Of a DNA stretch of 64,000 nucleotides, positions 1-64,000 are shown piece by piece (the stretch's first letter is position 1; every line of letters starts with the position of its first letter). The notes under the pieces were generated by a model, which searched no databases, was not told the origin of the DNA, and was given only the letters and a program-made list of their open reading frames with translations. Origin of the DNA: Gammaproteobacteria bacterium (GTDB lineage Bacteria; Pseudomonadota; Gammaproteobacteria; Ga0077536). Position numbers and translations under genes: made by a program. The stretch covers positions 1 to 64,000 of the forward strand of contig JACPPA010000024.1 of the NCBI GenBank assembly GCA_016191285.1, read 5' to 3'.

Positions 1-112
1 ATCGCCCGCCGATCTACCGTTTTGATGACGCCCGCACCGCAAGCTAAACCGCCGCTTGCCGCAGCCGTGCGCCGGTCGAACCTATCCGCTAGACCGCGCC
101 CGTACATCTAAA

Positions 113-685
113 ATGCCGCGCTTATACAACCCCGCTAACAAGCGCTTTCCGGATGTTCGTCTCGATATCGTGCTGACTGATCAAGTGGTCGATTTGATTG
201 GCGAGGGATGTGAACTCGGCATCCGGCTGGGCAATCTTGCCGCGAGCACCTTGATGGCACGCCCGATCGGATCTATCGAACAAATCCTGGTGGCTTCTTC
301 GGAATATTTAATCCGGCGCGGTGTTCCCGAGTCGCCCGTCGAACTCGCCGAACATCCGTGCATCGTCTACGGCGGCGGCAGCCGTTGGACGCGCTGGGAG
401 TTTGAATCAGAAAGTGGCCGCCACGTGGTGGATGTTGGCGGCCCAGCGCATATCAATGACCCGGAAGCGATGTACGAACTGGTGTGCGCGCATCAGGGCA
501 TCGCGCTTATTCCGGACTGGGTCATCGGGGACGATATCAAAACCGGCCGCGTGCAATGGCTGCTGCAAGATTACTATCCGCTCGCGCAACGCGTGAGCGT
601 GGTGTATCCACAAACGCGTTTTTTATCGCTGCGCGCGCGGAGTTTTATTGATTTTATTTTGGCCGAACAGCGGCAGACTAGATGA
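113..685 (+). pseudogene. LysR-family regulator, C-terminal effector-binding fragment
   Basis: The readable protein (about 190 residues) matches the second half of a LysR-type regulator. It has the substrate-binding domain segment FPDVRLDIVLTD followed by VDLIGEGCELGIRLG, and ends in the usual TxFLSLRARSFIDFILAE helix. The winged helix-turn-helix that should fill the first 60-90 residues is absent: upstream of the ATG at 113 the frame continues only as unrelated sequence, and a whole LysR protein is about 300 residues. It is therefore almost certainly a remnant that cannot bind DNA. The window edge is only 112 bases away, but no helix-turn-helix is visible there in any frame. It is tail-to-tail with another truncated gene (678-878). 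Confidence 0.75.
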
Positions 686-878
686 ATAATGCAGGAGTGA
701 CTAAATTGGCGTTGAGGTCGACTATTCCACAAGGAGTTTGGTACGGGACATCCATTTCCATGGCCAATTCCCTGAAGTATTCGATTGTCGATTCTTCTAT
801 CCGAATGGTGATCGGCTTTTTGAGCTTCTTCGCATAAGGATTACGCTTCGCCTTCGAAAAATCGTAGTGCTCTTTCAT
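678..878 (-). pseudogene. Truncated BrnA/CopG-like antitoxin
   Basis: The first 48 residues look like a ribbon-helix-helix antitoxin of the BrnA type: MKEHYDFSKAKRNPYAKKLK, then ITIRIEESTIEYFRELAMEMDVPYQT. Family members continue after PYQ(T/S) with a short LINLYLRDC helix. Here the frame instead runs into unrelated residues (PCGIVDLNAN...) and stops, so the C-terminal end is lost. No toxin gene lies beside it; the upstream neighbour is the GST cassette. It sits where the integron cassette array breaks down, next to the LysR fragment. The N-terminal half is intact, so a shortened DNA-binding peptide could still be made, but loss of function is more likely. Confidence 0.7.
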
Positions 879-879
879 C

Positions 880-920
880 GTTTTCTTGACGCATGAAGCG
901 TCCGCTCCAACGGCTTAGAC
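880..920 (-). other. Truncated attC site after the GST cassette
   Basis: Read on the minus strand it starts with GTCTAAG (914-920, one mismatch to GTCTAAC), containing the GST stop codon. GAGCGGACGC follows, the same inner arm type as in the other sites, then a small GACGC/GCGTC hairpin. No GTTRRRY core or matching outer arm is visible before the antitoxin start at 878. The 3' half appears lost. Confidence 0.5.
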
Positions 921-1595
921 CGCATTCGAGGGCTCTCTAAAGCGCGGTGGTATGTCGTCTGCGAATGGATAGAAATGAAAGTATGGCCTCGACTCCTCAA
1001 CCACTCGACGAACAGAGGGCCGATCCATTAGCCGGTCGAAGTAGTCCCGGAGATGTCCGAGTGCTGTCGGCAGCGGCTGAAGCGTATTGGCATAAAAGAG
1101 AGCCGGCGCCGCCGCGCAATCGGCAAGGCTGAAATCTTCATGTGCGGCCCATGCTCGCGAAGCAACCTGGCGGTCGATAACACAATACGTCGCCTCTAAC
1201 AGAGCGCGAGGGCCGGACATATCCGCGTGCGTTTGATGGAGCCGATCTCCAACAATCTGTTGCATCGGCGTCTGAACGTAGTTATCAAAGATTCGATCCC
1301 ATAATCGAACCTCGATAGCGCTGTCCCGGTCAGTCGGGATCAGTGGCTTCTTTCCCGGATAGTGGTGGTCGAGATAATCGATAATAGCCGAGGACTCAGG
1401 GAGACTACGGTTGCGCTCAGAGTTGTGGAGCACGGGAAACTTACACAGTGGCCAATGAGATCGAAGTATTTCTCTCTGCTCTTCGTCACTCAGATCAATA
1501 ATCTGGGCATTGAAGGGCGTTCCGGCCTCGTACAGTGCAATAAGCACCTTGTGACAATAGGACGACAGAGGGTGGTAGTAGAGCGTCAAGGACAT
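915..1595 (-). CDS. Glutathione S-transferase family protein
   Basis: 226 residues, the normal length of a bacterial cytosolic GST. The N-terminal thioredoxin-like domain begins LTLYYHPLSSYCHKVLIALY, with the SSYCHK turn where the glutathione-activating Ser or Cys sits. A cis-Pro appears in KFPVLH, and PESSAIIDYLD forms the usual glutathione gamma-glutamyl contact. The helical C-terminal domain contains FSLADCAAAPALFY, the conserved N-capping box. The enzyme would conjugate glutathione to electrophiles in the cytoplasm; its substrate cannot be read from sequence. It is the last intact cassette of the array, with its stop inside the attC core and about 55 bases between the preceding attC and its start. 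Detoxifying enzymes are common cassette cargo. Confidence 0.9.
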   Translation of the reverse strand: MSLTLYYHPLSSYCHKVLIALYEAGTPFNAQIIDLSDEEQREILRSHWPLCKFPVLHNSERNRSLPESSAIIDYLDHHYPGKKPLIPTDRDSAIEVRLWDRIFDNYVQTPMQQIVGDRLHQTHADMSGPRALLEATYCVIDRQVASRAWAAHEDFSLADCAAAPALFYANTLQPLPTALGHLRDYFDRLMDRPSVRRVVEESRPYFHFYPFADDIPPRFREPSNAV

Positions 1596-1653
1596 GATGG
1601 AGATTCTTTGGACATTTGCGGCGTTACGGGTTGCGTTGTCGATGAATAATGCG

Positions 1654-1747
1654 GTCTACCGCTGCCCCGTGACCGGCGCCGGCCATGACAGTTATCGCGC
1701 AGCGCCACCGCGTTTTACCCGGCGTCCGGTCGACAGGCTGGTTATAC
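1654..1747 (-). other. attC site between BrnTA and GST cassettes
   Basis: On the minus strand it runs from GTATAAC (1741-1747) to GGTAGAC (1654-1660). The arms GACCGGACGCCGG and CCGGCGCCGGTC pair with one unpaired A, a typical attC extrahelical base. Both outer cores deviate at one position from RYYYAAC and GTTRRRY. The BrnA-like frame reads into this site. Confidence 0.7.
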
Positions 1748-1949
1748 GTGATGCTTGCTCTGCAATGCTAAGTAAACCGTGCAACGCTTCATTAACTGCC
1801 TTTGATGTGGGAAATGCTTTCGCGATATCCGGCTCAAGTAGTGCTACCGAAGTGCCTTCACGTGCTTCGACATAGAATTTGCCGCGTTCGAGTTTCGTAA
1901 AGTCAGATCGCTTGTACTCTTTACGCATTTCATCCTTAGGCTTCTTCAT
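1692..1949 (-). CDS. BrnA-like antitoxin partner of BrnT
   Basis: 85 residues beginning MKKPKDEMRKEYKRSDF, followed by RGKFYVEAREGTSVALLEPD and a helix with FPTSKAVNEALHGLL. This pattern is seen in small proteins encoded just downstream of BrnT-type toxins, which act as DNA-binding antitoxin and autoregulator. It overlaps the end of the toxin gene by 14 bases, so the two are translationally coupled. Its last 19 residues (after EQASR) are encoded by the attC site itself; whether this tail belongs to the protein or is a read-through product is unclear. Assignment as antitoxin rests mainly on position and length. Confidence 0.7.
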   Translation of the reverse strand: MKKPKDEMRKEYKRSDFTKLERGKFYVEAREGTSVALLEPDIAKAFPTSKAVNEALHGLLSIAEQASRITSLSTGRRVKRGGAAR

Positions 1950-2208
1950 AAATTTTTCGCTCGCTGCGCGTTACTGGTCGCGCGGTAATGATTCGAATCT
2001 TCCCGGGGCGGTAAGTGTGACATACAGATAGAAGGTGCCCCAAGCTTGAATAACCAAAGGTGATGTACCGGTCTTCTTCATCGGAATGATCGGGGTCCGG
2101 ACCTGACAGCGCCAGAGGGTCAAGAAATACTGTTGACGCCTCGTCAAAACTGACACCGTGTTTTTCAAGATTTATCGCGGCCTTTACGCCGTCCCACTCA
2201 TACTCCAT
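1936..2208 (-). CDS. brnT: BrnT-family ribonuclease toxin
   Basis: A close match to the BrnT pattern: MEYEWDGVKAAINLEKHGVS at the start, then FDEASTVFLDPLA, DPDHSDEEDRYITFGYSS and a C-terminal RIITARPVTRSERKIYEE. The family has a RelE-like fold, cuts RNA and is neutralised by BrnA. The start is placed at the internal Met at 2208 because family members begin ME(Y/F)(E/D)WD; an upstream in-frame start at 2229 would add seven unrelated residues. It forms a two-gene cassette with the overlapping antitoxin gene. Such pairs are common in integrons and may stabilise the array. Confidence 0.88.
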   Translation of the reverse strand: MEYEWDGVKAAINLEKHGVSFDEASTVFLDPLALSGPDPDHSDEEDRYITFGYSSLGHLLSVCHTYRPGKIRIITARPVTRSERKIYEEA

Positions 2209-2233
2209 GGCGTGCGGCTCCGTTTCCAATCAG

Positions 2234-2300
2234 GTTTAACGCGCCGATGAGCGGCACCGAAGTGCGCAGCACGGAGGCGTCGGCTCCATTGGCTTGATAC
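2234..2300 (-). other. attC site between membrane-protein and BrnTA cassettes
   Basis: On the minus strand the 3' core is GTTAAAC (2234-2240) and the inner arms are GAGCCGACGCC and GGTGCCGCTC, again with an extra A in one arm. The 5' core is degenerate (GTATCAAGC near 2292-2300). At about 67 bases it is the shortest full site of the array. Confidence 0.65.
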
Positions 2301-2311
2301 TCATCTCCGCT

Positions 2312-2728
2312 TTAAGTTCCTCCCTTAGATTGAAGCAGATATCCGAAAAGAACAGCAAGTAGGGAAATAGGCGTGAACACAACAATAGGGGCTATCACCG
2401 CCCATATGGCGGCGGTGTCATTGTCGTTATTCATAAAGAACCCGATATCGATCGCCGATATGCATACCGAAAAGAAGATCAAAACCTCCGGTGGCATGCT
2501 GGTTCTAGGCCGTAAACCAGCGATACCGATAATGGCATACGGCAGAATTGACAAAGCGATAACGAAGATCCAGAGGCCCAAGAAATTGCCCAAGCTGTTA
2601 TGTGTCCAACTTTCCAGCAGAGATCTCCACCCGCTCGCCTGAGATCCGACAAAAACCACTACGTGTGTGATTAATCCGACTATCAAAGCCGAAATCAATG
2701 CTCGCTTTTCTGTACGGAACTCTTCCAT
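2312..2728 (-). CDS. Cassette-encoded small membrane protein of unknown function
   Basis: 138 residues with four likely membrane helices: ISALIVGLITHVVVFVG, FLGLWIFVIALSILPYAI, VLIFFSVCISAIDIGFF and IAPIVVFTPISLLAVLFGYL. It has no signal peptide or catalytic motif that I recognise. Its ATG lies five bases after the upstream attC core, and its stop lies just before the next attC, so it is a complete one-gene cassette. Unannotatable membrane proteins are typical cassette cargo; no function is proposed. Confidence 0.75.
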   Translation of the reverse strand: MEEFRTEKRALISALIVGLITHVVVFVGSQASGWRSLLESWTHNSLGNFLGLWIFVIALSILPYAIIGIAGLRPRTSMPPEVLIFFSVCISAIDIGFFMNNDNDTAAIWAVIAPIVVFTPISLLAVLFGYLLQSKGGT

Positions 2729-2732
2729 TACC

Positions 2733-2825
2733 GCCTAACGCTTCGCATGAGCTGCGCCGGCCACGAACACAACCGCGTAGCGCCAGGAAGCACGCCCCGG
2801 CGTCAGCTCGATGCGATTGTTAGCT
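2733..2825 (-). other. attC site after the Nmad2-like cassette
   Basis: This is the clearest site of the array. On the minus strand the 5' core AGCTAAC (2819-2825) contains the TAA stop of the upstream gene, and the 3' core is GTTAGGC (2733-2739). Inner arms GAGCTGACGCC and GGCGCAGCTC are perfectly complementary except for one extra A. Length 93 bases. Confidence 0.85.
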
Positions 2826-3401
2826 GTCCATGTCGGGATTGTCATTTGGCAACCCAGCTAACCCTTCGTCATATTCGCTTTGGACCCAAGCAACAAACTG
2901 TTTAGCCAAATCGCAGTCATGGTTTACTCTCGCACCTCTGCCGCCGAAGAGAGGGGCGAACTCGGAAGGCGCCGATTCGGCATTCTTACCTCGATACCAA
3001 AAGCGTTGTCCGACGAACACCCGCGCGTACCTCGTGTCTTGCGTCTTGAGCCGCTCGTCCAAGTGAAATCGATTGCGATGCTGAATCCAGGTGCCATCAG
3101 GCGCTTTGCTGTAGAAGTTGTCACCGCATCTTTCCTTCCATCCTCCTCGTAAATTGGGCTTCTTCGCAGCGAATCGTGAGTCAAGGAAATAATCATCTAG
3201 ACTCATGACTTCCGCTACCTCCATAGCGTAAACCATCCTATAGCCCCTAGCTTTCGTCAAAAACCCAGCAATCCAATCTCCGGCTCGGAGTCGCGTGCCT
3301 TGATGGTTTGGTGTGCACACGGCTAACGTACAACATCCCCAAAATGGGTTCGGAGCTAGGCCAGTGTCCTCACGAATCACATATGTGCACAGCGTATTCA
3401 T
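2820..3401 (-). CDS. Nmad2-like (nucleotide modification associated domain 2) protein
   Basis: 193 residues. The N-terminal stretch TYVIREDTGLAPNPFWGCCT, followed by LAVCTPNHQGTRLRAGDWIAG and MVYAMEVAEVMSLDDYF, follows the pattern I know from Nmad2 domains (S/TYVVR.D.G.APNPF...C.LA.CKP, GDWI, .VYAM.V...). Those proteins are found near enzymes that hypermodify DNA bases in phages; their biochemical role is not established. Two Cys and several conserved aromatics are kept. The C-terminal half (RFAAKKPN... FGGRGARVNHDCD) is also typical in composition. It is the first cassette, with its stop inside the attC core and its ATG four bases after a cassette boundary core. The family call is from memory of the motif and needs a profile search. 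Confidence 0.65.
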   Translation of the reverse strand: MNTLCTYVIREDTGLAPNPFWGCCTLAVCTPNHQGTRLRAGDWIAGFLTKARGYRMVYAMEVAEVMSLDDYFLDSRFAAKKPNLRGGWKERCGDNFYSKAPDGTWIQHRNRFHLDERLKTQDTRYARVFVGQRFWYRGKNAESAPSEFAPLFGGRGARVNHDCDLAKQFVAWVQSEYDEGLAGLPNDNPDMDS

Positions 3402-3412
3402 GGACAGCTAAC
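3399..3412. repeat. Cassette boundary core, right half of a 14-bp inverted repeat
   Basis: CATGGACAGCTAAC here is the exact reverse complement of GTTAGCTGTCCATG at 2819-2832. The two copies bracket the Nmad2-like gene: one covers its start codon and upstream core, the other its last codons and attC core. On the minus strand GTTAGCT is the upstream cassette junction (attI- or attC-derived). No attC palindrome is visible further upstream. Confidence 0.75.
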
Positions 3413-3769
3413 TAGAAATAGTTTTCCGAAAAGACGGAATTGCTTTTCATCATTTAGGACAGAATAATCACCCTGTCGATTTGATTCAAACGGTGGCGGG
3501 CGGCGTTACCCAGCTCAAGGTACTAAATCGAAAGGATCAGACCTATTGCGCGGCGAGTTCGATTTTGATATCTCGAATGCATTCCCTCGGCACTGTCTCA
3601 AAAGGGTGGGTTTTCGCCGGTGATTCGCGGCAACTTTTCAAGTTTGCACCGTGATTGATGCCGACACAGAATCCTCCCGCCATTGCGCGCTTCCGGCCAT
3701 TCGATCATCGCGCCCGATTTGCCGTGCCACGGCCAGAGGAGGTAACGCTCTAAACTTACGTCCACTAAT
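3413..3769. other. Intergenic region upstream of the cassette array
   Basis: No convincing gene. A 55-codon open frame on the minus strand (3598-3765, GTG start) would encode LERYLLWPWHGKSGAMIEWP and more, which could be a coding remnant. It has no clear ribosome binding site and no family I recognise. There is no integrase and no attI that I can identify. A promoter for the cassettes could lie in the AT-rich part near 3415-3480, but no good -35/-10 pair stands out. Confidence 0.4.
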
Positions 3770-5419
3770 TCAATGCATGATTTGTGTAGCGTCGTTAAGT
3801 CTGTTCTCCGGGCCGCGATAGCGCGCCAGAATCATCATCGGGGGTCCCTGTGGTTGGGTTGGGTCGAGCGGCTCGGCATGTAAGATTTCGAGATCGGAAG
3901 TGACGCGGTCGTGCGGATAAAAAAGAGGATAGTCGATGGCAGGGAAAGCCGTTCCCCGCAACATCAGCACATAAGGACATTCCGCGAGCGCCGCACGGAG
4001 CGTTGGCAGCGTGGCCCGAATTCCCGGCGGACGCCGACTTTTTCGTCGCGCTTGGAGCATCACCACCTCTGGCATGATCGAAGTCACGCAGGCTTGCGGT
4101 GGCACGTACTCATCGAGCTTTGCCATCGCATCGAGTACCCGCACCGCCACCTCGGTCATTCGGCGCGCTTCGCTTTGGCTGTCGTATCGATACCATTGAC
4201 TGATGCGCGTGAATTCCCGTTCCTGCGCGGTATCGGCATGCGCAATCTGAAGCACGATGAGCAGGGTGCTTGGCAGCACAATGCAAATCAAAACCGCGGC
4301 CGTGGCGGCCGCGGCGAGTGGTGCTACACGACGCTGGCCGCAGTACTCGAGCAAAAGCGCCGCACCCCAGCAGGCATAGGCCGCGAAGAATGGCAGAACT
4401 ATCAGCAGGAAGCGCGCGAAGTCATTCGGGTAAGGCCACAACAGCATGACGAGCAGATACAGCGCCAAGTACAACGCATCGACGGCGCCAGTGCGTAAGC
4501 GCGCCACCCAGGCGATGAGGGCAAGCGCCGTAAGTGCGCTCACAACCGCCGCGCTATACGCGCTGCCGAGTAGGTCAAAACAACGCACGCCGTGATACGC
4601 AAGCGCCCGCACGTTGATCGGGAGCTGTTCGATAATATCGTGCACGGCCGAAACGAATCCGTCGTCGAGCAATGATCCGACGTAGCCGCCGCTCCAGCCG
4701 AACCGCCACTTACACGCCGCCCAGATGAGCGGAGGTAACGTTGCGAGCAGCACCACCGGGTAGGCCTTACGCGCTCCGGTTTGCCACCACCAATTGCCGA
4801 GGAAGGCCGCCACGGCGAATAGCCCCACCGTGCGTGTGACGGCCGCAAGGCCGAGTAGTCCCGCCGCTAGGTACCAGTGTCGACGCTCGATCTTGGCTGG
4901 CGCGATCAGCGCCAAGGCACTCATCGATAAGGCGAGGTACAAGGGCTCGCTGAACAAGCCCATGACGGTGAAAAGCGCGATGGGCGTCAAGCTCAGCGTC
5001 ACCGCGGCCGCGGCCGCGGCCGGCGGCCCGCCGCCCGCGCGACGAACCCACGTCCAAGTCGCAGTGACGGCAATCGCCAAACACAAGGCGTCGAATAGAT
5101 AATCCAGGTGCGGCGTCGCACTGCCACCGCCGACCAGCGCCAGACTAAGCGGATACAACGGCGGAAATGGATAATGAGCAAACAAGAATTCGCCGAAGCC
5201 AAAGTGGTGGCTGCGATAGAGCGATAGCATGTCTGCCATCAATAGATAGATCGCACCATCCGAATTGATGCCCGCGAAACTCGACTTGTTACCGCAAACA
5301 ATGAATATCCCAAAAGCCAGCGCGCCGGCCATCGCGGCCGGCAGCCAACGTGTCGATGACAGAGGGTGACGCCTCACGAAAATTTGTACGAGTCTTGAAG
5401 TGCAAGAAGGATTTTGCAC
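3770..5419 (-). CDS. Polytopic membrane glycosyltransferase-like protein (GT-C/ArnT type)
   Basis: About 549 residues with some ten to twelve hydrophobic segments, starting from LPAAMAGALAFGIFIVCG. The first outer loop carries INSDGAIYLLMAD, the position where GT-C enzymes (ArnT, PMT) have a catalytic acidic residue. The second loop reads HYPFPPLYPLSLALVGG. The last 150 residues form a soluble C-terminal part (QARRKSRRPPGIRAT..., LMLRGTAFPA). Such proteins move a sugar from a polyprenyl-phosphate donor to a lipid, protein or glycan on the periplasmic side; the acceptor is unknown. The start is a GTG with only a weak ribosome binding site, and an ATG 29 codons downstream is a possible alternative. 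No other envelope glycan gene is adjacent. Confidence 0.7.
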   Translation of the reverse strand: MQNPSCTSRLVQIFVRRHPLSSTRWLPAAMAGALAFGIFIVCGNKSSFAGINSDGAIYLLMADMLSLYRSHHFGFGEFLFAHYPFPPLYPLSLALVGGGSATPHLDYLFDALCLAIAVTATWTWVRRAGGGPPAAAAAAVTLSLTPIALFTVMGLFSEPLYLALSMSALALIAPAKIERRHWYLAAGLLGLAAVTRTVGLFAVAAFLGNWWWQTGARKAYPVVLLATLPPLIWAACKWRFGWSGGYVGSLLDDGFVSAVHDIIEQLPINVRALAYHGVRCFDLLGSAYSAAVVSALTALALIAWVARLRTGAVDALYLALYLLVMLLWPYPNDFARFLLIVLPFFAAYACWGAALLLEYCGQRRVAPLAAAATAAVLICIVLPSTLLIVLQIAHADTAQEREFTRISQWYRYDSQSEARRMTEVAVRVLDAMAKLDEYVPPQACVTSIMPEVVMLQARRKSRRPPGIRATLPTLRAALAECPYVLMLRGTAFPAIDYPLFYPHDRVTSDLEILHAEPLDPTQPQGPPMMILARYRGPENRLNDATQIMH

Positions 5420-5549
5420 CGTAACCCGTTCAAGGGCGGTCGTCTATTAGAAGCAGCTATCTCAAAAATGATTTCTGGTGAATAGGGTTTCCGAACACCG
5501 CCAAGTAATCTAGGATTCAGGTCTCGTGCCAAGTTAGAAAGCGAAGGCA

Positions 5550-6047
5550 ATGGCGGACGTGCTGAATTTCACGACCTTAAGCGCAGTTGAGCTGCAGCAT
5601 CACGTCGAGTACTTGCTCGCGCGTTATGTGCATTGCATTGATGACGATGAGTTGGAGCGCTTACCGGATTTTTTTACCGACGATTGCGTGTACCAGGTCA
5701 TCGCGCGTGAAAACGCGGATCGTAATTTACCGCTGGCGGCCATTTACTGTGCGTCGAAGGGTATGTTGTGCGATCGCATTACCGCCTTACGCCATGCCAA
5801 TATCTACGAGCGTCATCGTTATCGGCATGTGGTGAGTAGCGTACTGGTGACCGGTATAACCACGTCGAGCGCGCACGTTAAGAGCAATTATGTGGTGTAT
5901 CGCACGCGCACCAATGGCGTCTCCGAACTCTTCAACGCGGGCACCTATCTCGATACCATCGTCGTCGACGGCCGCTTGCTGTTCAAAGAGAAGCGCGCCA
6001 TCTTTGATACCAATCGCATCGATACTTTGTTAGTGACTCCGATCTGA
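5550..6047 (+). CDS. Aromatic-ring-hydroxylating dioxygenase, beta (small) subunit
   Basis: 165 residues with the cystatin-like beta-subunit fold: a helix LQHHVEYLLARYVHCIDDDE, then LPDFFTDDCVYQV, the conserved RHANIYERHRYRH segment and a C-terminal sheet ending KEKRAIFDTNRIDTLLVTPI. Closest in character to the small subunits of anthranilate, salicylate 5- and related hydroxylases. It supports the alpha3beta3 oligomer and has no metal centre of its own. The GCGAAGG ahead of the ATG is a good ribosome binding site. It is the first gene of a tight operon with the alpha subunit (9-base gap) and a ferredoxin. Confidence 0.88.
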   Translation: MADVLNFTTLSAVELQHHVEYLLARYVHCIDDDELERLPDFFTDDCVYQVIARENADRNLPLAAIYCASKGMLCDRITALRHANIYERHRYRHVVSSVLVTGITTSSAHVKSNYVVYRTRTNGVSELFNAGTYLDTIVVDGRLLFKEKRAIFDTNRIDTLLVTPI

Positions 6048-6056
6048 GGACCGTCG

Positions 6057-7331
6057 ATGGCTGCCATTCCTGCCGACCTTGCGCCGACAAACACTCCCAC
6101 GTGGCCAACGAGCGTCGATGGCTGTCGGGTTCCGTTCGAGGTTTTTACGTCCCCTGCCTATTACGCACGCGAGCAAGCAGCGATCTTCCAAGGTCCGGTG
6201 TGGTGTTTCGTCGGCCTCGAGTGCGAGCTCCCCACGCCGGGCGATTTCAAGTCCACGTTCATCGGCGATACGCCGGTCATCGTCACCCGCGATGCCGACG
6301 GCGGCGTGAATGTGCTGCAGAATCGCTGCGCGCATCGCGGCGCGTTGGTGTGCCGTGAACCGCGCGGTAATGCCAAGCATCTGGAATGCGTTTATCACCA
6401 ATGGGCTTACGACCTGCGCGGTAAGTTGCAGAGCGTGCCGTTCCGGCGCGGCATTCGCGGCAACGGCGGCATGCCAGAATGCTTCAACCTTGCCGATCAC
6501 GGGCTCGATGCGTTGCGGGTCGAAACTTTAAACGGTCTGGTGTTCGCGAGCTTCTCGACGACGGTCGAACCGCTGCGCGACTACTTAGGGTCACTGGTCG
6601 TGCAGAGTATCGAACGTCTGTTTAATCGTCCGATCACGGTGCTTGGCGATCAACGGCAATACGTGCACGGCAATTGGAAACTCTATGCGGAGAACACACG
6701 CGATCCCTATCACGCGAGTCTTTTGCACTTGTTTCATAACACGTTCGGGCTATATCGCTCATCGCAAACGGGGGCCTGCAAGATGGACACCAGCCATCGG
6801 CACACGCTGCTTTACGCCAAGGCGGGAACCTCGGATGCGAAGGCCGATAGTGCGGTATACAAAGACAGTCGCAGCCTCAATACGGCGTTTACGTTGCAAG
6901 ATCCGTCGCTTCTCGCCGGCCGCCAAGAGTTCGACGATGGCGTGACGTTGGTGATCCTCTCGGTATTTCCTAATCTGGTCGTGCAACAGATCGCGAATAC
7001 GCTCGCCGTGCGACACATCGTGCCGCAAGGGGCTGGCGCCTTTGAATTGGTGTGGACGCATTTCGGGTACGCCGACGATGATGCCGACATGCAGCGCATT
7101 CGGCTTAAACAATCGAATCTCATCGGACCGGCGGGGTTTGTCGCGATGGAAGACGGTGAAGCCGTGGAGATTGTGCAGCGCGCGGTGCTCCGCGCGACCG
7201 GCAAACATTCGTATATCGCGATGGGCGGTGGCCGCGCCGAAGATGCGGAACATCTGGTAACCGAATCCGCCATCGTCGGATTTTGGGAAAGCTATCGCAC
7301 ATTGCTCGGGATCGTCGCGCTTCAATCCTAG
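6057..7331 (+). CDS. Rieske dioxygenase alpha (large) subunit, salicylate/anthranilate type
   Basis: 424 residues. The Rieske centre is complete: CAHRG around residue 88, then CVYHQWAYDLRG about 20 residues later (CxH...CxxH). The catalytic domain has ENTRDPYHASLLHLFHNTFG, providing the Asp bridge and two His ligands of the mononuclear iron; the third acidic ligand is expected near the C-terminal EDGEAVE. The segment GMPECFNLADHGLDALRVET resembles salicylate 5-hydroxylase (NagG) and anthranilate dioxygenase (AntA) large subunits. It would hydroxylate an aromatic acid in the cytoplasm using electrons from the downstream ferredoxin. The exact substrate cannot be decided. No reductase gene is nearby. 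Confidence 0.9.
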   Translation: MAAIPADLAPTNTPTWPTSVDGCRVPFEVFTSPAYYAREQAAIFQGPVWCFVGLECELPTPGDFKSTFIGDTPVIVTRDADGGVNVLQNRCAHRGALVCREPRGNAKHLECVYHQWAYDLRGKLQSVPFRRGIRGNGGMPECFNLADHGLDALRVETLNGLVFASFSTTVEPLRDYLGSLVVQSIERLFNRPITVLGDQRQYVHGNWKLYAENTRDPYHASLLHLFHNTFGLYRSSQTGACKMDTSHRHTLLYAKAGTSDAKADSAVYKDSRSLNTAFTLQDPSLLAGRQEFDDGVTLVILSVFPNLVVQQIANTLAVRHIVPQGAGAFELVWTHFGYADDDADMQRIRLKQSNLIGPAGFVAMEDGEAVEIVQRAVLRATGKHSYIAMGGGRAEDAEHLVTESAIVGFWESYRTLLGIVALQS

Positions 7332-7344
7332 AACTGCCTGCGGT

Positions 7345-7665
7345 ATGCCGCTCATCAAATTATGCGCAATCGCCGAACTCGACCGTGGCTTTCCAGTTCG
7401 CGTTGAAGCCGATGGCTTTCCGCCGCTCGCGGTTTATGCCTACGCTGCGACGTACTATGTGACTGACGATACCTGCACCCATGGTCAGGCCAGTCTCTGC
7501 GACGGCTACCAAGAGGGGGACGTGATCGAATGCCCCTTCCACGGCGGCCAGTTCGATATCAAGACCGGCGCCGCGCTGGCCTATCCGTGCACCGAGGCGA
7601 TCAGAAGTTATCCGGCCGTGATCAACGACGGCTGGGTGTGCATCGCAGCGGAGAATCAGGCCTGA
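7345..7665 (+). CDS. Rieske [2Fe-2S] ferredoxin of the dioxygenase
   Basis: 106 residues, the size of NagAb/BphF-type ferredoxins. The cluster motif is CTHGQASLCDGYQEGD...ECPFHGGQFD, that is CxH and CxxH with 17 residues between. It ends with the usual YPAVINDGWVCI strand. It shuttles single electrons from a flavin reductase to the alpha subunit encoded 13 bases upstream. A matching ferredoxin reductase is not in the window. Confidence 0.9.
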   Translation: MPLIKLCAIAELDRGFPVRVEADGFPPLAVYAYAATYYVTDDTCTHGQASLCDGYQEGDVIECPFHGGQFDIKTGAALAYPCTEAIRSYPAVINDGWVCIAAENQA

Positions 7666-7667
7666 AT

Positions 7668-7976
7668 TTAACGCCGCGCGGGGGGCGTGTCCTTAAGCGT
7701 GGCGACGAAAATAGTGTGCTGCGCGAGATCGACTGGGCGATGCTTCACGTCGGTACGTGCGGGATATTGTCCAAGATAATTATCGCCTTTTAAGTTGCGC
7801 GCTGGTCGAATGGGGCGTGGACTAAAGCCCCCGCCGCAGTTCGGGCATACATTGCCCAACAAGGTTTCTGCACACACGCGACAAAAGGTGCACTCAAACG
7901 AGCAGATCATCGCTTCTGTCGAGGCAGGCGGCAGTGGCCTGTTGCAGTGTTCGCAAGTCGGCCGGATTTCAAGCAT
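7668..7976 (-). CDS. DUF1272 family zinc-ribbon-like protein
   Basis: 102 residues. The first 50 carry eight Cys in CEHC, CSFECTFCRVCA and CPNCGGGF groups, which would bind two metal ions; this is the DUF1272 pattern (MLEIRPTCEHC, then LPP...A.ICSFECTFC). The tail is basic and proline-rich. Family function is unknown. A strong ribosome binding site (GAGGAG, seven bases before the ATG) supports the start. It is convergent with the dioxygenase operon and ends two bases from it, so it is not part of that operon. Confidence 0.85.
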   Translation of the reverse strand: MLEIRPTCEHCNRPLPPASTEAMICSFECTFCRVCAETLLGNVCPNCGGGFSPRPIRPARNLKGDNYLGQYPARTDVKHRPVDLAQHTIFVATLKDTPPARR

Positions 7977-8035
7977 ACCAATAATCTCCTCCCTCGCGGT
8001 CTTGCAATGGACCTTAATATATCGGCGCGCTCCCG

Positions 8036-8102
8036 TTGTGGGAGCGGCTTTAGCCGCGAATGGGGTCCTTTAAAGATTCGCCGCTAGAGCGGCTCCCACA
8101 AA
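8036..8102. repeat. REP/BIME palindrome (GTGGGAGCGGCTTTAGCCGC family)
   Basis: A head-to-head pair: TTGTGGGAGCGG...AGCCGCGAAT, then ATTCGCCGCT...GCGGCTCCCACAA. The two halves are near-perfect reverse complements separated by a short spacer. The same unit recurs at 8951, 25512, 28884, 31628, 37008, 39390 and 60254. Confidence 0.9.
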
Positions 8103-8148
8103 GCGGCCTCCACAGAGCGCCTTCCACCAAGCACCACTGGTTGTTGCG

Positions 8149-8928
8149 CTAGTCGAATAGCGCGACCGCGCGGGTCCACCCGCCCGACGCGCCTTTGATC
8201 TTGCACGGGAAGCAGGCCACTTGAAATCCAAACGGCGGCAGCTGTTCGAGGTGCCGCAGTTTTTCCATGTGACAGTAGGGCGTGTCGATGCCGGCGTAAT
8301 GGCCTTCCCAAATGATTCTCGGATCTTTAGTTTTAAGCCAGCGTTCGAGCGTTTTCGAAAACGGCGCATCCCAACTCCAGCCGTCTATTCCGGTGACGCG
8401 CACGCCGCGGCCGGTCAACCACTGGGTGGCTTCACGGCCAACGCCACAGCCGGAATGAATGTACTGATCGGTGCCGTACATGTCGCCGGCGCGCGTGTTC
8501 ACCAGCACGATATCCATCGGCTGCAGTTCGTATCCAATACGTTTTAATTCGGTTTCGACATCCGCGCGTGTCGCGACATAGCCGTCGTCTAAATGACGCA
8601 GGTCGAGTTTCACCCCAGGCCGAAAATACCAATCGAGCGGCATCTGATCGATGGTCGGCATGGGGTTGCCTTGGCGATCGCGCGAATTGTAGTGATATGG
8701 CGCGTCCATATGCGTGCCGTTATGCGTGGTCAGTGAAATATGCTCAATCGCCCAGCCTTCTCCGCCGGGCAGATCTTCTTCTTTCAGACCGGGAAAGAGG
8801 TCGACCATCAGTTTGGCGTTCTCCTTACCGGTGACATAGCGAATCGAGGGCCGCATGAACGGCGGATCAACCACGGTATCGTTATCGAGCGGTTGTGAAA
8901 TATCGACGATCTTCGAGGGGATTTTCAT
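8149..8928 (-). CDS. Cyclase-family (KynB-like) metal-dependent hydrolase
   Basis: 259 residues from the Met at 8928, chosen because the upstream extension to 8979 is not conserved-looking and the domain begins IVDISQPLDNDT. The family signature HNGTHMDAPYHY supplies His and Asp zinc ligands, and LVNTRAGDMYG, ATQWLTGRGVRVTGIDGWS and the C-terminal FPCKIKGASGGWTRAVALF are all typical. Members include kynurenine formamidase and isatin hydrolase, so an amide or lactam ring hydrolysis is likely. It is longer than KynB (about 210 residues), so another substrate is probable. REP palindromes flank it on both sides, so it seems to be transcribed alone. Confidence 0.85.
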   Translation of the reverse strand: MKIPSKIVDISQPLDNDTVVDPPFMRPSIRYVTGKENAKLMVDLFPGLKEEDLPGGEGWAIEHISLTTHNGTHMDAPYHYNSRDRQGNPMPTIDQMPLDWYFRPGVKLDLRHLDDGYVATRADVETELKRIGYELQPMDIVLVNTRAGDMYGTDQYIHSGCGVGREATQWLTGRGVRVTGIDGWSWDAPFSKTLERWLKTKDPRIIWEGHYAGIDTPYCHMEKLRHLEQLPPFGFQVACFPCKIKGASGGWTRAVALFD

Positions 8929-8950
8929 GCTAAGTGTCCGCAGATAATTG

Positions 8951-9026
8951 AATCTATTCGCGGCTTGAGCCACTCTCACAATAAGGATCGGCCGGTTCCT
9001 GTGGGAGCGGATTTATCCGCGAATCT
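8951..9026. repeat. REP/BIME palindrome
   Basis: Two diverged half-units of the same family in opposite orientation: GAATCTATTCGCGGCTTGAG on the left and GTGGGAGCGGATTTATCCGC on the right. They separate the cyclase gene start from the 3' end of cphA. Confidence 0.8.
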
Positions 9027-9092
9027 CGACAGATCTAAACGGCTTCCACGCGCATCATTTTGCGTACCCGGTAGCCCGTAGTCCAGCGAGAA

Positions 9093-11684
9093 TTAATGCG
9101 CTATCACATCCGAATTAGCGCTTGCGACCTGCGCCGTGAGATGCGCCAGTGCCTCTTCGACTTGATCGATCAGAATCAGACACAGATCACCAGGCTTCAA
9201 CGCGGCCAGGGCGGTGTCGATCGCGCGGAATTCGCCTTTAATCTCCTCGATATGCCGCGTGCGCTTGGCGCCCGCCAGGCCGTCACGTAAAAGTTTGATC
9301 ACTTCACCGGCGGCACGCCCGCGTTGGCATTGATCCTCGTACAGAATCACGTGATCAAACGCGTCGCCCAGGATCACGGATTGACCCAGGATGTCTTCAT
9401 CGCGCCGATCGCCGGCGCCCGAGATCACCACGGTGCGGCGCCGCGCGGGTAGCGCCTCGACGGCTTTCACCAGCGCGCCGATGGCGTCGGGATTGTGACC
9501 GTAATCGGCGATTAACGTCGCTCCGCGATAGTCGAAAACATTGAAGCGTCCGGGCGCGGTCGCGACATCGGAATTAAATGAACTTAAGCCCGCCGCGATC
9601 AATTGCCAGTCAATCTCGAGCGCCCAGGCGGCAGCGACCGCCGCCATGACGTTCTCGACTTGAAAGCCGAGCGCGCCACGGCGGGTGAGTGGTATGCGCG
9701 CGAGTGGCAGACGATGCTCAACGCCTCCCTCCATCGCGACCACCGCGTCGTTCTCGACAAAGACGAGGCGCCGGCCGCGCGCTTGATGGGTGGCCATCAA
9801 TGGCAACGTACGATCGGCGGCGAAAAAGATCACCGCGCCCGGGCAACCCGCCGCCATGCCGGCGGTAATCGGATCGGCGGCGTTTAAAACCGCGTAGCCA
9901 TCGGGTGCTACGTTTTGCACGATGACGCGTTTCAAGATCGCCAAGTCATCGACGTTCGTAATAAAATTGAGGCCTAAGTGATCGCCTTTGCCGATATTGG
10001 TGACCACCGCCACGCGGCAGCGATCGAACCCTAAGCCCTCGCGCAACAAACCACCGCGCGCGGTTTCCAGGACCGCGGCATCGACGTCCGGATGCGACAG
10101 CACACTACGCGCACTCCGCGGGCCGCTGCAATCCCCGGTATCGATGCGTTGATCGGCGACGTACACCCCGTCGGTGGTGGTCATGCCGACGCGCAGGCCG
10201 CAGCCCGTCAACAAATGCGCAATGAGGCGAACGGTGGTGGTTTTGCCATTGGTGCCGGTCACGGCGACGACCGGAATGCGTCCGTCTTCGCCCGGACCGA
10301 ACAGCGTCGAGATGATCGCTTCGCCGACCGGCCGGCTTTTGCCGAAGGCCGGCGCCAAATGCATGCGTAACCCGGGCGCCGCGTTAACTTCGACGATGCC
10401 GCCACTTTGTTCTTCGAGTGGTTTTAAGACGGATTCGCACACCATGTCGACGCCACACACATCGAGCCCGATGGTCTGCGCGGCTTCAATCGCGCGCGCG
10501 GCGAGTTCGGGATGCACATCGTCGGTGACATCGGTGGCGGTGCCCCCGGTGCTTAAATTCGAATTATTGCGCAGGATCACGCGCGCGCCGCGCGGCGGAA
10601 TCGAATCGATGTCGTAGCCTTGATCGGCCAGGCTCGCGCGCGCGATTTCATCCAGTTTGATCTTGGTCAACGAGGTGGCATGGCCGCTGCCGCGCCGCGG
10701 ATCGCTATTCACTTCATCGATCAGTTCACGGACGTTGTGAACGCCATCGCCGTTGACATGCGGTGGTTCGCGCCGCGCGGCGGCGACCACCGCATTGCCG
10801 ATCACCAGCACGCGATAGTCATGGCCAGGGATAAACCGTTCCACCAACACTTCGTCGCTGCCCTCGCGCGCCGAGGCGTACGCCGCGGTGATCTGTTCCG
10901 GGGTTTCAATATTGACGGTGACGCCCTTGCCCTGATTGCCAAAGCGCGGTTTGACCACCACGCGACCGCCGATTTCCTGCGCGGCAGCCACCGCATCCTC
11001 GGCGCTGATTACCGGGCGGCCACCCGGCACCGGAATTCCGGCGGTGGCGAGGATCGATTTGGTGAGTTCTTTGTCTTGGGCCAGGGTCTCGGCAATGACG
11101 CTGGTGCGATCCGTATCCGCCGCTTGAATGCGGCGTTGACGGGAGCCCCAGCCGAATTGCACGAGACTGCCTTCGGTTAACCGGCGGTATGGGATGCCGC
11201 GCGCGACGCCCGCGTTCACGATAGCCCCGGTGCTTGGCCCGAGACGCACGTCTTCATCAAGTTCGCGTAACTGCGTGAGTGCTGCGTGTAAATCAAACGG
11301 CGTGTCGTTAGCCGCCGCCGCGCAGAGGGTTTGCGCGAGTTCGAGCGCCAGCCGACCGACGACCTCTTCGCTGTATTCGACGACGATTTGAAACGTGCCC
11401 GGTTCCAGAGTGGGCGAACAGCGGCTGAACGTGACCGGACAGCCGGCGTAGGCTTGGAGGCGTAAGGTCGCGAGTTCGAGGACTTGAGCGAGACTAACCG
11501 GCGTGCCTTGGCCGGTCGGCTGCAACACGTCGATTTCCGGGAACCTTGCGCGGAGGCGATCTTCGAAGCCCGCGCTGTTGGCGATTGAAATTTCTGCTGC
11601 CCGGCACGTCACCACGGCTTCAAGCGCGGTATGGCGGCACCATAGATTAGGGCCGCGCAAGGCGCGAATACGATCAACTTCCAA
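9093..11684 (-). CDS. cphA: Cyanophycin synthetase
   Basis: 863 residues, full family length. An N-terminal domain starts with RIRALRGPNLWCRHTALEA. The ATP-grasp domain (about 210-470) has VVKPRFGNQGKGV and GIVEVNAAPGLRMHLAP with its metal ligands. The Mur-ligase-like domain follows, with an intact P-loop VTGTNGKTTT, then LETARGGLLREGLG, IADYGHNPDAI and a complete C-terminal part. The enzyme builds the reserve polymer cyanophycin, adding Asp to the backbone in one site and Arg (or Lys) to side chains in the other. The start is a TTG preceded by GGGGAG; an ATG seven bases upstream is in another frame. It lies 47 bases after its degenerate paralogue, probably in one transcript. Confidence 0.95.
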   Translation of the reverse strand: MEVDRIRALRGPNLWCRHTALEAVVTCRAAEISIANSAGFEDRLRARFPEIDVLQPTGQGTPVSLAQVLELATLRLQAYAGCPVTFSRCSPTLEPGTFQIVVEYSEEVVGRLALELAQTLCAAAANDTPFDLHAALTQLRELDEDVRLGPSTGAIVNAGVARGIPYRRLTEGSLVQFGWGSRQRRIQAADTDRTSVIAETLAQDKELTKSILATAGIPVPGGRPVISAEDAVAAAQEIGGRVVVKPRFGNQGKGVTVNIETPEQITAAYASAREGSDEVLVERFIPGHDYRVLVIGNAVVAAARREPPHVNGDGVHNVRELIDEVNSDPRRGSGHATSLTKIKLDEIARASLADQGYDIDSIPPRGARVILRNNSNLSTGGTATDVTDDVHPELAARAIEAAQTIGLDVCGVDMVCESVLKPLEEQSGGIVEVNAAPGLRMHLAPAFGKSRPVGEAIISTLFGPGEDGRIPVVAVTGTNGKTTTVRLIAHLLTGCGLRVGMTTTDGVYVADQRIDTGDCSGPRSARSVLSHPDVDAAVLETARGGLLREGLGFDRCRVAVVTNIGKGDHLGLNFITNVDDLAILKRVIVQNVAPDGYAVLNAADPITAGMAAGCPGAVIFFAADRTLPLMATHQARGRRLVFVENDAVVAMEGGVEHRLPLARIPLTRRGALGFQVENVMAAVAAAWALEIDWQLIAAGLSSFNSDVATAPGRFNVFDYRGATLIADYGHNPDAIGALVKAVEALPARRRTVVISGAGDRRDEDILGQSVILGDAFDHVILYEDQCQRGRAAGEVIKLLRDGLAGAKRTRHIEEIKGEFRAIDTALAALKPGDLCLILIDQVEEALAHLTAQVASANSDVIAH

Positions 11685-11731
11685 GCGTCATGCTCCCCAT
11701 CTCGGCCACGGCCGCTCGCAACGCTTAAACG

Positions 11732-13714
11732 TTAACGCGTCGCGGCGAGTTCGCCCGCATAAGTTTCTAATCCGGCGTGAATCAATTCCGCCGGCAGCTC
11801 CAAGGCCCACGCGGCGGCGGCGGCGGCGGTGATGGTTTGCACATCGCCGTTCCGATTAAAATTGCTGGCGGCGTCGGCACGTGTGAATTCCGGCAACACC
11901 ATTTCTTCCGCGCCGCGCGCCAGCACCAGGCGTCCGGCGCGAACGAACACCGCACGGCCGCCGCGTGCGCGATGCTCGATGACGGCGGCGGTATACCCAA
12001 GCGCCGCGTACACAATGACTTCGCCGTCGCACAGCGGCAACATGCGCATCACCCAGGGATCGACACCATTCAAGACGGCGATCCCGGTCGGCAGCACCAC
12101 GTCGACCTGCGTGCGCAGCACCGCATACACCTGATCCGGGTTATCGATTGCGAGCTGCGGGAAGGTCGCGTTCGGATCCATGTTGGTAACGACCCCGACA
12201 GCGCAGCGGTCGTACCCTAAGCCTTCACCGGCGATCGCCCCAGTGCCGTTTTCAACCACCGCGATTTCAACCCAGCGATTGGCCAGTAAACGTTGCGTCG
12301 CTTCCCAGACGGTTTTGGTGCGGCCTGGCAAGCGGCGCTGATCGACGTAGATCCCGTCCGGCGCCGCGCGCCCCACGCGCTTACCGCTCAATTGCAAGAG
12401 TCGACCGAGCAGCGCCGCCGTGGCGCTGGTGTCGCTGGCGCCGGTGATCCCGACCAGCGGGAGCCGCCCGGTAGTGCCGAGCGGGAACAAATGGCCGAGG
12501 ATTGCGTCGCAGATCCGTGGCAAGGCTTCAGGCGAGGGCATCACGGCGCTGAGAAAGCTGGCGCCCGATGTCAGATCGATGATGCCGGCCGCCTGTTCGG
12601 TAACCGGGCGATCGATGTGTTCCGCTACACACGCCACCACCGCGATATTCAATCCCACTACTCGCGCCGCCAGGGCCGCGACCTGTACGAAGCTCGGGTG
12701 CACGCGATCGGTGACTTCGAGCGTCGCGGCGCTCGACGGCCGCGGGCGCGCCGGCGCAACACCCCGCGGCTCTTCAATCGCCCAAATCAGTTTGCCGCCC
12801 ACCATCAGCAGGCGATATTCATGTGCTGCAAGAAACGGTTCGATAACGGTTTCGTCGTCGCCGAGGGCGTTAAAGACGCGCTCGATGACGCCGCGATCGC
12901 CTGGGTCGACGACAATTTGCGGCACCGCGGTGCCCGCTTTCATGACCACCGCATCGCCGTAGTCGGCGGCCGCCCTACACGCCGCGTCGACGCTGGCCGC
13001 GCGCGTGAATTTGACCAGCGGCAGACCGCAGCTGCCTAAAAGTTCGTGACAGAGTTCGCGATCGCGTGCGATGCCGTCGGCGATCGCGCTGGTGCGTTCG
13101 GTGTCGGTTAAGCGCAGACATTGTTGGTTGGCGCCATGACCGAGCTGGAGCAGCTCGCCGGCGCCCAGGCGGCGGCACGGAATGCCGCGCTGTTCGGCGG
13201 CAGCGATTAGGCCCAGCGTAATGGGGCTTAGGCCTAAAGCATCGCGCCGGGTTTTGAGATTTTCGATTGCCGCGGCGACCTCGAACGGTCGATCTTCAAT
13301 CGCGGCCATCACGAGATCACGCGCACTCAGCAACGCAATCTCGGTCAGATGTTCATCAAATGCGCTGATCACGACTGTATACACCGCATGTTTAGAAGTT
13401 TCACGGGCTCGTCCAAAGCCACCCGGGATCCCCGCCAAGTTTTGCAACTCTAATGTGACATGCTCCAGAATGTGCCCAGACCAGGTACCTTCATCGAGCC
13501 GCCGCAAAAATCCACCGGGTTCGCCGTAGCTGCAACGATGCTCGCTCAAGGAAGGTAAATACGCGCTTAACCGTCCGACGAAGCCGTCCAAGGTGTTCGA
13601 CGGATAATCTTCAAGCTCGCCGATATCGACCACGGCTTCGAGTACCGGACGGTAGGTCCAGCGGTTAGGACCGCGGAGCGGCGTGATTCGTATGATCTCG
13701 ATATGCTTAGCCAT
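11732..13714 (-). CDS. Cyanophycin synthetase paralogue, predicted inactive (CphA')
   Basis: 660 residues, about 200 shorter than CphA. The N-terminal domain is well kept (RITPLRGPNRWTYRPVLEAV; HILEHVTLELQNLAGIPGG). In the ATP-grasp domain the nucleotide loop GNQGKG is replaced (MKAGTAVPQIV), a segment of roughly 60-75 residues is missing after EEPRG, and the metal-binding EVNAAPG has become DLTSGAS. In the Mur-like domain the P-loop GTNGKTTT reads GASDTSAT, without the Lys, and the C-terminal substrate domain is gone. The gene is open throughout with normal codon use, so it is maintained. Paired cphA'/cphA genes are known in beta- and gammaproteobacteria. A structural, primer-holding or regulatory partner role for CphA is inferred, not shown. 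Confidence 0.85.
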   Translation of the reverse strand: MAKHIEIIRITPLRGPNRWTYRPVLEAVVDIGELEDYPSNTLDGFVGRLSAYLPSLSEHRCSYGEPGGFLRRLDEGTWSGHILEHVTLELQNLAGIPGGFGRARETSKHAVYTVVISAFDEHLTEIALLSARDLVMAAIEDRPFEVAAAIENLKTRRDALGLSPITLGLIAAAEQRGIPCRRLGAGELLQLGHGANQQCLRLTDTERTSAIADGIARDRELCHELLGSCGLPLVKFTRAASVDAACRAAADYGDAVVMKAGTAVPQIVVDPGDRGVIERVFNALGDDETVIEPFLAAHEYRLLMVGGKLIWAIEEPRGVAPARPRPSSAATLEVTDRVHPSFVQVAALAARVVGLNIAVVACVAEHIDRPVTEQAAGIIDLTSGASFLSAVMPSPEALPRICDAILGHLFPLGTTGRLPLVGITGASDTSATAALLGRLLQLSGKRVGRAAPDGIYVDQRRLPGRTKTVWEATQRLLANRWVEIAVVENGTGAIAGEGLGYDRCAVGVVTNMDPNATFPQLAIDNPDQVYAVLRTQVDVVLPTGIAVLNGVDPWVMRMLPLCDGEVIVYAALGYTAAVIEHRARGGRAVFVRAGRLVLARGAEEMVLPEFTRADAASNFNRNGDVQTITAAAAAAWALELPAELIHAGLETYAGELAATR

Positions 13715-13874
13715 TGCAGAGTTTCGGCTTGTTGGTCGCTCCGATCCTACCTGAGCTCAAGCGTCGCGTGCTGAGTCCGCGGAGCGGCGGCCGTTTCAGT
13801 ATGATTCGTGTTCACCGCTCAAGTTGCTCCATGCTCCAGTTTTTAAATCCGTCCGGTGTCGAACTCAATTGAAA
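13715..13874. promoter_or_regulatory. Divergent promoter region of the cyanophycin locus
   Basis: 160 bases between the starts of the cphA'-cphA unit and the ABC/DUF1854 unit. It must carry both promoters. I see no strong consensus -10/-35 boxes and no obvious operator palindrome, so this rests on gene layout alone. Confidence 0.4.
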
Positions 13875-16166
13875 ATGATGTCTGGTTTATCTCACGTGAA
13901 CGCGAAAGAACCGCCAGCGCTTCCGCCGAACTCAGCGCCCACTGCCGTCGCGCCGGAACTAACGCAACAGCTCGCGCCGCATGAAGTGCTGATCGCTTCC
14001 CTTGCACTCGACCTCGATGACGATCTGCACTACGCACCGGGCCTGCTCGCGCTCACCGCCGCCCGGCTATTAGTCCAGCATCCAACCGATCACAGCTGGT
14101 CGGAATATGCCCTCGACAGCGATCTTACGCTCGAATATCGCGACCACGCCGGTGTCGCGACCCTTGAACTTCGCGACGCCAAGCACACGCTCTCGCGTTG
14201 GCACTTCACGCTCGAGCAGCATCGCGCGGCGCGGCGCCTAATCGAAGACTTCAACCGGATCCGTGACGGACGCGTCCGCGATCCGAGCCTTGAAACCACC
14301 TGTCCGACTTGCGGCGGACCGCTAGCCGCCGGCGACGAATGCCCGGCGTGCGCGCGCGCGGTGCACACGCCCCCTTCGACCTGGACGCTATTACGCCTAT
14401 GGCGTTTTGCGCGGCCTTATTCACGACAGCTCATCAGCGGGTTTTTACTAACCTTGGCGGCGACCGCCGCGACCTTGGTCCCGCCGTACATGACGATGCC
14501 GTTGATGGACAAGGTGCTGATCCCGTTTGGCAACGGCGTTCCCATTCGCTTCGACTTGGTTGGCCTGTATGTGGGCGGTCTCCTCGGTGCCGCCGTGTTG
14601 GCGTGGGCTCTGGGTTGGGCTCGGACTTACATCCTGGCGCTAGTCAGCGAGCGCATCGGCGCTGATCTTAGAACCACGACTTTCGATCACATGCTGCGCC
14701 TGTCGCTGGAATATTACGGCGGTAAACGCACCGGCGATCTGATGGCGCGGCTCGGTTCCGAGACTGATCGGATCTGCGTGTTTTTATCGCTGCATTTGCT
14801 CGATTTCGCGACCGATGTGCTGGTGATCTTGATGACGGCGACGATTCTTTTCGTCGTTAACCCATGGCTTGCGCTGGTTACCTTGCTGCCGCTGCCGATC
14901 ATCGCGTGGATGATTCATGTCGTGCGCGATCATCTGCGTCATGGCTTCGAGAAAGCGAATCGGATCTGGTCCGAAGTGACCAATGTGTTGGCGGATACCA
15001 TTCCCGGCATCCGCGTGGTCAAGGCGTTTGCGCAGGAGCAGCGCGAATCCGTGCGCTTTCGCGACGCGAACCGCCGCAATCTCGCGGTCAACGATCGCGT
15101 GAATGCGGTGTGGTCGTTGTTTACGCCGACCGTGACGTTGCTGACCGAGGTGGGTCTGTTGGTGGTCTGGGGTTTCGGCATCTGGCAGGTGTCGCGGCAT
15201 CAAATCACGGTCGGCGTGTTGACCGCGTTTCTGGCCTATATCAGCCGCTTCTATACGCGACTCGATTCGATGAGCCGCATCGTGTCGGTGACGCAGAAAG
15301 CGGCGGCCGGCGCCAAACGGATCTTCGAGGTGCTCGATCATGTGTCGAGCGTGCCGGAACCTGTCGATCCGGTGCGAATCGACGCGCTGAAGGGTGCTAT
15401 CGAATTAAGCAACGTTGGCTTTCGCTACGGCAGTCGCGCGGTGCTCGAAGGGATCTCCCTCGACATCGCGCCGGGCGAAATGATAGGGCTCGTCGGCCAC
15501 AGCGGTTCGGGCAAGAGCACGTTGGTGAACTTGACCTGCCGTTTCTACGATGTCGGCGAAGGCGCGATCAAGGTCGACGGCATCGACATCCGCGCGCTTG
15601 CGGTAGCCGATTACCGGCGCAACGTCGGCTTGGTGCTGCAAGAACCCTTTTTATTTTTTGGCACCATCGGCGACAACATCGCCTACGGCAAACCGGACGC
15701 GGGTCGCGCCGAGATCGTCGCCGCGGCACGCGCGGCGCATGCGCACGAATTCATTCTCCGGCTCCCGCATGGTTATGACTCGTTGGTCGGCGAACGCGGT
15801 CAAACGTTGTCGGGCGGCGAACGCCAGCGGATCTCGATTGCGCGCGCGCTTTTGATCGATCCGCGGATTTTGATTCTCGATGAAGCGACGTCGGCGGTCG
15901 ATTCAGAAACCGAAAAAGAAATTCAGGGCGCGCTCGATAATCTGGTTCGCGGCCGCACCACCATCGCCATCGCACATCGCCTGAGCACCTTGCGCCAGGC
16001 CAATCGCCTGGTGGTGCTCGATCGCGGCCGGATCGTCGAAGTCGGTGGGCATGATGAATTGATGGCGTTGAAGGGTGACTATTTCCGGCTCTACCAAACG
16101 CAGCGGCGGCAAATCGAGATCGACGAAATCTCTTGGACGCCGGCCGGCTTGGAGCGCGAGGCATGA
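13875..16166 (+). CDS. Cyanophycin-associated ABC transporter (fused permease and ATPase)
   Basis: About 763 residues from the ATG at 13875; an in-frame TTG at 13824 would add 17 residues. The first 150 form a soluble domain of the type seen in this family. A zinc ribbon follows, with CPTCGG and CPACAR pairs near residues 145-165. A six-helix ABC exporter domain starts at LRLWRFARPYSRQLISGF. The ATPase has Walker A GHSGSGKSTLV, signature LSGGERQR, Walker B LILDEATS and an H-loop in IAHRLST, so it looks active and would work as a dimer in the inner membrane. Proteins with this build occur beside cyanophycin synthetases. It overlaps the DUF1854 gene by four bases (ATGA). The cargo is unknown. 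Confidence 0.88.
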   Translation: MMSGLSHVNAKEPPALPPNSAPTAVAPELTQQLAPHEVLIASLALDLDDDLHYAPGLLALTAARLLVQHPTDHSWSEYALDSDLTLEYRDHAGVATLELRDAKHTLSRWHFTLEQHRAARRLIEDFNRIRDGRVRDPSLETTCPTCGGPLAAGDECPACARAVHTPPSTWTLLRLWRFARPYSRQLISGFLLTLAATAATLVPPYMTMPLMDKVLIPFGNGVPIRFDLVGLYVGGLLGAAVLAWALGWARTYILALVSERIGADLRTTTFDHMLRLSLEYYGGKRTGDLMARLGSETDRICVFLSLHLLDFATDVLVILMTATILFVVNPWLALVTLLPLPIIAWMIHVVRDHLRHGFEKANRIWSEVTNVLADTIPGIRVVKAFAQEQRESVRFRDANRRNLAVNDRVNAVWSLFTPTVTLLTEVGLLVVWGFGIWQVSRHQITVGVLTAFLAYISRFYTRLDSMSRIVSVTQKAAAGAKRIFEVLDHVSSVPEPVDPVRIDALKGAIELSNVGFRYGSRAVLEGISLDIAPGEMIGLVGHSGSGKSTLVNLTCRFYDVGEGAIKVDGIDIRALAVADYRRNVGLVLQEPFLFFGTIGDNIAYGKPDAGRAEIVAAARAAHAHEFILRLPHGYDSLVGERGQTLSGGERQRISIARALLIDPRILILDEATSAVDSETEKEIQGALDNLVRGRTTIAIAHRLSTLRQANRLVVLDRGRIVEVGGHDELMALKGDYFRLYQTQRRQIEIDEISWTPAGLEREA

Positions 16167-16645
16167 TCGAAACCAAATCGAACGTCGATTTCAGTCTCAA
16201 ACGCGATCTGTTCGGGCGTCTAGTGGCGATAGTAAAAGACGGTGTCGAAAAAGTTGGTGTGGTACCGGTGCGCGCCTTTCCGATCAGCGCGCCGACCGCC
16301 GGCTTCGCGTTGCTCGATGCCGAAGGACATGAATTGGCGTGGCTTTCGGATCTCGCGAGTCTGCCGCGCCCCGACCGCGAGATTTTCGAGCAGGCATTGA
16401 GCGCTCGCGAATTCACGCCTGAGATCCGGCGCCTACTCGAGGTCTCGAGTTTCGCCACGCCGAGCACGTGGACCGTCGAAACCGATCGCGGTCCAACCCG
16501 TTTCGTGTTGAAGGGTGTCGAGGATATTCGATCGTTAACGCCGCCGCGTCTGATGGTGACGGATTCGCACGGCGTGAATTACCTTATCCAATCGCTCAAC
16601 CTGCTCGATCGCCACAGCCGCAAACTGCTCGATCGCTTTTTGTAG
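16163..16645 (+). CDS. DUF1854 family protein associated with cyanophycin genes
   Basis: 160 residues. Characteristic stretches are GVVPVRAFPISAPTAGFALL, a central region REFTPEIRRLLEVSSFATPS, then WTVETDRGPTRFVLKGVEDI and RLMVTDSHGVNYLI. It has no signal peptide or membrane span, so it is likely cytoplasmic and could bind the ABC protein or the polymer granule. The start overlaps the ABC stop (ATGA), so the two are translationally coupled and probably function together. The family is named only by a domain of unknown function; its repeated link to cyanophycin synthetases is established genomic context. Confidence 0.85.
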   Translation: MIETKSNVDFSLKRDLFGRLVAIVKDGVEKVGVVPVRAFPISAPTAGFALLDAEGHELAWLSDLASLPRPDREIFEQALSAREFTPEIRRLLEVSSFATPSTWTVETDRGPTRFVLKGVEDIRSLTPPRLMVTDSHGVNYLIQSLNLLDRHSRKLLDRFL

Positions 16646-16687
16646 GATGGAGCAGGCCGTAGATCGTCGGGGCACGGTACCTTCCGC

Positions 16688-16835
16688 ACCCCTCACCCCG
16701 GCCCTCTCCCGCGAGGGGAGAGGGAGAAGAGCGAGTAACCGTACCGCGTCCTCACGCGTTTAGAGCAGCAGAAACATTTTAAGAGCGCATTGATTTCCCC
16801 CTCTCCCCTTGCGGGAGAGGGCCGGGGTGAGGGGG
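16688..16835. repeat. Palindromic repeat pair (CCCTCTCCC...GGGAGAGGG family)
   Basis: Two inverted copies about 70 bases apart: CCCTCACCCCGGCCCTCTCC at the left and GGAGAGGGCCGGGGTGAGGG at the right, each also containing a small hairpin with a GCGAGG or TTGCGG loop. The same family appears at 24002-24127. It lies between two convergent genes and could act as a bidirectional RNA-end stabiliser; there is no T-run that would make it a classical terminator. Confidence 0.85.
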
Positions 16836-16853
16836 CAGAGTGGCATTAAATTT

Positions 16854-18038
16854 TTAAAGCAGCCCGAGCTCACCCATCCAGCGATACATCTCATCGGAGA
16901 ACCAGGCGCCGAGCAATTTCGTACCGGTCGGGGTAAAGGCGAGTTCCGTCTTGCAGTAAAGTGGAGCCGCGTTCGGTTGCACGGCGGCTTTTTGAAAAAG
17001 CAGAAAGGCATTCACGCACTTTAGTTTCTGCTCGACGCAGAAATTCTGGACCAGGTTGAGATCGGTCGCGGGCTGCAATTCATCGGTCACGCCGAATAGC
17101 TTGCGACCCTGCGTCCACTCATCGGCGGCGACCTGTGGCGGCAATGGCAGATGAACCAGCAGAAACGGAATTTTATTGCGCTCCGCGAGCGCGGCAAGAC
17201 GCGCGATATAGCTAAACGTCGGCGCGAGCGCTGTTTGCATGCTGCTAGTGTCACCGCGCATTCCTGACAGGCGATCAGTCGCGGGATCGCCGGGTTTTAT
17301 CGCGGCCGCCATGGCATGAAAGGCGAGCTTTTCGGCGAGCACGCGTGCGCCGGCGCTATACGGCGCCAACGCGGTTAACAGTCCCGGTTTAAAGCGGGGA
17401 TAGTCTTCTCCATGCGGCAGCATGGGCGTCGTGCCAGCGCTCGAATCAACACCGGTCGCAATCCCGTTATCGAGCGTGGCGGTGGCGAGGAAGCGCCGAT
17501 CCGCGTGCGGCATCAGGCCGGAATAAAAAAAGACCACGCCCTTCGGCTGCAAACTGTCGATCAAGGTCGGGGCCATCAGGTAATTCTGCACGGCGCCGTA
17601 GCCGGATTTACCCGCGATGACGAAGCGCACCGGCGGTTTCAAATTGGTGCGTTGATTAAGCGCATTTTGCGCGCGGACCACCGCTGTTTCGTCGATGTCG
17701 GTGCCCCAACCTTCGATAAACTCGTCGCCAAAAATCAGAAATTTATATTCAGAGCGCAGGTGTGTGCCCATCGGACGATCGCGCAGGCCGACTTCGTTGG
17801 TCTTGAACAGAAATGAAAAATCGTCGGTCGGGGAATCGAGCAAGATATCGACGTTGGGTTTGTAACGAATGCCGAGCTTGGGATCGAATTCGGCATATTT
17901 CGCAATTGCTTCCGCGAGATCGCGTTGGACCACGGGGCCGGGCTTCAATTTCAGCCCGAAGCGCGCGACGGCTTCGCCAACCAATAAGAGACCCACGACG
18001 ATCGCCACCCATTTAAAGCAGCGCGTGAGCGCATCCAT
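16854..18038 (-). CDS. Membrane-anchored SGNH/GDSL-like protein with degraded active site
   Basis: 394 residues. One N-terminal membrane helix (WVAIVVGLLLVGEAVARFG), then a periplasmic domain with the SGNH layout: FKTNEVGLRDRPMG, block I FLIFGDEFIEGWGTD, block II AGKSGYGAVQNYL and GVVFFYSGLMPHAD in the region of block III. The catalytic Ser of GDS is Glu here (GDE), and the final D-x-x-H is replaced (ELAFTPTGTKLLG), so esterase activity is doubtful. GGGGGGAG before the ATG is a strong ribosome binding site. Related proteins act in O-acetylation or polysaccharide export, sometimes without catalysis. It is convergent with the cyanophycin operon and not obviously linked to it. Confidence 0.7.
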   Translation of the reverse strand: MDALTRCFKWVAIVVGLLLVGEAVARFGLKLKPGPVVQRDLAEAIAKYAEFDPKLGIRYKPNVDILLDSPTDDFSFLFKTNEVGLRDRPMGTHLRSEYKFLIFGDEFIEGWGTDIDETAVVRAQNALNQRTNLKPPVRFVIAGKSGYGAVQNYLMAPTLIDSLQPKGVVFFYSGLMPHADRRFLATATLDNGIATGVDSSAGTTPMLPHGEDYPRFKPGLLTALAPYSAGARVLAEKLAFHAMAAAIKPGDPATDRLSGMRGDTSSMQTALAPTFSYIARLAALAERNKIPFLLVHLPLPPQVAADEWTQGRKLFGVTDELQPATDLNLVQNFCVEQKLKCVNAFLLFQKAAVQPNAAPLYCKTELAFTPTGTKLLGAWFSDEMYRWMGELGLL

Positions 18039-18071
18039 ACTCCCCCCTTGCGATTTATTTTTCGACCAGCT

Positions 18072-18530
18072 CTACTCTAACGACAGAATATAATCCCACT
18101 CAGCCGCCGACACCGGCGTAATCGACAGACGATTGCCCCGGCGGAGCAGCGGCATCGCCGCCAGCGCGGCGTGATTCTGCAATTCCGCGAGACCGATGAT
18201 CCGTTTTAGCTCGCGTTTAAATTTGACATCCACCGTGTACCAACGCGGCGCGGCGCGGCTGCTTTTCGGATCGTGGTGCGGATGGTTACGAATAAACGCC
18301 GTGGGATCGGGATAACCGGCACACAGAATCTGGATGATGCCGACCACCCCGGGTTCGGCACAACTCGAATGATAGAAAAAGGCGAGATCGCCGCGTTTGA
18401 AATCATCGCGCAACATATTGCGCGCTTGATAATTGCGGACGCCGTCCCACAGGGTGCTGCGATTGGGGCTCGCCTTGAGATGTTCGAGCCCGAAAGTCGA
18501 AGGCTCGGATTTCATCAACCAATGCCGCAT
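18072..18530 (-). CDS. EVE domain protein
   Basis: 152 residues, a stand-alone EVE domain: MRHWLMKSEPSTFGLEHL, LWDGVRNYQARNML, GDLAFFYHSSCAEPGVVGI and a C-terminal MPLLRRGNRLSITPVSAAEW. The PUA-like fold binds modified bases, and the gene is widespread as a housekeeping protein in proteobacteria. It lies just downstream of 6S RNA, where many gammaproteobacteria have ygfA (fau) instead. The role is unproven; nucleic-acid base sensing is suggested by the family. Confidence 0.93.
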   Translation of the reverse strand: MRHWLMKSEPSTFGLEHLKASPNRSTLWDGVRNYQARNMLRDDFKRGDLAFFYHSSCAEPGVVGIIQILCAGYPDPTAFIRNHPHHDPKSSRAAPRWYTVDVKFKRELKRIIGLAELQNHAALAAMPLLRRGNRLSITPVSAAEWDYILSLE

Positions 18531-18564
18531 AGGACTGCACTATCGTGGGGAAAGGAAAGGGAGA

Positions 18565-18755
18565 GGTGTCCTCCACAATACCGCTGTGGGTCGTAATCTT
18601 GAACCAAAGGCTCAAGATGGGGACTTCTCGGAGCGAATCAGGCTTCCCGCAATAACGCGGGCATGCACAACATCACTGCCAGATCGGTCCCAGTGGTTAC
18701 CAAATTATCGGCTCAAGGATATCGAGCCACTGGCATGCACTGCAGAGAACACCAA
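18565..18755 (-). ncRNA. ssrS: 6S RNA
   Basis: About 190 nt on the minus strand, just downstream of zapA as in other gammaproteobacteria. The ends pair (GGTGTTCTC with GAGGACACC). Short stretches match E. coli 6S: CTTGAGCCGATAATTT on the 5' side of the central bubble, TCCGAGAAG, and the CTTGAGCC...GGTTCAAG stem-loop on the 3' side. The RNA mimics an open promoter and binds sigma-70 RNA polymerase in stationary phase. Ends are estimated from the terminal stem. Confidence 0.88.
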
Positions 18756-18764
18756 ACTTTGAAA

Positions 18765-19088
18765 TCAGGCCGCGGGTGCGTTCAATTCGAACTTTTTGCC
18801 CCGCGCCAAGGCTGACTTAATCTTACTATGGATACGGTCGATGCCGTCGACGATATCCGACGCCACTGTATCGTTGCGTCGCCGAAAATCCAGATACTCG
18901 TGGGCAATATTCAGTGCCGCCATCACCGCGACGCGCTCGCTACCGATCACCTTGCCGCTGTCGCGTTGTTCGCGCAATTTCCGATTCAGGAATTCCACCG
19001 AGGCAAACAACGCCTCGCGTTCGTCTTCGGCGCAGCCGACGACATATTCCTTATCCATGATCGTGACCGTGATAGGTTTGACCGACAT
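18765..19088 (-). CDS. zapA: Cell division protein ZapA
   Basis: 107 residues with the ZapA pattern: VKPITVTIMDKEYVVGCAED, EREALFASVEFLNRKLRE and SERVAVMAALNIAHEYL. It binds and bundles FtsZ at the division ring. The gene is ten bases after the zapB-like gene and directly upstream of 6S RNA, so the RNA is probably processed from or read through with this transcript. Confidence 0.95.
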   Translation of the reverse strand: MSVKPITVTIMDKEYVVGCAEDEREALFASVEFLNRKLREQRDSGKVIGSERVAVMAALNIAHEYLDFRRRNDTVASDIVDGIDRIHSKIKSALARGKKFELNAPAA

Positions 19089-19098
19089 AGATTTCGTG

Positions 19099-19320
19099 CT
19101 AGCGCGCCTCCATCGCTTTCAAGCGCGCGATCATCGCCTCGACGCGACTCCGCGCCTGTTCGGTCTTGTCGATCAGCGTCGCCCGCTCCGCGGCGAGCAC
19201 CGAGTGCTGACTGCGCAGGGCTTCATTTTCATTCGCCAACGTTTCAATCGTGCGAATAAGTTCGTCAACTCGCGCTTCGAGTGCGGTGAGGTCGAGACTT
19301 TCCTTGACGGTGCCGGGCAT
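19099..19320 (-). CDS. ZapB-like coiled-coil protein (TIGR02449 type)
   Basis: 73 residues that are almost entirely one coiled coil: LTALEARVDELIRTIETL, ENEALRSQHSVLAAERATLI, ARSRVEAMIARLKAME. Proteins of this length and register are encoded directly before zapA in gammaproteobacteria. A role at the division ring, comparable to ZapB, is inferred from position. Confidence 0.85.
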   Translation of the reverse strand: MPGTVKESLDLTALEARVDELIRTIETLANENEALRSQHSVLAAERATLIDKTEQARSRVEAMIARLKAMEAR

Positions 19321-19501
19321 AAGGCTAGCGCGCAGCGATTAATCGTGTGTGGGTACGTGGATGCAATATAGAGCCGCCCCCTACACCGGTCAACCGCACC
19401 AGCTGCGAACCCGTGCACCGAATTGTCACCGCGAGCATGCTTCTGCCCCGCTGCGGCGCGTGGGATAATCCGCGCCCTCTACGTTTAGGCGGACGGGGTT
19501 C
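19321..19501. promoter_or_regulatory. Divergent promoter region, zapB-like and ygfB
   Basis: 180 bases between divergent genes. A GGATAAT-like -10 element lies at about 19467-19473 on the plus strand, roughly 30 bases before the ygfB ATG; its -35 is not convincing. Nothing else is recognised. Confidence 0.35.
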
Positions 19502-20062
19502 ATGGCAGAGTTCACATCACGCTCCTTCTACGCGCTGGTCACCTCCGCGCTAACCCGACTCGAAAGCGACGTCGATGCCGCCGAGTGTCATGGCGTGTTG
19601 TGCGGGATGTTATGTAGCCCCGACGGCTTCGACACCGCGCAGTGGTTGCAACATCTCACCAACCTCGACGAACAATCGGCGCTCGAACCCGGACACGCGC
19701 TCGGTGAGTTGATACGCTTCACGGTGCATGGCATGGATTCCGACGACTATGGTTTCGCAATCCTTTTGCCGGACGATGAGGAATCGTTGCTTACGCGCAC
19801 CGACGCCTTGGGCGGTTGGTGTCGCGGATTTCTAGCGGGCTTTGGCGTGACTCGCGGCGCCGTGTCGATGAGTGCGGAAAGCCGTGAATTTCTGGGCGAT
19901 TTATACAAATTGAGCCAAGTGGACCCGCACACCGCGGTCGACGATTTCGGTGAACAGGCGTTCACCGAAATCGTGGAATACGCCCGCATGGGCGCAATTC
20001 TTCTACGCGAAGAGAATCGTGCAGTGACCACGGGTGTTTTTGATTACAGTAACTTGCACTAA
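19502..20062 (+). CDS. ygfB: UPF0149 family protein YgfB
   Basis: 186 residues. Family landmarks are AAECHGVLCGMLCS near the start, FAILLPDDEESLLTRTDALG, WCRGFLAGFG in the middle and EFLGDLYKLSQVD near the end. In Pseudomonas YgfB relatives modulate transcription of stress and antibiotic-response genes; here only the family is certain. It is the first gene before pepP-ubiH-ubiI, separated from pepP by a 200-base gap with a palindromic repeat. Confidence 0.92.
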   Translation: MAEFTSRSFYALVTSALTRLESDVDAAECHGVLCGMLCSPDGFDTAQWLQHLTNLDEQSALEPGHALGELIRFTVHGMDSDDYGFAILLPDDEESLLTRTDALGGWCRGFLAGFGVTRGAVSMSAESREFLGDLYKLSQVDPHTAVDDFGEQAFTEIVEYARMGAILLREENRAVTTGVFDYSNLH

Positions 20063-20134
20063 CAAGATTTCTACGATCGCATTAAAACGCAACGAAAATA
20101 TCGATCACGCGATGTACACCACGTCTTACCTTTC

Positions 20135-20205
20135 CGTCATTCCGGCGCAAGCCGGAAACCACAAAAGCCTTCTTTTGACCGGGTCCCGGCCTGCGCCGGG
20201 ACGAC
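20135..20205. repeat. Palindromic repeat (GTCATTCCGGCG...GCCGGAA family)
   Basis: TTCCGGCGCAAGCCGGAA is a compact hairpin, followed by CCCGGCCTGCGCCGGG, a second hairpin. A related unit is at 30357-30450. It lies between ygfB and pepP. Confidence 0.8.
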
Positions 20206-20263
20206 GACAGTGCACTGCTGAGTGCGGGTCACAAATTATCCTCGTCTTAATTTAGGAACTACC

Positions 20264-21583
20264 ATGGATAAAAAAGAATTCATCCGCCGCCGCAAACGGT
20301 TGATGGATATCGTCGACAACGGCGGCATTGTCATCCAACCGACCGCGCCCGAACGTGTGCGTAATCGCGACGTTTTTTATCCCTTTCGCCCGGATAGCGA
20401 TTTTTACTATTTAACCGGCTTTCCCGAACCCGAAGCGGTGTTGGTCCTAGTCCCCGATCGGCCGCAAGGCGAGTGTCTGCTGTTTTGTCGTGAAAAGGAC
20501 GCGGAAGCCGAAACCTGGCATGGCCGCCGTGCCGGACTCGAGGGGGCCTGCGAACTTTACGGTGCCGACGATGCGTTTCCGATTTCGGATTTAGACGACA
20601 TTCTGCCCGGCTTGCTCGAGAACAAAGATCGCATCTATTACACGATGGGGCGCTACCAGGATTTTGATCAACGCCTAGTCGGGTGGCTCAATCGGGTGTC
20701 GAGTAAGGGCCGGGCCGGCGTGCATGCGCCCGATCAATTTAATTCCTTGGGCCACTATCTGCACGAGATGCGGCTATACAAAAGCCGGGACGAGATCAAG
20801 ACCATGCGTCGCGCGGCGCAAATCGCCGCGCACGCGCATCGGCGCGCGATGCAGGTGTGTCGCCCCGGCATGCACGAGTTTCAAATTGAGGCTGAGTTGT
20901 TGCATGGCTTCATGCAAGAAGGTGCGCGCGCGCCGGCTTATCCGTCGATTGTCGGTGGCGGCGCCAACAGTTGTATTCTGCACTACACTGAAAATAACGC
21001 GCTGCTCCGCGATGGCGATCTGCTGTTGATCGATGCCGGCGCCGAGTTCGACAGCTATGCGAGCGATATCACGCGGACCTTTCCGATCAACGGCCGTTTC
21101 AGCCCTGAGCAACGCGCGATCTACGAGATCGTGCTCGAAGCGCAACTCGCCGCCATCGACAAAGTTCGCCCCGGGAACTTGTGGAACGATCCGCACCAAG
21201 CGGCGCTGGAAGTGATCGCCAAAGGGTTGATCGATGTCGGGATCCTGAAAGGCCGGTGGCGGACCTTGCTGAAAGACGAGGCTTATCGCCCATACTACAT
21301 GCATCGTACCGGGCATTGGCTCGGCATGGATGTGCACGATGTCGGTGACTACAAAATCGGCGATGAATGGCGGACCTTGGAGCCGGGCATGGTGACCACG
21401 GTCGAACCTGGGCTGTATTTGTCGCTGTCGATCAAAGGTTTGGCCAAACGCTGGTGGAATATCGGGATCCGGATCGAGGATGACGTGCTCGTCACCGCCG
21501 ACGGCCACGAGATCTTGAGCGCCGGCGCGCCGAAAACCGTGGCTGAGATCGAGCACACCATGCAGCAAGCCTGTGCCGCGTGA
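20264..21583 (+). CDS. pepP: Xaa-Pro aminopeptidase PepP
   Basis: 439 residues. It starts MDKKEFIRRRKRLMDIVDNG; the ATG at 20264 fits the family and the TAGGAA just upstream. The creatinase-like N-domain has FYPFRPDSDFYYLTGFPEPE. The metallopeptidase domain has the two-metal ligand set: LIDAGAEFDSYASDITRTFP (two Asp), MHRTGHWLGMDVHD (His), TVEPGLY and GIRIEDD (two Glu). It removes the first residue from peptides with Pro in position two. The stop overlaps the next gene by 11 bases, so it heads a pepP-ubiH-ubiI operon. Confidence 0.96.
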   Translation: MDKKEFIRRRKRLMDIVDNGGIVIQPTAPERVRNRDVFYPFRPDSDFYYLTGFPEPEAVLVLVPDRPQGECLLFCREKDAEAETWHGRRAGLEGACELYGADDAFPISDLDDILPGLLENKDRIYYTMGRYQDFDQRLVGWLNRVSSKGRAGVHAPDQFNSLGHYLHEMRLYKSRDEIKTMRRAAQIAAHAHRRAMQVCRPGMHEFQIEAELLHGFMQEGARAPAYPSIVGGGANSCILHYTENNALLRDGDLLLIDAGAEFDSYASDITRTFPINGRFSPEQRAIYEIVLEAQLAAIDKVRPGNLWNDPHQAALEVIAKGLIDVGILKGRWRTLLKDEAYRPYYMHRTGHWLGMDVHDVGDYKIGDEWRTLEPGMVTTVEPGLYLSLSIKGLAKRWWNIGIRIEDDVLVTADGHEILSAGAPKTVAEIEHTMQQACAA

Positions 21584-22775
21584 GTTCGATTGCGTCGTGG
21601 CCGGCGCGGGGTTGGTTGGCGCGCCGCTCGCGCTCGGCCTGGCCAGACTCGGGCTCAAGATCGCTCTGGTCGAGCAACGCGTCGCCAGGCCGGCGCCAAG
21701 CGAACCATCGGCAGCCGGGAGTGATGCGCGCGGCTTAGCCCTCGCCCGCAGTTCTGCGCGCGTGTTAACCGACGTCGGCCTGTGGCCGGTGCTCGCGCCC
21801 CACGCCACCCCGATCACCACGGTTAAAGTCAGTCAGCGAGGGCATTTCGGCACGCTCCGCCTGTCGCATACCGATCTCGGCGTCGAGGCACTAGGTTATG
21901 TGTGGCGTGCGGATCACTTGCAGGCCGCCTTGGATGCCGCAGTCCTCTCGAGCACGGTGACGCGTTACTGGGGGGCGCGCGTGACGGGCTGCGACGTGAC
22001 CGAGACCGCGGCCACCGTGCATCTTGCCACTACTGATTCGTCGCGGGCGTTGAGCGCGGCGCTGGTCGTCGCCGCCGACGGCGTTGAATCCGCGGTGCGC
22101 CGCGTGGCGGGCATCGCGGTGACCCGGCACGCCTATGCAGAAACCGCAATCGTCGCCAATGTCGATGTCGAGCGTCCGGCGCCGAACACCGCCTTCGAGC
22201 GCTTTACGACCAGCGGGCCACTCGCGCTGCTGCCGCTCGGCGGTCGGCGCTATGTCGCGGTGCGCACCGCGGATACCGCGACCGCGCAGGCGTTATTGGC
22301 CACCACGGAATCAATCTATCTTGCCGAGCTACAACAGCGGTTCGGTGACAGTCTCGGCGCGTTTTCGAAGCTCGGTCCGCGTCAAGCTCACCCGTTGGTC
22401 TTGCAACGCGCGACCAAGCTGCATGCGCCGCGCGTGTTACTGGTCGGCAACGCGGCCAACACCGTACACCCGAACGCGGCGCAGGGCTTGAATCTCGGAC
22501 TGCGCGATTGCGCCGTGTTGTTGACTTCGATCGCGGATGCGCGGATGCGCGGCGTCGATCTCGGTGCGACCGAGTTGTTACAAACCTATGCCAAGGCGCG
22601 CGCCGCGGACCATCGTGCAACGGCATGCTTCACGGATACGATAGCGCGCGTGTTTGCGTTGCCGTCGTCGGTGGCCGGTGCGACGCGCGCCCTAGGCCTG
22701 ATAGTCGTTGATCGCCTGCCGCTGCTAAAGCGCGGGTTGCTGCAACGCTTGGCGGGCAGCGGAGGGGCATATTGA
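21573..22775 (+). CDS. ubiH: 2-octaprenyl-6-methoxyphenol hydroxylase UbiH
   Basis: 400 residues, FAD monooxygenase of ubiquinone synthesis. The Rossmann motif is VVAGAGLVGAPLALGLARLG; the second FAD motif is VGNAANTVHPNAAQGLNLGL, with the Asn typical of UbiH where UbiI has GDAAH. It hydroxylates the C1 position of the ubiquinone ring. It starts with GTG inside the end of pepP and overlaps the following ubiI start (TGATG). UbiH rather than UbiF is chosen from gene order and the GNA motif. Confidence 0.9.
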   Translation: MPREFDCVVAGAGLVGAPLALGLARLGLKIALVEQRVARPAPSEPSAAGSDARGLALARSSARVLTDVGLWPVLAPHATPITTVKVSQRGHFGTLRLSHTDLGVEALGYVWRADHLQAALDAAVLSSTVTRYWGARVTGCDVTETAATVHLATTDSSRALSAALVVAADGVESAVRRVAGIAVTRHAYAETAIVANVDVERPAPNTAFERFTTSGPLALLPLGGRRYVAVRTADTATAQALLATTESIYLAELQQRFGDSLGAFSKLGPRQAHPLVLQRATKLHAPRVLLVGNAANTVHPNAAQGLNLGLRDCAVLLTSIADARMRGVDLGATELLQTYAKARAADHRATACFTDTIARVFALPSSVAGATRALGLIVVDRLPLLKRGLLQRLAGSGGAY

Positions 22776-23983
22776 TGGCCACCGCCGAAGTTGTCGTGGT
22801 CGGCGGCGGCTTGGTCGGTGTGACCGCGGCCTTGCTCCTTGCCAAGGGTGGCATCCCGGTCACCGTCCTTGACCCAGTAACCCCCTTGCCGGCGCGTGAT
22901 TCGCCGTACGATTTGCGCACCTTTGCGCTAACGCCGGCGTCACAACGGATCTTCGATCGCGTGCAGGTGTGGTCGGCGCTCGAGGCCGAGCGCATCGCGC
23001 ATTTTTCGGCGATGGAAGTATGGGATGCCAGTCAGCCACAGAGGTTGCACTTTGCGGCGTCACCCGCGGCGGCCGACACGCTGGGCTATGTGGTCGAACA
23101 GGCGAATTTGTTTGTGGCCATGAATGCGCAGCTGCAACGATCGCCCCTCATCACCGGCATTGCCGGTCAGGTCAGCAGCGTCACCCCCACTCCCGCGGCC
23201 TGTGTGCTCGGTCTCGCCGATGGTCGCGAAGTGCGGGCCTCGGTGGTGCTCGGCTGCGATGGCGGCGCGTCGCCGCTGCGCGATCTGTGCGGGATTGCGT
23301 ATAGCGAGCGCGACTATCGACAAACAGCGATCGTCGCCAATGTCATCACGGAGCTTCCGCATGGCGCCGTCGCGCGGCAACGCTTTCTGGACACGGGTCC
23401 GCTGGCGTTTCTGCCGCTGCCACCGGCCGCTCTCTCGGCCGTGGTGTGGACCGCCACCGACGACCATGCAACCTGGGCGCGCGACTGCACCGAGGCTGAG
23501 TTTTGCGCGGATCTAACGCGCGCCTTTGACGCGCGCTTGGGCGCCGTGTTGAGCAGCAGCCGGCGCGTGGTGTTTCCGCTCTGGCGCCGGCACGCCGCTC
23601 GGTATTGCCAGGATCGCGTGGCGCTGCTCGGTGACGCCGCGCATGTGATCCACCCGTTGGCGGGCCAGGGTCTGAATCTGGGCTTGCTCGACGCCGCGGC
23701 GCTCGCCGAAATTCTGATCGCTGCCGATCGTTCGGCGCGCGAACATCCACAAAGTTTATTGCGGCGTTACGCGCGCTGGCGTCGTGGCGAAAATCTCGCC
23801 ATGCTGACGGTCACCGAGCAACTGAATCGTCTGTTTGGCACGCGGCAGCCCGTGATCAGCAAATTGCGCGGGGTAGGATTAGCGTTAACCGAGCGCTTGC
23901 CGGTGATTAAACATCTGCTCGCCGCTTACGCCATGGGTGAGCGTGGAGAAGTACCGGCAAGCGCGCGCCGACGATTGGAATAG
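22775..23983 (+). CDS. ubiI: UbiH/UbiF/VisC/COQ6-family hydroxylase (UbiI-like)
   Basis: 402 residues. It starts VVVVGGGLVGVTAALLLAKG (FAD site), with LGDAAHVIHPLAGQGLNLGL as second FAD motif and SPYDLRTFALTPASQRIFD in the N-terminal part. In this genomic position it would be the C5-hydroxylase UbiI. The start ATG overlaps the ubiH stop. The two paralogues share the fold but differ along their length, so this is not a recent duplication. Confidence 0.88.
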   Translation: MATAEVVVVGGGLVGVTAALLLAKGGIPVTVLDPVTPLPARDSPYDLRTFALTPASQRIFDRVQVWSALEAERIAHFSAMEVWDASQPQRLHFAASPAAADTLGYVVEQANLFVAMNAQLQRSPLITGIAGQVSSVTPTPAACVLGLADGREVRASVVLGCDGGASPLRDLCGIAYSERDYRQTAIVANVITELPHGAVARQRFLDTGPLAFLPLPPAALSAVVWTATDDHATWARDCTEAEFCADLTRAFDARLGAVLSSSRRVVFPLWRRHAARYCQDRVALLGDAAHVIHPLAGQGLNLGLLDAAALAEILIAADRSAREHPQSLLRRYARWRRGENLAMLTVTEQLNRLFGTRQPVISKLRGVGLALTERLPVIKHLLAAYAMGERGEVPASARRRLE

Positions 23984-24001
23984 ATTGATGGTTGTATTCC
24001 A

Positions 24002-24127
24002 TTACCCTAGCCCTCTCCCGCAAGGGGAGAGGGGACTGGACGGCCGACGGTAGAGGGCACTCTGAATCGAACGAAGCATCGCGATCCACTCCCTCTCCCC
24101 TCGCGGGAGAGGGCCGGGGTGAGGGGG
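24002..24127. repeat. Palindromic repeat pair (CCCTCTCCC...GGGAGAGGG family)
   Basis: Same family as 16688-16835: AGCCCTCTCCCGCAAGGGGA on the left, CCCTCTCCCCTCGCGGGAGA on the right, followed by GGGCCGGGGTGAGGG. It lies in the 209-base gap between ubiI and purC. Confidence 0.85.
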
Positions 24128-24192
24128 AACGATCACCAAATCGATTCAGAGCGCCGTCCACAATTTTCGTAAGGTTAGGACCAAGAAACAAA

Positions 24193-25086
24193 ATGTCTGC
24201 CTCCGTGTTATTTGAATCCTCGCTGCACAGTGTGCCGCTGCTTGCGCGCGGCAAGGTTCGGGATATTTACGCGGTGGGATCCGAGCATTTATTAATTGTG
24301 ACCACCGATCGACTGTCGGCGTTCGATGTGGTGTTGCCCGATCCGATCCCGGGCAAGGGAGCGGTCCTGACCACGCTGTCAAATTTTTGGTTCGACTATT
24401 TCAAAGACTCGGCGCCCAATCATCTGAGCGCCATGCCATTGGTCGAAGCGGTGCCCGATGCCCGCGAACGCGAATCAATCGAAGGCCGCGCGGTCGTGGT
24501 CAAGCGGTTTAAACCACTGATGGTCGAAGCGGTGGTGCGGGGATATTTGATCGGCTCCGGCTGGAAGGACTATCAACGCACCGGCGCCGTCTGCGGCATC
24601 ATGTTGCCGGCGGGATTGCGTCAAGCCGAGCAATTGCCGCAGCCGATTTTTACGCCGTCGACCAAAGCCGACGCCGGCCACCACGACGAAAACATCGATT
24701 TCGCGACCGCGTGCACGATTCTCGGCGGCAATTACGCGGCCAAGGTGCGCGAGCTGTCGCTGCATCTGTACCAGGCCGCGGCGCGTTACGCGTTGGCACG
24801 CGGAATTGTAATCGCCGACACCAAGTTCGAATTTGGCACCGACGAACGCGGCGGCGTGGTGTGGATTGATGAAGCGCTAACGCCCGATTCTTCGCGCTTC
24901 TGGCCCGCCGCCGACTATCGCGTCGGTCACAGTCCACCGAGCTACGACAAGCAATTCGTGCGCGACTATTTAGAAACCTTGGACTGGAATAAGCGCCCGC
25001 CCGGACCGCATTTGCCGCCGGAGATCATTCAGCAGACGGCGGCTAAATATCACGAGGCGCTAGTGTTGCTGACCGCTGCTCGCTGA
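24193..25086 (+). CDS. purC: SAICAR synthase (phosphoribosylaminoimidazole-succinocarboxamide synthase)
   Basis: 297 residues, the longer yeast-like form of PurC. It starts at the ATG in AAAATGTCTG (24193); upstream codons are repeat sequence. Motifs: [34 protein letters not shown], the catalytic [25 protein letters not shown] and [14 protein letters not shown]. It joins Asp to CAIR in purine synthesis using ATP. Its end overlaps a small gene on the other strand by 27 bases. Confidence 0.95.
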
Positions 25087-25299
25087 AGGACTGGCATTTC
25101 CGTGGCACATGCCACGCGCGGCGGTGCCAACCCAACTCGCGGTGTCATAGGGGCGGAAGGCTTGTTGATCGCCGTCGTTGATATCGTCCTTGAATAGGTG
25201 CTCCCCCGCGTAGTCTTGGTAAATCGTGGCGCGACGAATCACCATCGTAAAATCCGCGCAACGAACTTTCACGTCCATGTCGACGCGCGCCATAAGCAT
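25060..25299 (-). CDS. Small protein of unknown function
   Basis: 79 residues. AAGGAG sits eight bases before the ATG, a strong argument that it is translated. The sequence [20 protein letters not shown], then [20 protein letters not shown] is polar with no signal, membrane span or Cys pair. The last ten residues are low complexity and overlap the end of purC on the other strand. I do not recognise a family. Real coding status is likely but not certain. Confidence 0.55.
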
Positions 25300-25511
25300 C
25301 TTTGGCTCCTTTCGTGGAAGGCGCCCGGCATGGTACGCATGGGCCTCGAGCGCTTGGGGGCTGAAAACATTGTCAGCCTCGCCGACGACCGCGTGCGCCT
25401 AGTCACCAATTTGCTGACAGTGCTGGTCGCGGACAGTCGGACAAAATTAATCCTAGGTTAATGACTTCGTGAGCTGTTCCACAATAGCTCTCGACAAATC
25501 AACGGTTAGAT

Positions 25512-25600
25512 TTTGTGGGAGCGGCTTTAGCCGCGAATGGGCCTTTCAACTGCCGTTTTTAGGTTCAATGAAGATTCGCCGCTAAAGCGGCTCCCACAAA
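25512..25600. repeat. REP/BIME palindrome
   Basis: Complete pair: TTTTGTGGGAGCGGCTTTAG on the left and GCTAAAGCGGCTCCCACAAA on the right, with about 30 bases between. A very symmetrical copy. Confidence 0.9.
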
Positions 25601-25906
25601 ACGCGAGGTCGCGCTCCGGTAGCAGGTGATTTATGCAGGTCTATCGCGGGGCAACCCAGGGCGCCCAGGCTCTTTGAAAATTAATATAGCGCTTATAGCT
25701 GTCGCCGATTGCAACTCTTATCCCTCGCTTAGGCGTCGCCTGCGACAAGATTTCGTGAAGGGCGCCGGACCAATTGGTCCACACGTAAACCGTTATCTGC
25801 ATTGAGCATAAGTATCGAGAGTCCTAATATCGCGGTCTGGCAAGCCCAAATGGTACCGCAGGGCAACCGGTTGCCGCGCCCGCGACGCCGCCTGAAAGAA
25901 AGGTTC
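25601..25906. other. Gap without recognised gene
   Basis: About 300 bases. Open frames here are short and have no family match I know. AAGAAAGG at its end is the ribosome binding site of the following VanA-like pseudogene, so its old promoter probably lies here. Confidence 0.4.
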
Positions 25907-26736
25907 ATGATGACGAACAATCCTAGCGTTTCAGGCGTGCCGGCAGCTAGCCGCGCGACGCCTGCGGCCCGGGCCTTGGCGCCAATTATCCGTTCAATCA
26001 TTGGTGGGTGGTCGCCGCCTCGCATGAGGTGGGACGTGAGCGACTCCTGGGACGCCGCTATCTCGGTCTCGACATTCTGTTTTACCGGCAGCAGGACGGT
26101 ACCGTGATCGGACTGGAAGATCGTTGCGTGCATCGCGGTCTGCCGTTGTCGATGGGTCGCCTGGAAGGTGACAAGATTGTCTGCGGTTATCACGGCTTTT
26201 GTTATTCGCCGCAGGGCGAATGCGGCCGCGTGCCGGCCCAGACGCAGATTCCACCGAAGGCGGCCGTGCGCTCGTTTCCGGTGATCGAGAAGCCGCCCTT
26301 CATCTGGCCGTGGACCGGCGATGCGGCACTTGCGGAGGTCGACACTGCACCGTATTACCCCTGGCTCAATGACGAGGCTTGGGTCCACGCGCTTGGCCAC
26401 ATTCACATCAACTGCAGTTACATGCATTGAAATAAAATGCGCTCGATCTCATCTATTTCGCCCATGCCCACGCCGGAATCGCCGCGTTCGCATCACTACT
26501 GGCGGGTGATGGCGCGCGATCACGGCCTCGGGCCCGTGGCCGTCGCGTGAATGACCAAGGTCATCACGCTCGGCTTCGACGAAGACAAGGTCATACTCGA
26601 GGCCATCCAGCAACGCATCGACGATTCACCGCATCCCGAGACTTGGCTTGAAGTGAGCGTCGCTGCCGACCTGCCGGGCTTGCAGGCGCGCCGCCAATTG
26701 CAGGCCTTGCTCGATCGCGCACCGCGTGGCGCTTAG
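25907..26736 (+). pseudogene. VanA-like Rieske monooxygenase, several disabling changes
   Basis: Pieces of an oxygenase subunit like vanillate O-demethylase follow each other in different frames. The ATG at 25907 has a good ribosome binding site; the leader frame breaks at about 25983, where one base is missing before NYPFNHWWVVAASHEVG. The Rieske part is intact (CVHRGLPLSMG, then CGYHGFCYS), but the frame stops at 26428. NALDLIYFAHA continues in another frame, then roughly 100 residues of the catalytic domain are missing, and TPESPRSHHYWRVMARDH picks up. A TGA at 26548 precedes the C-terminal end (GFDEDKVILEAIQQRID). No active enzyme can result. Confidence 0.88.
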
Positions 26737-26786
26737 CGATCGACGCGTTAAGGCCCGAAAAAAGCACGACAACAGGAGTCAGCAGA

Positions 26787-27662
26787 ATGAAAATCGCCCG
26801 TTTCGAATATCAGGGAGCGATCGCCCTCGGTCTCGTCGACGTGGGATCCGGCACGCTAGGCGTGATCGAGGCAGCGTCAGGGTCGGGCGATCCGATGATC
26901 GCCGTCATCGAACGCCATCTGGCAGGCCAGGTTCCGCGGTTGACCGAGCGCCGCGTGTCGCTGGCGGCAGTGACGTTGCTGGCGCCCATCACCCGCCCCA
27001 GTAAGAACGTATTGTGCATTGGTAAAAACTACGCTGCCCACGCCGCCGAGTTCACGCAAAGCGGCTACGATTCGTCGGCCAAAAACGCCACCGATGTCAT
27101 CCCCGATGCGCCGATCGTGTTTACCAAGGCGCCGGGTTCGCTCACTGGCGCGCGCGCACCGGTGCAGGTGCCGTGGGAGATCACCCAACAACTCGATTAC
27201 GAAGCCGAGCTCGGGGTCATCATCGGTCGACCGGGCCGCGGTATCGCGCGCGCCGACGCCCTGCAGCATGTGTGGGCCTATACCTGTATCAACGATGTCA
27301 CGGCGCGCGACTTGCAGGCCAAGCATAAGCAATGGCTGCTCGGCAAATCGATCGATACGTTTTGCCCGATCGGTCCCTGGCTGGTGACGGCGGACGAACT
27401 TGATCCTAAGAATCTCGAGCTCAAATGCTGGGTCAACGGCGAATTGCGCCAGCACGCAAATACCCGCGATCTGATTTTCGATATTCCGACCATCATCGCG
27501 ACCATCTCCGCCAGCATGCGCTTGGAAGCCGGTGACATCATCGCGACCGGCACGCCGGCCGGAGTTGGCATTGGCTTTAAGCCGCCGAAGTTCCTAAAGT
27601 CTGGCGATACCGTGCGCGTGGCTATCGCGGGCATTGGCGAACTCGAAAATCAAATGGTCTAA
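26787..27662 (+). CDS. Fumarylacetoacetate hydrolase family protein
   Basis: 291 residues. The FAH core begins KNVLCIGKNYAAHAAEF, with metal ligands expected in LDYEAELGVIIGRPGRG and WAYTCINDVTARDLQ. The binding loop KSIDTFCPIGPWLVTADEL and C-terminal ATGTPAGVGIGFKPPKFL are present. Members cleave C-C bonds of acylpyruvates or hydrate 2-hydroxydienoates, late steps of aromatic ring catabolism. AGGAG lies eight to ten bases before the ATG. It is four bases ahead of the hydrolase gene and behind the dead VanA-like gene, so it probably belongs to the same former aromatic pathway. Confidence 0.92.
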   Translation: MKIARFEYQGAIALGLVDVGSGTLGVIEAASGSGDPMIAVIERHLAGQVPRLTERRVSLAAVTLLAPITRPSKNVLCIGKNYAAHAAEFTQSGYDSSAKNATDVIPDAPIVFTKAPGSLTGARAPVQVPWEITQQLDYEAELGVIIGRPGRGIARADALQHVWAYTCINDVTARDLQAKHKQWLLGKSIDTFCPIGPWLVTADELDPKNLELKCWVNGELRQHANTRDLIFDIPTIIATISASMRLEAGDIIATGTPAGVGIGFKPPKFLKSGDTVRVAIAGIGELENQMV

Positions 27663-27665
27663 AAA

Positions 27666-28439
27666 ATGATTTACACCATCAATGGCAAAGCGCTGGCGGT
27701 TGACCAGAAAGGCGCCGGAGCGCCCGTGTTATTGGTCCACGGCCTCGGCGGCACGTCGAATTTCTGGGCGCCGGTGGTCGCGGCGCTCGCGGGCGTGCGC
27801 CAACTCATCGTGCCCGATCTGCCCAGCGCCGGCCGCTCGGCGCTCGATCCGCAGGTGTCGATCGCAAGTCTGGTCGCCGATTTGTTGGCCTTGCTCGACG
27901 CGCTCGGCCTCGACACCGTGCAGCTGATCGGCCACTCCATGGGCACCATCGTGTGTCAGCATTTGGCGGTGCGGGCCCCCACGCGCGTCAGCGATCTGGT
28001 ATTGCTGGGGCCGTTAGCCGAACCCCCCGACGCGGCGCGGCCGGCCTTGCGTGAACGCGCCGCGACCGTGCGCAAAGCGGGCATGGCGCCGGTTGCCGAA
28101 GTCATTTGCGAGCGAGGTCTATCGGCGGCGACTAAAGCCCATAATCCGATTGCGGCCGGCTTCGTGCGCGAAATGCTACTCGGTCAAAATCCCGAAAGCT
28201 ATGCGGTGAGCTGTCTCGCGCTCGCGGCGAGCACTCGTGCGGAATCAAAAAAAATCACCTGCGAAACACTGCTGATCTCCGGCACCGAAGACACCACGTC
28301 GTCGGTCGCGAGCGTCGAAGCACTGCGCGATGCGCTGCCCCACGCGGGCGCGGTGTTTATTCCGAACTGCGGACACTGGACTGCGGTTGAAATGCCGCTT
28401 GAAGTGAATGCGACGATCGGAAAGTTTTACGGTTTGTAG
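27666..28439 (+). CDS. Alpha/beta hydrolase
   Basis: 257 residues, alpha/beta fold. The oxyanion strand is VLLVHGLGG, the nucleophile elbow GHSMG, with a late Asp in LLISGTEDTTS and His in NCGHWTAVEMP, so the triad is complete. It resembles 3-oxoadipate enol-lactonases and dienelactone-type hydrolases of ring-cleavage pathways; the substrate is undefined. It sits three bases after the FAH-like gene and is certainly co-transcribed. Confidence 0.9.
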   Translation: MIYTINGKALAVDQKGAGAPVLLVHGLGGTSNFWAPVVAALAGVRQLIVPDLPSAGRSALDPQVSIASLVADLLALLDALGLDTVQLIGHSMGTIVCQHLAVRAPTRVSDLVLLGPLAEPPDAARPALRERAATVRKAGMAPVAEVICERGLSAATKAHNPIAAGFVREMLLGQNPESYAVSCLALAASTRAESKKITCETLLISGTEDTTSSVASVEALRDALPHAGAVFIPNCGHWTAVEMPLEVNATIGKFYGL

Positions 28440-28447
28440 GCCGTTGC

Positions 28448-28858
28448 GTGAGCAAGCGTGATCGATTGAAGCCCAACGCGAGTGAGACCGCGCTCATCTT
28501 TGTTTGCGGAACCTGCGATCGCGACAAACCCGAGATGCGCACGAAGGCCGGGGCCGCGCTGGCTAACGCGATACTAGCGAAGCTGGCCGCCGGTTCATCG
28601 CCGATGCAGGTGCGCAAAGTGGCCTGCTTGAACGGTTGTCGTCGACCGTGCAACGCGGCGTTCCGCGGCCATGGACGTTGGACCTATCGTTTCAGTCAAT
28701 GCGCACCGAGCGATGTCGACGACCTTGTTGCCTTCGGGACGCGCTATTGGCAGACCGCGCAAGGAGAAGTCTCCGACCAGGTGCTGCCGCCCACTTTACG
28801 CGCTAAATTATCGGTGCGTACTCCACCCAGTGTGCTGAGCCGCGATGAACCCGCATAG
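28448..28858 (+). CDS. DUF1636 family metal-binding protein
   Basis: 136 residues with the family's Cys pattern: LIFVCGTCDRDKPE at the start and VRKVACLNGCRRPCNAAF in the middle (five Cys), then GRWTYRFSQCAPSDVDDLV. The fold is like thioredoxin-type ferredoxins and may hold a metal or Fe-S centre. The start is GTG, eight bases after the hydrolase stop, so it is in the same operon. Family function is unknown. Confidence 0.85.
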   Translation: MSKRDRLKPNASETALIFVCGTCDRDKPEMRTKAGAALANAILAKLAAGSSPMQVRKVACLNGCRRPCNAAFRGHGRWTYRFSQCAPSDVDDLVAFGTRYWQTAQGEVSDQVLPPTLRAKLSVRTPPSVLSRDEPA

Positions 28859-28883
28859 TTCGCGGACTGTTGTGAAACCCGTA

Positions 28884-28955
28884 TTTGTGGGAGCGGCTTT
28901 AGCCGCGAATTGGGCTTGCCAATTAAGATTCGAAGCTCAAAGCGGCTCCCACAAA
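28884..28955. repeat. REP/BIME palindrome
   Basis: TTTGTGGGAGCGGCTTTAGC and GCTCAAAGCGGCTCCCACAA in inverted orientation, between the DUF1636 gene and the amidohydrolase gene. Confidence 0.9.
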
Positions 28956-28976
28956 ACCTTAGCGTCGATTTAACAC

Positions 28977-30227
28977 ATGAAAACCGTCCTCTTCACCAAT
29001 GTAAAAATCTTCGAGGGCACCAAACCCAAACTCGAAGCCGGCGAAGTCCTGATCGAGGGCAATCGCATTCAGCACGTCGCGACCACCCGCCTGCCGCGCG
29101 CCAAGGATACCGCCGTCATCGACGGCCGCGGCGCGACGTTGATGCCGGGCTTGGTCAATCCGCATTGCCATTTCACCTACAACAACGCGGTTAGTCTTGC
29201 CGATATCAACGCCCTGCCGGTCGAAGAGAATTTGCTGGTCGCCATTCGCAATGCCAAAACGTATCTCGATTACGGCTTCACCGCCGTTATTGGCATGGCC
29301 TCGGCCAAGCCGCGACTTGAAGTGGTGGTGCGTAATGCGGTGAACAAGGGCGAGTTCCCCGGACCGCGCATTCGCGCCTGCACGCCGGAGTACACGGTGA
29401 GCGGTGGCGTAGGGGATGATTCGCGCCTCGACATTTACGTCCCCTCCATCGGCTTGGTCTGCGATGGGGCGGACGAGTTTCGCCGCTCGGTGCGCCAGCT
29501 AATTCGCGAAGGCGTCGATCTGGTCAAGTTCAATAACGCGGGCGACAGCTTCACGTTGGGCCGTGTCGGTGGCGACGTGAATCCGATGACTGACGACGAA
29601 GTGCGCGCGATCTGCGAGACCACGCTCAATTTAGGCAAACGGCTGGCCGCGCATGCGCACGCGGACAGCGGTGTGCGTCAATGCATCAAGTATGGCGTCG
29701 AGTTCATCAATCACGCGACCTTCGCCACCGACGCGACGATTGCACAGTTGGCAAAGCACGCCGATAAACATTGGGTCGTGCCGGCGATTGCGGCGCGCTA
29801 CAACACCACCTATGAAGCCAAGGACTGGGGCATCACGGAAGCCGTGGCGACTGCCATCGGCAACAAGCGCGAACTGGAAGAGGGCAGCAAGAACATGCAG
29901 AAGATGCATCTGGCCGGCATCAAGGTCTTACCATTCGGCGATTATGGCTTTGCATGGCTGCCGATAGGCCAAGACTGCCGCGACCTCGAACATATGGTGA
30001 ATCTATTCGGCATGAAACCCTGGGAGGCGCTGCGCGCGGCTACCGCGTATGGCGGCGAGGCGTGGGCCGGTACGAGCGGTGAATTGCTCGGCCGGATCAA
30101 ACCCGGCTATTTGGCTGATTTAATAATGATCGACGGCGATCCGCTCAAAGACCTGACGCTGCTGCAAGACTTGTGCAAAATCACTGCGGTCATGAAAGAC
30201 GGGGTTTTCCATCGCCGACCGTCCTAA
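28977..30227 (+). CDS. Amidohydrolase family protein
   Basis: 416 residues, imidazolonepropionase/prolidase-like amidohydrolase. The N-terminal sandwich leads to LMPGLVNPHCHFTYN, giving the H-x-H metal motif. DLVKFNNAGDS may carry the bridging Lys, HAHADSGVRQCI a metal His, INHATFATD another and LPFGDYGFAW the catalytic Asp region. The C-terminal part GRIKPGYLADLIMIDGDPL is standard. The substrate (cyclic amide, peptide or similar) is unknown. No signal peptide, so cytoplasmic. It follows a REP element, which may mark a separate transcript from the FAH-hydrolase-DUF1636 unit. Confidence 0.9.
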   Translation: MKTVLFTNVKIFEGTKPKLEAGEVLIEGNRIQHVATTRLPRAKDTAVIDGRGATLMPGLVNPHCHFTYNNAVSLADINALPVEENLLVAIRNAKTYLDYGFTAVIGMASAKPRLEVVVRNAVNKGEFPGPRIRACTPEYTVSGGVGDDSRLDIYVPSIGLVCDGADEFRRSVRQLIREGVDLVKFNNAGDSFTLGRVGGDVNPMTDDEVRAICETTLNLGKRLAAHAHADSGVRQCIKYGVEFINHATFATDATIAQLAKHADKHWVVPAIAARYNTTYEAKDWGITEAVATAIGNKRELEEGSKNMQKMHLAGIKVLPFGDYGFAWLPIGQDCRDLEHMVNLFGMKPWEALRAATAYGGEAWAGTSGELLGRIKPGYLADLIMIDGDPLKDLTLLQDLCKITAVMKDGVFHRRPS

Positions 30228-30356
30228 ATAAAAACGCATAAATAGCGACCAGGTCGCGACGCTGCGGCGGACCATCAAAATTGCTCTACCGGTCCCGGCG
30301 AACCAGGCCGTGTGAAAACTCGATAGGAGTAGTCGTCGTCGCATCCGACCCTGCGC

Positions 30357-30450
30357 CCGTCATTCCGGCGACCGCCGGAATCCAAAGAGCCTTCGAGCAC
30401 CCTCACCATCGTCATTCCGGAGTTTCGCTGCGCGAATTCCGGAATGACCA
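30357..30450. repeat. Palindromic repeats (GTCATTCCGG family)
   Basis: CATTCCGGCGACCGCCGGAA forms one hairpin; CGTCATTCCGG...CCGGAATGACC forms a second, larger one around TTTCGCTGCGCGAA. They lie between the amidohydrolase gene and convergent fba. Confidence 0.85.
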
Positions 30451-30506
30451 GGTTAAGGCCCGGCACCTGCGGGGTGGTGGCTGTAGTGTGGGGTCCCCGC
30501 CTAGCC

Positions 30507-31529
30507 CTAGGCCAATTCCCGTTCGATCGTATCGGTGTATTCGCCCATCGCGGCCAGACCATTGCAACGCTCGCGATGGAGCAAAACCTGGCGCGCGCGC
30601 GCCAGGTTCTCTGCCTTGCCGCCCCAGGCGCGCAACGCATCGGCTTGTAAGGCCCGACCGTAGGAGAACGATAGTGGCCATGGCAGATCATAACCTGCGT
30701 TCATCGCATTTAGATTGCGCGTGGCTTCTAACCCGCTTTGACCACCGGACAGGAACACGATGCCGGGGATCGCGGCGGGCACCGCACGCTTCAAACAACT
30801 GACGGTTTTTTCCGCCACTTCGGCGGTTCCTGCCTGCGTCGCGCACAGCTTGCCCGATACCACCATATTGGTTTTCAAAATGGTGTGTTCGAGCGTGACT
30901 CTTTGGCGGACCAATTCGTTGAACAGCGTGCGCAACGTGACTTCGGTCACTTCATGGCAGCGATCGATGGTGTTGTCGGCATCCATCAAGACTTCGGGTT
31001 CGACCATCGGCACGATGCCAGCCTCCTGACACAGGCCGGCGTAGCGCGCGAGCGCATGGACATTCGCTTCAATGCAACCGCTGCTCGGCAGATTTGGACC
31101 AATGGTAATTACCGCGCGCCATTTAGCGAATTTAGCGCCGAGTTCGCGATATTTGACGAGCCGCTCGCGCAGCCCATCGAGACCTTCGGATACCTGCTCG
31201 CCAGGGTGGCGCGCCAGCTCCTTCGACCCGGCATCGACCTTGATCCCGGGCATGATCCCTTTACTGATGAGCACCTTGGAAAATGGCACACCGGCGCTAG
31301 TCGCTTGTTTGATAGTTTCATCGAACAGGATCATGCCGCTGATATAGTTTTGATCGCCGGGGTTAGTGACCAGGAGGTCGCGATAGGCCCGGCGGTTTTC
31401 CTCGGTGTTGTCGAGGCCGATCGAATCGAAACGTTTCTTGATCGTGCCCGTGCTTTCGTCGATCGCGAGTACGCCCTTGCCCTTCGCCACCATGGCCGCG
31501 GCGGTGGCGGCCAATACTTGTGCTGACAT
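30507..31529 (-). CDS. fba: Class I fructose-bisphosphate aldolase
   Basis: 340 residues, the eukaryotic-like class I aldolase. AIDESTGTIKKRFDSIGL at the N-terminus and the Schiff-base region EHTILKTNMVVSGK are recognisable, followed by GIVFLSGGQSGLEATRNLNA (phosphate site). It splits fructose 1,6-bisphosphate without a metal. It is the last gene of the tkt-gap-pgk...pyk-fba series on the minus strand, separated from pyk by a REP element. Confidence 0.95.
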   Translation of the reverse strand: MSAQVLAATAAAMVAKGKGVLAIDESTGTIKKRFDSIGLDNTEENRRAYRDLLVTNPGDQNYISGMILFDETIKQATSAGVPFSKVLISKGIMPGIKVDAGSKELARHPGEQVSEGLDGLRERLVKYRELGAKFAKWRAVITIGPNLPSSGCIEANVHALARYAGLCQEAGIVPMVEPEVLMDADNTIDRCHEVTEVTLRTLFNELVRQRVTLEHTILKTNMVVSGKLCATQAGTAEVAEKTVSCLKRAVPAAIPGIVFLSGGQSGLEATRNLNAMNAGYDLPWPLSFSYGRALQADALRAWGGKAENLARARQVLLHRERCNGLAAMGEYTDTIERELA

Positions 31530-31627
31530 AATTAATCCTCGTTTATCACTTCATTCATGCGCGATTATAGGAACGCAAAATTTGGCCGGCTAGCGCTGGC
31601 GGCGCTTCGCTGCGCGCTCGTGCTTAG

Positions 31628-31697
31628 AAGATTCGCGGACAAATCCGCTCCCACAACACCACCCCTCTTGTGGGAGCCGCCTCAGCGGCGAATCTTC
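31628..31697. repeat. REP/BIME palindrome
   Basis: GATTCGCGGACAAATCCGCT on the left and GTGGGAGCCGCCTCAGCGGC on the right, lying between pyk and fba on their shared transcript direction. Confidence 0.85.
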
Positions 31698-31722
31698 GGC
31701 CGTCTACGATGAGTGGCGGAGA

Positions 31723-33165
31723 TCACCCCACATGCCCGATGAAATCGCCGACGGTCACGATCTTCATGCCATTGGTGCCGCCGGTGCGGCCATGAGAATC
31801 ACCCTTGGTCAGGATGACTTTATCGCCGTCTTTCAGGCCCCCACGAGTTTGCAGCCGCTTCAGGACTTCGCGCGTGACCTCGGTGTAAGCGACTTTGGCG
31901 ATGTCGAGAAAAATGGGATATACCCCGCGATACAGCGTCACGCGCCTGAGCGTCGCCAGGTGGCGCGACAGCGCGAAGATCGGGATGTCGGTATCGATGC
32001 GTGACATCCAGCGCGTGACGGCGCCGGTTTCAGTCAACGCCGCGATCGCCGCCACCTTGATTCGATTCGCGCAGTAGATCGCCGACATTGCGACCGCCTG
32101 ATCGACGCGCTCGAAGGCGCGGTCGAGCATCGAGTCCGGTTCGTACTCGGTCCATTGCTTCTCCGCTTCCACGCAGGTGCGCGCCATGGCTTCGACCGCA
32201 CGATCGGGATACGCGCCGACACTGGTTTCGGCCGACAACATCACGGCGTCGGTGCCGTCGAGCACGGCGTTCGCGACATCGAACACTTCGGCGCGCGTCG
32301 GAATGGGATTTTCAATCATCGAATCCATCATTTGCGTGGCCGTGATCACGAAGCGATGGTGGCGGCGCGCGCGTTTGATCAATTGCTTTTGTACCGGCGG
32401 CAGGCGCGAGTCCCCGATCTCGACGCCCAAATCCCCGCGCGCGACCATGATGCCGTCGGCCGCGTCGATGATTTCCTCGATATGAGTCAGCGCTTCGGCG
32501 CGTTCGATCTTGGCGATAATGCCCGCCGATCCGCCGGCTTTTTTGATCAAGCGCCGCGCGGCGTGGATATCGCCGGCATCGCGCGGAAACGACACGGCGA
32601 TGTAATCCACGCCGAGACCGAGCGCATGAATCAAATCGTGACGATCTTTCTTGGTCAACGCGGTCGCCGATAGCCCACCGCCTTCGCGATTCAAGCCTTT
32701 ATTATTCGACAGCGTGCCGCCGGTGACGACCTTGGTGTGGATCACGCCGCGTACCACTTTCTGCACGTTGAGCACGATGCGGCCATCATCGAGCAGTAGC
32801 GTGTCGTGCGCCTTTACATCGCCAGCGAGCGCCTTATAGGTGACGCCCACGCGTTGTTCGTCGCCCGAGTCCGCCTTCAGCGTGGTGTCGAGTGCAAACG
32901 ACTGGCCCGCGGTTAGCTCCACCTTGCCCGCGCGGAAGCGCGCAATCCGAATCTTCGGACCCTGCAGATCCGCGATTACCGCAACCTCACGTTGCGCTAT
33001 TTTCGATGCCCGGCGCGTCAGGTCGAGCCGCGCGGCATGCTCGGCGTGCGTGCCATGCGAGTAATTGAGGCGCACGGCATCGAGTCCGAGCGCGATCAAG
33101 CGCGTAAATAGTTGTGGGGGATCGGTCGCGGGGCCTAGCGTGGCGATGATTTTGGTTCGACGCAT
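31723..33165 (-). CDS. pyk: Pyruvate kinase
   Basis: 480 residues. MRRTKIIATLGPATDPPQLF at the start, then RLNYSHGTHAEH, the catalytic region GIIAKIERAEALTHIEEI, MVARGDLGVEIG and VMLSAETSVGAYP. The C-terminal allosteric domain is complete. It makes pyruvate and ATP from phosphoenolpyruvate. Its AAGGAGG ribosome binding site and first ten codons lie inside the 3' end of the upstream ligase gene (31-base overlap). Confidence 0.95.
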   Translation of the reverse strand: MRRTKIIATLGPATDPPQLFTRLIALGLDAVRLNYSHGTHAEHAARLDLTRRASKIAQREVAVIADLQGPKIRIARFRAGKVELTAGQSFALDTTLKADSGDEQRVGVTYKALAGDVKAHDTLLLDDGRIVLNVQKVVRGVIHTKVVTGGTLSNNKGLNREGGGLSATALTKKDRHDLIHALGLGVDYIAVSFPRDAGDIHAARRLIKKAGGSAGIIAKIERAEALTHIEEIIDAADGIMVARGDLGVEIGDSRLPPVQKQLIKRARRHHRFVITATQMMDSMIENPIPTRAEVFDVANAVLDGTDAVMLSAETSVGAYPDRAVEAMARTCVEAEKQWTEYEPDSMLDRAFERVDQAVAMSAIYCANRIKVAAIAALTETGAVTRWMSRIDTDIPIFALSRHLATLRRVTLYRGVYPIFLDIAKVAYTEVTREVLKRLQTRGGLKDGDKVILTKGDSHGRTGGTNGMKIVTVGDFIGHVG

Positions 33166-34673
33166 GGCTCCTCCTTGAGTAGCGCGCTGAGCGCGCCTAG
33201 GTCAACTTTACCCATCACATTACGTGGTAGCGCATCGATATAAATCACCGCTTTAGGGATTTTGTAGCGCGCCACGCGGCCGTCGAAGGCCTGCAAGATC
33301 GCCCCGCGCGACACGTTAGCGTCGCGCGGCACGACCACCGCCACCGGCACTGCACCCCAGCGCGGATCGGACTGCCCTACCACCGCGGCCTCTTTGACTT
33401 CGGGCAACGCGCTTAGAATTCGTTCGAGTTCGGCGGGATAAATATTTTCGCCGCCGGAGATAATGACGTTTTTGCCGCGATCCTTAAACCAAAAGCGACC
33501 TTGCGGATCGCGAACCGCAATATCGCCGCTGCGAAACCAGCCGTCGGCAAAAGCTGCGTGGTCGGGGTTATTCCAGTAGTCACGCGCGACATGCGCGCCG
33601 CGCACCCATACCTCGCCGGCCTCGCCATCGGTGCAATCGTCGCCACGCGCATTAACCAGGCGAACTTCAGTCAAGAGCCCCACGCGACCCAGCGCGCCGA
33701 CACTCGCGTAAGCCTCCTCGATTTGTTGATAGATCGCGAGCGGTGCGGTTTCGGTCGCCCCGTAGACCTGGATCACGGGCACCCCGCGCGCGTGCCACGC
33801 GTCGATCAATTCGCGCGGCACATCGGTTGAGCCCGTGGTGACGGCGCGCAACGACGCGAGATCGCTCGCCGCCCACTCCGCGGACTCGATTAAAGCCCGC
33901 AAGGTCGCGGGCACCAACACGATCAGCGTCGGTTTCGCATCGGCGATCGCGCGTAATACGAGATTGGGTTCGAAGCGCCGCTGCAAGATCACCGTGGCAC
34001 CGACGGCAAACGCCGGCGTGGTTTGGATATTCAAACCCCCGACATGAAACAGTGGCAAACATGTCAGCACCCGATCAGCCGCGGTCAGTGCGTGCATATG
34101 AATTGAGTTCAGCGCATTGGTGACCACCGCCTCGGCGGTCAGCACCGCGCCTTTGGGCCGCCCGGTAGTGCCCGAGGTGTAGACAATGAGCAGCGGTCGG
34201 GTCGGGTCGGTAACGGGTTCCCAACGATCCGCGCCCACGCAAGGAGTGAGCCCTGGAAAATCCGCGGCAGCGGTGCGGATCCCGACGCGCGGCGCTTCGG
34301 CAAGCACATGAGTCAACTTTCGCGCCAAAGACACAGCAGAATCTTCGACAAACAATACTGATGCGCCGCAGTCCTCCAAAATATCGGCTAGCTCGGGCGC
34401 CGCCAGGCGCCAATTGAGCGGCACGAACACGAGATTCGTACGTGCACAGGAAAAAAAAATCGCCAGGGCTTCCGGGGTGTTCACACCGAGATACGCAACC
34501 CGCGCGCCATCGGCCAATGCGAGGTGATGCAGTACGCCGCACAGATCCGCGACTAGCCGTGAGAGATCGCGATAATTAATTGCCTCGTCTTCAAAACGAA
34601 TGGCCACCCGCATTGGGGTCCGCTCGGCGTGTCGCGCAATCCAAGTGCCCACATCGTCGGGCGCCACACTCAC
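33135..34673 (-). CDS. AMP-forming acyl-CoA synthetase/ligase
   Basis: 512 residues, ANL superfamily. Adenylate-binding loop LLIVYTSGTTGRPKGAVLT, then VYGATETAP, WFRSGDIAVRDPQGRFWF and the hinge DRGKNVIISGGENIYPAELE. The catalytic Lys is in the C-terminal PRNVMGKVDLG. It activates a carboxylic acid as the CoA thioester. The substrate is undefined; an acyl or aromatic acid handed to the adjacent dehydrogenase would fit. It overlaps both neighbours (4 bases with the dehydrogenase, 31 with pyk), so it is translationally coupled. Confidence 0.9.
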   Translation of the reverse strand: MSVAPDDVGTWIARHAERTPMRVAIRFEDEAINYRDLSRLVADLCGVLHHLALADGARVAYLGVNTPEALAIFFSCARTNLVFVPLNWRLAAPELADILEDCGASVLFVEDSAVSLARKLTHVLAEAPRVGIRTAAADFPGLTPCVGADRWEPVTDPTRPLLIVYTSGTTGRPKGAVLTAEAVVTNALNSIHMHALTAADRVLTCLPLFHVGGLNIQTTPAFAVGATVILQRRFEPNLVLRAIADAKPTLIVLVPATLRALIESAEWAASDLASLRAVTTGSTDVPRELIDAWHARGVPVIQVYGATETAPLAIYQQIEEAYASVGALGRVGLLTEVRLVNARGDDCTDGEAGEVWVRGAHVARDYWNNPDHAAFADGWFRSGDIAVRDPQGRFWFKDRGKNVIISGGENIYPAELERILSALPEVKEAAVVGQSDPRWGAVPVAVVVPRDANVSRGAILQAFDGRVARYKIPKAVIYIDALPRNVMGKVDLGALSALLKEEPCVEPKSSPR

Positions 34674-35917
34674 GCGTCGGATTCTCCCGGCTGATAAAGC
34701 GCATCGTGACCGATCCGTTCAATGCAGATATCGGCAGTCCACGGCAACATCAGCGCGCCGCAGCGGCTGTCGCGGTACAACCGTTCGAGCGGCAGGCTTT
34801 TCAACATCGATTGACCGCCGCAGGTGCGGATCGCGAGCTGCGCCAGTTCGTTCGCGTTTTCCATCACGGTGTATTGCGCGGCGTAGGCACGCAATAATTC
34901 CTCGCGTGACGGATCGAGGCGCGCTTCGCTGATCGTCTGAAACCACAGCGCCTTGGTTTGTTCGAGCATGAGGCGCATGCGCGCTACGTTGCTTTGTTTA
35001 ACCGCCATGCCGCGCCGCTTATCGGGACTTCCCGGCCATTCGCCACGCAGATATTTCACCGTGAAATCGTAGGCCGCTTGGGCGAGGCCCATGTAGGTGG
35101 GGGTTAACGTCAGGAACATATGCGGCCACCGCGCGGCGGCTTGGTGATAGACACCGGGCGGCATGATCGCCTCTTCCGCGCCGACCATGACGTCCTTAAA
35201 TACCGCCGTACGCGACACGGTGCCGCGCATGCCGAGCGGATCCCAATCGCCGATGATCGAAACGCCGGCGGCGTTGGCCGGTACCGCGAGATATAGCGAA
35301 TTGCGGCGCTTAAGTTCGGTTTCCAATTCGACTTCGGTGCACAACACGCCGTAGTAATCGGCATGCCCGGACAGCGATGCGAAGATTTTTTTACCGTTGA
35401 CCACCCAGCCGCCGTCGACTTTGGTCGCGGTGGTGGCAAACGGCACGGTACCCGCGGCGGCAGCCACCGCGCCGCCTTCGGAAAACGGTTGCGAGTAAAT
35501 TTTCCCGTCTTCGATGATGCGGGCGTAATGGCGTCCACGCCTTTGATGATGCGCGGCGCGGACGTCGTCGGGCATGTCGAGCGCGTCCGCGAGCGTACCG
35601 GACCATAAACAGGAGCACACATGCATGTTGAACGTTAGCGCGGTCGCGCCGCAGTAGCGGCCGATCTCCGCTGCGGTCAGCGCGTACGCGCGATACGACG
35701 CACCCAATCCGCCGTAGGCCTTGGGCACGCACACGCCGAGCAGGCCGGTGCTGCGTAAATCAGCGTAGTTTTCAGTCGGGAAGCGCGCTTCGCGATCGAT
35801 CGCCGCCGCCCGCGGCGCGAAATTTCGCGCGGCAAGCTCGCGCGCCTGGTTGGTCAGCGCAATTTCTTCGGCTGTGAGCTTAAAAGACTCAGATGCAAAA
35901 ATCGGCGCATCACTCAT
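34670..35917 (-). CDS. Acyl-CoA dehydrogenase family protein
   Basis: 415 residues, FAD enzyme. Family parts are FPTENYADLRSTGLLGVCVP, GGLGASYRAYALTAAEIGRY, GGWVVNGKKIFASLSGHADY and a C-terminal helical domain with QLAIRTCGGQSMLKSLPLER. The usual catalytic Glu position near the end is not clear; RDSRCGALMLPWTADICIE is atypical, which suggests the hydroxylase-like or unusual-substrate branch of the family. Four-base overlaps with both neighbours (ATGA) tie it to the ligase and the NicX-like gene. Confidence 0.88.
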   Translation of the reverse strand: MSDAPIFASESFKLTAEEIALTNQARELAARNFAPRAAAIDREARFPTENYADLRSTGLLGVCVPKAYGGLGASYRAYALTAAEIGRYCGATALTFNMHVCSCLWSGTLADALDMPDDVRAAHHQRRGRHYARIIEDGKIYSQPFSEGGAVAAAAGTVPFATTATKVDGGWVVNGKKIFASLSGHADYYGVLCTEVELETELKRRNSLYLAVPANAAGVSIIGDWDPLGMRGTVSRTAVFKDVMVGAEEAIMPPGVYHQAAARWPHMFLTLTPTYMGLAQAAYDFTVKYLRGEWPGSPDKRRGMAVKQSNVARMRLMLEQTKALWFQTISEARLDPSREELLRAYAAQYTVMENANELAQLAIRTCGGQSMLKSLPLERLYRDSRCGALMLPWTADICIERIGHDALYQPGESDA

Positions 35918-36948
35918 ACCAGTCGTCCTTGATCGACGACCACCATGTCGTCCAAAGTGATGGTGCAGCCGCAGAGCGGCAGATCGAAATGGCCCTCGGT
36001 GTAGCGTTTGGCGACTTCGTTGGCGCCGGTCGAATACAAAAAATTGCCCGCGAACGCGCGCAGCTCGGTGCCATTGGTATCCCGCTTATCGTACATCGCC
36101 AAGGCTTCGTAGCGCGCGCGTGGATTTAAGCCCCAACCGACATGACTAACGCCATAGGCCGCGCGATCGCCCCACGCCGCGAAGTAACGCCGCATCAATT
36201 CAGCGTCGGTGCCGGCACCGGCGATGTCGGTCACGTAATCGTCCTTGATGGTCAAGATAACTTGCGATTCCAGATAGCGTTTGAACGTCAGGTTGATATC
36301 GCCCACATCAAGCACCAGGCGACCGTTGACTGAATTGGGTCGCGGAAAATTGACCACAATCCCGCCCGGCCAATGCGCGAGCATGCCGGGTTTGTCACAC
36401 CAGCCCCACACCCCGCCGACCCGCGCTTCGGTGAGATCGATATGGAGATCGGTGCCCGCGGCCGAGCGCACTCGCATCGTGGACGCCGCCTTGCAGGCTT
36501 TGATCGCGGTCTTCGCGACTTTCTCGTCGTCAGGCACTGGGACCAGCCGCTCCAACGCGTCGGGGTGCTCATTCGAGATCATCAGGATCCGCGCGCCGCT
36601 ACTTAGAATTTCCGATAACTGCGGCGCATGGAGGAGTCCCTCGGTGGTGAGATCGACCACGAGGTCGGCGGATTTGAGCGCGGCGAGCGCCGTGGTGTGC
36701 CCAGTCAGCACTTGGCTCGCACCGGTCGAGCGCACCGGCACCGGCGCCGTTTGGCGCGGCGTGGGTACCGTGATTTGCGTCACGGCCACGCCGTGCCGCG
36801 CGAGCGCCAGCCGCGCGAGTTCAATATTGAGTGTTCGCGATTGGGTTTCGGCCAGCAATACGATCTGCTCGGTAGCTTGTACCTTGCACAATTCAAAGAC
36901 GCGCTCGAAAGCTTCGATCCACTGCGGTTCCAGACGATCGGCCAGCAT
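35914..36948 (-). CDS. NicX-like (2,5-dihydroxypyridine dioxygenase / M29 peptidase fold) protein
   Basis: 344 residues. The N-terminal part (FERVFELCKVQATEQIVLLA) and C-terminal GHFDLPLCGCTITLDDMVVV match the NicX family. The three metal ligands of NicX (His, His, Asp) can be placed at His269 (SHVGWGLNPRARY), His320 and Asp322 (EGHFDLPL), spacing close to that in the Pseudomonas enzyme. NicX opens the ring of 2,5-dihydroxypyridine with Fe2+ and O2; related proteins are annotated as M29 aminopeptidases, which is the alternative. It is the first gene of a three-gene unit with an acyl-CoA dehydrogenase and a ligase. Confidence 0.8.
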   Translation of the reverse strand: MLADRLEPQWIEAFERVFELCKVQATEQIVLLAETQSRTLNIELARLALARHGVAVTQITVPTPRQTAPVPVRSTGASQVLTGHTTALAALKSADLVVDLTTEGLLHAPQLSEILSSGARILMISNEHPDALERLVPVPDDEKVAKTAIKACKAASTMRVRSAAGTDLHIDLTEARVGGVWGWCDKPGMLAHWPGGIVVNFPRPNSVNGRLVLDVGDINLTFKRYLESQVILTIKDDYVTDIAGAGTDAELMRRYFAAWGDRAAYGVSHVGWGLNPRARYEALAMYDKRDTNGTELRAFAGNFLYSTGANEVAKRYTEGHFDLPLCGCTITLDDMVVVDQGRLV

Positions 36949-37007
36949 GGAGTTACTCCTAGGCGCGGACGTGGGCTCACGGCAACTGACGACTTGAGGC
37001 GTTGTCC

Positions 37008-37090
37008 TGGTGGGAGCGGCTTTAGCCGCGAATGGGCTTCAACCAAGATTCGAAGCCCGAAGCAGCTCCCACAATGTAGCTCCCACCAAG
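37008..37090. repeat. REP/BIME palindrome
   Basis: TGGTGGGAGCGGCTTTAGCC and GCCCGAAGCAGCTCCCACAA inverted, followed by a third partial AGCTCCCACCAAGC. It lies exactly between pgk and the NicX-like gene, at the edge of the inserted catabolic module. Confidence 0.9.
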
Positions 37091-37140
37091 CGCCGCCAGT
37101 TCCGCGAGTTATGAAGGTTTATTACGAGACAACATCGGCG

Positions 37141-38310
37141 TCATCCCGCGCGGGTCTCGAGGATCGCAACCGCGGGCAAGGTTTTCCCTTCGAGATATTC
37201 GAGGAACGCGCCGCCTGCCGTTGAGATGTAAGACACTTTGTCGGCGATGCCGAATTTGGCAATCGCCGCGAGCGTGTCACCGCCGCCCGCGATCGAGAAC
37301 GCGCTTGAGGCCGCGATGGCTTCGGCGAGTGCCTTGGTGCCGCCCGCGAATTGATCGAATTCAAACACGCCGAGCGGACCGTTCCACACAATGGTGCCGG
37401 CGGATTTCAATAATTCAGTGAAGTGACGGGCAGTCTCGGGACCGATGTCCATGATCAAATCGTCGACGGCGATCTGAGTGGCGCCTTTGGTGACGGCCGT
37501 GGTCTTCTCGTCGAAGGCCTTGCCACAGACAACATCACTCGGGATCGGCACTTCCGCGCCGCGCGCCAGAGCTGCCCTCATGATGCGCCGCGCGGTGTCC
37601 TGCATGTTGTTCTCGCACAGCGAATTGCCGATCGAAAGCCCTGCGGCTTTCATGAAAGTGTTCGCAATCCCACCGCCGACGATCAAGCGATCAACTTTGC
37701 CGAGCAGCGCTTCGAGGAGCTCAAGTTTGGTCGAGACCTTGGAGCCGCCGACCACCGCCACCAGCGGTCGCTTCGGCGCCTGCAACGCCTGCTGCAAGGC
37801 GTCGAGCTCGGCCTTCATGAGCGGGCCGGCGCAGGCCACCGGTGCAAACTTCGCCACGCCGTGCGTCGAGGCCTGCGCGCGATGCGCGGTGGCAAAGGCG
37901 TCGTTCACATAGATATCGCAGAGCGCCGCCATTTTCTTCGCCAGCGTGTCAGCGTCTTTTTCTTCACCGACCTGAAAGCGTACGTTCTCGACCAAGACAC
38001 ATTCGCCGGGCGCGCATGGAACGCCATTGATCCAATCGGCGACCAAGCGTACCGGCTGTCTCAGCATCTTCGACAATGCGGCGGCAACCGGCGCCATGGA
38101 GGCCGCCGGATCAAACACCCCTTCCTGCGGCCGGCCCAGATGCGACATGACCATCACGCGCGCGCCGGCGGCTAGCGCGATCTGCAAGGTCGGGAGTCCG
38201 GCGCGCAGCCGCGTATCATCGCTGATCTTGCCGTTCTTCAACGGCACATTGAAGTCTTCGCGGATCAGCACCCGCTTACCGGCCAGCGCCAGATCGACCA
38301 TGCTCAACAT
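37141..38310 (-). CDS. pgk: Phosphoglycerate kinase
   Basis: 389 residues, full length. N-domain: [52 protein letters not shown]-domain: [20 protein letters not shown], the nucleotide loop [17 protein letters not shown] and the terminal [13 protein letters not shown]. It reversibly transfers phosphate from 1,3-bisphosphoglycerate to ADP. It is six bases downstream of gap. Confidence 0.96.
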
Positions 38311-38316
38311 CGCCGT

Positions 38317-39333
38317 TCAACCTTTGGCGAGCATGAACGCGATGGCGGTGTCGAGCATCCGATTCGAGAAACCCCATTCGTTGTCGTACCACGCCATGAC
38401 CTTGACCAGCGTGCCGCCGATCACTTTGGTCTCCGAGGCTTCGAAGATCGACGAGTGCGCATCGTGGTTGAAATCGATCGACACCAGCGGCAATTCGTTC
38501 ACCGCGAGGATCCCTTTCAATTCGCCTTGTGCCGCTACTTTCATGATCGCGGTGATTTCTTTTTTATCGGTCGCGCGTTTGGCCTTGAAGGTCAAATCTA
38601 CCAGCGAGACGTTGAGGGTAGGCACCCGCACCGCCAAGCCATCGAGCTTACCGTCTAAATCGGGCAGCACCAGGCCGACGGCGGCAGCCGCGCCGGTCTT
38701 GGTTGGGATCATCGATTGGGTCGCCGAGCGCGCGCGGCGCAGATCCTTGTGAAAGACGTCGGTTAGGACTTGATCGTTGGTATACGAGTGGATGGTGGTC
38801 ATTAGCCCGGACTCGAGACCGATTTTTTCGTGCAGCGGTTTGACCAGCGGAGCCAAGCAATTGGTCGTGCACGAGGCGTTAGAGATCACCGTGTCGCTGG
38901 CCTTCAGCGATTCATGGTTGACGCCAAACACAATGGTGGCATCGACTTGATCGCTCGCGGGCGCGGAAATGATCACTTTCTTCGCGCCGCCTTTGAGATG
39001 CAGCGCGGCCTTCTCACGCGTCGTGAAGAGCCCGGTGCATTCCATAACTACATCGACCTTCAGTTCGCCCCACGGCAATTTGGCCGGGTCGCGCTCGGCC
39101 AAGACTCTGATGCGATCCCCATTGACCACCATACTGTCGCCGTCGACGGTGACGGTGCCGGGAAACCGGCCATGCGCCGAATCATATTGGGTGAGATGCG
39201 CGTTGGTCGCGGCATCGCCTAAATCATTCAAGGCCACTATCTGGATTTCCTTGGTCCGCGCGGTTTCATACAAGGCGCGCAGCACATTGCGACCAATGCG
39301 GCCGTAGCCATTGATGCCAACCCGAATCGTCAT
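38317..39333 (-). CDS. gap: Glyceraldehyde-3-phosphate dehydrogenase, type I
   Basis: 338 residues. [20 protein letters not shown] binds NAD, the catalytic Cys is in [19 protein letters not shown], and the C-terminal [18 protein letters not shown] is standard. It sits between tkt and pgk, an order known from proteobacteria. Confidence 0.96.
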
Positions 39334-39389
39334 GGACTTAGTTCTCCTAGTGTTATCCCATCATGAACTTTAATCGATCGACGCATTGC

Positions 39390-39461
39390 TTTTGTGGGAG
39401 CCGCTTTAGCTGTGAATGGGCCTTGGGATGAAGATTCGAAGCTCAAAGCGGCTCCCACCAA
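39390..39461. repeat. REP/BIME palindrome
   Basis: CTTTTGTGGGAGCCGCTTTA and GCTCAAAGCGGCTCCCACCA inverted, between tkt and gap. Confidence 0.9.
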
Positions 39462-39492
39462 GCGCCGCCGTCATCAAAGCACGATTTCAACT

Positions 39493-41514
39493 CTAGAGAT
39501 ACGCGGCGATCCGCGAGGTCAGCTGATCGACGGTAAAGCCAAAATGTTTGAATAAATCGACCGCCGGCGCCGAGGCGCCGAAAGTGGTCATGCCTACTAC
39601 CATCCCATCCAAACCCACGAAGCGGTACCAATAATCCGGCGTGCCCGCTTCAATGGCGATGCGTTTGCGGCACGCGTTCGGCAATACCGCGGCCTGATAG
39701 TCGGCCGGCTGTGTGAGAAAAAGATCGGCGCAGGGCATCGACACCACGCGAAGTCGCGCACCTTGCGCGTTCAATGCCTCAGCGACCGTCATCGCCAACC
39801 CGAGCTCGGAGCCGGTGGCAATGAGGATGGCCGCAGGCCCCCCAGCCGGTTCGAGCAGAATATAGCCGCCGCGGCGGATGGCGTTGACCTGTGTCACGTC
39901 GCGCGGTTGCGGTGGCAGCCCTTGTCGGGTCAGCAGAAGACAGGTGGGTCCGGTGGTGTGTTCCACCGCAGCGACCCACGCGGTGGCGGTTTCCGCCGCA
40001 TCACCGGGACGCCACACCGTGCAGTTAGGAATGGCGCGGAGCGTGCCCGCATGTTCGATCGGTTGGTGCGTCGGCCCGTCTTCGCCCAACCCGATCGAAT
40101 CGTGGGTGAGCACGTAGATGGCGCGCAGCCCCATCAACGACGCCATGCGGATGCCGTTTCGCGCGTAGTCGGAAAAAACCAGGAAGGTGCCGCCATAAGG
40201 AATGAATCCGCCGTGCAGCGCAAGGCCACTCAAGATCGCGGTCATCGCGAATTCACGCACGCCATAATTGACGTAATTTCCCGCCGGCTGCGCGCGGTTG
40301 TTGGTCGTGCAGCCTTTCCAATGGGTCAGGTTGGATTCGCTTAAGTCGGCCGAGCCGCCGATCAACTCGGGCAACACGGGACCGAGCTTTTCGAGTGCGA
40401 GCTGGGACGATTTGCGCGTCGCGTTGGCGGCGGCGACGGCTTGAAATTCGTTGATGCAGTCGGCGGCAGTGGTGATCCAAGTCGCCGGCAACTGGGCGGC
40501 GATGCGGCGTTCAAATTCGCTGGCTAACGCTGGATGTGCGCTACGGTATTGCGCGAACAAGGCTTGCCAGGCAGCTTCCTTCACCGCTCCCGCGGGGCGC
40601 GCGTCCCACGCCGCGTAGTAGTTATCCGGTATGACGAATGCGGCCGCGGTCCAGCCGAGCCGTTCGCGGGTTAGCGCGACCTCGGCGGCACCGAGCGGGG
40701 CGCCATGGGCGCCGGCCGTGCCTTGTTTATTCGGGGCGCCGAATCCGATCACGGTGCGGCAGCAGATAAGCGACGGACGCGTCTGTTCGGCGCGCGCTGT
40801 CGTCAAGGCGGCGTCAACGGCCAGCGCATCGTGGCCATCCACTTTTTCAAGGACCTGCCAGCCATAGGCTCGAAAGCGTGCTGGCGTGTCGTCGGTAAAC
40901 CAACCGGCGACATCGCCGTCGATCGAAATATGATTGTCGTCATAGAGCACGATGAGCTTGCCGAGGCCAAGCGTGCCGGCCAGCGAACACGCTTCATGCG
41001 ATAACCCTTCCATCAAACAGCCGTCGCCGGCGGCCGCGTAGGTGTAATGATCGACCAGCGCGAAACCTTCGCGATTGAATTGTGCGGCCAGGGTTCGTTC
41101 AGCCACGGCCATGCCGACGGCATTGGCGAGGCCCTGGCCCAGCGGGCCAGTGGTGGTCTCGACGCCAGACGTATGACCAACTTCGGGATGCCCGGCGGTC
41201 TTCGAATGCAGTTGGCGAAAGCGCTTGAGTTCGGCGAGCGGCAGCGCGTAGCCCGTCAAGTGCAGAAGCGAGTACAACAACATCGACCCATGACCGTTCG
41301 AGAGCACGAAACGATCGCGATTGGGCCAGTGTGGATTGCTGGGATTGTGGTTCAGACATCCGCGCCACAGCGCCTCCATGATATCGGCCATGCCGAGTGG
41401 TGCGCCGGGATGGCCGGAATTCGCTGCCTGCACGGCGTCCATGCTAAGGGCGCGAATGGCGTTAGCGAGTTCACGTCGCGAGGGAGTCGATGAGGCGGTC
41501 GGAGGTGTGGTCAT
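39493..41514 (-). CDS. tkt: Transketolase
   Basis: 673 residues from the ATG at 41514, chosen because the mature start [20 protein letters not shown] follows it closely; an upstream in-frame stretch back to 41673 is not transketolase-like. Motifs: [15 protein letters not shown], the thiamine diphosphate site [20 protein letters not shown] with [11 protein letters not shown], and [18 protein letters not shown] in the second domain. It links glycolysis and the pentose phosphate pathway. First gene of the tkt-gap-pgk series. Confidence 0.95.
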
Positions 41515-42052
41515 GCGTTGGCGCTTGTGTTTTCGATGGATGGTCTGACCGCGCCCGGCTTTAAAGTCCAAGACACGCGCACGGTTAGCGCATTCTAGCA
41601 GCCTGTCGGACTTAGGGAATCGTCGCGAGGCGAGTGGGACAGCGCGGTGCTCGATAAATGCGCCACGCAGCAACGGCTCTCGATGCCCATCGAGATGCGC
41701 AGTTGCCGCGGGGCGATAACCGCAAAACTTTACGCGCTGGTCGGTGTAGCCGGCGTTCGCGATCCACCAGCGTGTGTCGATTCGCCAAGCGTACTGAATC
41801 GAGTCAAGCCTTCATGCCTTGCCGCCGCGGGACGAAATCCCGTCGTCGAAATTGACCACGGGGCTTAACGTGGAGAATCTTTTCACGCCGTTACCAATCG
41901 GTTATCAAATTCCGGGACGGCGCTGCGTCGGTCGCCGGCGCAGCAGAAATAGAGCGAACTCTTTAAGTCAGAACTTAAGTCAATTAATAATTACAAACCA
42001 TTCAATACACGGTATATTTGAAGTATTAAGCGTGCGGAAACAATCCTGCAAA
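41515..42052. other. Divergent intergenic region between tkt and metF
   Basis: About 540 bases without a convincing gene. On the minus strand a TAGAAT (41592-41597) is a possible -10 box of tkt, about 80 bases before its ATG. From 41930 the sequence turns AT-rich, with a direct repeat CTTTAAGTCAG / CTTAAGTCAA near 41960-41980 and runs such as TTAATAATTACAA. This is the likely metF promoter and perhaps an operator. Open frames at 41647-41868 have no family I recognise. Confidence 0.4.
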
Positions 42053-42142
42053 AAGACCCAACCATGCGCTTCTCGTCCGACTACGATGGAAATGTGGTCG
42101 GAAGCCTTGAGAATGGCACGTATTAAGCGACGAGTGGGTCTT
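42053..42142 (+). promoter_or_regulatory. Foldable leader just upstream of metF
   Basis: Ninety bases ending two bases before the metF ATG. AAGACCCA (42053-42060) pairs with TGGGTCTT (42135-42142). CTCGTC (42072-42077) pairs with GACGAG (42129-42134), directly inside it. CGAC and GTCG (42078-42081, 42097-42100) close an inner hairpin. An alternative helix CGCTT (42067-42071) with AAGCG (42125-42129) uses part of the same strand, so two folds compete. The only purine-rich stretch that could bind a ribosome (GAGTGGG) is locked in the main helix. It does not resemble the S-adenosylhomocysteine riboswitch that I know. Candidate translational control element. Confidence 0.45.
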
Positions 42143-42144
42143 AC

Positions 42145-43020
42145 ATGAGCGGGCATAGCATCAGTTTTGAATTCTTTCCGCCACGCACGCCGGAGGCGGC
42201 TGGCAAACTCGCCACCACCACCGAGCGCTTGGCGCGCTTGCAGCCTGAATTTTTTTCAGTGACCTTCGGCGCGGGCGGCAGCACCCGCGATTCGACGCTC
42301 GAAACCGTCCTCAACATCCGCCGGACCACTGGGATCGCGGCGGCGCCCCACCTGTCGTGCATCGGCACCCCGCTCGCGGAATTACGCGCCGTGATTCACC
42401 GGTATCGCGACGAGGGCATTCGCCGCATTGTGATCCTGCGTGGCGATATGCCCTCTGGCATGACCGGCTTCGGCGAATTGCGCTATGCCAACGAATTAGT
42501 GGAGTTCGTGCGGCGTGAGACGGGCGGCCTCTTTCACATTGAAGTCGCGGCTTACCCCGAATTTCATCCGCAAGCGGTAAGTGCGGCGGCCGACCTGCAA
42601 AATTTCAAGCGCAAGGTCGACGCTGGGGCGGACAGCGCGATCACGCAATACTTCTACAACCCGGATGCGTATTTTCGGTTTGTCGACAGCGCTCGTGCGC
42701 TAGGGATCGAGATCCCGATCGTGCCTGGCGTCATGCCAATCATTAATTACAGCCAGCTCACGCGCTTTTCCGAAATGTGTGGCGCCGAAATTCCACGCTG
42801 GATCGCCAAACGACTGCGCGATTTTGGCGACGATCGAAACGCCATCCGTAATTTCGGTGTCGAAGTTACCAGCGAGGTATGTACGCGACTCCTCGCAGGC
42901 GGAGCGCCGGGGCTGCATTTTTACACCATGAATCAATACGAGGCGGTGGAAGCCATCTTTCGTAACCTAGGGTTGGACGATGCAACGCGGCGTGCGACCA
43001 GTCAGCCCAGTGACGCGTGA
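42145..43020 (+). CDS. metF: 5,10-methylenetetrahydrofolate reductase
   Basis: 291 residues. ISFEFFPPRTPEAAGKL at the start, SVTFGAGGSTRDSTLETV, LSCIGTPLAELRAVI, ILRGDMPSG and DAGADSAITQYFYNPDAYF all match MetF; IPIVPGVMPIINYSQLTRF contacts FAD. It makes 5-methyltetrahydrofolate for methionine synthesis. No normal Shine-Dalgarno is visible apart from GAGTGGG in the leader helix. Its last 41 bases overlap the response regulator gene in another frame. Confidence 0.95.
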   Translation: MSGHSISFEFFPPRTPEAAGKLATTTERLARLQPEFFSVTFGAGGSTRDSTLETVLNIRRTTGIAAAPHLSCIGTPLAELRAVIHRYRDEGIRRIVILRGDMPSGMTGFGELRYANELVEFVRRETGGLFHIEVAAYPEFHPQAVSAAADLQNFKRKVDAGADSAITQYFYNPDAYFRFVDSARALGIEIPIVPGVMPIINYSQLTRFSEMCGAEIPRWIAKRLRDFGDDRNAIRNFGVEVTSEVCTRLLAGGAPGLHFYTMNQYEAVEAIFRNLGLDDATRRATSQPSDA

Positions 43021-44428
43021 TTCGGCTCGTGCGGCAGTCCTATTGGTGGACGACGATCCGCTGATCGTCGAGACGCTCAAATTGGCCCTCGACGACGAAT
43101 TCGCCATTCTGCCGGCCTCGTCACGCGCGCAAACGCGGCGCGTCCTCGAAGGCTTGGCGGTCCCACCGGCGCTGGCCTTGATCGACCTTGGTCTGCCGCC
43201 GTCGCCGCACGCGCCTGATGAAGGTTATGCCTTGATCGGCGAACTGCTCGCGCATCGCCCGACGATGAAAATCCTGGTGCTCTCCGGGCAGAGCGACCGC
43301 GCCAATATTCAGCATGCCTTGACCCTGGGCGCGGTCGACTTTTTACCGAAGCCCTGTGATCTCGCGCTGATGCGCGCGCGGCTCAACCATCAATTAATGT
43401 TGCTGGATGCCGAAGCCCGCGATCTGCCGGTGCGCGCGACTGAAGAGCTTTTGATCGGCGCGAGCGCCGGCCTGCAGACCCTACGCGCACTGATTAAACA
43501 ATTTGCGAATTCGCCCTTCCCCGTGTTGATTGAAGGCGAGTCTGGAGCTGGCAAGGAACTGGTCGCGCTGTGTCTGCATCGCGAGAGCCGGCGCGCAGCG
43601 CTATCGCTGATGACATTGAATTGTGCGGCCTTCAGCCCTGAATTGCTCGAAGCGCAATTATTCGGCGCGGCCAAGGGTGCGTATACCGGCGCGGATCGGT
43701 CGCGGCCGGGATTGTTGGAGGCCGCTGGCAGCGGCACGTTGGTGTTGGACGAGGTGAGCGAGATGCCCGCCGGGCTACAGTCGAAGTTGCTGCGCGTCTT
43801 GGAGAACGGCGAATACTATCGATTGGGTGAAACTCAGCCGCGCCGCGCCGACGTGCGGGTTATCGCGGCGACCAATCGCGAGCTGCGGGACGCGGTGCGG
43901 CGTGGTGAGTTTCGCTCGGATCTGTTTCATCGGCTTAGCGTGTTGACCATAACCGTGCCGCCGCTTCGCGAGCGCGGCGCCGATTGGCGTTTGTTATTCG
44001 AGCACTTTTTGCGGCTGTATCGTGGCACATTGGAGCCGGTGGCCTTGACCGCGGCGGCGAGTAGCGCGCTCGCGGCGTACACATTTCCCGGCAATATCCG
44101 CGAATTGCGCAACATTGTCGTGCGTCTCGGTACTAAATACGGCGGTCAAACGGTGGATGTGATGGCGTTGAACGCGGAGCTCGAGCCACCGTACCAGCCT
44201 TCGACACCACACGATGCGACCGACACCGCGGCGGCGTTAGCCCGCTTGAATGCGCCGGGTTTCAGCCTGGATCAGGAAGTCACGCGTTTTGAACGGCGTT
44301 TGGTCGCCGCCGCGCTCGAGTTCGCGCACGGCAATTTAAGCCAGGCGGCGCGCCTTCTGGGCGTTAACCGCACCACGCTCTACAGCAAGCTCGCGCGGCT
44401 CGGGTTGAGCCCGCAAGAGGAGCCTTGA
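42980..44428 (+). CDS. Sigma-54-dependent response regulator (NtrC family)
   Basis: About 482 residues. Receiver domain: LLVDDDPLIVETLKLA, phospho-acceptor Asp in ALIDLGLPP, LVLSGQ and the Lys in FLPKPCD. AAA+ domain: Walker A GESGAGKELV, sigma-54 contact loop GAYTGA (Tyr instead of Phe), VLDEVSEMP, then R-finger regions. Fis-type helix-turn-helix at the end (NLSQAARLLGVNRTTLYSKL). The build is like PilR or the PEP-CTERM regulator PrsR. It starts inside metF, so its own promoter is probably in or before metF. It precedes the pilus operon by three bases, and a good sigma-54 promoter occurs before the second prepilin gene (60490), a likely target. The likely partner kinase is at 56974-58692. 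Confidence 0.9.
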   Translation: MQRGVRPVSPVTRDSARAAVLLVDDDPLIVETLKLALDDEFAILPASSRAQTRRVLEGLAVPPALALIDLGLPPSPHAPDEGYALIGELLAHRPTMKILVLSGQSDRANIQHALTLGAVDFLPKPCDLALMRARLNHQLMLLDAEARDLPVRATEELLIGASAGLQTLRALIKQFANSPFPVLIEGESGAGKELVALCLHRESRRAALSLMTLNCAAFSPELLEAQLFGAAKGAYTGADRSRPGLLEAAGSGTLVLDEVSEMPAGLQSKLLRVLENGEYYRLGETQPRRADVRVIAATNRELRDAVRRGEFRSDLFHRLSVLTITVPPLRERGADWRLLFEHFLRLYRGTLEPVALTAAASSALAAYTFPGNIRELRNIVVRLGTKYGGQTVDVMALNAELEPPYQPSTPHDATDTAAALARLNAPGFSLDQEVTRFERRLVAAALEFAHGNLSQAARLLGVNRTTLYSKLARLGLSPQEEP

Positions 44429-44431
44429 AGC

Positions 44432-45574
44432 ATGTATTGTCACCACTTCGGATTCACCAAATCGCCGTTCAAGATTACGCCCGATCCAGAACTCTTCTTC
44501 GCTGGCGGCAAGCGCGGCGCGGTGCTCGATGCCTTGGTTTACGCGGTTAGTCGTGGCGAGGGCATCGTCAAGGTCGTCGGCGAAGTGGGTAGTGGCAAGA
44601 CCATGCTGTGTCGCATGCTGGATCGCGAGTTGCCCGCGGCATGCGAACGGATTTACCTCGCCAATCCCAATCTCGGGCCGCACGAAATCTTGCACGCGAT
44701 TGCCTTCGAGCTGGGCCTGAATCCACCGGTGACGGCCGCGAAACCGGCGCTAATGCATCTGGTGCACGATTATTTGCTGGCCAAACACGCGGCGAATCGG
44801 CGGGTGGTCATGTTCGTGGAAGAGGCGCAGGCCATGCCGAACGCCACGCTCGAAGAACTGCGCCTATTGAGCAATCTTGAAACCGCCGACGATAAATTAT
44901 TGCAAATCGTGCTGTTCGGTCAGCCCGAATTCGATCACAAACTTGCCGCGCACGAGATCCGCCAGCTCAATGAACGTATTACTTATCGCTTTACGCTCGC
45001 GTCGCTCACGACAATCGAAGTGCGCGATTATCTGCATACGCGGTTGCACGCATGTGGCTATCGTGGCCCCGAACTTTTTTCACGCAGCGCCATTCGACGC
45101 TTGACCACGCATTCGCGAGGCTTATTGCGGCGGATTAACGTGCTTGCCGACAAGGCGTTGCTCGCTGCGTACTCGGATAATTCGCGTGTCGTGCAGGCGC
45201 GCCATATCACGCTCGCGGTTAACGACAGCGAATACCGCCGCCCGCGCTGGTTGGTGTGGCGCCGGCGGCTGGCGCTGATGTTAGGGTCAGCGTTGCTCGC
45301 CGGCGCTTGGTGGCAGGGCTTGTTGCAGCCACGTACACCGGCGGGGATTACGCACGCGGCGAGTCGCGGCGTTGAACCCTCGATGCCGACCGCGGGCTAT
45401 ACGGATTTAACCACGCTGTCGGCACTCCTCGGCGGGGTCGAGTCAGACGCCAACGTGGCGGCGCCCGCGAGCGACACCAACAGCGTGCGCGCGGCCTTGG
45501 CGCGCCTGGCCCGCGTGTCCGATCCGGTAACGGTGTTAACGCTCGCGGCCGAGCCTACGCTCGAAGTGCACTAG
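44432..45574 (+). CDS. mshM: ExeA/MshM-like AAA ATPase
   Basis: 380 residues. It begins MYCHHFGFTKSPFKITPDPE, the usual start of ExeA/GspA-like proteins. AAA_22 ATPase: Walker A GEVGSGKTML, Walker B RRVVMFVEEAQAMP, sensor LLQIVLFGQPEF, and the C-terminal lid GLLRRINVLADKALLAA. One membrane helix (LALMLGSALLAGAWW, about 283-299) then a short periplasmic tail. It would energise placement of the secretin through the cell wall. First gene of the pilus operon, two bases before mshL. Confidence 0.88.
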   Translation: MYCHHFGFTKSPFKITPDPELFFAGGKRGAVLDALVYAVSRGEGIVKVVGEVGSGKTMLCRMLDRELPAACERIYLANPNLGPHEILHAIAFELGLNPPVTAAKPALMHLVHDYLLAKHAANRRVVMFVEEAQAMPNATLEELRLLSNLETADDKLLQIVLFGQPEFDHKLAAHEIRQLNERITYRFTLASLTTIEVRDYLHTRLHACGYRGPELFSRSAIRRLTTHSRGLLRRINVLADKALLAAYSDNSRVVQARHITLAVNDSEYRRPRWLVWRRRLALMLGSALLAGAWWQGLLQPRTPAGITHAASRGVEPSMPTAGYTDLTTLSALLGGVESDANVAAPASDTNSVRAALARLARVSDPVTVLTLAAEPTLEVH

Positions 45575-45576
45575 GC

Positions 45577-47238
45577 GTGGAATTCACCCTGTCGCGCTTC
45601 GTCCTGATCACGCTCGTGTTGGTGACCGGCGCGGGTTGTGCCCGACTGCATCCAACGCCACCACTCGCCGCCGAGGCCCATCTTGGGCCGGCCACCAATT
45701 CATCGGCAGCGGCCGAGATTCCAGCCGTCGTCGGCCAGGCGCCGTATGTGCCACCACCGGCGGCAACCGCGGACAGTGAGCGCTATACCGTGGTCGTCAA
45801 CGAAGTGCCGGTCCGCGAATTATTGTTTGCGCTCGCGCGCGACGCGTCGCGCAACGTCGATATCGCGGGTGAGATAACCGGCACGGTCACCCTAAACGCG
45901 GTGGAGCAGACGCTGCCGCAGATTCTCGATCGGGTCGCGCGCGAGGCGAATCTTCGCTACCGCCTGGAAGGCGCGACTATTTTCATCGAACCCGACGCAC
46001 CGTTTTTTCGTACCTATGAAGTCGGCTACGTCAATCTGGCGCGCGACACCGACACCACTGTCAGCGTGGCGACTCAGGTCGCGACTACCGGCGAAGGCGC
46101 CGCCAATCAGCAGGGTGGAGGGAATCGTGTCAATTCGAGCGGCGGCTCGAGTGGCGCCAACAGTTCCGCGACGCGCGTGAATTCGAAATCGACGAATCGA
46201 TTCTGGGACACGCTGACGACCAACATTTCGAGTATTTTGGGTGAGCAAACCAGCGGTGGCGACGGTCCACGGCGCTCCGACAATCTGGTGGTTAACGCCG
46301 AATCCGGCGTGGTCTCGGTCAAAGCCACCGGCCGTCAGCATCAAATGATTCAGGAATTCATCGATCGCGTGCTCACCAATGCGCGGCGGCAGGTGATGAT
46401 CGAAGCGACCATCGTCGAAGTGACGCTAAACGATCAATATCAAGCGGGTGTCGATTGGAAGATCGTGCTCAATAGCAACAAAGCCGGTTTTGGCTTCAAT
46501 CAACAACTGTTGGGTGGCGTCACCAACGGCGTTATCGATAATGCCGTGTCGTCTTTTGTCTTTGGCTATCGCGATCCGAGCGCGAATGGCCGCCTGGTCG
46601 AAACCACGCTCAGGTTGCTGCATGAATTTGGCGATACCAAAGTGTTATCGAGCCCGCGTTTGATGGTGTTGAATAATCAAACGGCGCTGCTCAAGGTGGT
46701 CGAAGAACTGGTGTATTTCACGGCCAACGTGACCACCACGGATTCCACGTTGAACTCGCAAGGCCGCACCTTCGTGCAAACCCAGGTGCACTCCGTGCCG
46801 GTTGGACTAGTGATGGCGGTCACGCCGCAGATCTCGGCCAACCAAGAAGTAACGCTTACCGTGCGTCCGACCATCTCGCAAAAAATCGCCGACGCTACCG
46901 ACCCCGGACCAGCCCTACTAGGTCGGACCGACGTCACCAACACCGTGCCGGTGATCCGCACGCGTGAAATGGAATCGGTGTTGAAATTGGTCAACGGCCA
47001 GGTCGGCGTGTTGGGCGGCCTGATGCAAGATCAGGTGCGAACGGGAAATCGCGAAGTGCCGGGATTGGCCCAGATCCCGATTATCGGCCGCACGTTTTTT
47101 CACACCGACGAAAACCATAACCAAAAGACTGAATTGGTGGTCTTCCTGCGCCCGGTGGTCGTTAACGAACCCAATGTCGAAACCGATCTGAAAAGCTACG
47201 GCCAATATCTCGGCGGTCATGCGCCAACGCCGCCGTGA
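45577..47238 (+). CDS. mshL: MSHA-type secretin MshL
   Basis: 553 residues. A lipoprotein signal peptide ends VTGAGC, so it is an outer-membrane lipoprotein. A secretin and TonB N-terminal domain follows (VPVRELLFALARDASRNVDI), then a Ser/Asn/Gly-rich linker (about 185-215) and the secretin domain with VLSSPRLMVLNNQTALLKVV, VPVGLVMAVTPQIS, VNGQVGVLGGLMQDQ and VPGLAQIPIIGRTFFHTDEN. It forms the outer-membrane ring through which the pilus passes. GTG start, no gap to the ATPase gene before it. Confidence 0.93.
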   Translation: MEFTLSRFVLITLVLVTGAGCARLHPTPPLAAEAHLGPATNSSAAAEIPAVVGQAPYVPPPAATADSERYTVVVNEVPVRELLFALARDASRNVDIAGEITGTVTLNAVEQTLPQILDRVAREANLRYRLEGATIFIEPDAPFFRTYEVGYVNLARDTDTTVSVATQVATTGEGAANQQGGGNRVNSSGGSSGANSSATRVNSKSTNRFWDTLTTNISSILGEQTSGGDGPRRSDNLVVNAESGVVSVKATGRQHQMIQEFIDRVLTNARRQVMIEATIVEVTLNDQYQAGVDWKIVLNSNKAGFGFNQQLLGGVTNGVIDNAVSSFVFGYRDPSANGRLVETTLRLLHEFGDTKVLSSPRLMVLNNQTALLKVVEELVYFTANVTTTDSTLNSQGRTFVQTQVHSVPVGLVMAVTPQISANQEVTLTVRPTISQKIADATDPGPALLGRTDVTNTVPVIRTREMESVLKLVNGQVGVLGGLMQDQVRTGNREVPGLAQIPIIGRTFFHTDENHNQKTELVVFLRPVVVNEPNVETDLKSYGQYLGGHAPTPP

Positions 47239-47340
47239 ACGCGTGCTCGCGAGTGAACTGTTGATGACGGTCCGCGCATCTCCTGGCCACACAGTCACGG
47301 TTAATTGGACCGTGATTGCGCGCGCCGCGTGGCGCGCGGC

Positions 47341-48747
47341 ATGAGCCTGCTGATGGACGCCTTGCGTAAAGCCGAGGCTGACAAAAAGGCCGCGGAGCGT
47401 ACTGGCATCGTTCCCGATCTCCCGCTCGAGCCGCTGACGATTGTCGCGCCGCCCGCCACCGAACTTCGACTCGAGCCACTAGGGAATATCACCGGCGATG
47501 ACTTCGAAACCTCACGCGCGGCCGCCTATCGCGCGCCTTATAACGGCGACTCGACGCAACGCTTAACCACCAATAGCCGCTTTAGTCGCGGCGACGATGC
47601 GACGGTCGCCGGCGAGTTGTCGTTTGAGCGGCCGCTCGCGACGGTCTTGATCGATGATGACGCGCCGGCCGGTGAAGCGTCGTTGGCGCGACCGGAGATC
47701 GTCACTCCGCAAACAGTGTTTGCCGCGACTAGCGGCACCCGACACCGTCATCTACTGTCGGCGACGTTGGCGTTCACGGCCGTGGTGATCGGGGGCGTTC
47801 TAGCGCTCGGATATTTCTATTATCTGCAACTGCCGGTGGCGCACGTAAAGCCGTCGCCGCGGGTCGCGGCGCAAGTGGAAACGGCACCGCCGAGCGCGCC
47901 ACTGATAACTTCTTCGGCGTCGATTACGTCAGCCCCCATCGCACCTGTTCAAGTCTTGCCGCCACCGCGGCTTCCGGCAGCGACACCCCCACCGACGATC
48001 CCGACACCACCCCCAGCGGCCGATGTGCCCGCCTTGATGCGCGCGGTGGCCGACCATGCGCCAAAGCCGCGCGTCCCACCCACCCCCCCGCGTGAATTGA
48101 GTCGTGACTCGGAATTCAAAAGCGGCGAAGTGCGTATTGCTCACCCCCTGGCGCACACCACCGGCAAGCGCGTGGCGCCGACACGCGTCGCGCAAGCCTA
48201 TGCGGCGCTGGTGGCTGGGAACTTGGCGATTGCCAAGCGCGACTACCAAGCCGTCGCGGTGGCCGATCCCGCGCAACTTGACGCCTGGCTCGGGCTTGGC
48301 GCGATTGCGATACAAGAAAATCGTAGCGTTGATGCTCATCACTATTATTCGAAGGCGCTCGCCCTCGACGCCGAAAATCCAGTCGCGAACGCCGCGCTGT
48401 TTGCGCTCGAAGGGGGCGCCGGGATCACGGTCAGCGAGTCCAAGCTGAAATTGCTTTTGGACCGCGGCGTGGACGCACCGTATGTGCAATTCGCGCTGGG
48501 TAATCTGTATGCGCGCCGCGCGCGATGGCCGGACGCGCAACAAGCTTATTTCGCCGCGTTGCACGGCATGCCAAGTAATCCAGACTACGCGTTCAATCTG
48601 GCGGTAAGTCTCGAGCGACTCGGTCAAGGTGCGGCCGCGCTTCAGTACTATCGACAAGCGGAAAGTTTACGCGCCACGCACCCGGCGCATTACGCCGCCA
48701 CGGTCGCCGCCGCGCGCATTCAGGCCTTGAGCGCGCGCGCGCGATGA
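47341..48747 (+). CDS. mshN: MshN-like TPR protein
   Basis: 468 residues from the ATG at 47341 (MSLLMDALRKAEADKKAAER, the standard MshN beginning). One membrane helix at about 135-157 (LLSATLAFTAVVIGGVLALG), a long Pro-rich periplasmic linker, then TPR repeats (AYAALVAGNLAIAKRDYQAV, NPVANAALFALEGG, LGNLYARRARWPDAQQAYFA). In MSHA systems it is an inner-membrane assembly protein. Overlaps mshE by four bases. Confidence 0.88.
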   Translation: MSLLMDALRKAEADKKAAERTGIVPDLPLEPLTIVAPPATELRLEPLGNITGDDFETSRAAAYRAPYNGDSTQRLTTNSRFSRGDDATVAGELSFERPLATVLIDDDAPAGEASLARPEIVTPQTVFAATSGTRHRHLLSATLAFTAVVIGGVLALGYFYYLQLPVAHVKPSPRVAAQVETAPPSAPLITSSASITSAPIAPVQVLPPPRLPAATPPPTIPTPPPAADVPALMRAVADHAPKPRVPPTPPRELSRDSEFKSGEVRIAHPLAHTTGKRVAPTRVAQAYAALVAGNLAIAKRDYQAVAVADPAQLDAWLGLGAIAIQENRSVDAHHYYSKALALDAENPVANAALFALEGGAGITVSESKLKLLLDRGVDAPYVQFALGNLYARRARWPDAQQAYFAALHGMPSNPDYAFNLAVSLERLGQGAAALQYYRQAESLRATHPAHYAATVAAARIQALSARAR

Positions 48748-50450
48748 GTGTGTCCAAGAAAAATCTGCGGATCGGCGAATTGCTCGTCCACAAGGGCGTG
48801 GTCAGTCCCGATCAAGTTCGGATTGCACTGATCGAGCAACGCAACAATCGCGATCACCTGGGGAAAATTCTCGTACGTCTCGGATTTGCGACCGAAGCCG
48901 TGATTCTCGACGTGCTCGGCGGTGCGCTCGGCCAACAAAAGGCCGATTTAAGCAAGGTGGTCGTCGACGGCGACGCGATACGCATGATCCCCAAGGATAT
49001 GGCGCGGCGTTTCCATATTCTCCCGCTGACCTATGAAGCGAATCGCAATCGTCTGACCTTGGCGATGGCGGACACCTTCAATGTTGTCGCGCTCGATCAA
49101 ATCACCGCGTTGATCGGCGGCGAGGTTGAAGTGGTGGCGCTGATGGCGGGCGAGGCGGAAATCGAAAAGGCAATCGATCAGTTCTATGGTTTCGAATTGT
49201 CGGTCGATGGGATTTTGCAAGAAATCGAAACCGGCGAAATCGATTACGAAAGCCTGGACGCCGACAGCCAGGAATACAGCCAGCCGGTGGTGCGCCTCGT
49301 CAATGCCCTGTTGGCGGACGCGGTCAAGCGCAGCGCGTCGGATATCCATTTCGAGCCCGAAGAGGGATTTCTGCGTTTTCGCTATCGAATTGACGGCGTG
49401 CTGCGGCAGATACGCAGTCTGCATAAGAATTATTGGTCGGCGCTCGCGGTGCGTTTGAAAGTGATGGCCGGCATGGATATCGCCGAAACCCGCGCCCCGC
49501 AGGATGGTCGCATCAACCTGTCCTTATCGGGTCGTCAAATCGACTTTCGCGTGTCGACCATTCCCACCGTGCATGGCGAGAACATTGTGCTGCGCGTGCT
49601 CGATCGCCAAAAAGGGCTGGTCCCGATCGACGAACTCGGTCTGGAAGCGGCGGTGCTGCATATGCTGCAGTTGATGGTCGCGCGACCGGAAGGCTTGCTC
49701 CTGGTCACGGGTCCGACCGGCAGCGGTAAAACGACGACGTTGTACAGCCTGCTCAGTCATCTCAATACCGAGTCGGTCAACATCATGACTCTCGAAGATC
49801 CCGTCGAATATCCGATGGGCATGATTCGTCAGACCTCGCTCAACGAGGCGGTGCGTCTCGATTTCGCGAGCGGGATCCGCTCGATGTTGCGCCAAGACCC
49901 GGACATCATCCTGGTCGGCGAAATACGTGATGAGGAAACCGCGGCGATGGCCTTTCGCGCGGCCATGACCGGTCACCAGGTGTTCTCGACCCTGCATGCG
50001 AACTCAGCGCTCGGCGCCATTCCGCGCCTCATCGACATGGGCGTGCGGCCCGACCTCATGGCGGGCAATGTGATCGGGATCCTCGCTCAGCGCCTGGTGC
50101 GGAAATTGAGAACGAACTGTGGCGAAGCTTATCGACCGGAAGCGATCGAGCGTGTGATCTTAGGTCTCGATGAGCGCGCGACCACGAACATCTTTCGCGT
50201 GGCCGAGGAATTTCGCCACACCGAGCACCAGGGCTACGAAGGTCGCACCGCGGTGATGGAATTACTCAAATTCGACCACGCGCTTGACGAATTAATCGCG
50301 CGGCGCGCCGGCCTGCGCGAATTGACCGAAGCCGCCCGCGCCAAGGGTTTCATTCCGCTGGCCGAGACCGCGATCAACCGCGTGTTGGACGGCACGACGA
50401 CTCTGGACGAAGTCGCGCGCGTGGTTGATTTGACGGAACGCTTGGGCTAG
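48744..50450 (+). CDS. mshE: MshE-like pilus extension ATPase (GspE/PilB family)
   Basis: 568 residues. N-terminal MshEN domain with LRIGELLVHKGVVSPDQVRI, the c-di-GMP-binding repeats in MshE; LGKILVRLGFATE is a further repeat. ATPase: Walker A GPTGSGKTTTLYSL, Asp box ITLEDPVE-like IMTLEDPVEYPM, Walker B DPDIILVGEIRDEETA, His box GHQVFSTLHANSALG. The zinc tetra-Cys found in GspE is not present: only one Cys remains in RTNCGEAYRPEA. It powers assembly of the pilin fibre in the cytoplasm. Confidence 0.93.
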   Translation: MSVSKKNLRIGELLVHKGVVSPDQVRIALIEQRNNRDHLGKILVRLGFATEAVILDVLGGALGQQKADLSKVVVDGDAIRMIPKDMARRFHILPLTYEANRNRLTLAMADTFNVVALDQITALIGGEVEVVALMAGEAEIEKAIDQFYGFELSVDGILQEIETGEIDYESLDADSQEYSQPVVRLVNALLADAVKRSASDIHFEPEEGFLRFRYRIDGVLRQIRSLHKNYWSALAVRLKVMAGMDIAETRAPQDGRINLSLSGRQIDFRVSTIPTVHGENIVLRVLDRQKGLVPIDELGLEAAVLHMLQLMVARPEGLLLVTGPTGSGKTTTLYSLLSHLNTESVNIMTLEDPVEYPMGMIRQTSLNEAVRLDFASGIRSMLRQDPDIILVGEIRDEETAAMAFRAAMTGHQVFSTLHANSALGAIPRLIDMGVRPDLMAGNVIGILAQRLVRKLRTNCGEAYRPEAIERVILGLDERATTNIFRVAEEFRHTEHQGYEGRTAVMELLKFDHALDELIARRAGLRELTEAARAKGFIPLAETAINRVLDGTTTLDEVARVVDLTERLG

Positions 50451-50482
50451 GCGCGATGGCCGCGCGCGCTCCGTAGCTGCGA

Positions 50483-51688
50483 ATGGAAGCCTACCGGTAC
50501 AAGGCGATGGATGAGCGCGGGCGCATTCGGCGCGGCCGGATCGAGGCGGCGAACGCGGCCGATCTGGAAGCCCGCCTGAGTCGCAGTGGGCTTGACCTGC
50601 TGAATTTCACCGAACTCAAGTTGGCGCGGCATGGGCTAACCGGCGCCGGCATCAAGCCCGTTGATCTCATCACGTTTTGTTTTCATCTCGAACATCTGGT
50701 GCGCGCCGGCGTGCCCATTCTCGAAGGCCTGGGCGATTTACGCGACACGCTCGACAGCAAGCGCCTGCGCGAAGTGACCTCGGCCATGATCGAATCGATC
50801 GAGGGCGGCAAGAACCTTTCCGGCGCGATGGCGGAATTTCCGGCGGTGTTCGATGGCGTATTCGTCAATTTGATTCGCGCCGGCGAGCAGAGCGGTCGCC
50901 TATCCGAGGTCATGCAGAAGATCGTCGAGAATCTTAAATGGCAGGACGAACAGGCGTCCTACACCAAGAAACTGCTGCTCTATCCGGCCTTGGTCACGGT
51001 GGTGATCGCGGCGGTGCTGTTTTTCCTCATGCTCTACGTGGTGCCCCAGCTCGTGTCTTTTCTGCGCACGATGGGACAAGAGCTTCCATTGCAAACGCGC
51101 GCGTTAATCGCGACCTCTAAATTTCTGAAAAGTTACTGGTATGCGGTTATCGCCGTGCCACTCATCGCGTTCGGTGGCGGGTGGACGGCGCTGCGGACGA
51201 ATCCCGATTTTGCGCGCCAGGTTGATGCGTTAAAGTTGCGCCTGCCGTTGGTCGGTCCAATCTTGAAGAAAATCATCGTGACCCGGGTGTGTGGCGTGTT
51301 TTCAATTATGTATACCTCCGGCATCACCGTGCTCGAATGCATCCGCACTGGCGAAGATGTCGCGGATAATCGCGCGGTTAAAATCGCGCTGCGCGATGCA
51401 GGACGCTTGATTGCCGATGGGGGTGGGATCAGCGCGAGCTTCGCCGCCACGGGGCTATTTCCTCCGCTCGTTATCCGGATGCTGCGCGTCGGCGAAAATA
51501 CCGGTGCGCTCGAAGAAGCCTTGAACAACGTGACGTATTTCTTTACGCGCGATGTCCGCGATTCGGTGGCGAAATTCCAAACCTTGATCCTCCCGGCAGT
51601 GACTATTTTGCTTGGCTTGCTGGTCCTCTGGATTATGTCCTCCGTCCTCGGCCCGATTTATGATCTTCTCGGCAAGATTAAATTTTAA
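50483..51688 (+). CDS. mshG: MshG-like inner-membrane platform protein (GspF/PilC family)
   Basis: 401 residues: two GspF domains with three membrane helices (ALVTVVIAAVLFFLMLYVVP, YWYAVIAVPLIAFGGGW and LPAVTILLGLLVLWIMSSVL). YRYKAMDERGRIRRGRIEA at the start is typical. It couples the ATPase to pilin polymerisation. Its 3' end overlaps the next gene by 29 bases. Confidence 0.93.
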   Translation: MEAYRYKAMDERGRIRRGRIEAANAADLEARLSRSGLDLLNFTELKLARHGLTGAGIKPVDLITFCFHLEHLVRAGVPILEGLGDLRDTLDSKRLREVTSAMIESIEGGKNLSGAMAEFPAVFDGVFVNLIRAGEQSGRLSEVMQKIVENLKWQDEQASYTKKLLLYPALVTVVIAAVLFFLMLYVVPQLVSFLRTMGQELPLQTRALIATSKFLKSYWYAVIAVPLIAFGGGWTALRTNPDFARQVDALKLRLPLVGPILKKIIVTRVCGVFSIMYTSGITVLECIRTGEDVADNRAVKIALRDAGRLIADGGGISASFAATGLFPPLVIRMLRVGENTGALEEALNNVTYFFTRDVRDSVAKFQTLILPAVTILLGLLVLWIMSSVLGPIYDLLGKIKF

Positions 51689-53240
51689 TACCGCCGAGCG
51701 CCGGGTGCTGTTGCTGGCGTCCGATAAAGCCACATTGTTCTTGGGCGATGGGGCACGCCTCGCGCGCTCCTACGTCTTTGCCAACAGCGAGGCCGGCATT
51801 GCCGCCTTCGGCGCCTACTTGCAAACGGCGCCGGTGGTTCCACTGTATGTCATGGTCGATGTCGTCGAGGAAGAATATCGCCAGGATACGATTCCGTTTA
51901 CGCGCGGCGCCGATCGCGCCGCGGTGCTGACGCGGCGTTACGCGCGACTATTTCGCGGCACGCCGTATTGTTTGGCGTTGCGCCAAGGCCGAGCGCGCGA
52001 CGGTAGGCGCGATGAGCGCGTCCTGCTCACGGCCGTGATCAAACCCGAACTCATCGCGCCGTGGGTGGCCGAACTCAATGTGCACAAGGTGCCGCTGGTC
52101 GGTATTTATTCGTTACCGGGCTTAAGCGCCGCCTTGTTACCGCGCTTAAAAGTGCGTGCGGCAAATGTGTTGCTCATCAGCGTGCAACAGGCGAGTGGCT
52201 TAAGACAAACTTTTTTTCGCGACGGCCAGCTGAAAATTAGCCGCCTGGCGCAAATGCCGCGCTTAGGCTCGGTACCCTATGCCGCGCACCTGATGGCGGA
52301 ACTCGCGAAGCTCCGGCGGTATCTCAATAGTCTCGGGTTGATGTCACGCGATAGTCCGCTGGCCGTGTACATCCTTAGTCACGGGGCGCTGTTAACCGAA
52401 CTGGCGACGCAGTGCCGGGACACCGACGGCGAGCATTATTTTTTAGTCGACAATGCCGATCTCGGTGTGCAGTTGCGGTTGCCCGAAGTCGTCGCGTCGC
52501 CCTATGCCGATGCCGTATTCGCGCAACTACTGTTGGATGCGACGCCGCCGGAGTCGTATGCACAGCGCGCTGAAACAACTTACTACCGCCTCTACCGGGC
52601 AAAGCTTGGGTTGATGGCCGCAAGTGGGTTGTTGTTGTTGGGCAGCGCCGGATGGAGTGCGCTCCGCTTTTTCGATGCCGTGGGTTTGAAGCAACAGGCG
52701 CTCGAGGTGGCGCAGATGGCGGATTTTTATAACGAGCGCTATGCGTTGGCGCACCAGGGCCTGCCGCGTACCGCAGTTGAACCGCGCGATATCGAAACGG
52801 CGGTGACGATCGCAAGTGAACTAACGGCCCGCAAGGAATCGCCGTTTTCGCTCCTTAAACTGATAGGCGCGACCCTGCTCGAACGCCCCGCCGTGGTGAT
52901 CGATAAACTGGAATGGGCGAGCGACGACAGTGAAGCCTTAACGGCGCGGCCGGCGGTATCGAGCCGCGCAGACGCGAGCGCGCAATTCACCAGCGCCGTC
53001 TTACGCGCGCATCTCGCACCGTTCGCCGGCGATTATCGCGCGGCGATTAGCGCGATCGATGCGTTGGCGGCGCAACTCCGTGCGGCTCCGAGCGTGCACG
53101 CCGCCGACGTCATGGAGTATCCGCTTGATCTGCGCTCTGGCTCCAGTATGACGGGCACCGCGAGCAGCGGTGGCCCAGCGAACGCGACCTTCGTTATTAA
53201 AATTACGGCGGAAACTACCCGTGGCCAAGCTAACAACTGA
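51660..53240 (+). CDS. MshI/GspL-like pilus assembly protein
   Basis: 526 residues from the ATG at 51660 (inside mshG). N-terminal cytoplasmic domain with an actin-like (PilM/GspL) look: RRVLLLASDKATLFLGDGAR, LTAVIKPELIAPWVAELN, GIYSLPGLSAALL. One membrane helix (LGLMAASGLLLLGSAGWSAL, about 326-345), then a PilN-like periplasmic part with KQQALEVAQMADFYNERY. This is the position and layout of MshI, but the sequence is diverged. Ends by overlapping the next gene by 20 bases. Confidence 0.75.
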   Translation: MIFSARLNFNTAERRVLLLASDKATLFLGDGARLARSYVFANSEAGIAAFGAYLQTAPVVPLYVMVDVVEEEYRQDTIPFTRGADRAAVLTRRYARLFRGTPYCLALRQGRARDGRRDERVLLTAVIKPELIAPWVAELNVHKVPLVGIYSLPGLSAALLPRLKVRAANVLLISVQQASGLRQTFFRDGQLKISRLAQMPRLGSVPYAAHLMAELAKLRRYLNSLGLMSRDSPLAVYILSHGALLTELATQCRDTDGEHYFLVDNADLGVQLRLPEVVASPYADAVFAQLLLDATPPESYAQRAETTYYRLYRAKLGLMAASGLLLLGSAGWSALRFFDAVGLKQQALEVAQMADFYNERYALAHQGLPRTAVEPRDIETAVTIASELTARKESPFSLLKLIGATLLERPAVVIDKLEWASDDSEALTARPAVSSRADASAQFTSAVLRAHLAPFAGDYRAAISAIDALAAQLRAAPSVHAADVMEYPLDLRSGSSMTGTASSGGPANATFVIKITAETTRGQANN

Positions 53241-53844
53241 TTGGCGCGTGCTGCGCGGCGCGGCGGGCCTGTGCGTGTTGTGCGCGTTGTTGGCGGCCGG
53301 CATGCTGATCGCGAGTAATATGTTCTGGCAGCAAATGAACAGCGATTACCGGACGCATTACGCGCGGTTTCGTGACGCGAGCCGCAAATATTTATCGGTG
53401 GATGGTGATGAACGCGTGATCGCGGAACGCTATCCGCGATTTGTGGAACTTTACGCGCGGGGTGTGATTGGCGACGAGCATCGCCTGAGCTGGATCGAGA
53501 CCTTGCGTCGAGTCAGTCAGCGCATCGGATTGCCCAGCCTAGATTACAAGCTTGATGCGCAGCGCCTGTATACGCCGCCTAACCCGCTGGATAGCGGTCC
53601 GTTCGACATCCGCGTCAGTGAAATGCATTTAACGCTCGGCTTGCTGCATGAAGGCGATCTGGTTCGCTTTGTGTCCGATCTTGAGCACGATGCCGAAGGG
53701 CTTTTTCATCTAGAGCGCTGCGATTTTACGCGGGCCGAGACCCGGCCCGAAACCGCCGCCAGTGGCGCCGCGCGTCTGACGGCTGCCTGCGTGCTTAAGT
53801 GGTATACGTTGACCAGTCGCGGCGATCGGAAGATTACGTTATGA
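53221..53844 (+). CDS. MshJ/PilO-like pilus assembly protein
   Basis: 207 residues with a GTG start that overlaps the previous gene. One membrane helix near residues 10-32 (GAAGLCVLCALLAAGMLIAS) is followed by a heptad-type segment and a compact periplasmic domain (VSEMHLTLGLLHEGDLVRFV) like PilO, GspM and MshJ. It would join the MshI-like protein in the inner-membrane alignment complex. Named by position and topology. Confidence 0.7.
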   Translation: MAKLTTDWRVLRGAAGLCVLCALLAAGMLIASNMFWQQMNSDYRTHYARFRDASRKYLSVDGDERVIAERYPRFVELYARGVIGDEHRLSWIETLRRVSQRIGLPSLDYKLDAQRLYTPPNPLDSGPFDIRVSEMHLTLGLLHEGDLVRFVSDLEHDAEGLFHLERCDFTRAETRPETAASGAARLTAACVLKWYTLTSRGDRKITL

Positions 53845-54320
53845 CGCGCTCGACATGGTTCATGATCTGCTACTTAGGATCGATCGGCCTGACCCACGCC
53901 GACGACCTCGGCCGGTTGTTTTTCACGCCAAGCGAACGCGCCGCGCTCGATGCCGCCCGCGCGGCGGCGGCCGAGATCCCGCCATCGACCCCAGCTATCA
54001 CGCCCGCTGAAATGGCGACAGTGCCGGAGCCGGGCACCACGGTGCCGATCCCGCCACCCGCGCCCGTCACGTTGAACGGCTTCGTTAAGCGTAGCCGCGG
54101 GCCATCCACGGTCTGGCTAAACGGCAGTACCGAAGACGCGCGCGCCGCGACAATGCCAGGAGACGCGCGCCGCGCCGCACGCTTGCATGGCAACGCGATC
54201 GAGTTCGCCGCCACGAGAGAGCAGGGCGCGCTCAGTCTAAAGCCCGGACAAACTTTCGCGCCTGACGAACAGATCGTCCGCGACGCCTTTGAGCGCGTGG
54301 CCCCGCCGAGCGCCCCGTAG
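53841..54320 (+). CDS. MshK/PilP-like periplasmic protein
   Basis: 159 residues, signal peptide MTRSTWFMICYLGSIGLTHA. The mature protein starts DDLGRLFFTPSERAALDAAR, a segment I know from small proteins beside pilus genes, then a Pro-rich linker, and a short beta domain with VTLNGFVKRSRGPSTVWLNG. This resembles the PilP/MshK/GspC-type HR domain in size. It could bridge the inner-membrane complex and the secretin. Starts in an ATGA overlap. Confidence 0.65.
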   Translation: MTRSTWFMICYLGSIGLTHADDLGRLFFTPSERAALDAARAAAAEIPPSTPAITPAEMATVPEPGTTVPIPPPAPVTLNGFVKRSRGPSTVWLNGSTEDARAATMPGDARRAARLHGNAIEFAATREQGALSLKPGQTFAPDEQIVRDAFERVAPPSAP

Positions 54321-54336
54321 CGCGCCGCGTTTGCCC

Positions 54337-56211
54337 GTGAACATTCTATGCGGCGTCAAATCACGCGGGCATCAACCGACGGTTCCCGGCCCTCGACGCC
54401 AACGCGGCGTGGCGGTTCTGCTGCTCTTGCTGCTGCTAGTGAGCGTCGGCGCGTACTTTTTGTTGCAATCGCTGAATCACGCCGCCGCGTCGCGCACGCG
54501 AGGCGAGGTCACGACCACACAAGCGCTGCAACGCGCACGGCTGGCCTTGATCGGTTACGCCGTGCGTTATCCGAATAATCCTGGGGTAACGGATTTAACG
54601 GCCGGACCTGGTCATTTGCCGTGTCCGGACATTCGACTTGATGTCGCCGATGTCGCCGGGCAAGCGGACCCACCGTGTGCGAGTTCAAGCGCGACCGAAA
54701 CCGGCCGTTTTCCGTGGCGTACCTTAGATAGCGCGGAGACCGTCGACGGCTCGGGCGCCCCGCTGTGGTACGCGGTCTCTGATAATTTTCGGAACAGCCC
54801 AAAACAGCCTATCGATAGTAGGACGCTCGGCACGCTTAAGATCGACGACTGTAGCGCGACAGGCGAGGATTATGCCGCCATCATCATCGCACCCGGGCCG
54901 GCGCTCACTGGACAGAATCGCGCGCCCGCGAGTTACGCGGTAAGCGACTACCTGGAGGGTCAGAATGCGAGCAAGGGAGACAATTGTTTCAACGCCACGC
55001 ACGATCCAACGCATAACGATCAGGTGCTCGGCCTATCACGGCGCGACTTATTGCGCGCCGTGGAGCAGCGCGTGCTGAACGATGTCGCACAGGCGCTCGC
55101 GCGTTATCGCCGCGATCCCGATGGCGATGACGTCAACGGCGTCGATCCCGACTGCGCGGCGGCGACTCCCGATTGCGATGACGGTTATCCGTGGCTAAGT
55201 CCCTTCGCCAACCCCGTCACCGGCAATTATGTTGGCGTGGTGGGCACCACGCGTGGGCTACTACCCCTGCGCCGGCCCAAGGTTAGTTTTAATGCATCGT
55301 TTACCGCGGATTGGGTATTAGTTGGTGGGATATTCAACGCCAGCGGCGCGCTCCCGCCGAGCGAAACCTGTTTACGCAATACGGCGGATCCAAGTTGCGC
55401 GAGTACGGCGTTTCCAACCGCGATTACCTTCACCGGCTCGGTCAGGGGTCAGCCCACCGGCGAGTGGTCAAGCGGTACCTGTATTACTGATAGTAGTGAA
55501 CCAGTCCAGCAATTAACCTGCACCGCGATCCGGACCGCTCTCGATACGGCGAGTTCACGCCGCTTAGAACGCACCTATGAACTTACGCTGACCAAAATTC
55601 CTTATACGATTCTGCCGCCGACCACGGCCACTACGCGAATGCAGCAGTTCATCTTGAGCGGCGGCACCCTGCCCGCCAACGGGGTGCTTGCGCTCAAAGA
55701 AACCGACGCGATCATCGAAACCGATGGTTCACGCTCGCCGCTCGGCGCGGCCGATTTATCGCTGACCAGCGGTGCGCCGCTCGGCTCTTTCCAATTGCTG
55801 AACGTACCGTTCGATCTCGAGATCGCGGATGACGACACGCTGGATTCGGCGACCCGGCGCTCACCAGGTGAATTGCCGGCCTGGTTCACCGCTAACGGTT
55901 GGCAGCGTTTACTCCTCGTCGCCTACGCACAAGCTCATGCGCCGGGCGATCCGGCGAGCGATTGCAACAGTCCGCCAGGCACGTGTCTTACCGTGCAATG
56001 GACCCGCGTTCCACCACTTACTCCCGTGACGCTGGATAAAGTGGCGGGTGTGGTGGTGGGCGCCGGCGTCGCGCTCACCGGTCAGTCGCGACCGAGTGCC
56101 GCGCTCAGTGATTATTTTGAAGGCGCCAATGCGAGTGGTAGCTTAAGTTTCGAGAAGCGCGCGCCTAGCGCGACGTTTAACGATCGCTTGCTGCTGTTGA
56201 ATCCCAAATGA
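54337..56211 (+). CDS. Large prepilin-like protein with internal repeat
   Basis: About 624 residues from a GTG at 54337 (TTG at 54331 is an alternative). RQRGVAVLLLLLLLVSVGAY is a short basic leader and hydrophobic helix like PilX or the minor pilins, but without the usual Glu at +5. The ectodomain begins ALIGYAVRYPNNPGVTDLTA with HLPCPD, then two copies of a module around PALTGQNRAPASYAVSDYLE (about residue 195) and VALTGQSRPSAALSDYFEGA (about residue 590). Many Cys could form disulfides. Probably a large minor pilin or tip adhesin, comparable in place to MshQ. It overlaps the next prepilin gene by four bases. Confidence 0.7.
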   Translation: MNILCGVKSRGHQPTVPGPRRQRGVAVLLLLLLLVSVGAYFLLQSLNHAAASRTRGEVTTTQALQRARLALIGYAVRYPNNPGVTDLTAGPGHLPCPDIRLDVADVAGQADPPCASSSATETGRFPWRTLDSAETVDGSGAPLWYAVSDNFRNSPKQPIDSRTLGTLKIDDCSATGEDYAAIIIAPGPALTGQNRAPASYAVSDYLEGQNASKGDNCFNATHDPTHNDQVLGLSRRDLLRAVEQRVLNDVAQALARYRRDPDGDDVNGVDPDCAAATPDCDDGYPWLSPFANPVTGNYVGVVGTTRGLLPLRRPKVSFNASFTADWVLVGGIFNASGALPPSETCLRNTADPSCASTAFPTAITFTGSVRGQPTGEWSSGTCITDSSEPVQQLTCTAIRTALDTASSRRLERTYELTLTKIPYTILPPTTATTRMQQFILSGGTLPANGVLALKETDAIIETDGSRSPLGAADLSLTSGAPLGSFQLLNVPFDLEIADDDTLDSATRRSPGELPAWFTANGWQRLLLVAYAQAHAPGDPASDCNSPPGTCLTVQWTRVPPLTPVTLDKVAGVVVGAGVALTGQSRPSAALSDYFEGANASGSLSFEKRAPSATFNDRLLLLNPK

Positions 56212-57011
56212 AGGAACGATTGCATACCCGCGCGGCGGGTTTTACCTTGCTCGAAATCGCGATCGTGCTGTTTATCGTTGGGCTCCTGATCGCGGGTTTG
56301 CTGGGGCCGCTCGAGACCCAGCTCGAAGCCCGCGATCGCCGGCAAACGCTGGATACGCTCAATTTAATCACCGAGGCGTTACTGGGCTATGCCGTCATCA
56401 ACGGCCGTCTGCCGTGTCCGGATACCGATGGCGACGGGTTGCCGAATCCAGCATTCATGCCGAGTAACCCAGCGACCGCAAATTGCGTGAGCAATGATGG
56501 TTTTGTGCCGGGCACTGAACTCGGGGTTCCGGCGGTCGACGCCTGGGGCAATCGCATTCGTTACGCCGTCAGCGCGCCCAATTACACCCTTCCCGAAACC
56601 GATGGCCTGTGTAACGGCGATACAGCGCCGAAACATTTTGATCTCTGCACCAAGGGCACCCTCACGGTGAAGACACGCGGCGACAACCCCGCGACCCCGG
56701 GGATTCAGGAAGGTAAACATCTTTTGGTTAGCGCGACCGATTTGCCGGCGGTGCTGGTCTCGCATGGCCGTAACGGACTCGGCGCGACGAGCGTTGGCGG
56801 CGTGCCATTACCCGCTCCAAGCGGCGCCGACGAAATCGAAAATCAGAATGGCGATCCGGTGTTCATCGCGCGCGGCTACTCGCGAGGTGCGGCCGGCTGC
56901 ACCGACGACGAGAACGAAAGCACCCCTTTGTGTGAGTTCGATGACATCGTGGTGTGGTTGCCGCCGACCGTGCTCAATGCGCGAATGGTGAATGCGGGGC
57001 GTCTTCCCTAG
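56208..57011 (+). CDS. Type IV prepilin-like protein
   Basis: 267 residues with a clean class III leader: KERLHTRAAG|FTLLEIAIVLFIVGLLIAG, the Gly/Phe cleavage site and Glu at +5. Behind the helix is LLGYAVINGRLPCPDTDGDG, a segment shared with the preceding large protein. Cys pairs occur in the C-terminal part (GCTDDENESTPLCEFDD). It is probably a minor pilin in the assembly complex. Its 3' end overlaps the convergent kinase gene by 38 bases. Confidence 0.85.
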   Translation: MKERLHTRAAGFTLLEIAIVLFIVGLLIAGLLGPLETQLEARDRRQTLDTLNLITEALLGYAVINGRLPCPDTDGDGLPNPAFMPSNPATANCVSNDGFVPGTELGVPAVDAWGNRIRYAVSAPNYTLPETDGLCNGDTAPKHFDLCTKGTLTVKTRGDNPATPGIQEGKHLLVSATDLPAVLVSHGRNGLGATSVGGVPLPAPSGADEIENQNGDPVFIARGYSRGAAGCTDDENESTPLCEFDDIVVWLPPTVLNARMVNAGRLP

Positions 57012-58692
57012 CCGCTCGCGAGGTCACGGCAAAGCACACGCGGCCCTCGCGATTGTCGATTAGCGCCAACGTGAGCCCATCGCGACTGGCCTGTTGATAG
57101 GCTTGATAAAGCCCAATGCCCAAGCCAGTCCGCGAGGACACGGTTTGACGAAATAACAGCGGTACCAGCGCCGCCTCGATCGCCGCGCCCGAGTCCGTTA
57201 CGCTGAGCGTGAAATCATTGGCGCGGCCTTCGAGATTCACTGTGATGCCAAGCGGATCAGCCGCCGGCTTTTGGCGCGCATTGTCCAACAAGTTTTCAAC
57301 CACGCTGTCCAGGCATTCGCCAGGGACTCGTAACGCGGGATCCGCGATCGATTCCAGGAAGCGCAATCCACGGCCTTCGTGACGCGCCTGCAACGCATGC
57401 CACCACTCCCGCAATGCCACGGTTTCACCGGTGACTTCACTCGGCTGATTGAGCTTATCCAACGCCACTTGCAAGCGCTGCACCACCAACGGAAGTTGAC
57501 GCTGCAGCTGCCGCAGATGCGCCTCATTGTGCTCAGCATCGAGGGGGGTAGCGCTTGCCATCAATTTCAGTGATTGCAACAGATTCTTGATATCGTGGGT
57601 CAGGCGCGCCCCCGTTTCGTGGATCGCTTGTAAGTGCGCGAGGTGAGTTTGGGCCCGCTCGCGCAGCTTAGCCGCATAAAAGTGGCTTAAGGTTTCGATC
57701 AGCAGTCGACAGTGCAGTAACAGCGCCGGACCGAGCGAATGATCGAGATAGAGCGTGACGTTTAAATGCTCGGTATCAATCTGTGTGCTGCGTCCCGTGG
57801 TCGTTCCGCAATGATCGGAGACCTCGTGTGCCAGCCAATTCGCGCCCCGAACCCACGGTGTGGTCGTGAGTTCGGACATCGCCGCGCGCAAAAAATGCGA
57901 CGGCGAGTCCTCGCGCGCCGCGAGTTGCGCCAGGCTCGTGATCCAATCCTCGAACGGTGTTCCGATGTTTAACACCGACTGCTCCCACAGCGCGCCAAGA
58001 CCGGTGCCGGTGGCCGGGGTGATAAGCCAACTGATGAAAACCAAAAAGGCGCCGACGGCGAGCAGTGCGACGAATAACGCGGCCGGATAATCAAGATTTC
58101 GTTGCAAGGTGATCACCACGCTGCCGACGGCGAGCAGCGCGGTGATCAACGCGATAATAATGCCGCGGAAAAATTCTATCGGATAGGTTTGGCGCGGTGG
58201 GCTCGCGGCGGGCAACAGCAACAAACTGAGGGGCAGTACAAACAATCCAAACTGGAAGGCGTTGACCACCGCGCTCTCAAGCGGTCCGATCTTAAACACC
58301 AACGGCACTACTTGAATCAGCAGTTCGGAGACTAAAAACGCCAGCGTTACCATGTACGAATAGCGCTCGCGCCGTGCCGTGCGCGAACGCCCGGCGACGA
58401 TTCCGATCAACAAAATCAGCCAGGCAAAGATCAGCCAACCGTTCAGGAGGCCGATGAACGTCGCCGTAAAAATTAGGATCAGACTGACCGCCGGCCAGTC
58501 CAAGCGCTGATCGCGCTGCCAAATCGGCTGCCAGAGAAAGAACAGCCCGAGATGCGCGGTCATCAGCGCGCGCGCTACCTGGCTTTCGAGGTCGGCGTTT
58601 AGCGCCGTATGTAGCACCAGCAACATCAGCGCGAGCACCCAGTGGTCGCGCCGACGATCAAGCATGGCGGAAAGGTCAAACAATGTGCGCAT
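56974..58692 (-). CDS. Membrane sensor histidine kinase
   Basis: 572 residues. About seven to eight membrane helices in the first 230 (VLALMLLVLHTALNADLE through AALFVALLAVGAFLVFISWL), then a GAF-like region, and a kinase core: phospho-His in ETGARLTHDIKNLLQSLKLM, N-box VVENLLDNARQ, G-box TGLGIGLYQAYQQ. The layout resembles PEP-CTERM PrsK and PilS-type kinases. It is the only kinase near the sigma-54 regulator, so it is the likely partner, though separated by the pilus operon and on the other strand. It starts 44 bases from the divergent ABC permease gene. Confidence 0.85.
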   Translation of the reverse strand: MRTLFDLSAMLDRRRDHWVLALMLLVLHTALNADLESQVARALMTAHLGLFFLWQPIWQRDQRLDWPAVSLILIFTATFIGLLNGWLIFAWLILLIGIVAGRSRTARRERYSYMVTLAFLVSELLIQVVPLVFKIGPLESAVVNAFQFGLFVLPLSLLLLPAASPPRQTYPIEFFRGIIIALITALLAVGSVVITLQRNLDYPAALFVALLAVGAFLVFISWLITPATGTGLGALWEQSVLNIGTPFEDWITSLAQLAAREDSPSHFLRAAMSELTTTPWVRGANWLAHEVSDHCGTTTGRSTQIDTEHLNVTLYLDHSLGPALLLHCRLLIETLSHFYAAKLRERAQTHLAHLQAIHETGARLTHDIKNLLQSLKLMASATPLDAEHNEAHLRQLQRQLPLVVQRLQVALDKLNQPSEVTGETVALREWWHALQARHEGRGLRFLESIADPALRVPGECLDSVVENLLDNARQKPAADPLGITVNLEGRANDFTLSVTDSGAAIEAALVPLLFRQTVSSRTGLGIGLYQAYQQASRDGLTLALIDNREGRVCFAVTSRAAREDAPHSPFAH

Positions 58693-58735
58693 AGGGAGTA
58701 ATCAAAACAGCGTCCGGCGGGAATGCTAACATTGC

Positions 58736-59512
58736 ATGATGCGCTCGCAGCAACTAACTGCGTTAATTCGCCTCGCGACTCTCGAGATCCGGCGCACGCG
58801 CCTGCCGTGGTTGGTGGTTGGCGCCGTCGGGTTAAGCCTGCTCGGCGCTGAATTTGCAGCCGGACTCGCGGTAACCGAGAGTGCCGAATATCGAATCGTG
58901 ATTTATTCGGCGGCGGTGCGCGTGCTGCTGGTCATGCTGCTCGGCCTCGCCGTGATCGCCAATACCGTGCGTGAATCCGATGACCGTTTAGTTGAATTGC
59001 TGCTGTCACGACCCGTGCCGAGAAGCACCTGGTATCTCGCGAAATTTGTCACCTATGCGCTTGCCGCGATCCTCATTGCGATAGCGGCAGCGCTTCCGAT
59101 CGTAATCCTTAACCGAAGTTGGGCGGCTTTGGCGTGGAGCGGATCGTTGGCCTGCGAGTTGTCGATAGTGGTGGCGGCGGCGCTTACGGCCGCCGTTGGT
59201 CTTGTGCATGTTCCCGCGGCGTTCAGTGCCCTGTGCGGTTTTTACTTTCTGGCGCGGGCGATTGCGGAAGTTGTATTGCTCAGCACGGTTTCGATCGTCG
59301 ATTTGACGACACCGGCCAACCGCGTGATCGCCGCATTGGTGCAGGGCCTCAGTTATTTGGTGCCGGATTTGGGACGCTTCACCAGCAGTTCGTGGCTGAT
59401 CTATGAGCCACCTAGTTGGCCTACGCTTGAATTGATAGTCGGCCAAACCGCGCTCTATTGCGGTCTTCTTGCAGCAGTCGGTTTGGTCGATTTTCACCGT
59501 CGTAACCTGTAG
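58736..59512 (+). CDS. ABC-2 type transporter permease
   Basis: 258 residues with six membrane helices, starting LPWLVVGAVGLSLLGAEFAA; SDDRLVELLLSRPVPRSTWY is the cytoplasmic coupling segment typical of ABC-2 permeases. The matching ATPase is encoded at 61229, with an unknown protein and a prepilin in between. In Myxococcus, PilH (ATPase) and PilI (permease) with PilG are needed for pilus export; a similar role is inferred from this context, not shown. Confidence 0.8.
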   Translation: MMRSQQLTALIRLATLEIRRTRLPWLVVGAVGLSLLGAEFAAGLAVTESAEYRIVIYSAAVRVLLVMLLGLAVIANTVRESDDRLVELLLSRPVPRSTWYLAKFVTYALAAILIAIAAALPIVILNRSWAALAWSGSLACELSIVVAAALTAAVGLVHVPAAFSALCGFYFLARAIAEVVLLSTVSIVDLTTPANRVIAALVQGLSYLVPDLGRFTSSSWLIYEPPSWPTLELIVGQTALYCGLLAAVGLVDFHRRNL

Positions 59513-59523
59513 CGCTGTCGACG

Positions 59524-60222
59524 ATGCCTGCAGTGCGCCCATTCAACGATGTGCCGCGAGGCCTCTGGTGGGCATTGATGGTGTGCGTGGCGCTGCAGAT
59601 CGCATGGCATGCCGCGCTGCCAATGCCGCAGGGCAGGCTACACAGTCTGCCACCCCCGCCAACTACCGGCCTGGTGCGCGCGTTGTCCTTTGGCGACCCG
59701 GTGGCGGGCGCTAAGCTGGGCATGTTGTGGTTACAGGCTTTCGATACGCAAGCTGGCAGCCGCATCCCATTGCGAAGCCTTAATTATGCTGACGTCAGCG
59801 CTTGGTTGACGCTTTTTTTAGCGCTAGATCCACGTGCCCAATATCCCTTGCTAGCGGCGAGTCGTTTCTATGCCGAAGTGACGGATGACGCGCGTAGTCG
59901 CCAAATGCTCGAACTGGTCGCGACCGAATTCGCACGCGATCCCGCGCGCCGCTGGCCGTGGCTCGCGCACGCGGTGTATATCGCGCGCCATAAACTTAAA
60001 GATCGTGCGCTGGCCCTACGTTACGCCGAACAATTGGCCAGCGCCAAAGCATCAAACATCCCACATTGGGCGAAGCAGCTTAATATTTTCGTGCTCGAAG
60101 ACATGGGCGAGGTTGAGGCCGCAAAGATACTGTTAGGTGGGTTGTTGGCGAGTGGCCAAATTAGCGATCCGCACGAGCGGCAATTTCTCACCCAGCGGTT
60201 AATCGAATTGGAGAAACCGTGA
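59524..60222 (+). CDS. Single-span protein of unknown function (PilG-like position)
   Basis: 232 residues. One N-terminal hydrophobic helix (GLWWALMVCVALQIAWHAAL) that may be an anchor, then an all-helical soluble domain rich in Ala and Arg with TPR-like pairs (LFLALDPRAQYPLLAASRFY, DRALALRYAEQLASAKASNI, IFVLEDMGEVEAAKILLGGL). Eleven bases after the permease gene, so co-transcribed. I recognise no named family. Its place between permease and prepilin recalls PilG of Myxococcus, but sequence evidence is lacking. Confidence 0.7.
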   Translation: MPAVRPFNDVPRGLWWALMVCVALQIAWHAALPMPQGRLHSLPPPPTTGLVRALSFGDPVAGAKLGMLWLQAFDTQAGSRIPLRSLNYADVSAWLTLFLALDPRAQYPLLAASRFYAEVTDDARSRQMLELVATEFARDPARRWPWLAHAVYIARHKLKDRALALRYAEQLASAKASNIPHWAKQLNIFVLEDMGEVEAAKILLGGLLASGQISDPHERQFLTQRLIELEKP

Positions 60223-60253
60223 CACCGCAAGTTCTCGCACGAATCTGCACTGA

Positions 60254-60342
60254 GAAGATTCGCGGATAAATCCGCTCCCACAACAATGTGACCCAGTACT
60301 AAGGTGCCCCGCTTGTGGGGCCGGTCCAGCGGCGAATCTTCA
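60254..60342. repeat. REP/BIME palindrome
   Basis: Diverged pair: AGATTCGCGGATAAATCCGC on the left and GGGCCGGTCCAGCGGCGAAT on the right. Between the PilG-like gene and the prepilin gene. Confidence 0.8.
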
Positions 60343-60351
60343 ACGAGCAGC

Positions 60352-60385
60352 GTCGGGATCTCGACACTCTTGTCGAGATCCCGAC
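60352..60385. repeat. Perfect 15-bp palindrome upstream of the prepilin gene
   Basis: GTCGGGATCTCGACA and TGTCGAGATCCCGAC with a CTCT loop. No T-run follows on either strand, so it is not a simple terminator. Its centre is about 96 bases upstream of the start point predicted from the -24/-12 element at 60437, a distance typical for enhancer sites of sigma-54 regulators. Confidence 0.7.
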
Positions 60386-60436
60386 AAGTTCGCGATTCGA
60401 TTTCGCGCGAAAACCGCGTGCATGGGCCAAAATCAC

Positions 60437-60453
60437 CTGGCGCGGATCCTGCA
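60437..60453 (+). promoter_or_regulatory. Sigma-54 (-24/-12) promoter of the prepilin gene
   Basis: CTGGCGCGGATCCTGCA against the consensus YTGGCACGRNNNTTGCW: two mismatches, with GG and GC exactly ten bases apart. The start point would be near 60464, giving a leader of about 26 bases to the ATG at 60490. A sigma-54-type regulator is encoded at 42980. Confidence 0.7.
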
Positions 60454-60489
60454 CACTTACGTCTGCCTGCCAACGATGAGAGTTTTTCC

Positions 60490-61206
60490 ATGTCATCCAT
60501 CAAACGCCAACACGGCTTCACCCTCGTCGAAATCGCGATCGTATTGGTTATTATCGGCCTCTTGCTCGGGGGGATTTTAAAGGGCCAGGAGCTGATCACC
60601 AGCGCGCGTGTACGTAATATCGCGGACCAAAATTCCGGCGTGCAAGCGGCCTATTACGGTTTTGTCGATCGCTTTCGCCAAGTGCCGGGCGATTGGCCGG
60701 CGGCGAATGCCAAGCAAGCCATTCCCGACGTGAACCATGGTGGCAACGGCAACGGTCGTTTGGATCTATCGAACACCGTCTGGGATGAGCCGCTGGCGCT
60801 GTGGGAGCAGTTGTCCAAGGCGGGATTCATTCAAGGCAATTATTCTGGTATCCCCGGGGCGCCGTCCGCGGCTGACACGGACAAGGCGCCGCGCAATGCC
60901 TTTAATGGCTTTCTGATGCTCTATCGTTCCTCGGACTACATGGATCCGCCGACCAATGGTCAGCGTACCGAGCGCCTTAATCTGATTCTTGGGAAAGGCA
61001 TTCCGGTCAACGTGATGCGCGAACTCGATCTCAAAATCGATGATGGGCTTCCACAATCCGGTGTCCTTCGCCAAGCCTTACCCAGCGGCGCGACTTTCGG
61101 CGATATTGGACAGTCAACTGCGACGTGCGTGGACTCCACGCAAAATCCACCGATTTGGGATATCAAAACCAACGAAGAATTGTGTAACGCGGTTTACCTT
61201 TATTGA
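60490..61206 (+). CDS. Type IV prepilin (probable main pilin)
   Basis: 238 residues. Leader MSSIKRQHG|FTLVEIAIVLVIIGLLLGG with the Gly/Phe cleavage site, Glu at +5 and a long helix that runs into KGQELITSARVRNIADQNSG. The mature domain (YYGFVDRFRQVPGDWPAANA, GNGRLDLSNTVWDEPLALWE) looks like T2SS/MSHA-type pilins of this size. Two Cys near the end (CVDST...LCNAVYLY) would form the disulfide loop. It has its own sigma-54 promoter, which marks it as a separately regulated, probably abundant subunit. No prepilin peptidase gene is in the window. Confidence 0.88.
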   Translation: MSSIKRQHGFTLVEIAIVLVIIGLLLGGILKGQELITSARVRNIADQNSGVQAAYYGFVDRFRQVPGDWPAANAKQAIPDVNHGGNGNGRLDLSNTVWDEPLALWEQLSKAGFIQGNYSGIPGAPSAADTDKAPRNAFNGFLMLYRSSDYMDPPTNGQRTERLNLILGKGIPVNVMRELDLKIDDGLPQSGVLRQALPSGATFGDIGQSTATCVDSTQNPPIWDIKTNEELCNAVYLY

Positions 61207-61228
61207 TAAGGCCGCGTTCGGCGGCGCG

Positions 61229-61963
61229 ATGCCGGACGCAGACATGACCTATCCCGCCCTACAGTATGCGGGCGTTAGCAAAGCGTTTGGCCGGCAGGTG
61301 GCGCTGTCCAATATTGATCTCTCGATTGAGGCGGGCGTTGCGACGGCGCTAGTCGGTGTCAATGGTGCCGGCAAATCAACCCTGCTCCGCGCCACGCTCG
61401 ATTTGATCGGAATCGATAGCGGTCACATTTCGATCTTCGGCGTTAGCCACCGCCAGCCCCGCGCGCGAATTCCGATCGCGTACTTGCCGGAACGCTTCGT
61501 GCCGCCGCACTACGTCACCGGCCGCGAGTTCTTGCACACGCTATTAAGCCTGCACGAGATCAGTTTCGATTCGGGATTAGCGTTGACGGAATGCACCGCG
61601 CTTGAACTCGACCTGCAGGCAATCGATCGGCCGGTCCGTGAATATTCCAAAGGAATGATCCAAAAATTGGGCTTGGTGGCCTGTGTCTTGGCGCGGCGTA
61701 AGCTGTTGTTGTTGGACGAGCCGATGAGCGGCCTCGACCCGCTCGCGCATCAGCTGTGCCGCCAGCGACTGGCCGCATTAAAGGACCAAGGCGTCAGTCT
61801 TTTCTTCAGCACCCACTCGCTAGTAGACGTAAGTATGCTGTGCGAGCGAATGGTGGTCGTGCACCGTGGCCAAGTCATTTTTAATGGCACGCTAAGCGAA
61901 CTTCGGAAATTGACTAACGAGCATGATCTAAGCCGAGCATTTTTGCAGTTAATCAAGCATTAA
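61229..61963 (+). CDS. ABC transporter ATP-binding protein
   Basis: 244 residues from the ATG at 61229 (an ATG at 61244 is an alternative). Walker A VGVNGAGKSTLLRATLDLIG, signature EYSKGMIQKLGLVACVL (a modified LSGGQ), Walker B LLLLDEPMSGLDP and the switch His in FFSTHSLVDVS. It fits the ABC-2 permease at 58736 as partner. It begins 23 bases after the prepilin gene and could share its transcript. Confidence 0.88.
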   Translation: MPDADMTYPALQYAGVSKAFGRQVALSNIDLSIEAGVATALVGVNGAGKSTLLRATLDLIGIDSGHISIFGVSHRQPRARIPIAYLPERFVPPHYVTGREFLHTLLSLHEISFDSGLALTECTALELDLQAIDRPVREYSKGMIQKLGLVACVLARRKLLLLDEPMSGLDPLAHQLCRQRLAALKDQGVSLFFSTHSLVDVSMLCERMVVVHRGQVIFNGTLSELRKLTNEHDLSRAFLQLIKH

Positions 61964-62005
61964 AGTCATCGGGGGGAGCGCCGCTACCAGGCGTGTGACA
62001 CTCCC

Positions 62006-62791
62006 ATGATCGACATTCACCCTGAATTTGCCCGTGCTTTGATTGGCGTTATCCCCGGTGGCTTGGCGTTTATCGATCGCCAAGCGTACGTGCAATGGGT
62101 TAACGGCGAGTTCGCCGCGCTGCTCGGCACCGATAGCCGGCGCATCGTCGGACGACCGGCCGCAACGCTACCGTTTCCGTTAAGTGAGACCGGGCAGCAA
62201 CTCGAACGAGTGTCCGCGCACGCTAATTTGATTCTGGTCGAACGGTGGTTGAAGACTGAACCGATGGTTGGGCGCCTATTGCAATTGATGGCCCGCCAAC
62301 CCATTCAACGCGTGCTCGAGCCACTCGCCCGGAACGAGGCACCCTCACCGACCGCAGCCGGCGTACTTTCGCGCAGTGTTGGGCTGCAACGCTTGGTCAC
62401 CGAAATTTCGCGCAGTCGCCGTTACGATAACCCGCTGTCGTGTCTGGTGGTGCGTGTGGAAGGTCGCGAGGCGCGCGTGATCCAGCTTCGGCTCAAGGCT
62501 TTGAGCGAATTCTTAAAAGACCAACTACGCTGGGTGGATGTATTGGTGCAATGGGAAATCGACCGCGTGCTGGTGGTGCTCCCCGAAACCGGCGCCGAGG
62601 CGGCGTTTCGACTGCAACGCAAGCTCGCCGCGCTCATCGGCACCGGGTCCGCGCCGACTCTGCCGGGGGCACATTTGCAATGGGGCGTCGCGACCTGGCG
62701 CCGCGGCGACGAAGCCACGCGGTTTGTGCGCCGTGCCGAAGCGGCAAGCTTGGCGCAGATCCGCGAAGTCTTCCTCAGACCGCCTCGATAA
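62006..62791 (+). CDS. PAS protein with degenerate GGDEF-like domain
   Basis: 261 residues. A short PAS domain (IGVIPGGLAFIDRQAYVQWV, then LLGTDSRRIVGRPAATLPFP) and a C-terminal half with the shape of a GGDEF domain: LVTEISRSRRYDNPLSCLVV, KDQLRWVDVLVQWEIDRVLV, VLPETGAEAAFRLQRKLAAL, LQWGVATWRRGDEATRFVRR. Where GGDEF should stand the sequence is QWEID, so it cannot make c-di-GMP. It may bind a nucleotide or act as a scaffold. MshE-type ATPases respond to c-di-GMP, which makes this neighbour notable. It overlaps the OsmC-like gene on the other strand by 17 bases. Confidence 0.7.
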   Translation: MIDIHPEFARALIGVIPGGLAFIDRQAYVQWVNGEFAALLGTDSRRIVGRPAATLPFPLSETGQQLERVSAHANLILVERWLKTEPMVGRLLQLMARQPIQRVLEPLARNEAPSPTAAGVLSRSVGLQRLVTEISRSRRYDNPLSCLVVRVEGREARVIQLRLKALSEFLKDQLRWVDVLVQWEIDRVLVVLPETGAEAAFRLQRKLAALIGTGSAPTLPGAHLQWGVATWRRGDEATRFVRRAEAASLAQIREVFLRPPR

Positions 62792-63194
62792 GTTCGTAGT
62801 CATGGGTGATCGTCGCGGTCTTGCCGAGCATGATCGATGCCGAACAGTACTTTTCAGCGGAAAGCGTGAGCGCACGTTCCACCACTGCGGGTTTTAAGCC
62901 GCGTCCCCAGATTTTGAAATGCACATGGATTTGGGTGAAAACCTTGGGATCATGAGCCGCGCGCTCGGCGCTGAGCTCCGCCTGACAATCGACCACGGGA
63001 TGGCGACCTTTGGTCAAAATCGACACCACATCGAACGCCGTACAAGCACCCATCCCGATGAGCACCAACTCCATGGGACGGATCCCGATATTGCGTCCGC
63101 CGGCACTCGGCGGACCATCAATTACCACCGCATGCCCAGTCTCGCTTTCGCCGACAAACGACACGCCGTCCACCCATTTAATCGTTGCTCTCAT
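62775..63194 (-). CDS. OsmC family protein
   Basis: 139 residues. Two active-site Cys are at MGACTAFDVVSILTK and EKYCSASIMLGKTATI, and MRATIKWVDGVSFVGESETG begins it. Same layout as YhfA-type OsmC proteins, which are often next to crp in gammaproteobacteria, as here. Organic-peroxide reduction is the general family activity; the YhfA branch is less well defined. Confidence 0.93.
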   Translation of the reverse strand: MRATIKWVDGVSFVGESETGHAVVIDGPPSAGGRNIGIRPMELVLIGMGACTAFDVVSILTKGRHPVVDCQAELSAERAAHDPKVFTQIHVHFKIWGRGLKPAVVERALTLSAEKYCSASIMLGKTATITHDYELIEAV

Positions 63195-63258
63195 GTTCTT
63201 CTCGCCGTTGCTACCAGGCGGCAGCTAGTTAAGGCCGGGTACTTTAATGCGCATAAGC

Positions 63259-63303
63259 TGTAAAGACGAATGAAATTCGGGCTTTACAATAGCTTTTTAT
63301 AAT
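63259..63303 (+). promoter_or_regulatory. Probable crp promoter with an inverted repeat
   Basis: A perfect TATAAT (63298-63303) stands 44 bases before the ATG; the -35 is weak. TGTAAAG (63259-63265) and CTTTACA (63282-63288) form an inverted repeat over the -35 region. The spacing (16) is not the usual CRP half-site spacing (TGTGA-N6-TCACA), so autoregulation by this route is not implied. Confidence 0.45.
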
Positions 63304-63347
63304 CTAAACGAATAAAGTTAGGTAAGGTACGTAGGACGAGGTCAAAG

Positions 63348-64000
63348 ATGGCTACGACTTTAGGGACCGGGATGGGGAAGATCACAATCGGCCCAATTAA
63401 GCCGCCCCACACTGATGACGCAATTCAACGCTTTCTCGAGCATTGCCACCGCAAGACTATCCCCGCCAAGAGCACGATTATCCGACAAGGGGATCCCTCG
63501 CACGACCTGTACTACGTGGTGAAAGGATCGGTGACGGTTCTACTGGAAGACGAAGAAGGCCGCGAACTGGTGCTCGCCTATTTGAACCCAGGCGATTTCT
63601 TCGGCGAAATTGGCTTGTTTAACGAACACGTCAATCGCAGTGCGCTGGTGCGCGCCAAGACCGTCTGCGAGATCGCGCAGATTGGCTACGAAAAACTGAA
63701 AAGCATTCCGGCGGTGTTTCCCGATCTACTGTTCGCGATTGCCTCCCAACTCGCAACTCGCCTGCGACGGATGAATCGTAAAGTAGGCGATCTTGCGTTC
63801 ATGGACGTGTCTGGCCGGGTGGCCCGTTCGATTCTCGACCTGTGTAAAGAGCCGGATGCGATGACCCATCCCGACGGCATGCAAATCCGCATCACCCGTC
63901 AAGAACTCGGCCGGATCGTTGGCTGTTCGCGCGAAATGGTCGGTCGCGTGCTCAAGAATCTCGAAGAGCAGCACCTGCTGAGCGCTAGCGGTAAGACTAT
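63348..64000 (+). CDS. crp: CRP/FNR family regulator, CRP-like, cut by the window end
   Basis: At least 217 residues; the stop is outside the window. Cyclic-nucleotide domain with the phosphate-binding cassette GEIGLFNEHVNRSALVRA, close to E. coli CRP (GELGLFEEGQERSAWVRA). C-helix VFPDLLFAIASQLATRLRRM, and the C-terminal helix-turn-helix ITRQELGRIVGCSREMVGRV with the recognition residues RExxGR kept. The N-terminal lead MATTLGTGMGKITIG is longer than in E. coli. Position beside the OsmC-like gene supports Crp (or Clp in Xanthomonas-like lineages). Confidence 0.92.
   Translation, partial: MATTLGTGMGKITIGPIKPPHTDDAIQRFLEHCHRKTIPAKSTIIRQGDPSHDLYYVVKGSVTVLLEDEEGRELVLAYLNPGDFFGEIGLFNEHVNRSALVRAKTVCEIAQIGYEKLKSIPAVFPDLLFAIASQLATRLRRMNRKVGDLAFMDVSGRVARSILDLCKEPDAMTHPDGMQIRITRQELGRIVGCSREMVGRVLKNLEEQHLLSASGKT

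Follow-up and report, generated by a model that had tools for sequence, protein, structure and literature searches.

How does a row of gene cassettes come to lie in a chromosome without an integrase beside it? The question is raised by the first kilobases of the window, by which we mean the whole stretch of 64,000 nucleotides analysed here (contig C45, positions 1 to 64,000, of a draft genome of 5.1 Mb assembled in 60 contigs; the window begins at the contig end). A sequence-only reading had described, at 880-3412, four same-strand cassettes separated by three good attC sites and one truncated site, and labelled them a CALIN, that is, a cluster of attC sites lacking an integron-integrase. CALINs have been proposed to be degraded integrons (IntegronFinder 2.0, PMC9024848). 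Their origins are mostly open: a lost integrase, insertion at a stray site, or breaks in an assembly. Here, the evidence argues that the locus is probably a sedentary chromosomal integron remnant, from which intI was deleted while attI and the cassettes stayed and the far end decayed.

We tested the attC sites with a held-out covariance model, trained on 12 attC sites from other contigs and genomes and none from the window; its E-values are rough. In the training set, 85.7% of the stem cells were paired (31-38% in slid versions), and the covariation score was reached by none of 500 shuffles. On the 64-kb window the model found three attC sites only, all on the minus strand, and the runner-up position scored 11.3 bits. 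They correspond to the three claimed positions: attC 1 (2733-2825; 58.4 bits, E 4e-13), attC 2 (2234-2302, read earlier as 2234-2300; 24.0 bits, E 6e-4) and attC 3 (1654-1747; 32.1 bits, E 4e-6). With the filters off, on a short stretch, the two long sites scored lower because only their inner arms were aligned, and the same three positions ranked first. An independent rule-based scan of 350 kb gave 22 matches at a score of at least 38 and none in its reversed-sequence control. Two of the window sites were above 38 (43 and 41), while that at 2234-2298 scored 36, a level at which control matches occur too. A first, loose attC scan showed no improvement over its control and was superseded. An Rfam search of the window gave no match to an attC family; its single hit was a 6S RNA gene at 18566-18751 (RF00013, 83.7 bits).

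The sites have the imperfect R''-L''-L'-R' palindrome with an extrahelical base expected of attC, weakly so in attC 2. AttC 1 is intact and its bottom-strand DNA fold is favourable (z -3.1); the fold of attC 2 on its own is no better than that of shuffles (z -0.17). Two junctions look damaged, because R' between cassettes 3 and 4, in attC 3, reads GGTAGAC where GTTAGAC is expected (GTT to GGT), and R'' of attC 2 is degenerate (TATCAAG). The unpaired A said to mark the inner arms is present throughout, but the common arm GAGCNGACGC is not, as that of 1654-1747 is GACCGGACGC.

All open reading frames of the four cassettes lie on the minus strand, as described, and the array is read in the direction from 3412 to 880. 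Cassette 1 (2739-3411) carries an Nmad2 gene (2820-3401; PF18753, E 1e-45), and cassette 2 (2240-2738) a 138-aa membrane-like ORF (2312-2728) without a family match. Cassette 3 (1660-2239; PF04365, E 1.4e-26) encodes a BrnT toxin (1936-2229) and a BrnA-like antitoxin (1692-1949), and cassette 4 (888-1659) a glutathione S-transferase-like protein (915-1595; PF13417, E 6e-14). PADLOC assigned none of the cassette genes to a defence family. Stop codons had been placed inside the 5' cores. This is correct for Nmad2 (AGCTAAC) and the transferase gene (GTCTAAG) but not for the other two: the 138-aa ORF stops about 10 nt ahead of its attC, and brnA about 54 nt inside its attC. The C-terminus of the BrnA-like antitoxin (about 18 codons, 1692-1747) is encoded within attC 3, so that this recombination site is also coding sequence. 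A paralogous BrnT/BrnA pair on contig C9 (66% and 79% identity) has the same C-terminal tail, and the C-terminus of its antitoxin is likewise encoded inside an attC (L142, about 2270-2325).

Several features support the cassette nature of these segments. Cassette 1 is intact. Its start is an exact 13-nt inverted match to its R'', as expected if the two had been joined in a single attC when the cassette was circular. There is an exact 11-nt match of this kind in cassette 4 and a partial one (9/14) in cassette 3; the same comparison for cassette 2 gave no match. The GC content of the array is 0.525, that of the window 0.60, and the lowest sampled 2.5-kb stretch from 4 kb onward has 0.563. The Nmad2 gene is sparsely distributed: among 86 related genomes it has a single other carrier, which is outside the family, and the searched genomes of the family gave no further one. 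In Marinobacter alexandrii, Nmad2 lies between attC sites (L094, 3897-8978), where an attC and a group II intron reverse transcriptase come after its cassette.

At its far end the array is decayed. The fourth site, claimed to be truncated, is indeed the 5' half of an attC on the minus strand (about 888-917), which keeps R'' and L'' and then stops, having lost L' and R'; 20 of 21 nt of this half are identical to an attC on contig C56. Beyond it lie a 3'-truncated CopG/BrnA-like antitoxin fragment (678-878, minus strand; PF12441/PF14384, E 3e-4, below cut-off) and a 5'-truncated LysR substrate-binding fragment (56-685, plus strand; PF03466, E 6.6e-36), whose helix-turn-helix part is missing.

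What stands at the other end? Directly upstream of cassette 1, at 3410-3433 on the minus strand, is the sequence CTTTTCGGAAAACTATTTCTAGTT followed by AGC, with the crossover between G3412 and T3411. We read this site, from its sequence and position only, as a putative attI, because the motif lies beside intI elsewhere and attI regions elsewhere share its core shape. The genome and its relatives were searched for the motif with up to 3 mismatches and a reversed-pattern control. It occurs five times in this genome, on C45, C41 and C58 and, in two weaker copies, on C21; the control gave none for that genome. Matches with 2-3 mismatches in the other genomes G009, G015 and G021 lay inside ordinary genes and were dropped. 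The two C21 sites (L145, 3639-3664 and 5203-5228) are 1.56 kb apart in the same orientation, with cassette-like ORFs after each. A generalised motif, CTTTTNGGANNNCTAYTTNNAGTTNG, was found with at most one mismatch in 7 of 369 genomes of the class. The control, too, gave a few matches over the whole set, so that single matches need context. In two genomes the context is a complete one, the 26-nt motif lying 120-150 bp from a divergent intI (G057 and G370:C7). In G367 and G208 it is beside a truncated intI, and in G184 an intI stub lies 830 bp away. The core shape, CTACT then AGTTAG, is also that of the attI regions of C36, G030, G056 and G047.

The motif is not all that is shared within the genome. 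The leaders on C45 (3410-3590, minus strand), C58 and C41 have about 160-180 bp in common beyond it. With the motif left out, the window leader aligned to those of C58 and C41 with z scores of 11.5 and 14.4 against dinucleotide shuffles (62% and 57% identity); the third pair gave 27.0 (72%). The C41 and C58 heads that share this leader (L014, 1540-1565; L013, 1394-1417) also lack intI. A search of the window leader for remains of intI and for likeness to the C36 and C40 leaders found none. A possible cassette promoter, TTGAAT-17-TATTCT, lies at 3489-3461 on the minus strand; it agrees with only 8 of 12 consensus positions, and a scan did not list it.

These observations bear on the idea that a distant integrase put the cassettes at a non-classical chromosomal site, attG, and that there was never an integron here. 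Insertion at attG is known (Loot 2024, as cited in PMC12444791) and would explain the missing intI. However, the insertion point coincides with the attI, a 26-nt motif that is beside intI elsewhere, and its leader is homologous to those of two other arrays; a GWT-type site without attI is not what we find. We therefore rejected attG insertion, which we regard as extremely improbable. Since cassette 1 joins attI, and in other gammaproteobacteria the motif has an intact or decayed intI next to it, the array is the remnant of an integron platform, as opposed to cassettes dropped at a random site.

The reported absence of intI was upheld, as an HMM search over 1-8000 found none. With its attC sites close together and no integron-integrase nearby, the array is a CALIN by definition. 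The label leaves the picture incomplete, as the attI had been missed: of a complete integron, the locus has the attI heading the array and lacks the adjacent divergent intI. Could a complete integron have been split or misjoined in the draft assembly? The contig end does coincide with the start of the window, and the ends of several contigs interrupt arrays. Yet the attI is 3.4 kb from that end, and the side on which intI is expected is well inside the contig; as 71 kb of contig continue there, the absence of intI is not a contig break. The same intI-less head also occurs inside two other contigs. An assembly artefact is thus highly unlikely.

Looking genome-wide for intI and further cassettes, as the sequence-only reading had advised, we found both. 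TIGR02249 matched intI on C36 and C40 only. The C36 gene is intact (461 bits, cut-off 265); its attI is adjoined by a long inverted repeat and its array runs off the contig end (L009, 1-1726). The C40 gene is frameshifted and broken into frames (C40:275190-275980, minus strand; L010, 7191-7981), and this second integron has at least six attC sites and another BrnT/BrnA pair (L010, 8867-12310). C56 has another attI type at its head and possibly a 5' stub of intI, suggested by position and likeness to C40; the HMM score of the stub alone is not significant. The held-out model found 23 attC sites (E at most 0.01) on a dozen contigs of this genome; of five other genomes of the genus, two had 7 and 3, and three had none. 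For every attC of the window there is a close relative in some other array of this genome (identity 0.81, 0.77 and 0.83); the best matches outside it reach 0.73, 0.62 and 0.84, the last from a relative in the genus. As these attC types are common to other arrays of the genome or genus, the suggestion that the cassettes were gathered from different sources is not supported.

Two further possibilities were weighed. The arrays might be satellites, with lasting intI-less attI heads that spread by leader duplication and that the C36 integrase still fills and rearranges in trans. There are three homologous intI-less heads (C45, C58, C41) and two weaker ones on C21, an intact intI on C36, and attC types and paralogous cassettes common to several loci; moreover, attI is conserved at 81-88%, compared to 57-72% for the rest of the leader, although some of the copies had themselves been located with the motif. 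Against this, the C36 attI sequence differs from that of the window outside the core, damage affects R'' of attC 2 and R' of attC 3 in the window, the far end of the array is truncated, and heads of this kind decay in other genomes too. We consider satellite arrays unlikely, and likewise a multi-locus integron, in which dispersed intI-less attI sites, each heading its own array, would be supplied with cassettes in trans by one distant IntI.

We return to the integron that lost its intI. An IntI integrase would have inserted the cassettes successively at attI 3410-3433 (attI x attC, G^TT). In complete relatives, intI is found about 120-150 bp past attI and reads away from it; here it would later have been deleted, and a further deletion would have cut the distal end, taking away half of the final attC together with portions of the CopG/BrnA and LysR genes. 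The remainder would be a fixed array of cassettes, decayed in part, whose expression might start from a promoter in the leader. Erosion of intI in the same genome (broken on C40, possibly a 5' stub on C56) supports such a loss. However, HMM searches beside the C45, C58 and C41 attI heads detected no intI stub, unlike C40 and G184, and a single intI-less ancestor that was copied would explain the nearly identical end points of the three leaders better than three independent deletions. The ancestral state of the locus is a presumed one: in relatives of genus level at the closest, neither the glycosyltransferase nor the dioxygenase neighbourhood was syntenic. A comparable pair occurs in another family: on G370:C5 (L107; L148, 887-1416) an attI-headed array lacking intI still has its attI and about 50 nt with homology to the intI start, and adjoins a group II intron reverse transcriptase; the version on G370:C7 includes intI, and its attI is nearly identical.

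With intI gone, the array cannot rearrange alone, and single cassettes would move only if the C36 IntI acts in trans. The description as a small mobile island is not supported for the locus as a whole. According to the literature, a functional IntI is able to mobilise CALIN cassettes in trans (PMC12444791), and if the heads are still used in this way, one integrase would serve several arrays. A recognisable attI heading an intI-less array settles the origin of a CALIN for one locus. With the CTTTTNGGANNNCTAYTTNNAGTTNG motif, CALINs of other gammaproteobacteria could be sorted too; current programs do this for class 1 only. Indeed, attI is poorly described outside that class and IntegronFinder seeks none there (PMC9024848), so that the window attI would be missed.

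How does the locus compare with known systems? Like other CALINs, it has no neighbouring intI and fewer cassettes than a full integron, with three attC sites and one truncated; it differs in keeping an identifiable attI and leader. In Xanthomonas, CALINs and decayed ilvD integrons (PMC12444791) likewise show an intI inactivated or deleted while cassettes stay, with more CALINs elsewhere, but the platform there is at one conserved locus, whereas here at least three homologous attI heads lie at different loci. We found no description in the open-access papers searched of several homologous intI-less attI heads in one genome. Among chromosomal integrons, about a third of the intI genes surveyed are pseudogenes, and more than one integrase per genome is common (Nemergut 2008, PMC2426708). 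The present genome resembles these in its decayed intI and its more than one integrase; in contrast to integrons with an intI pseudogene, here intI is entirely gone beside three attI heads.
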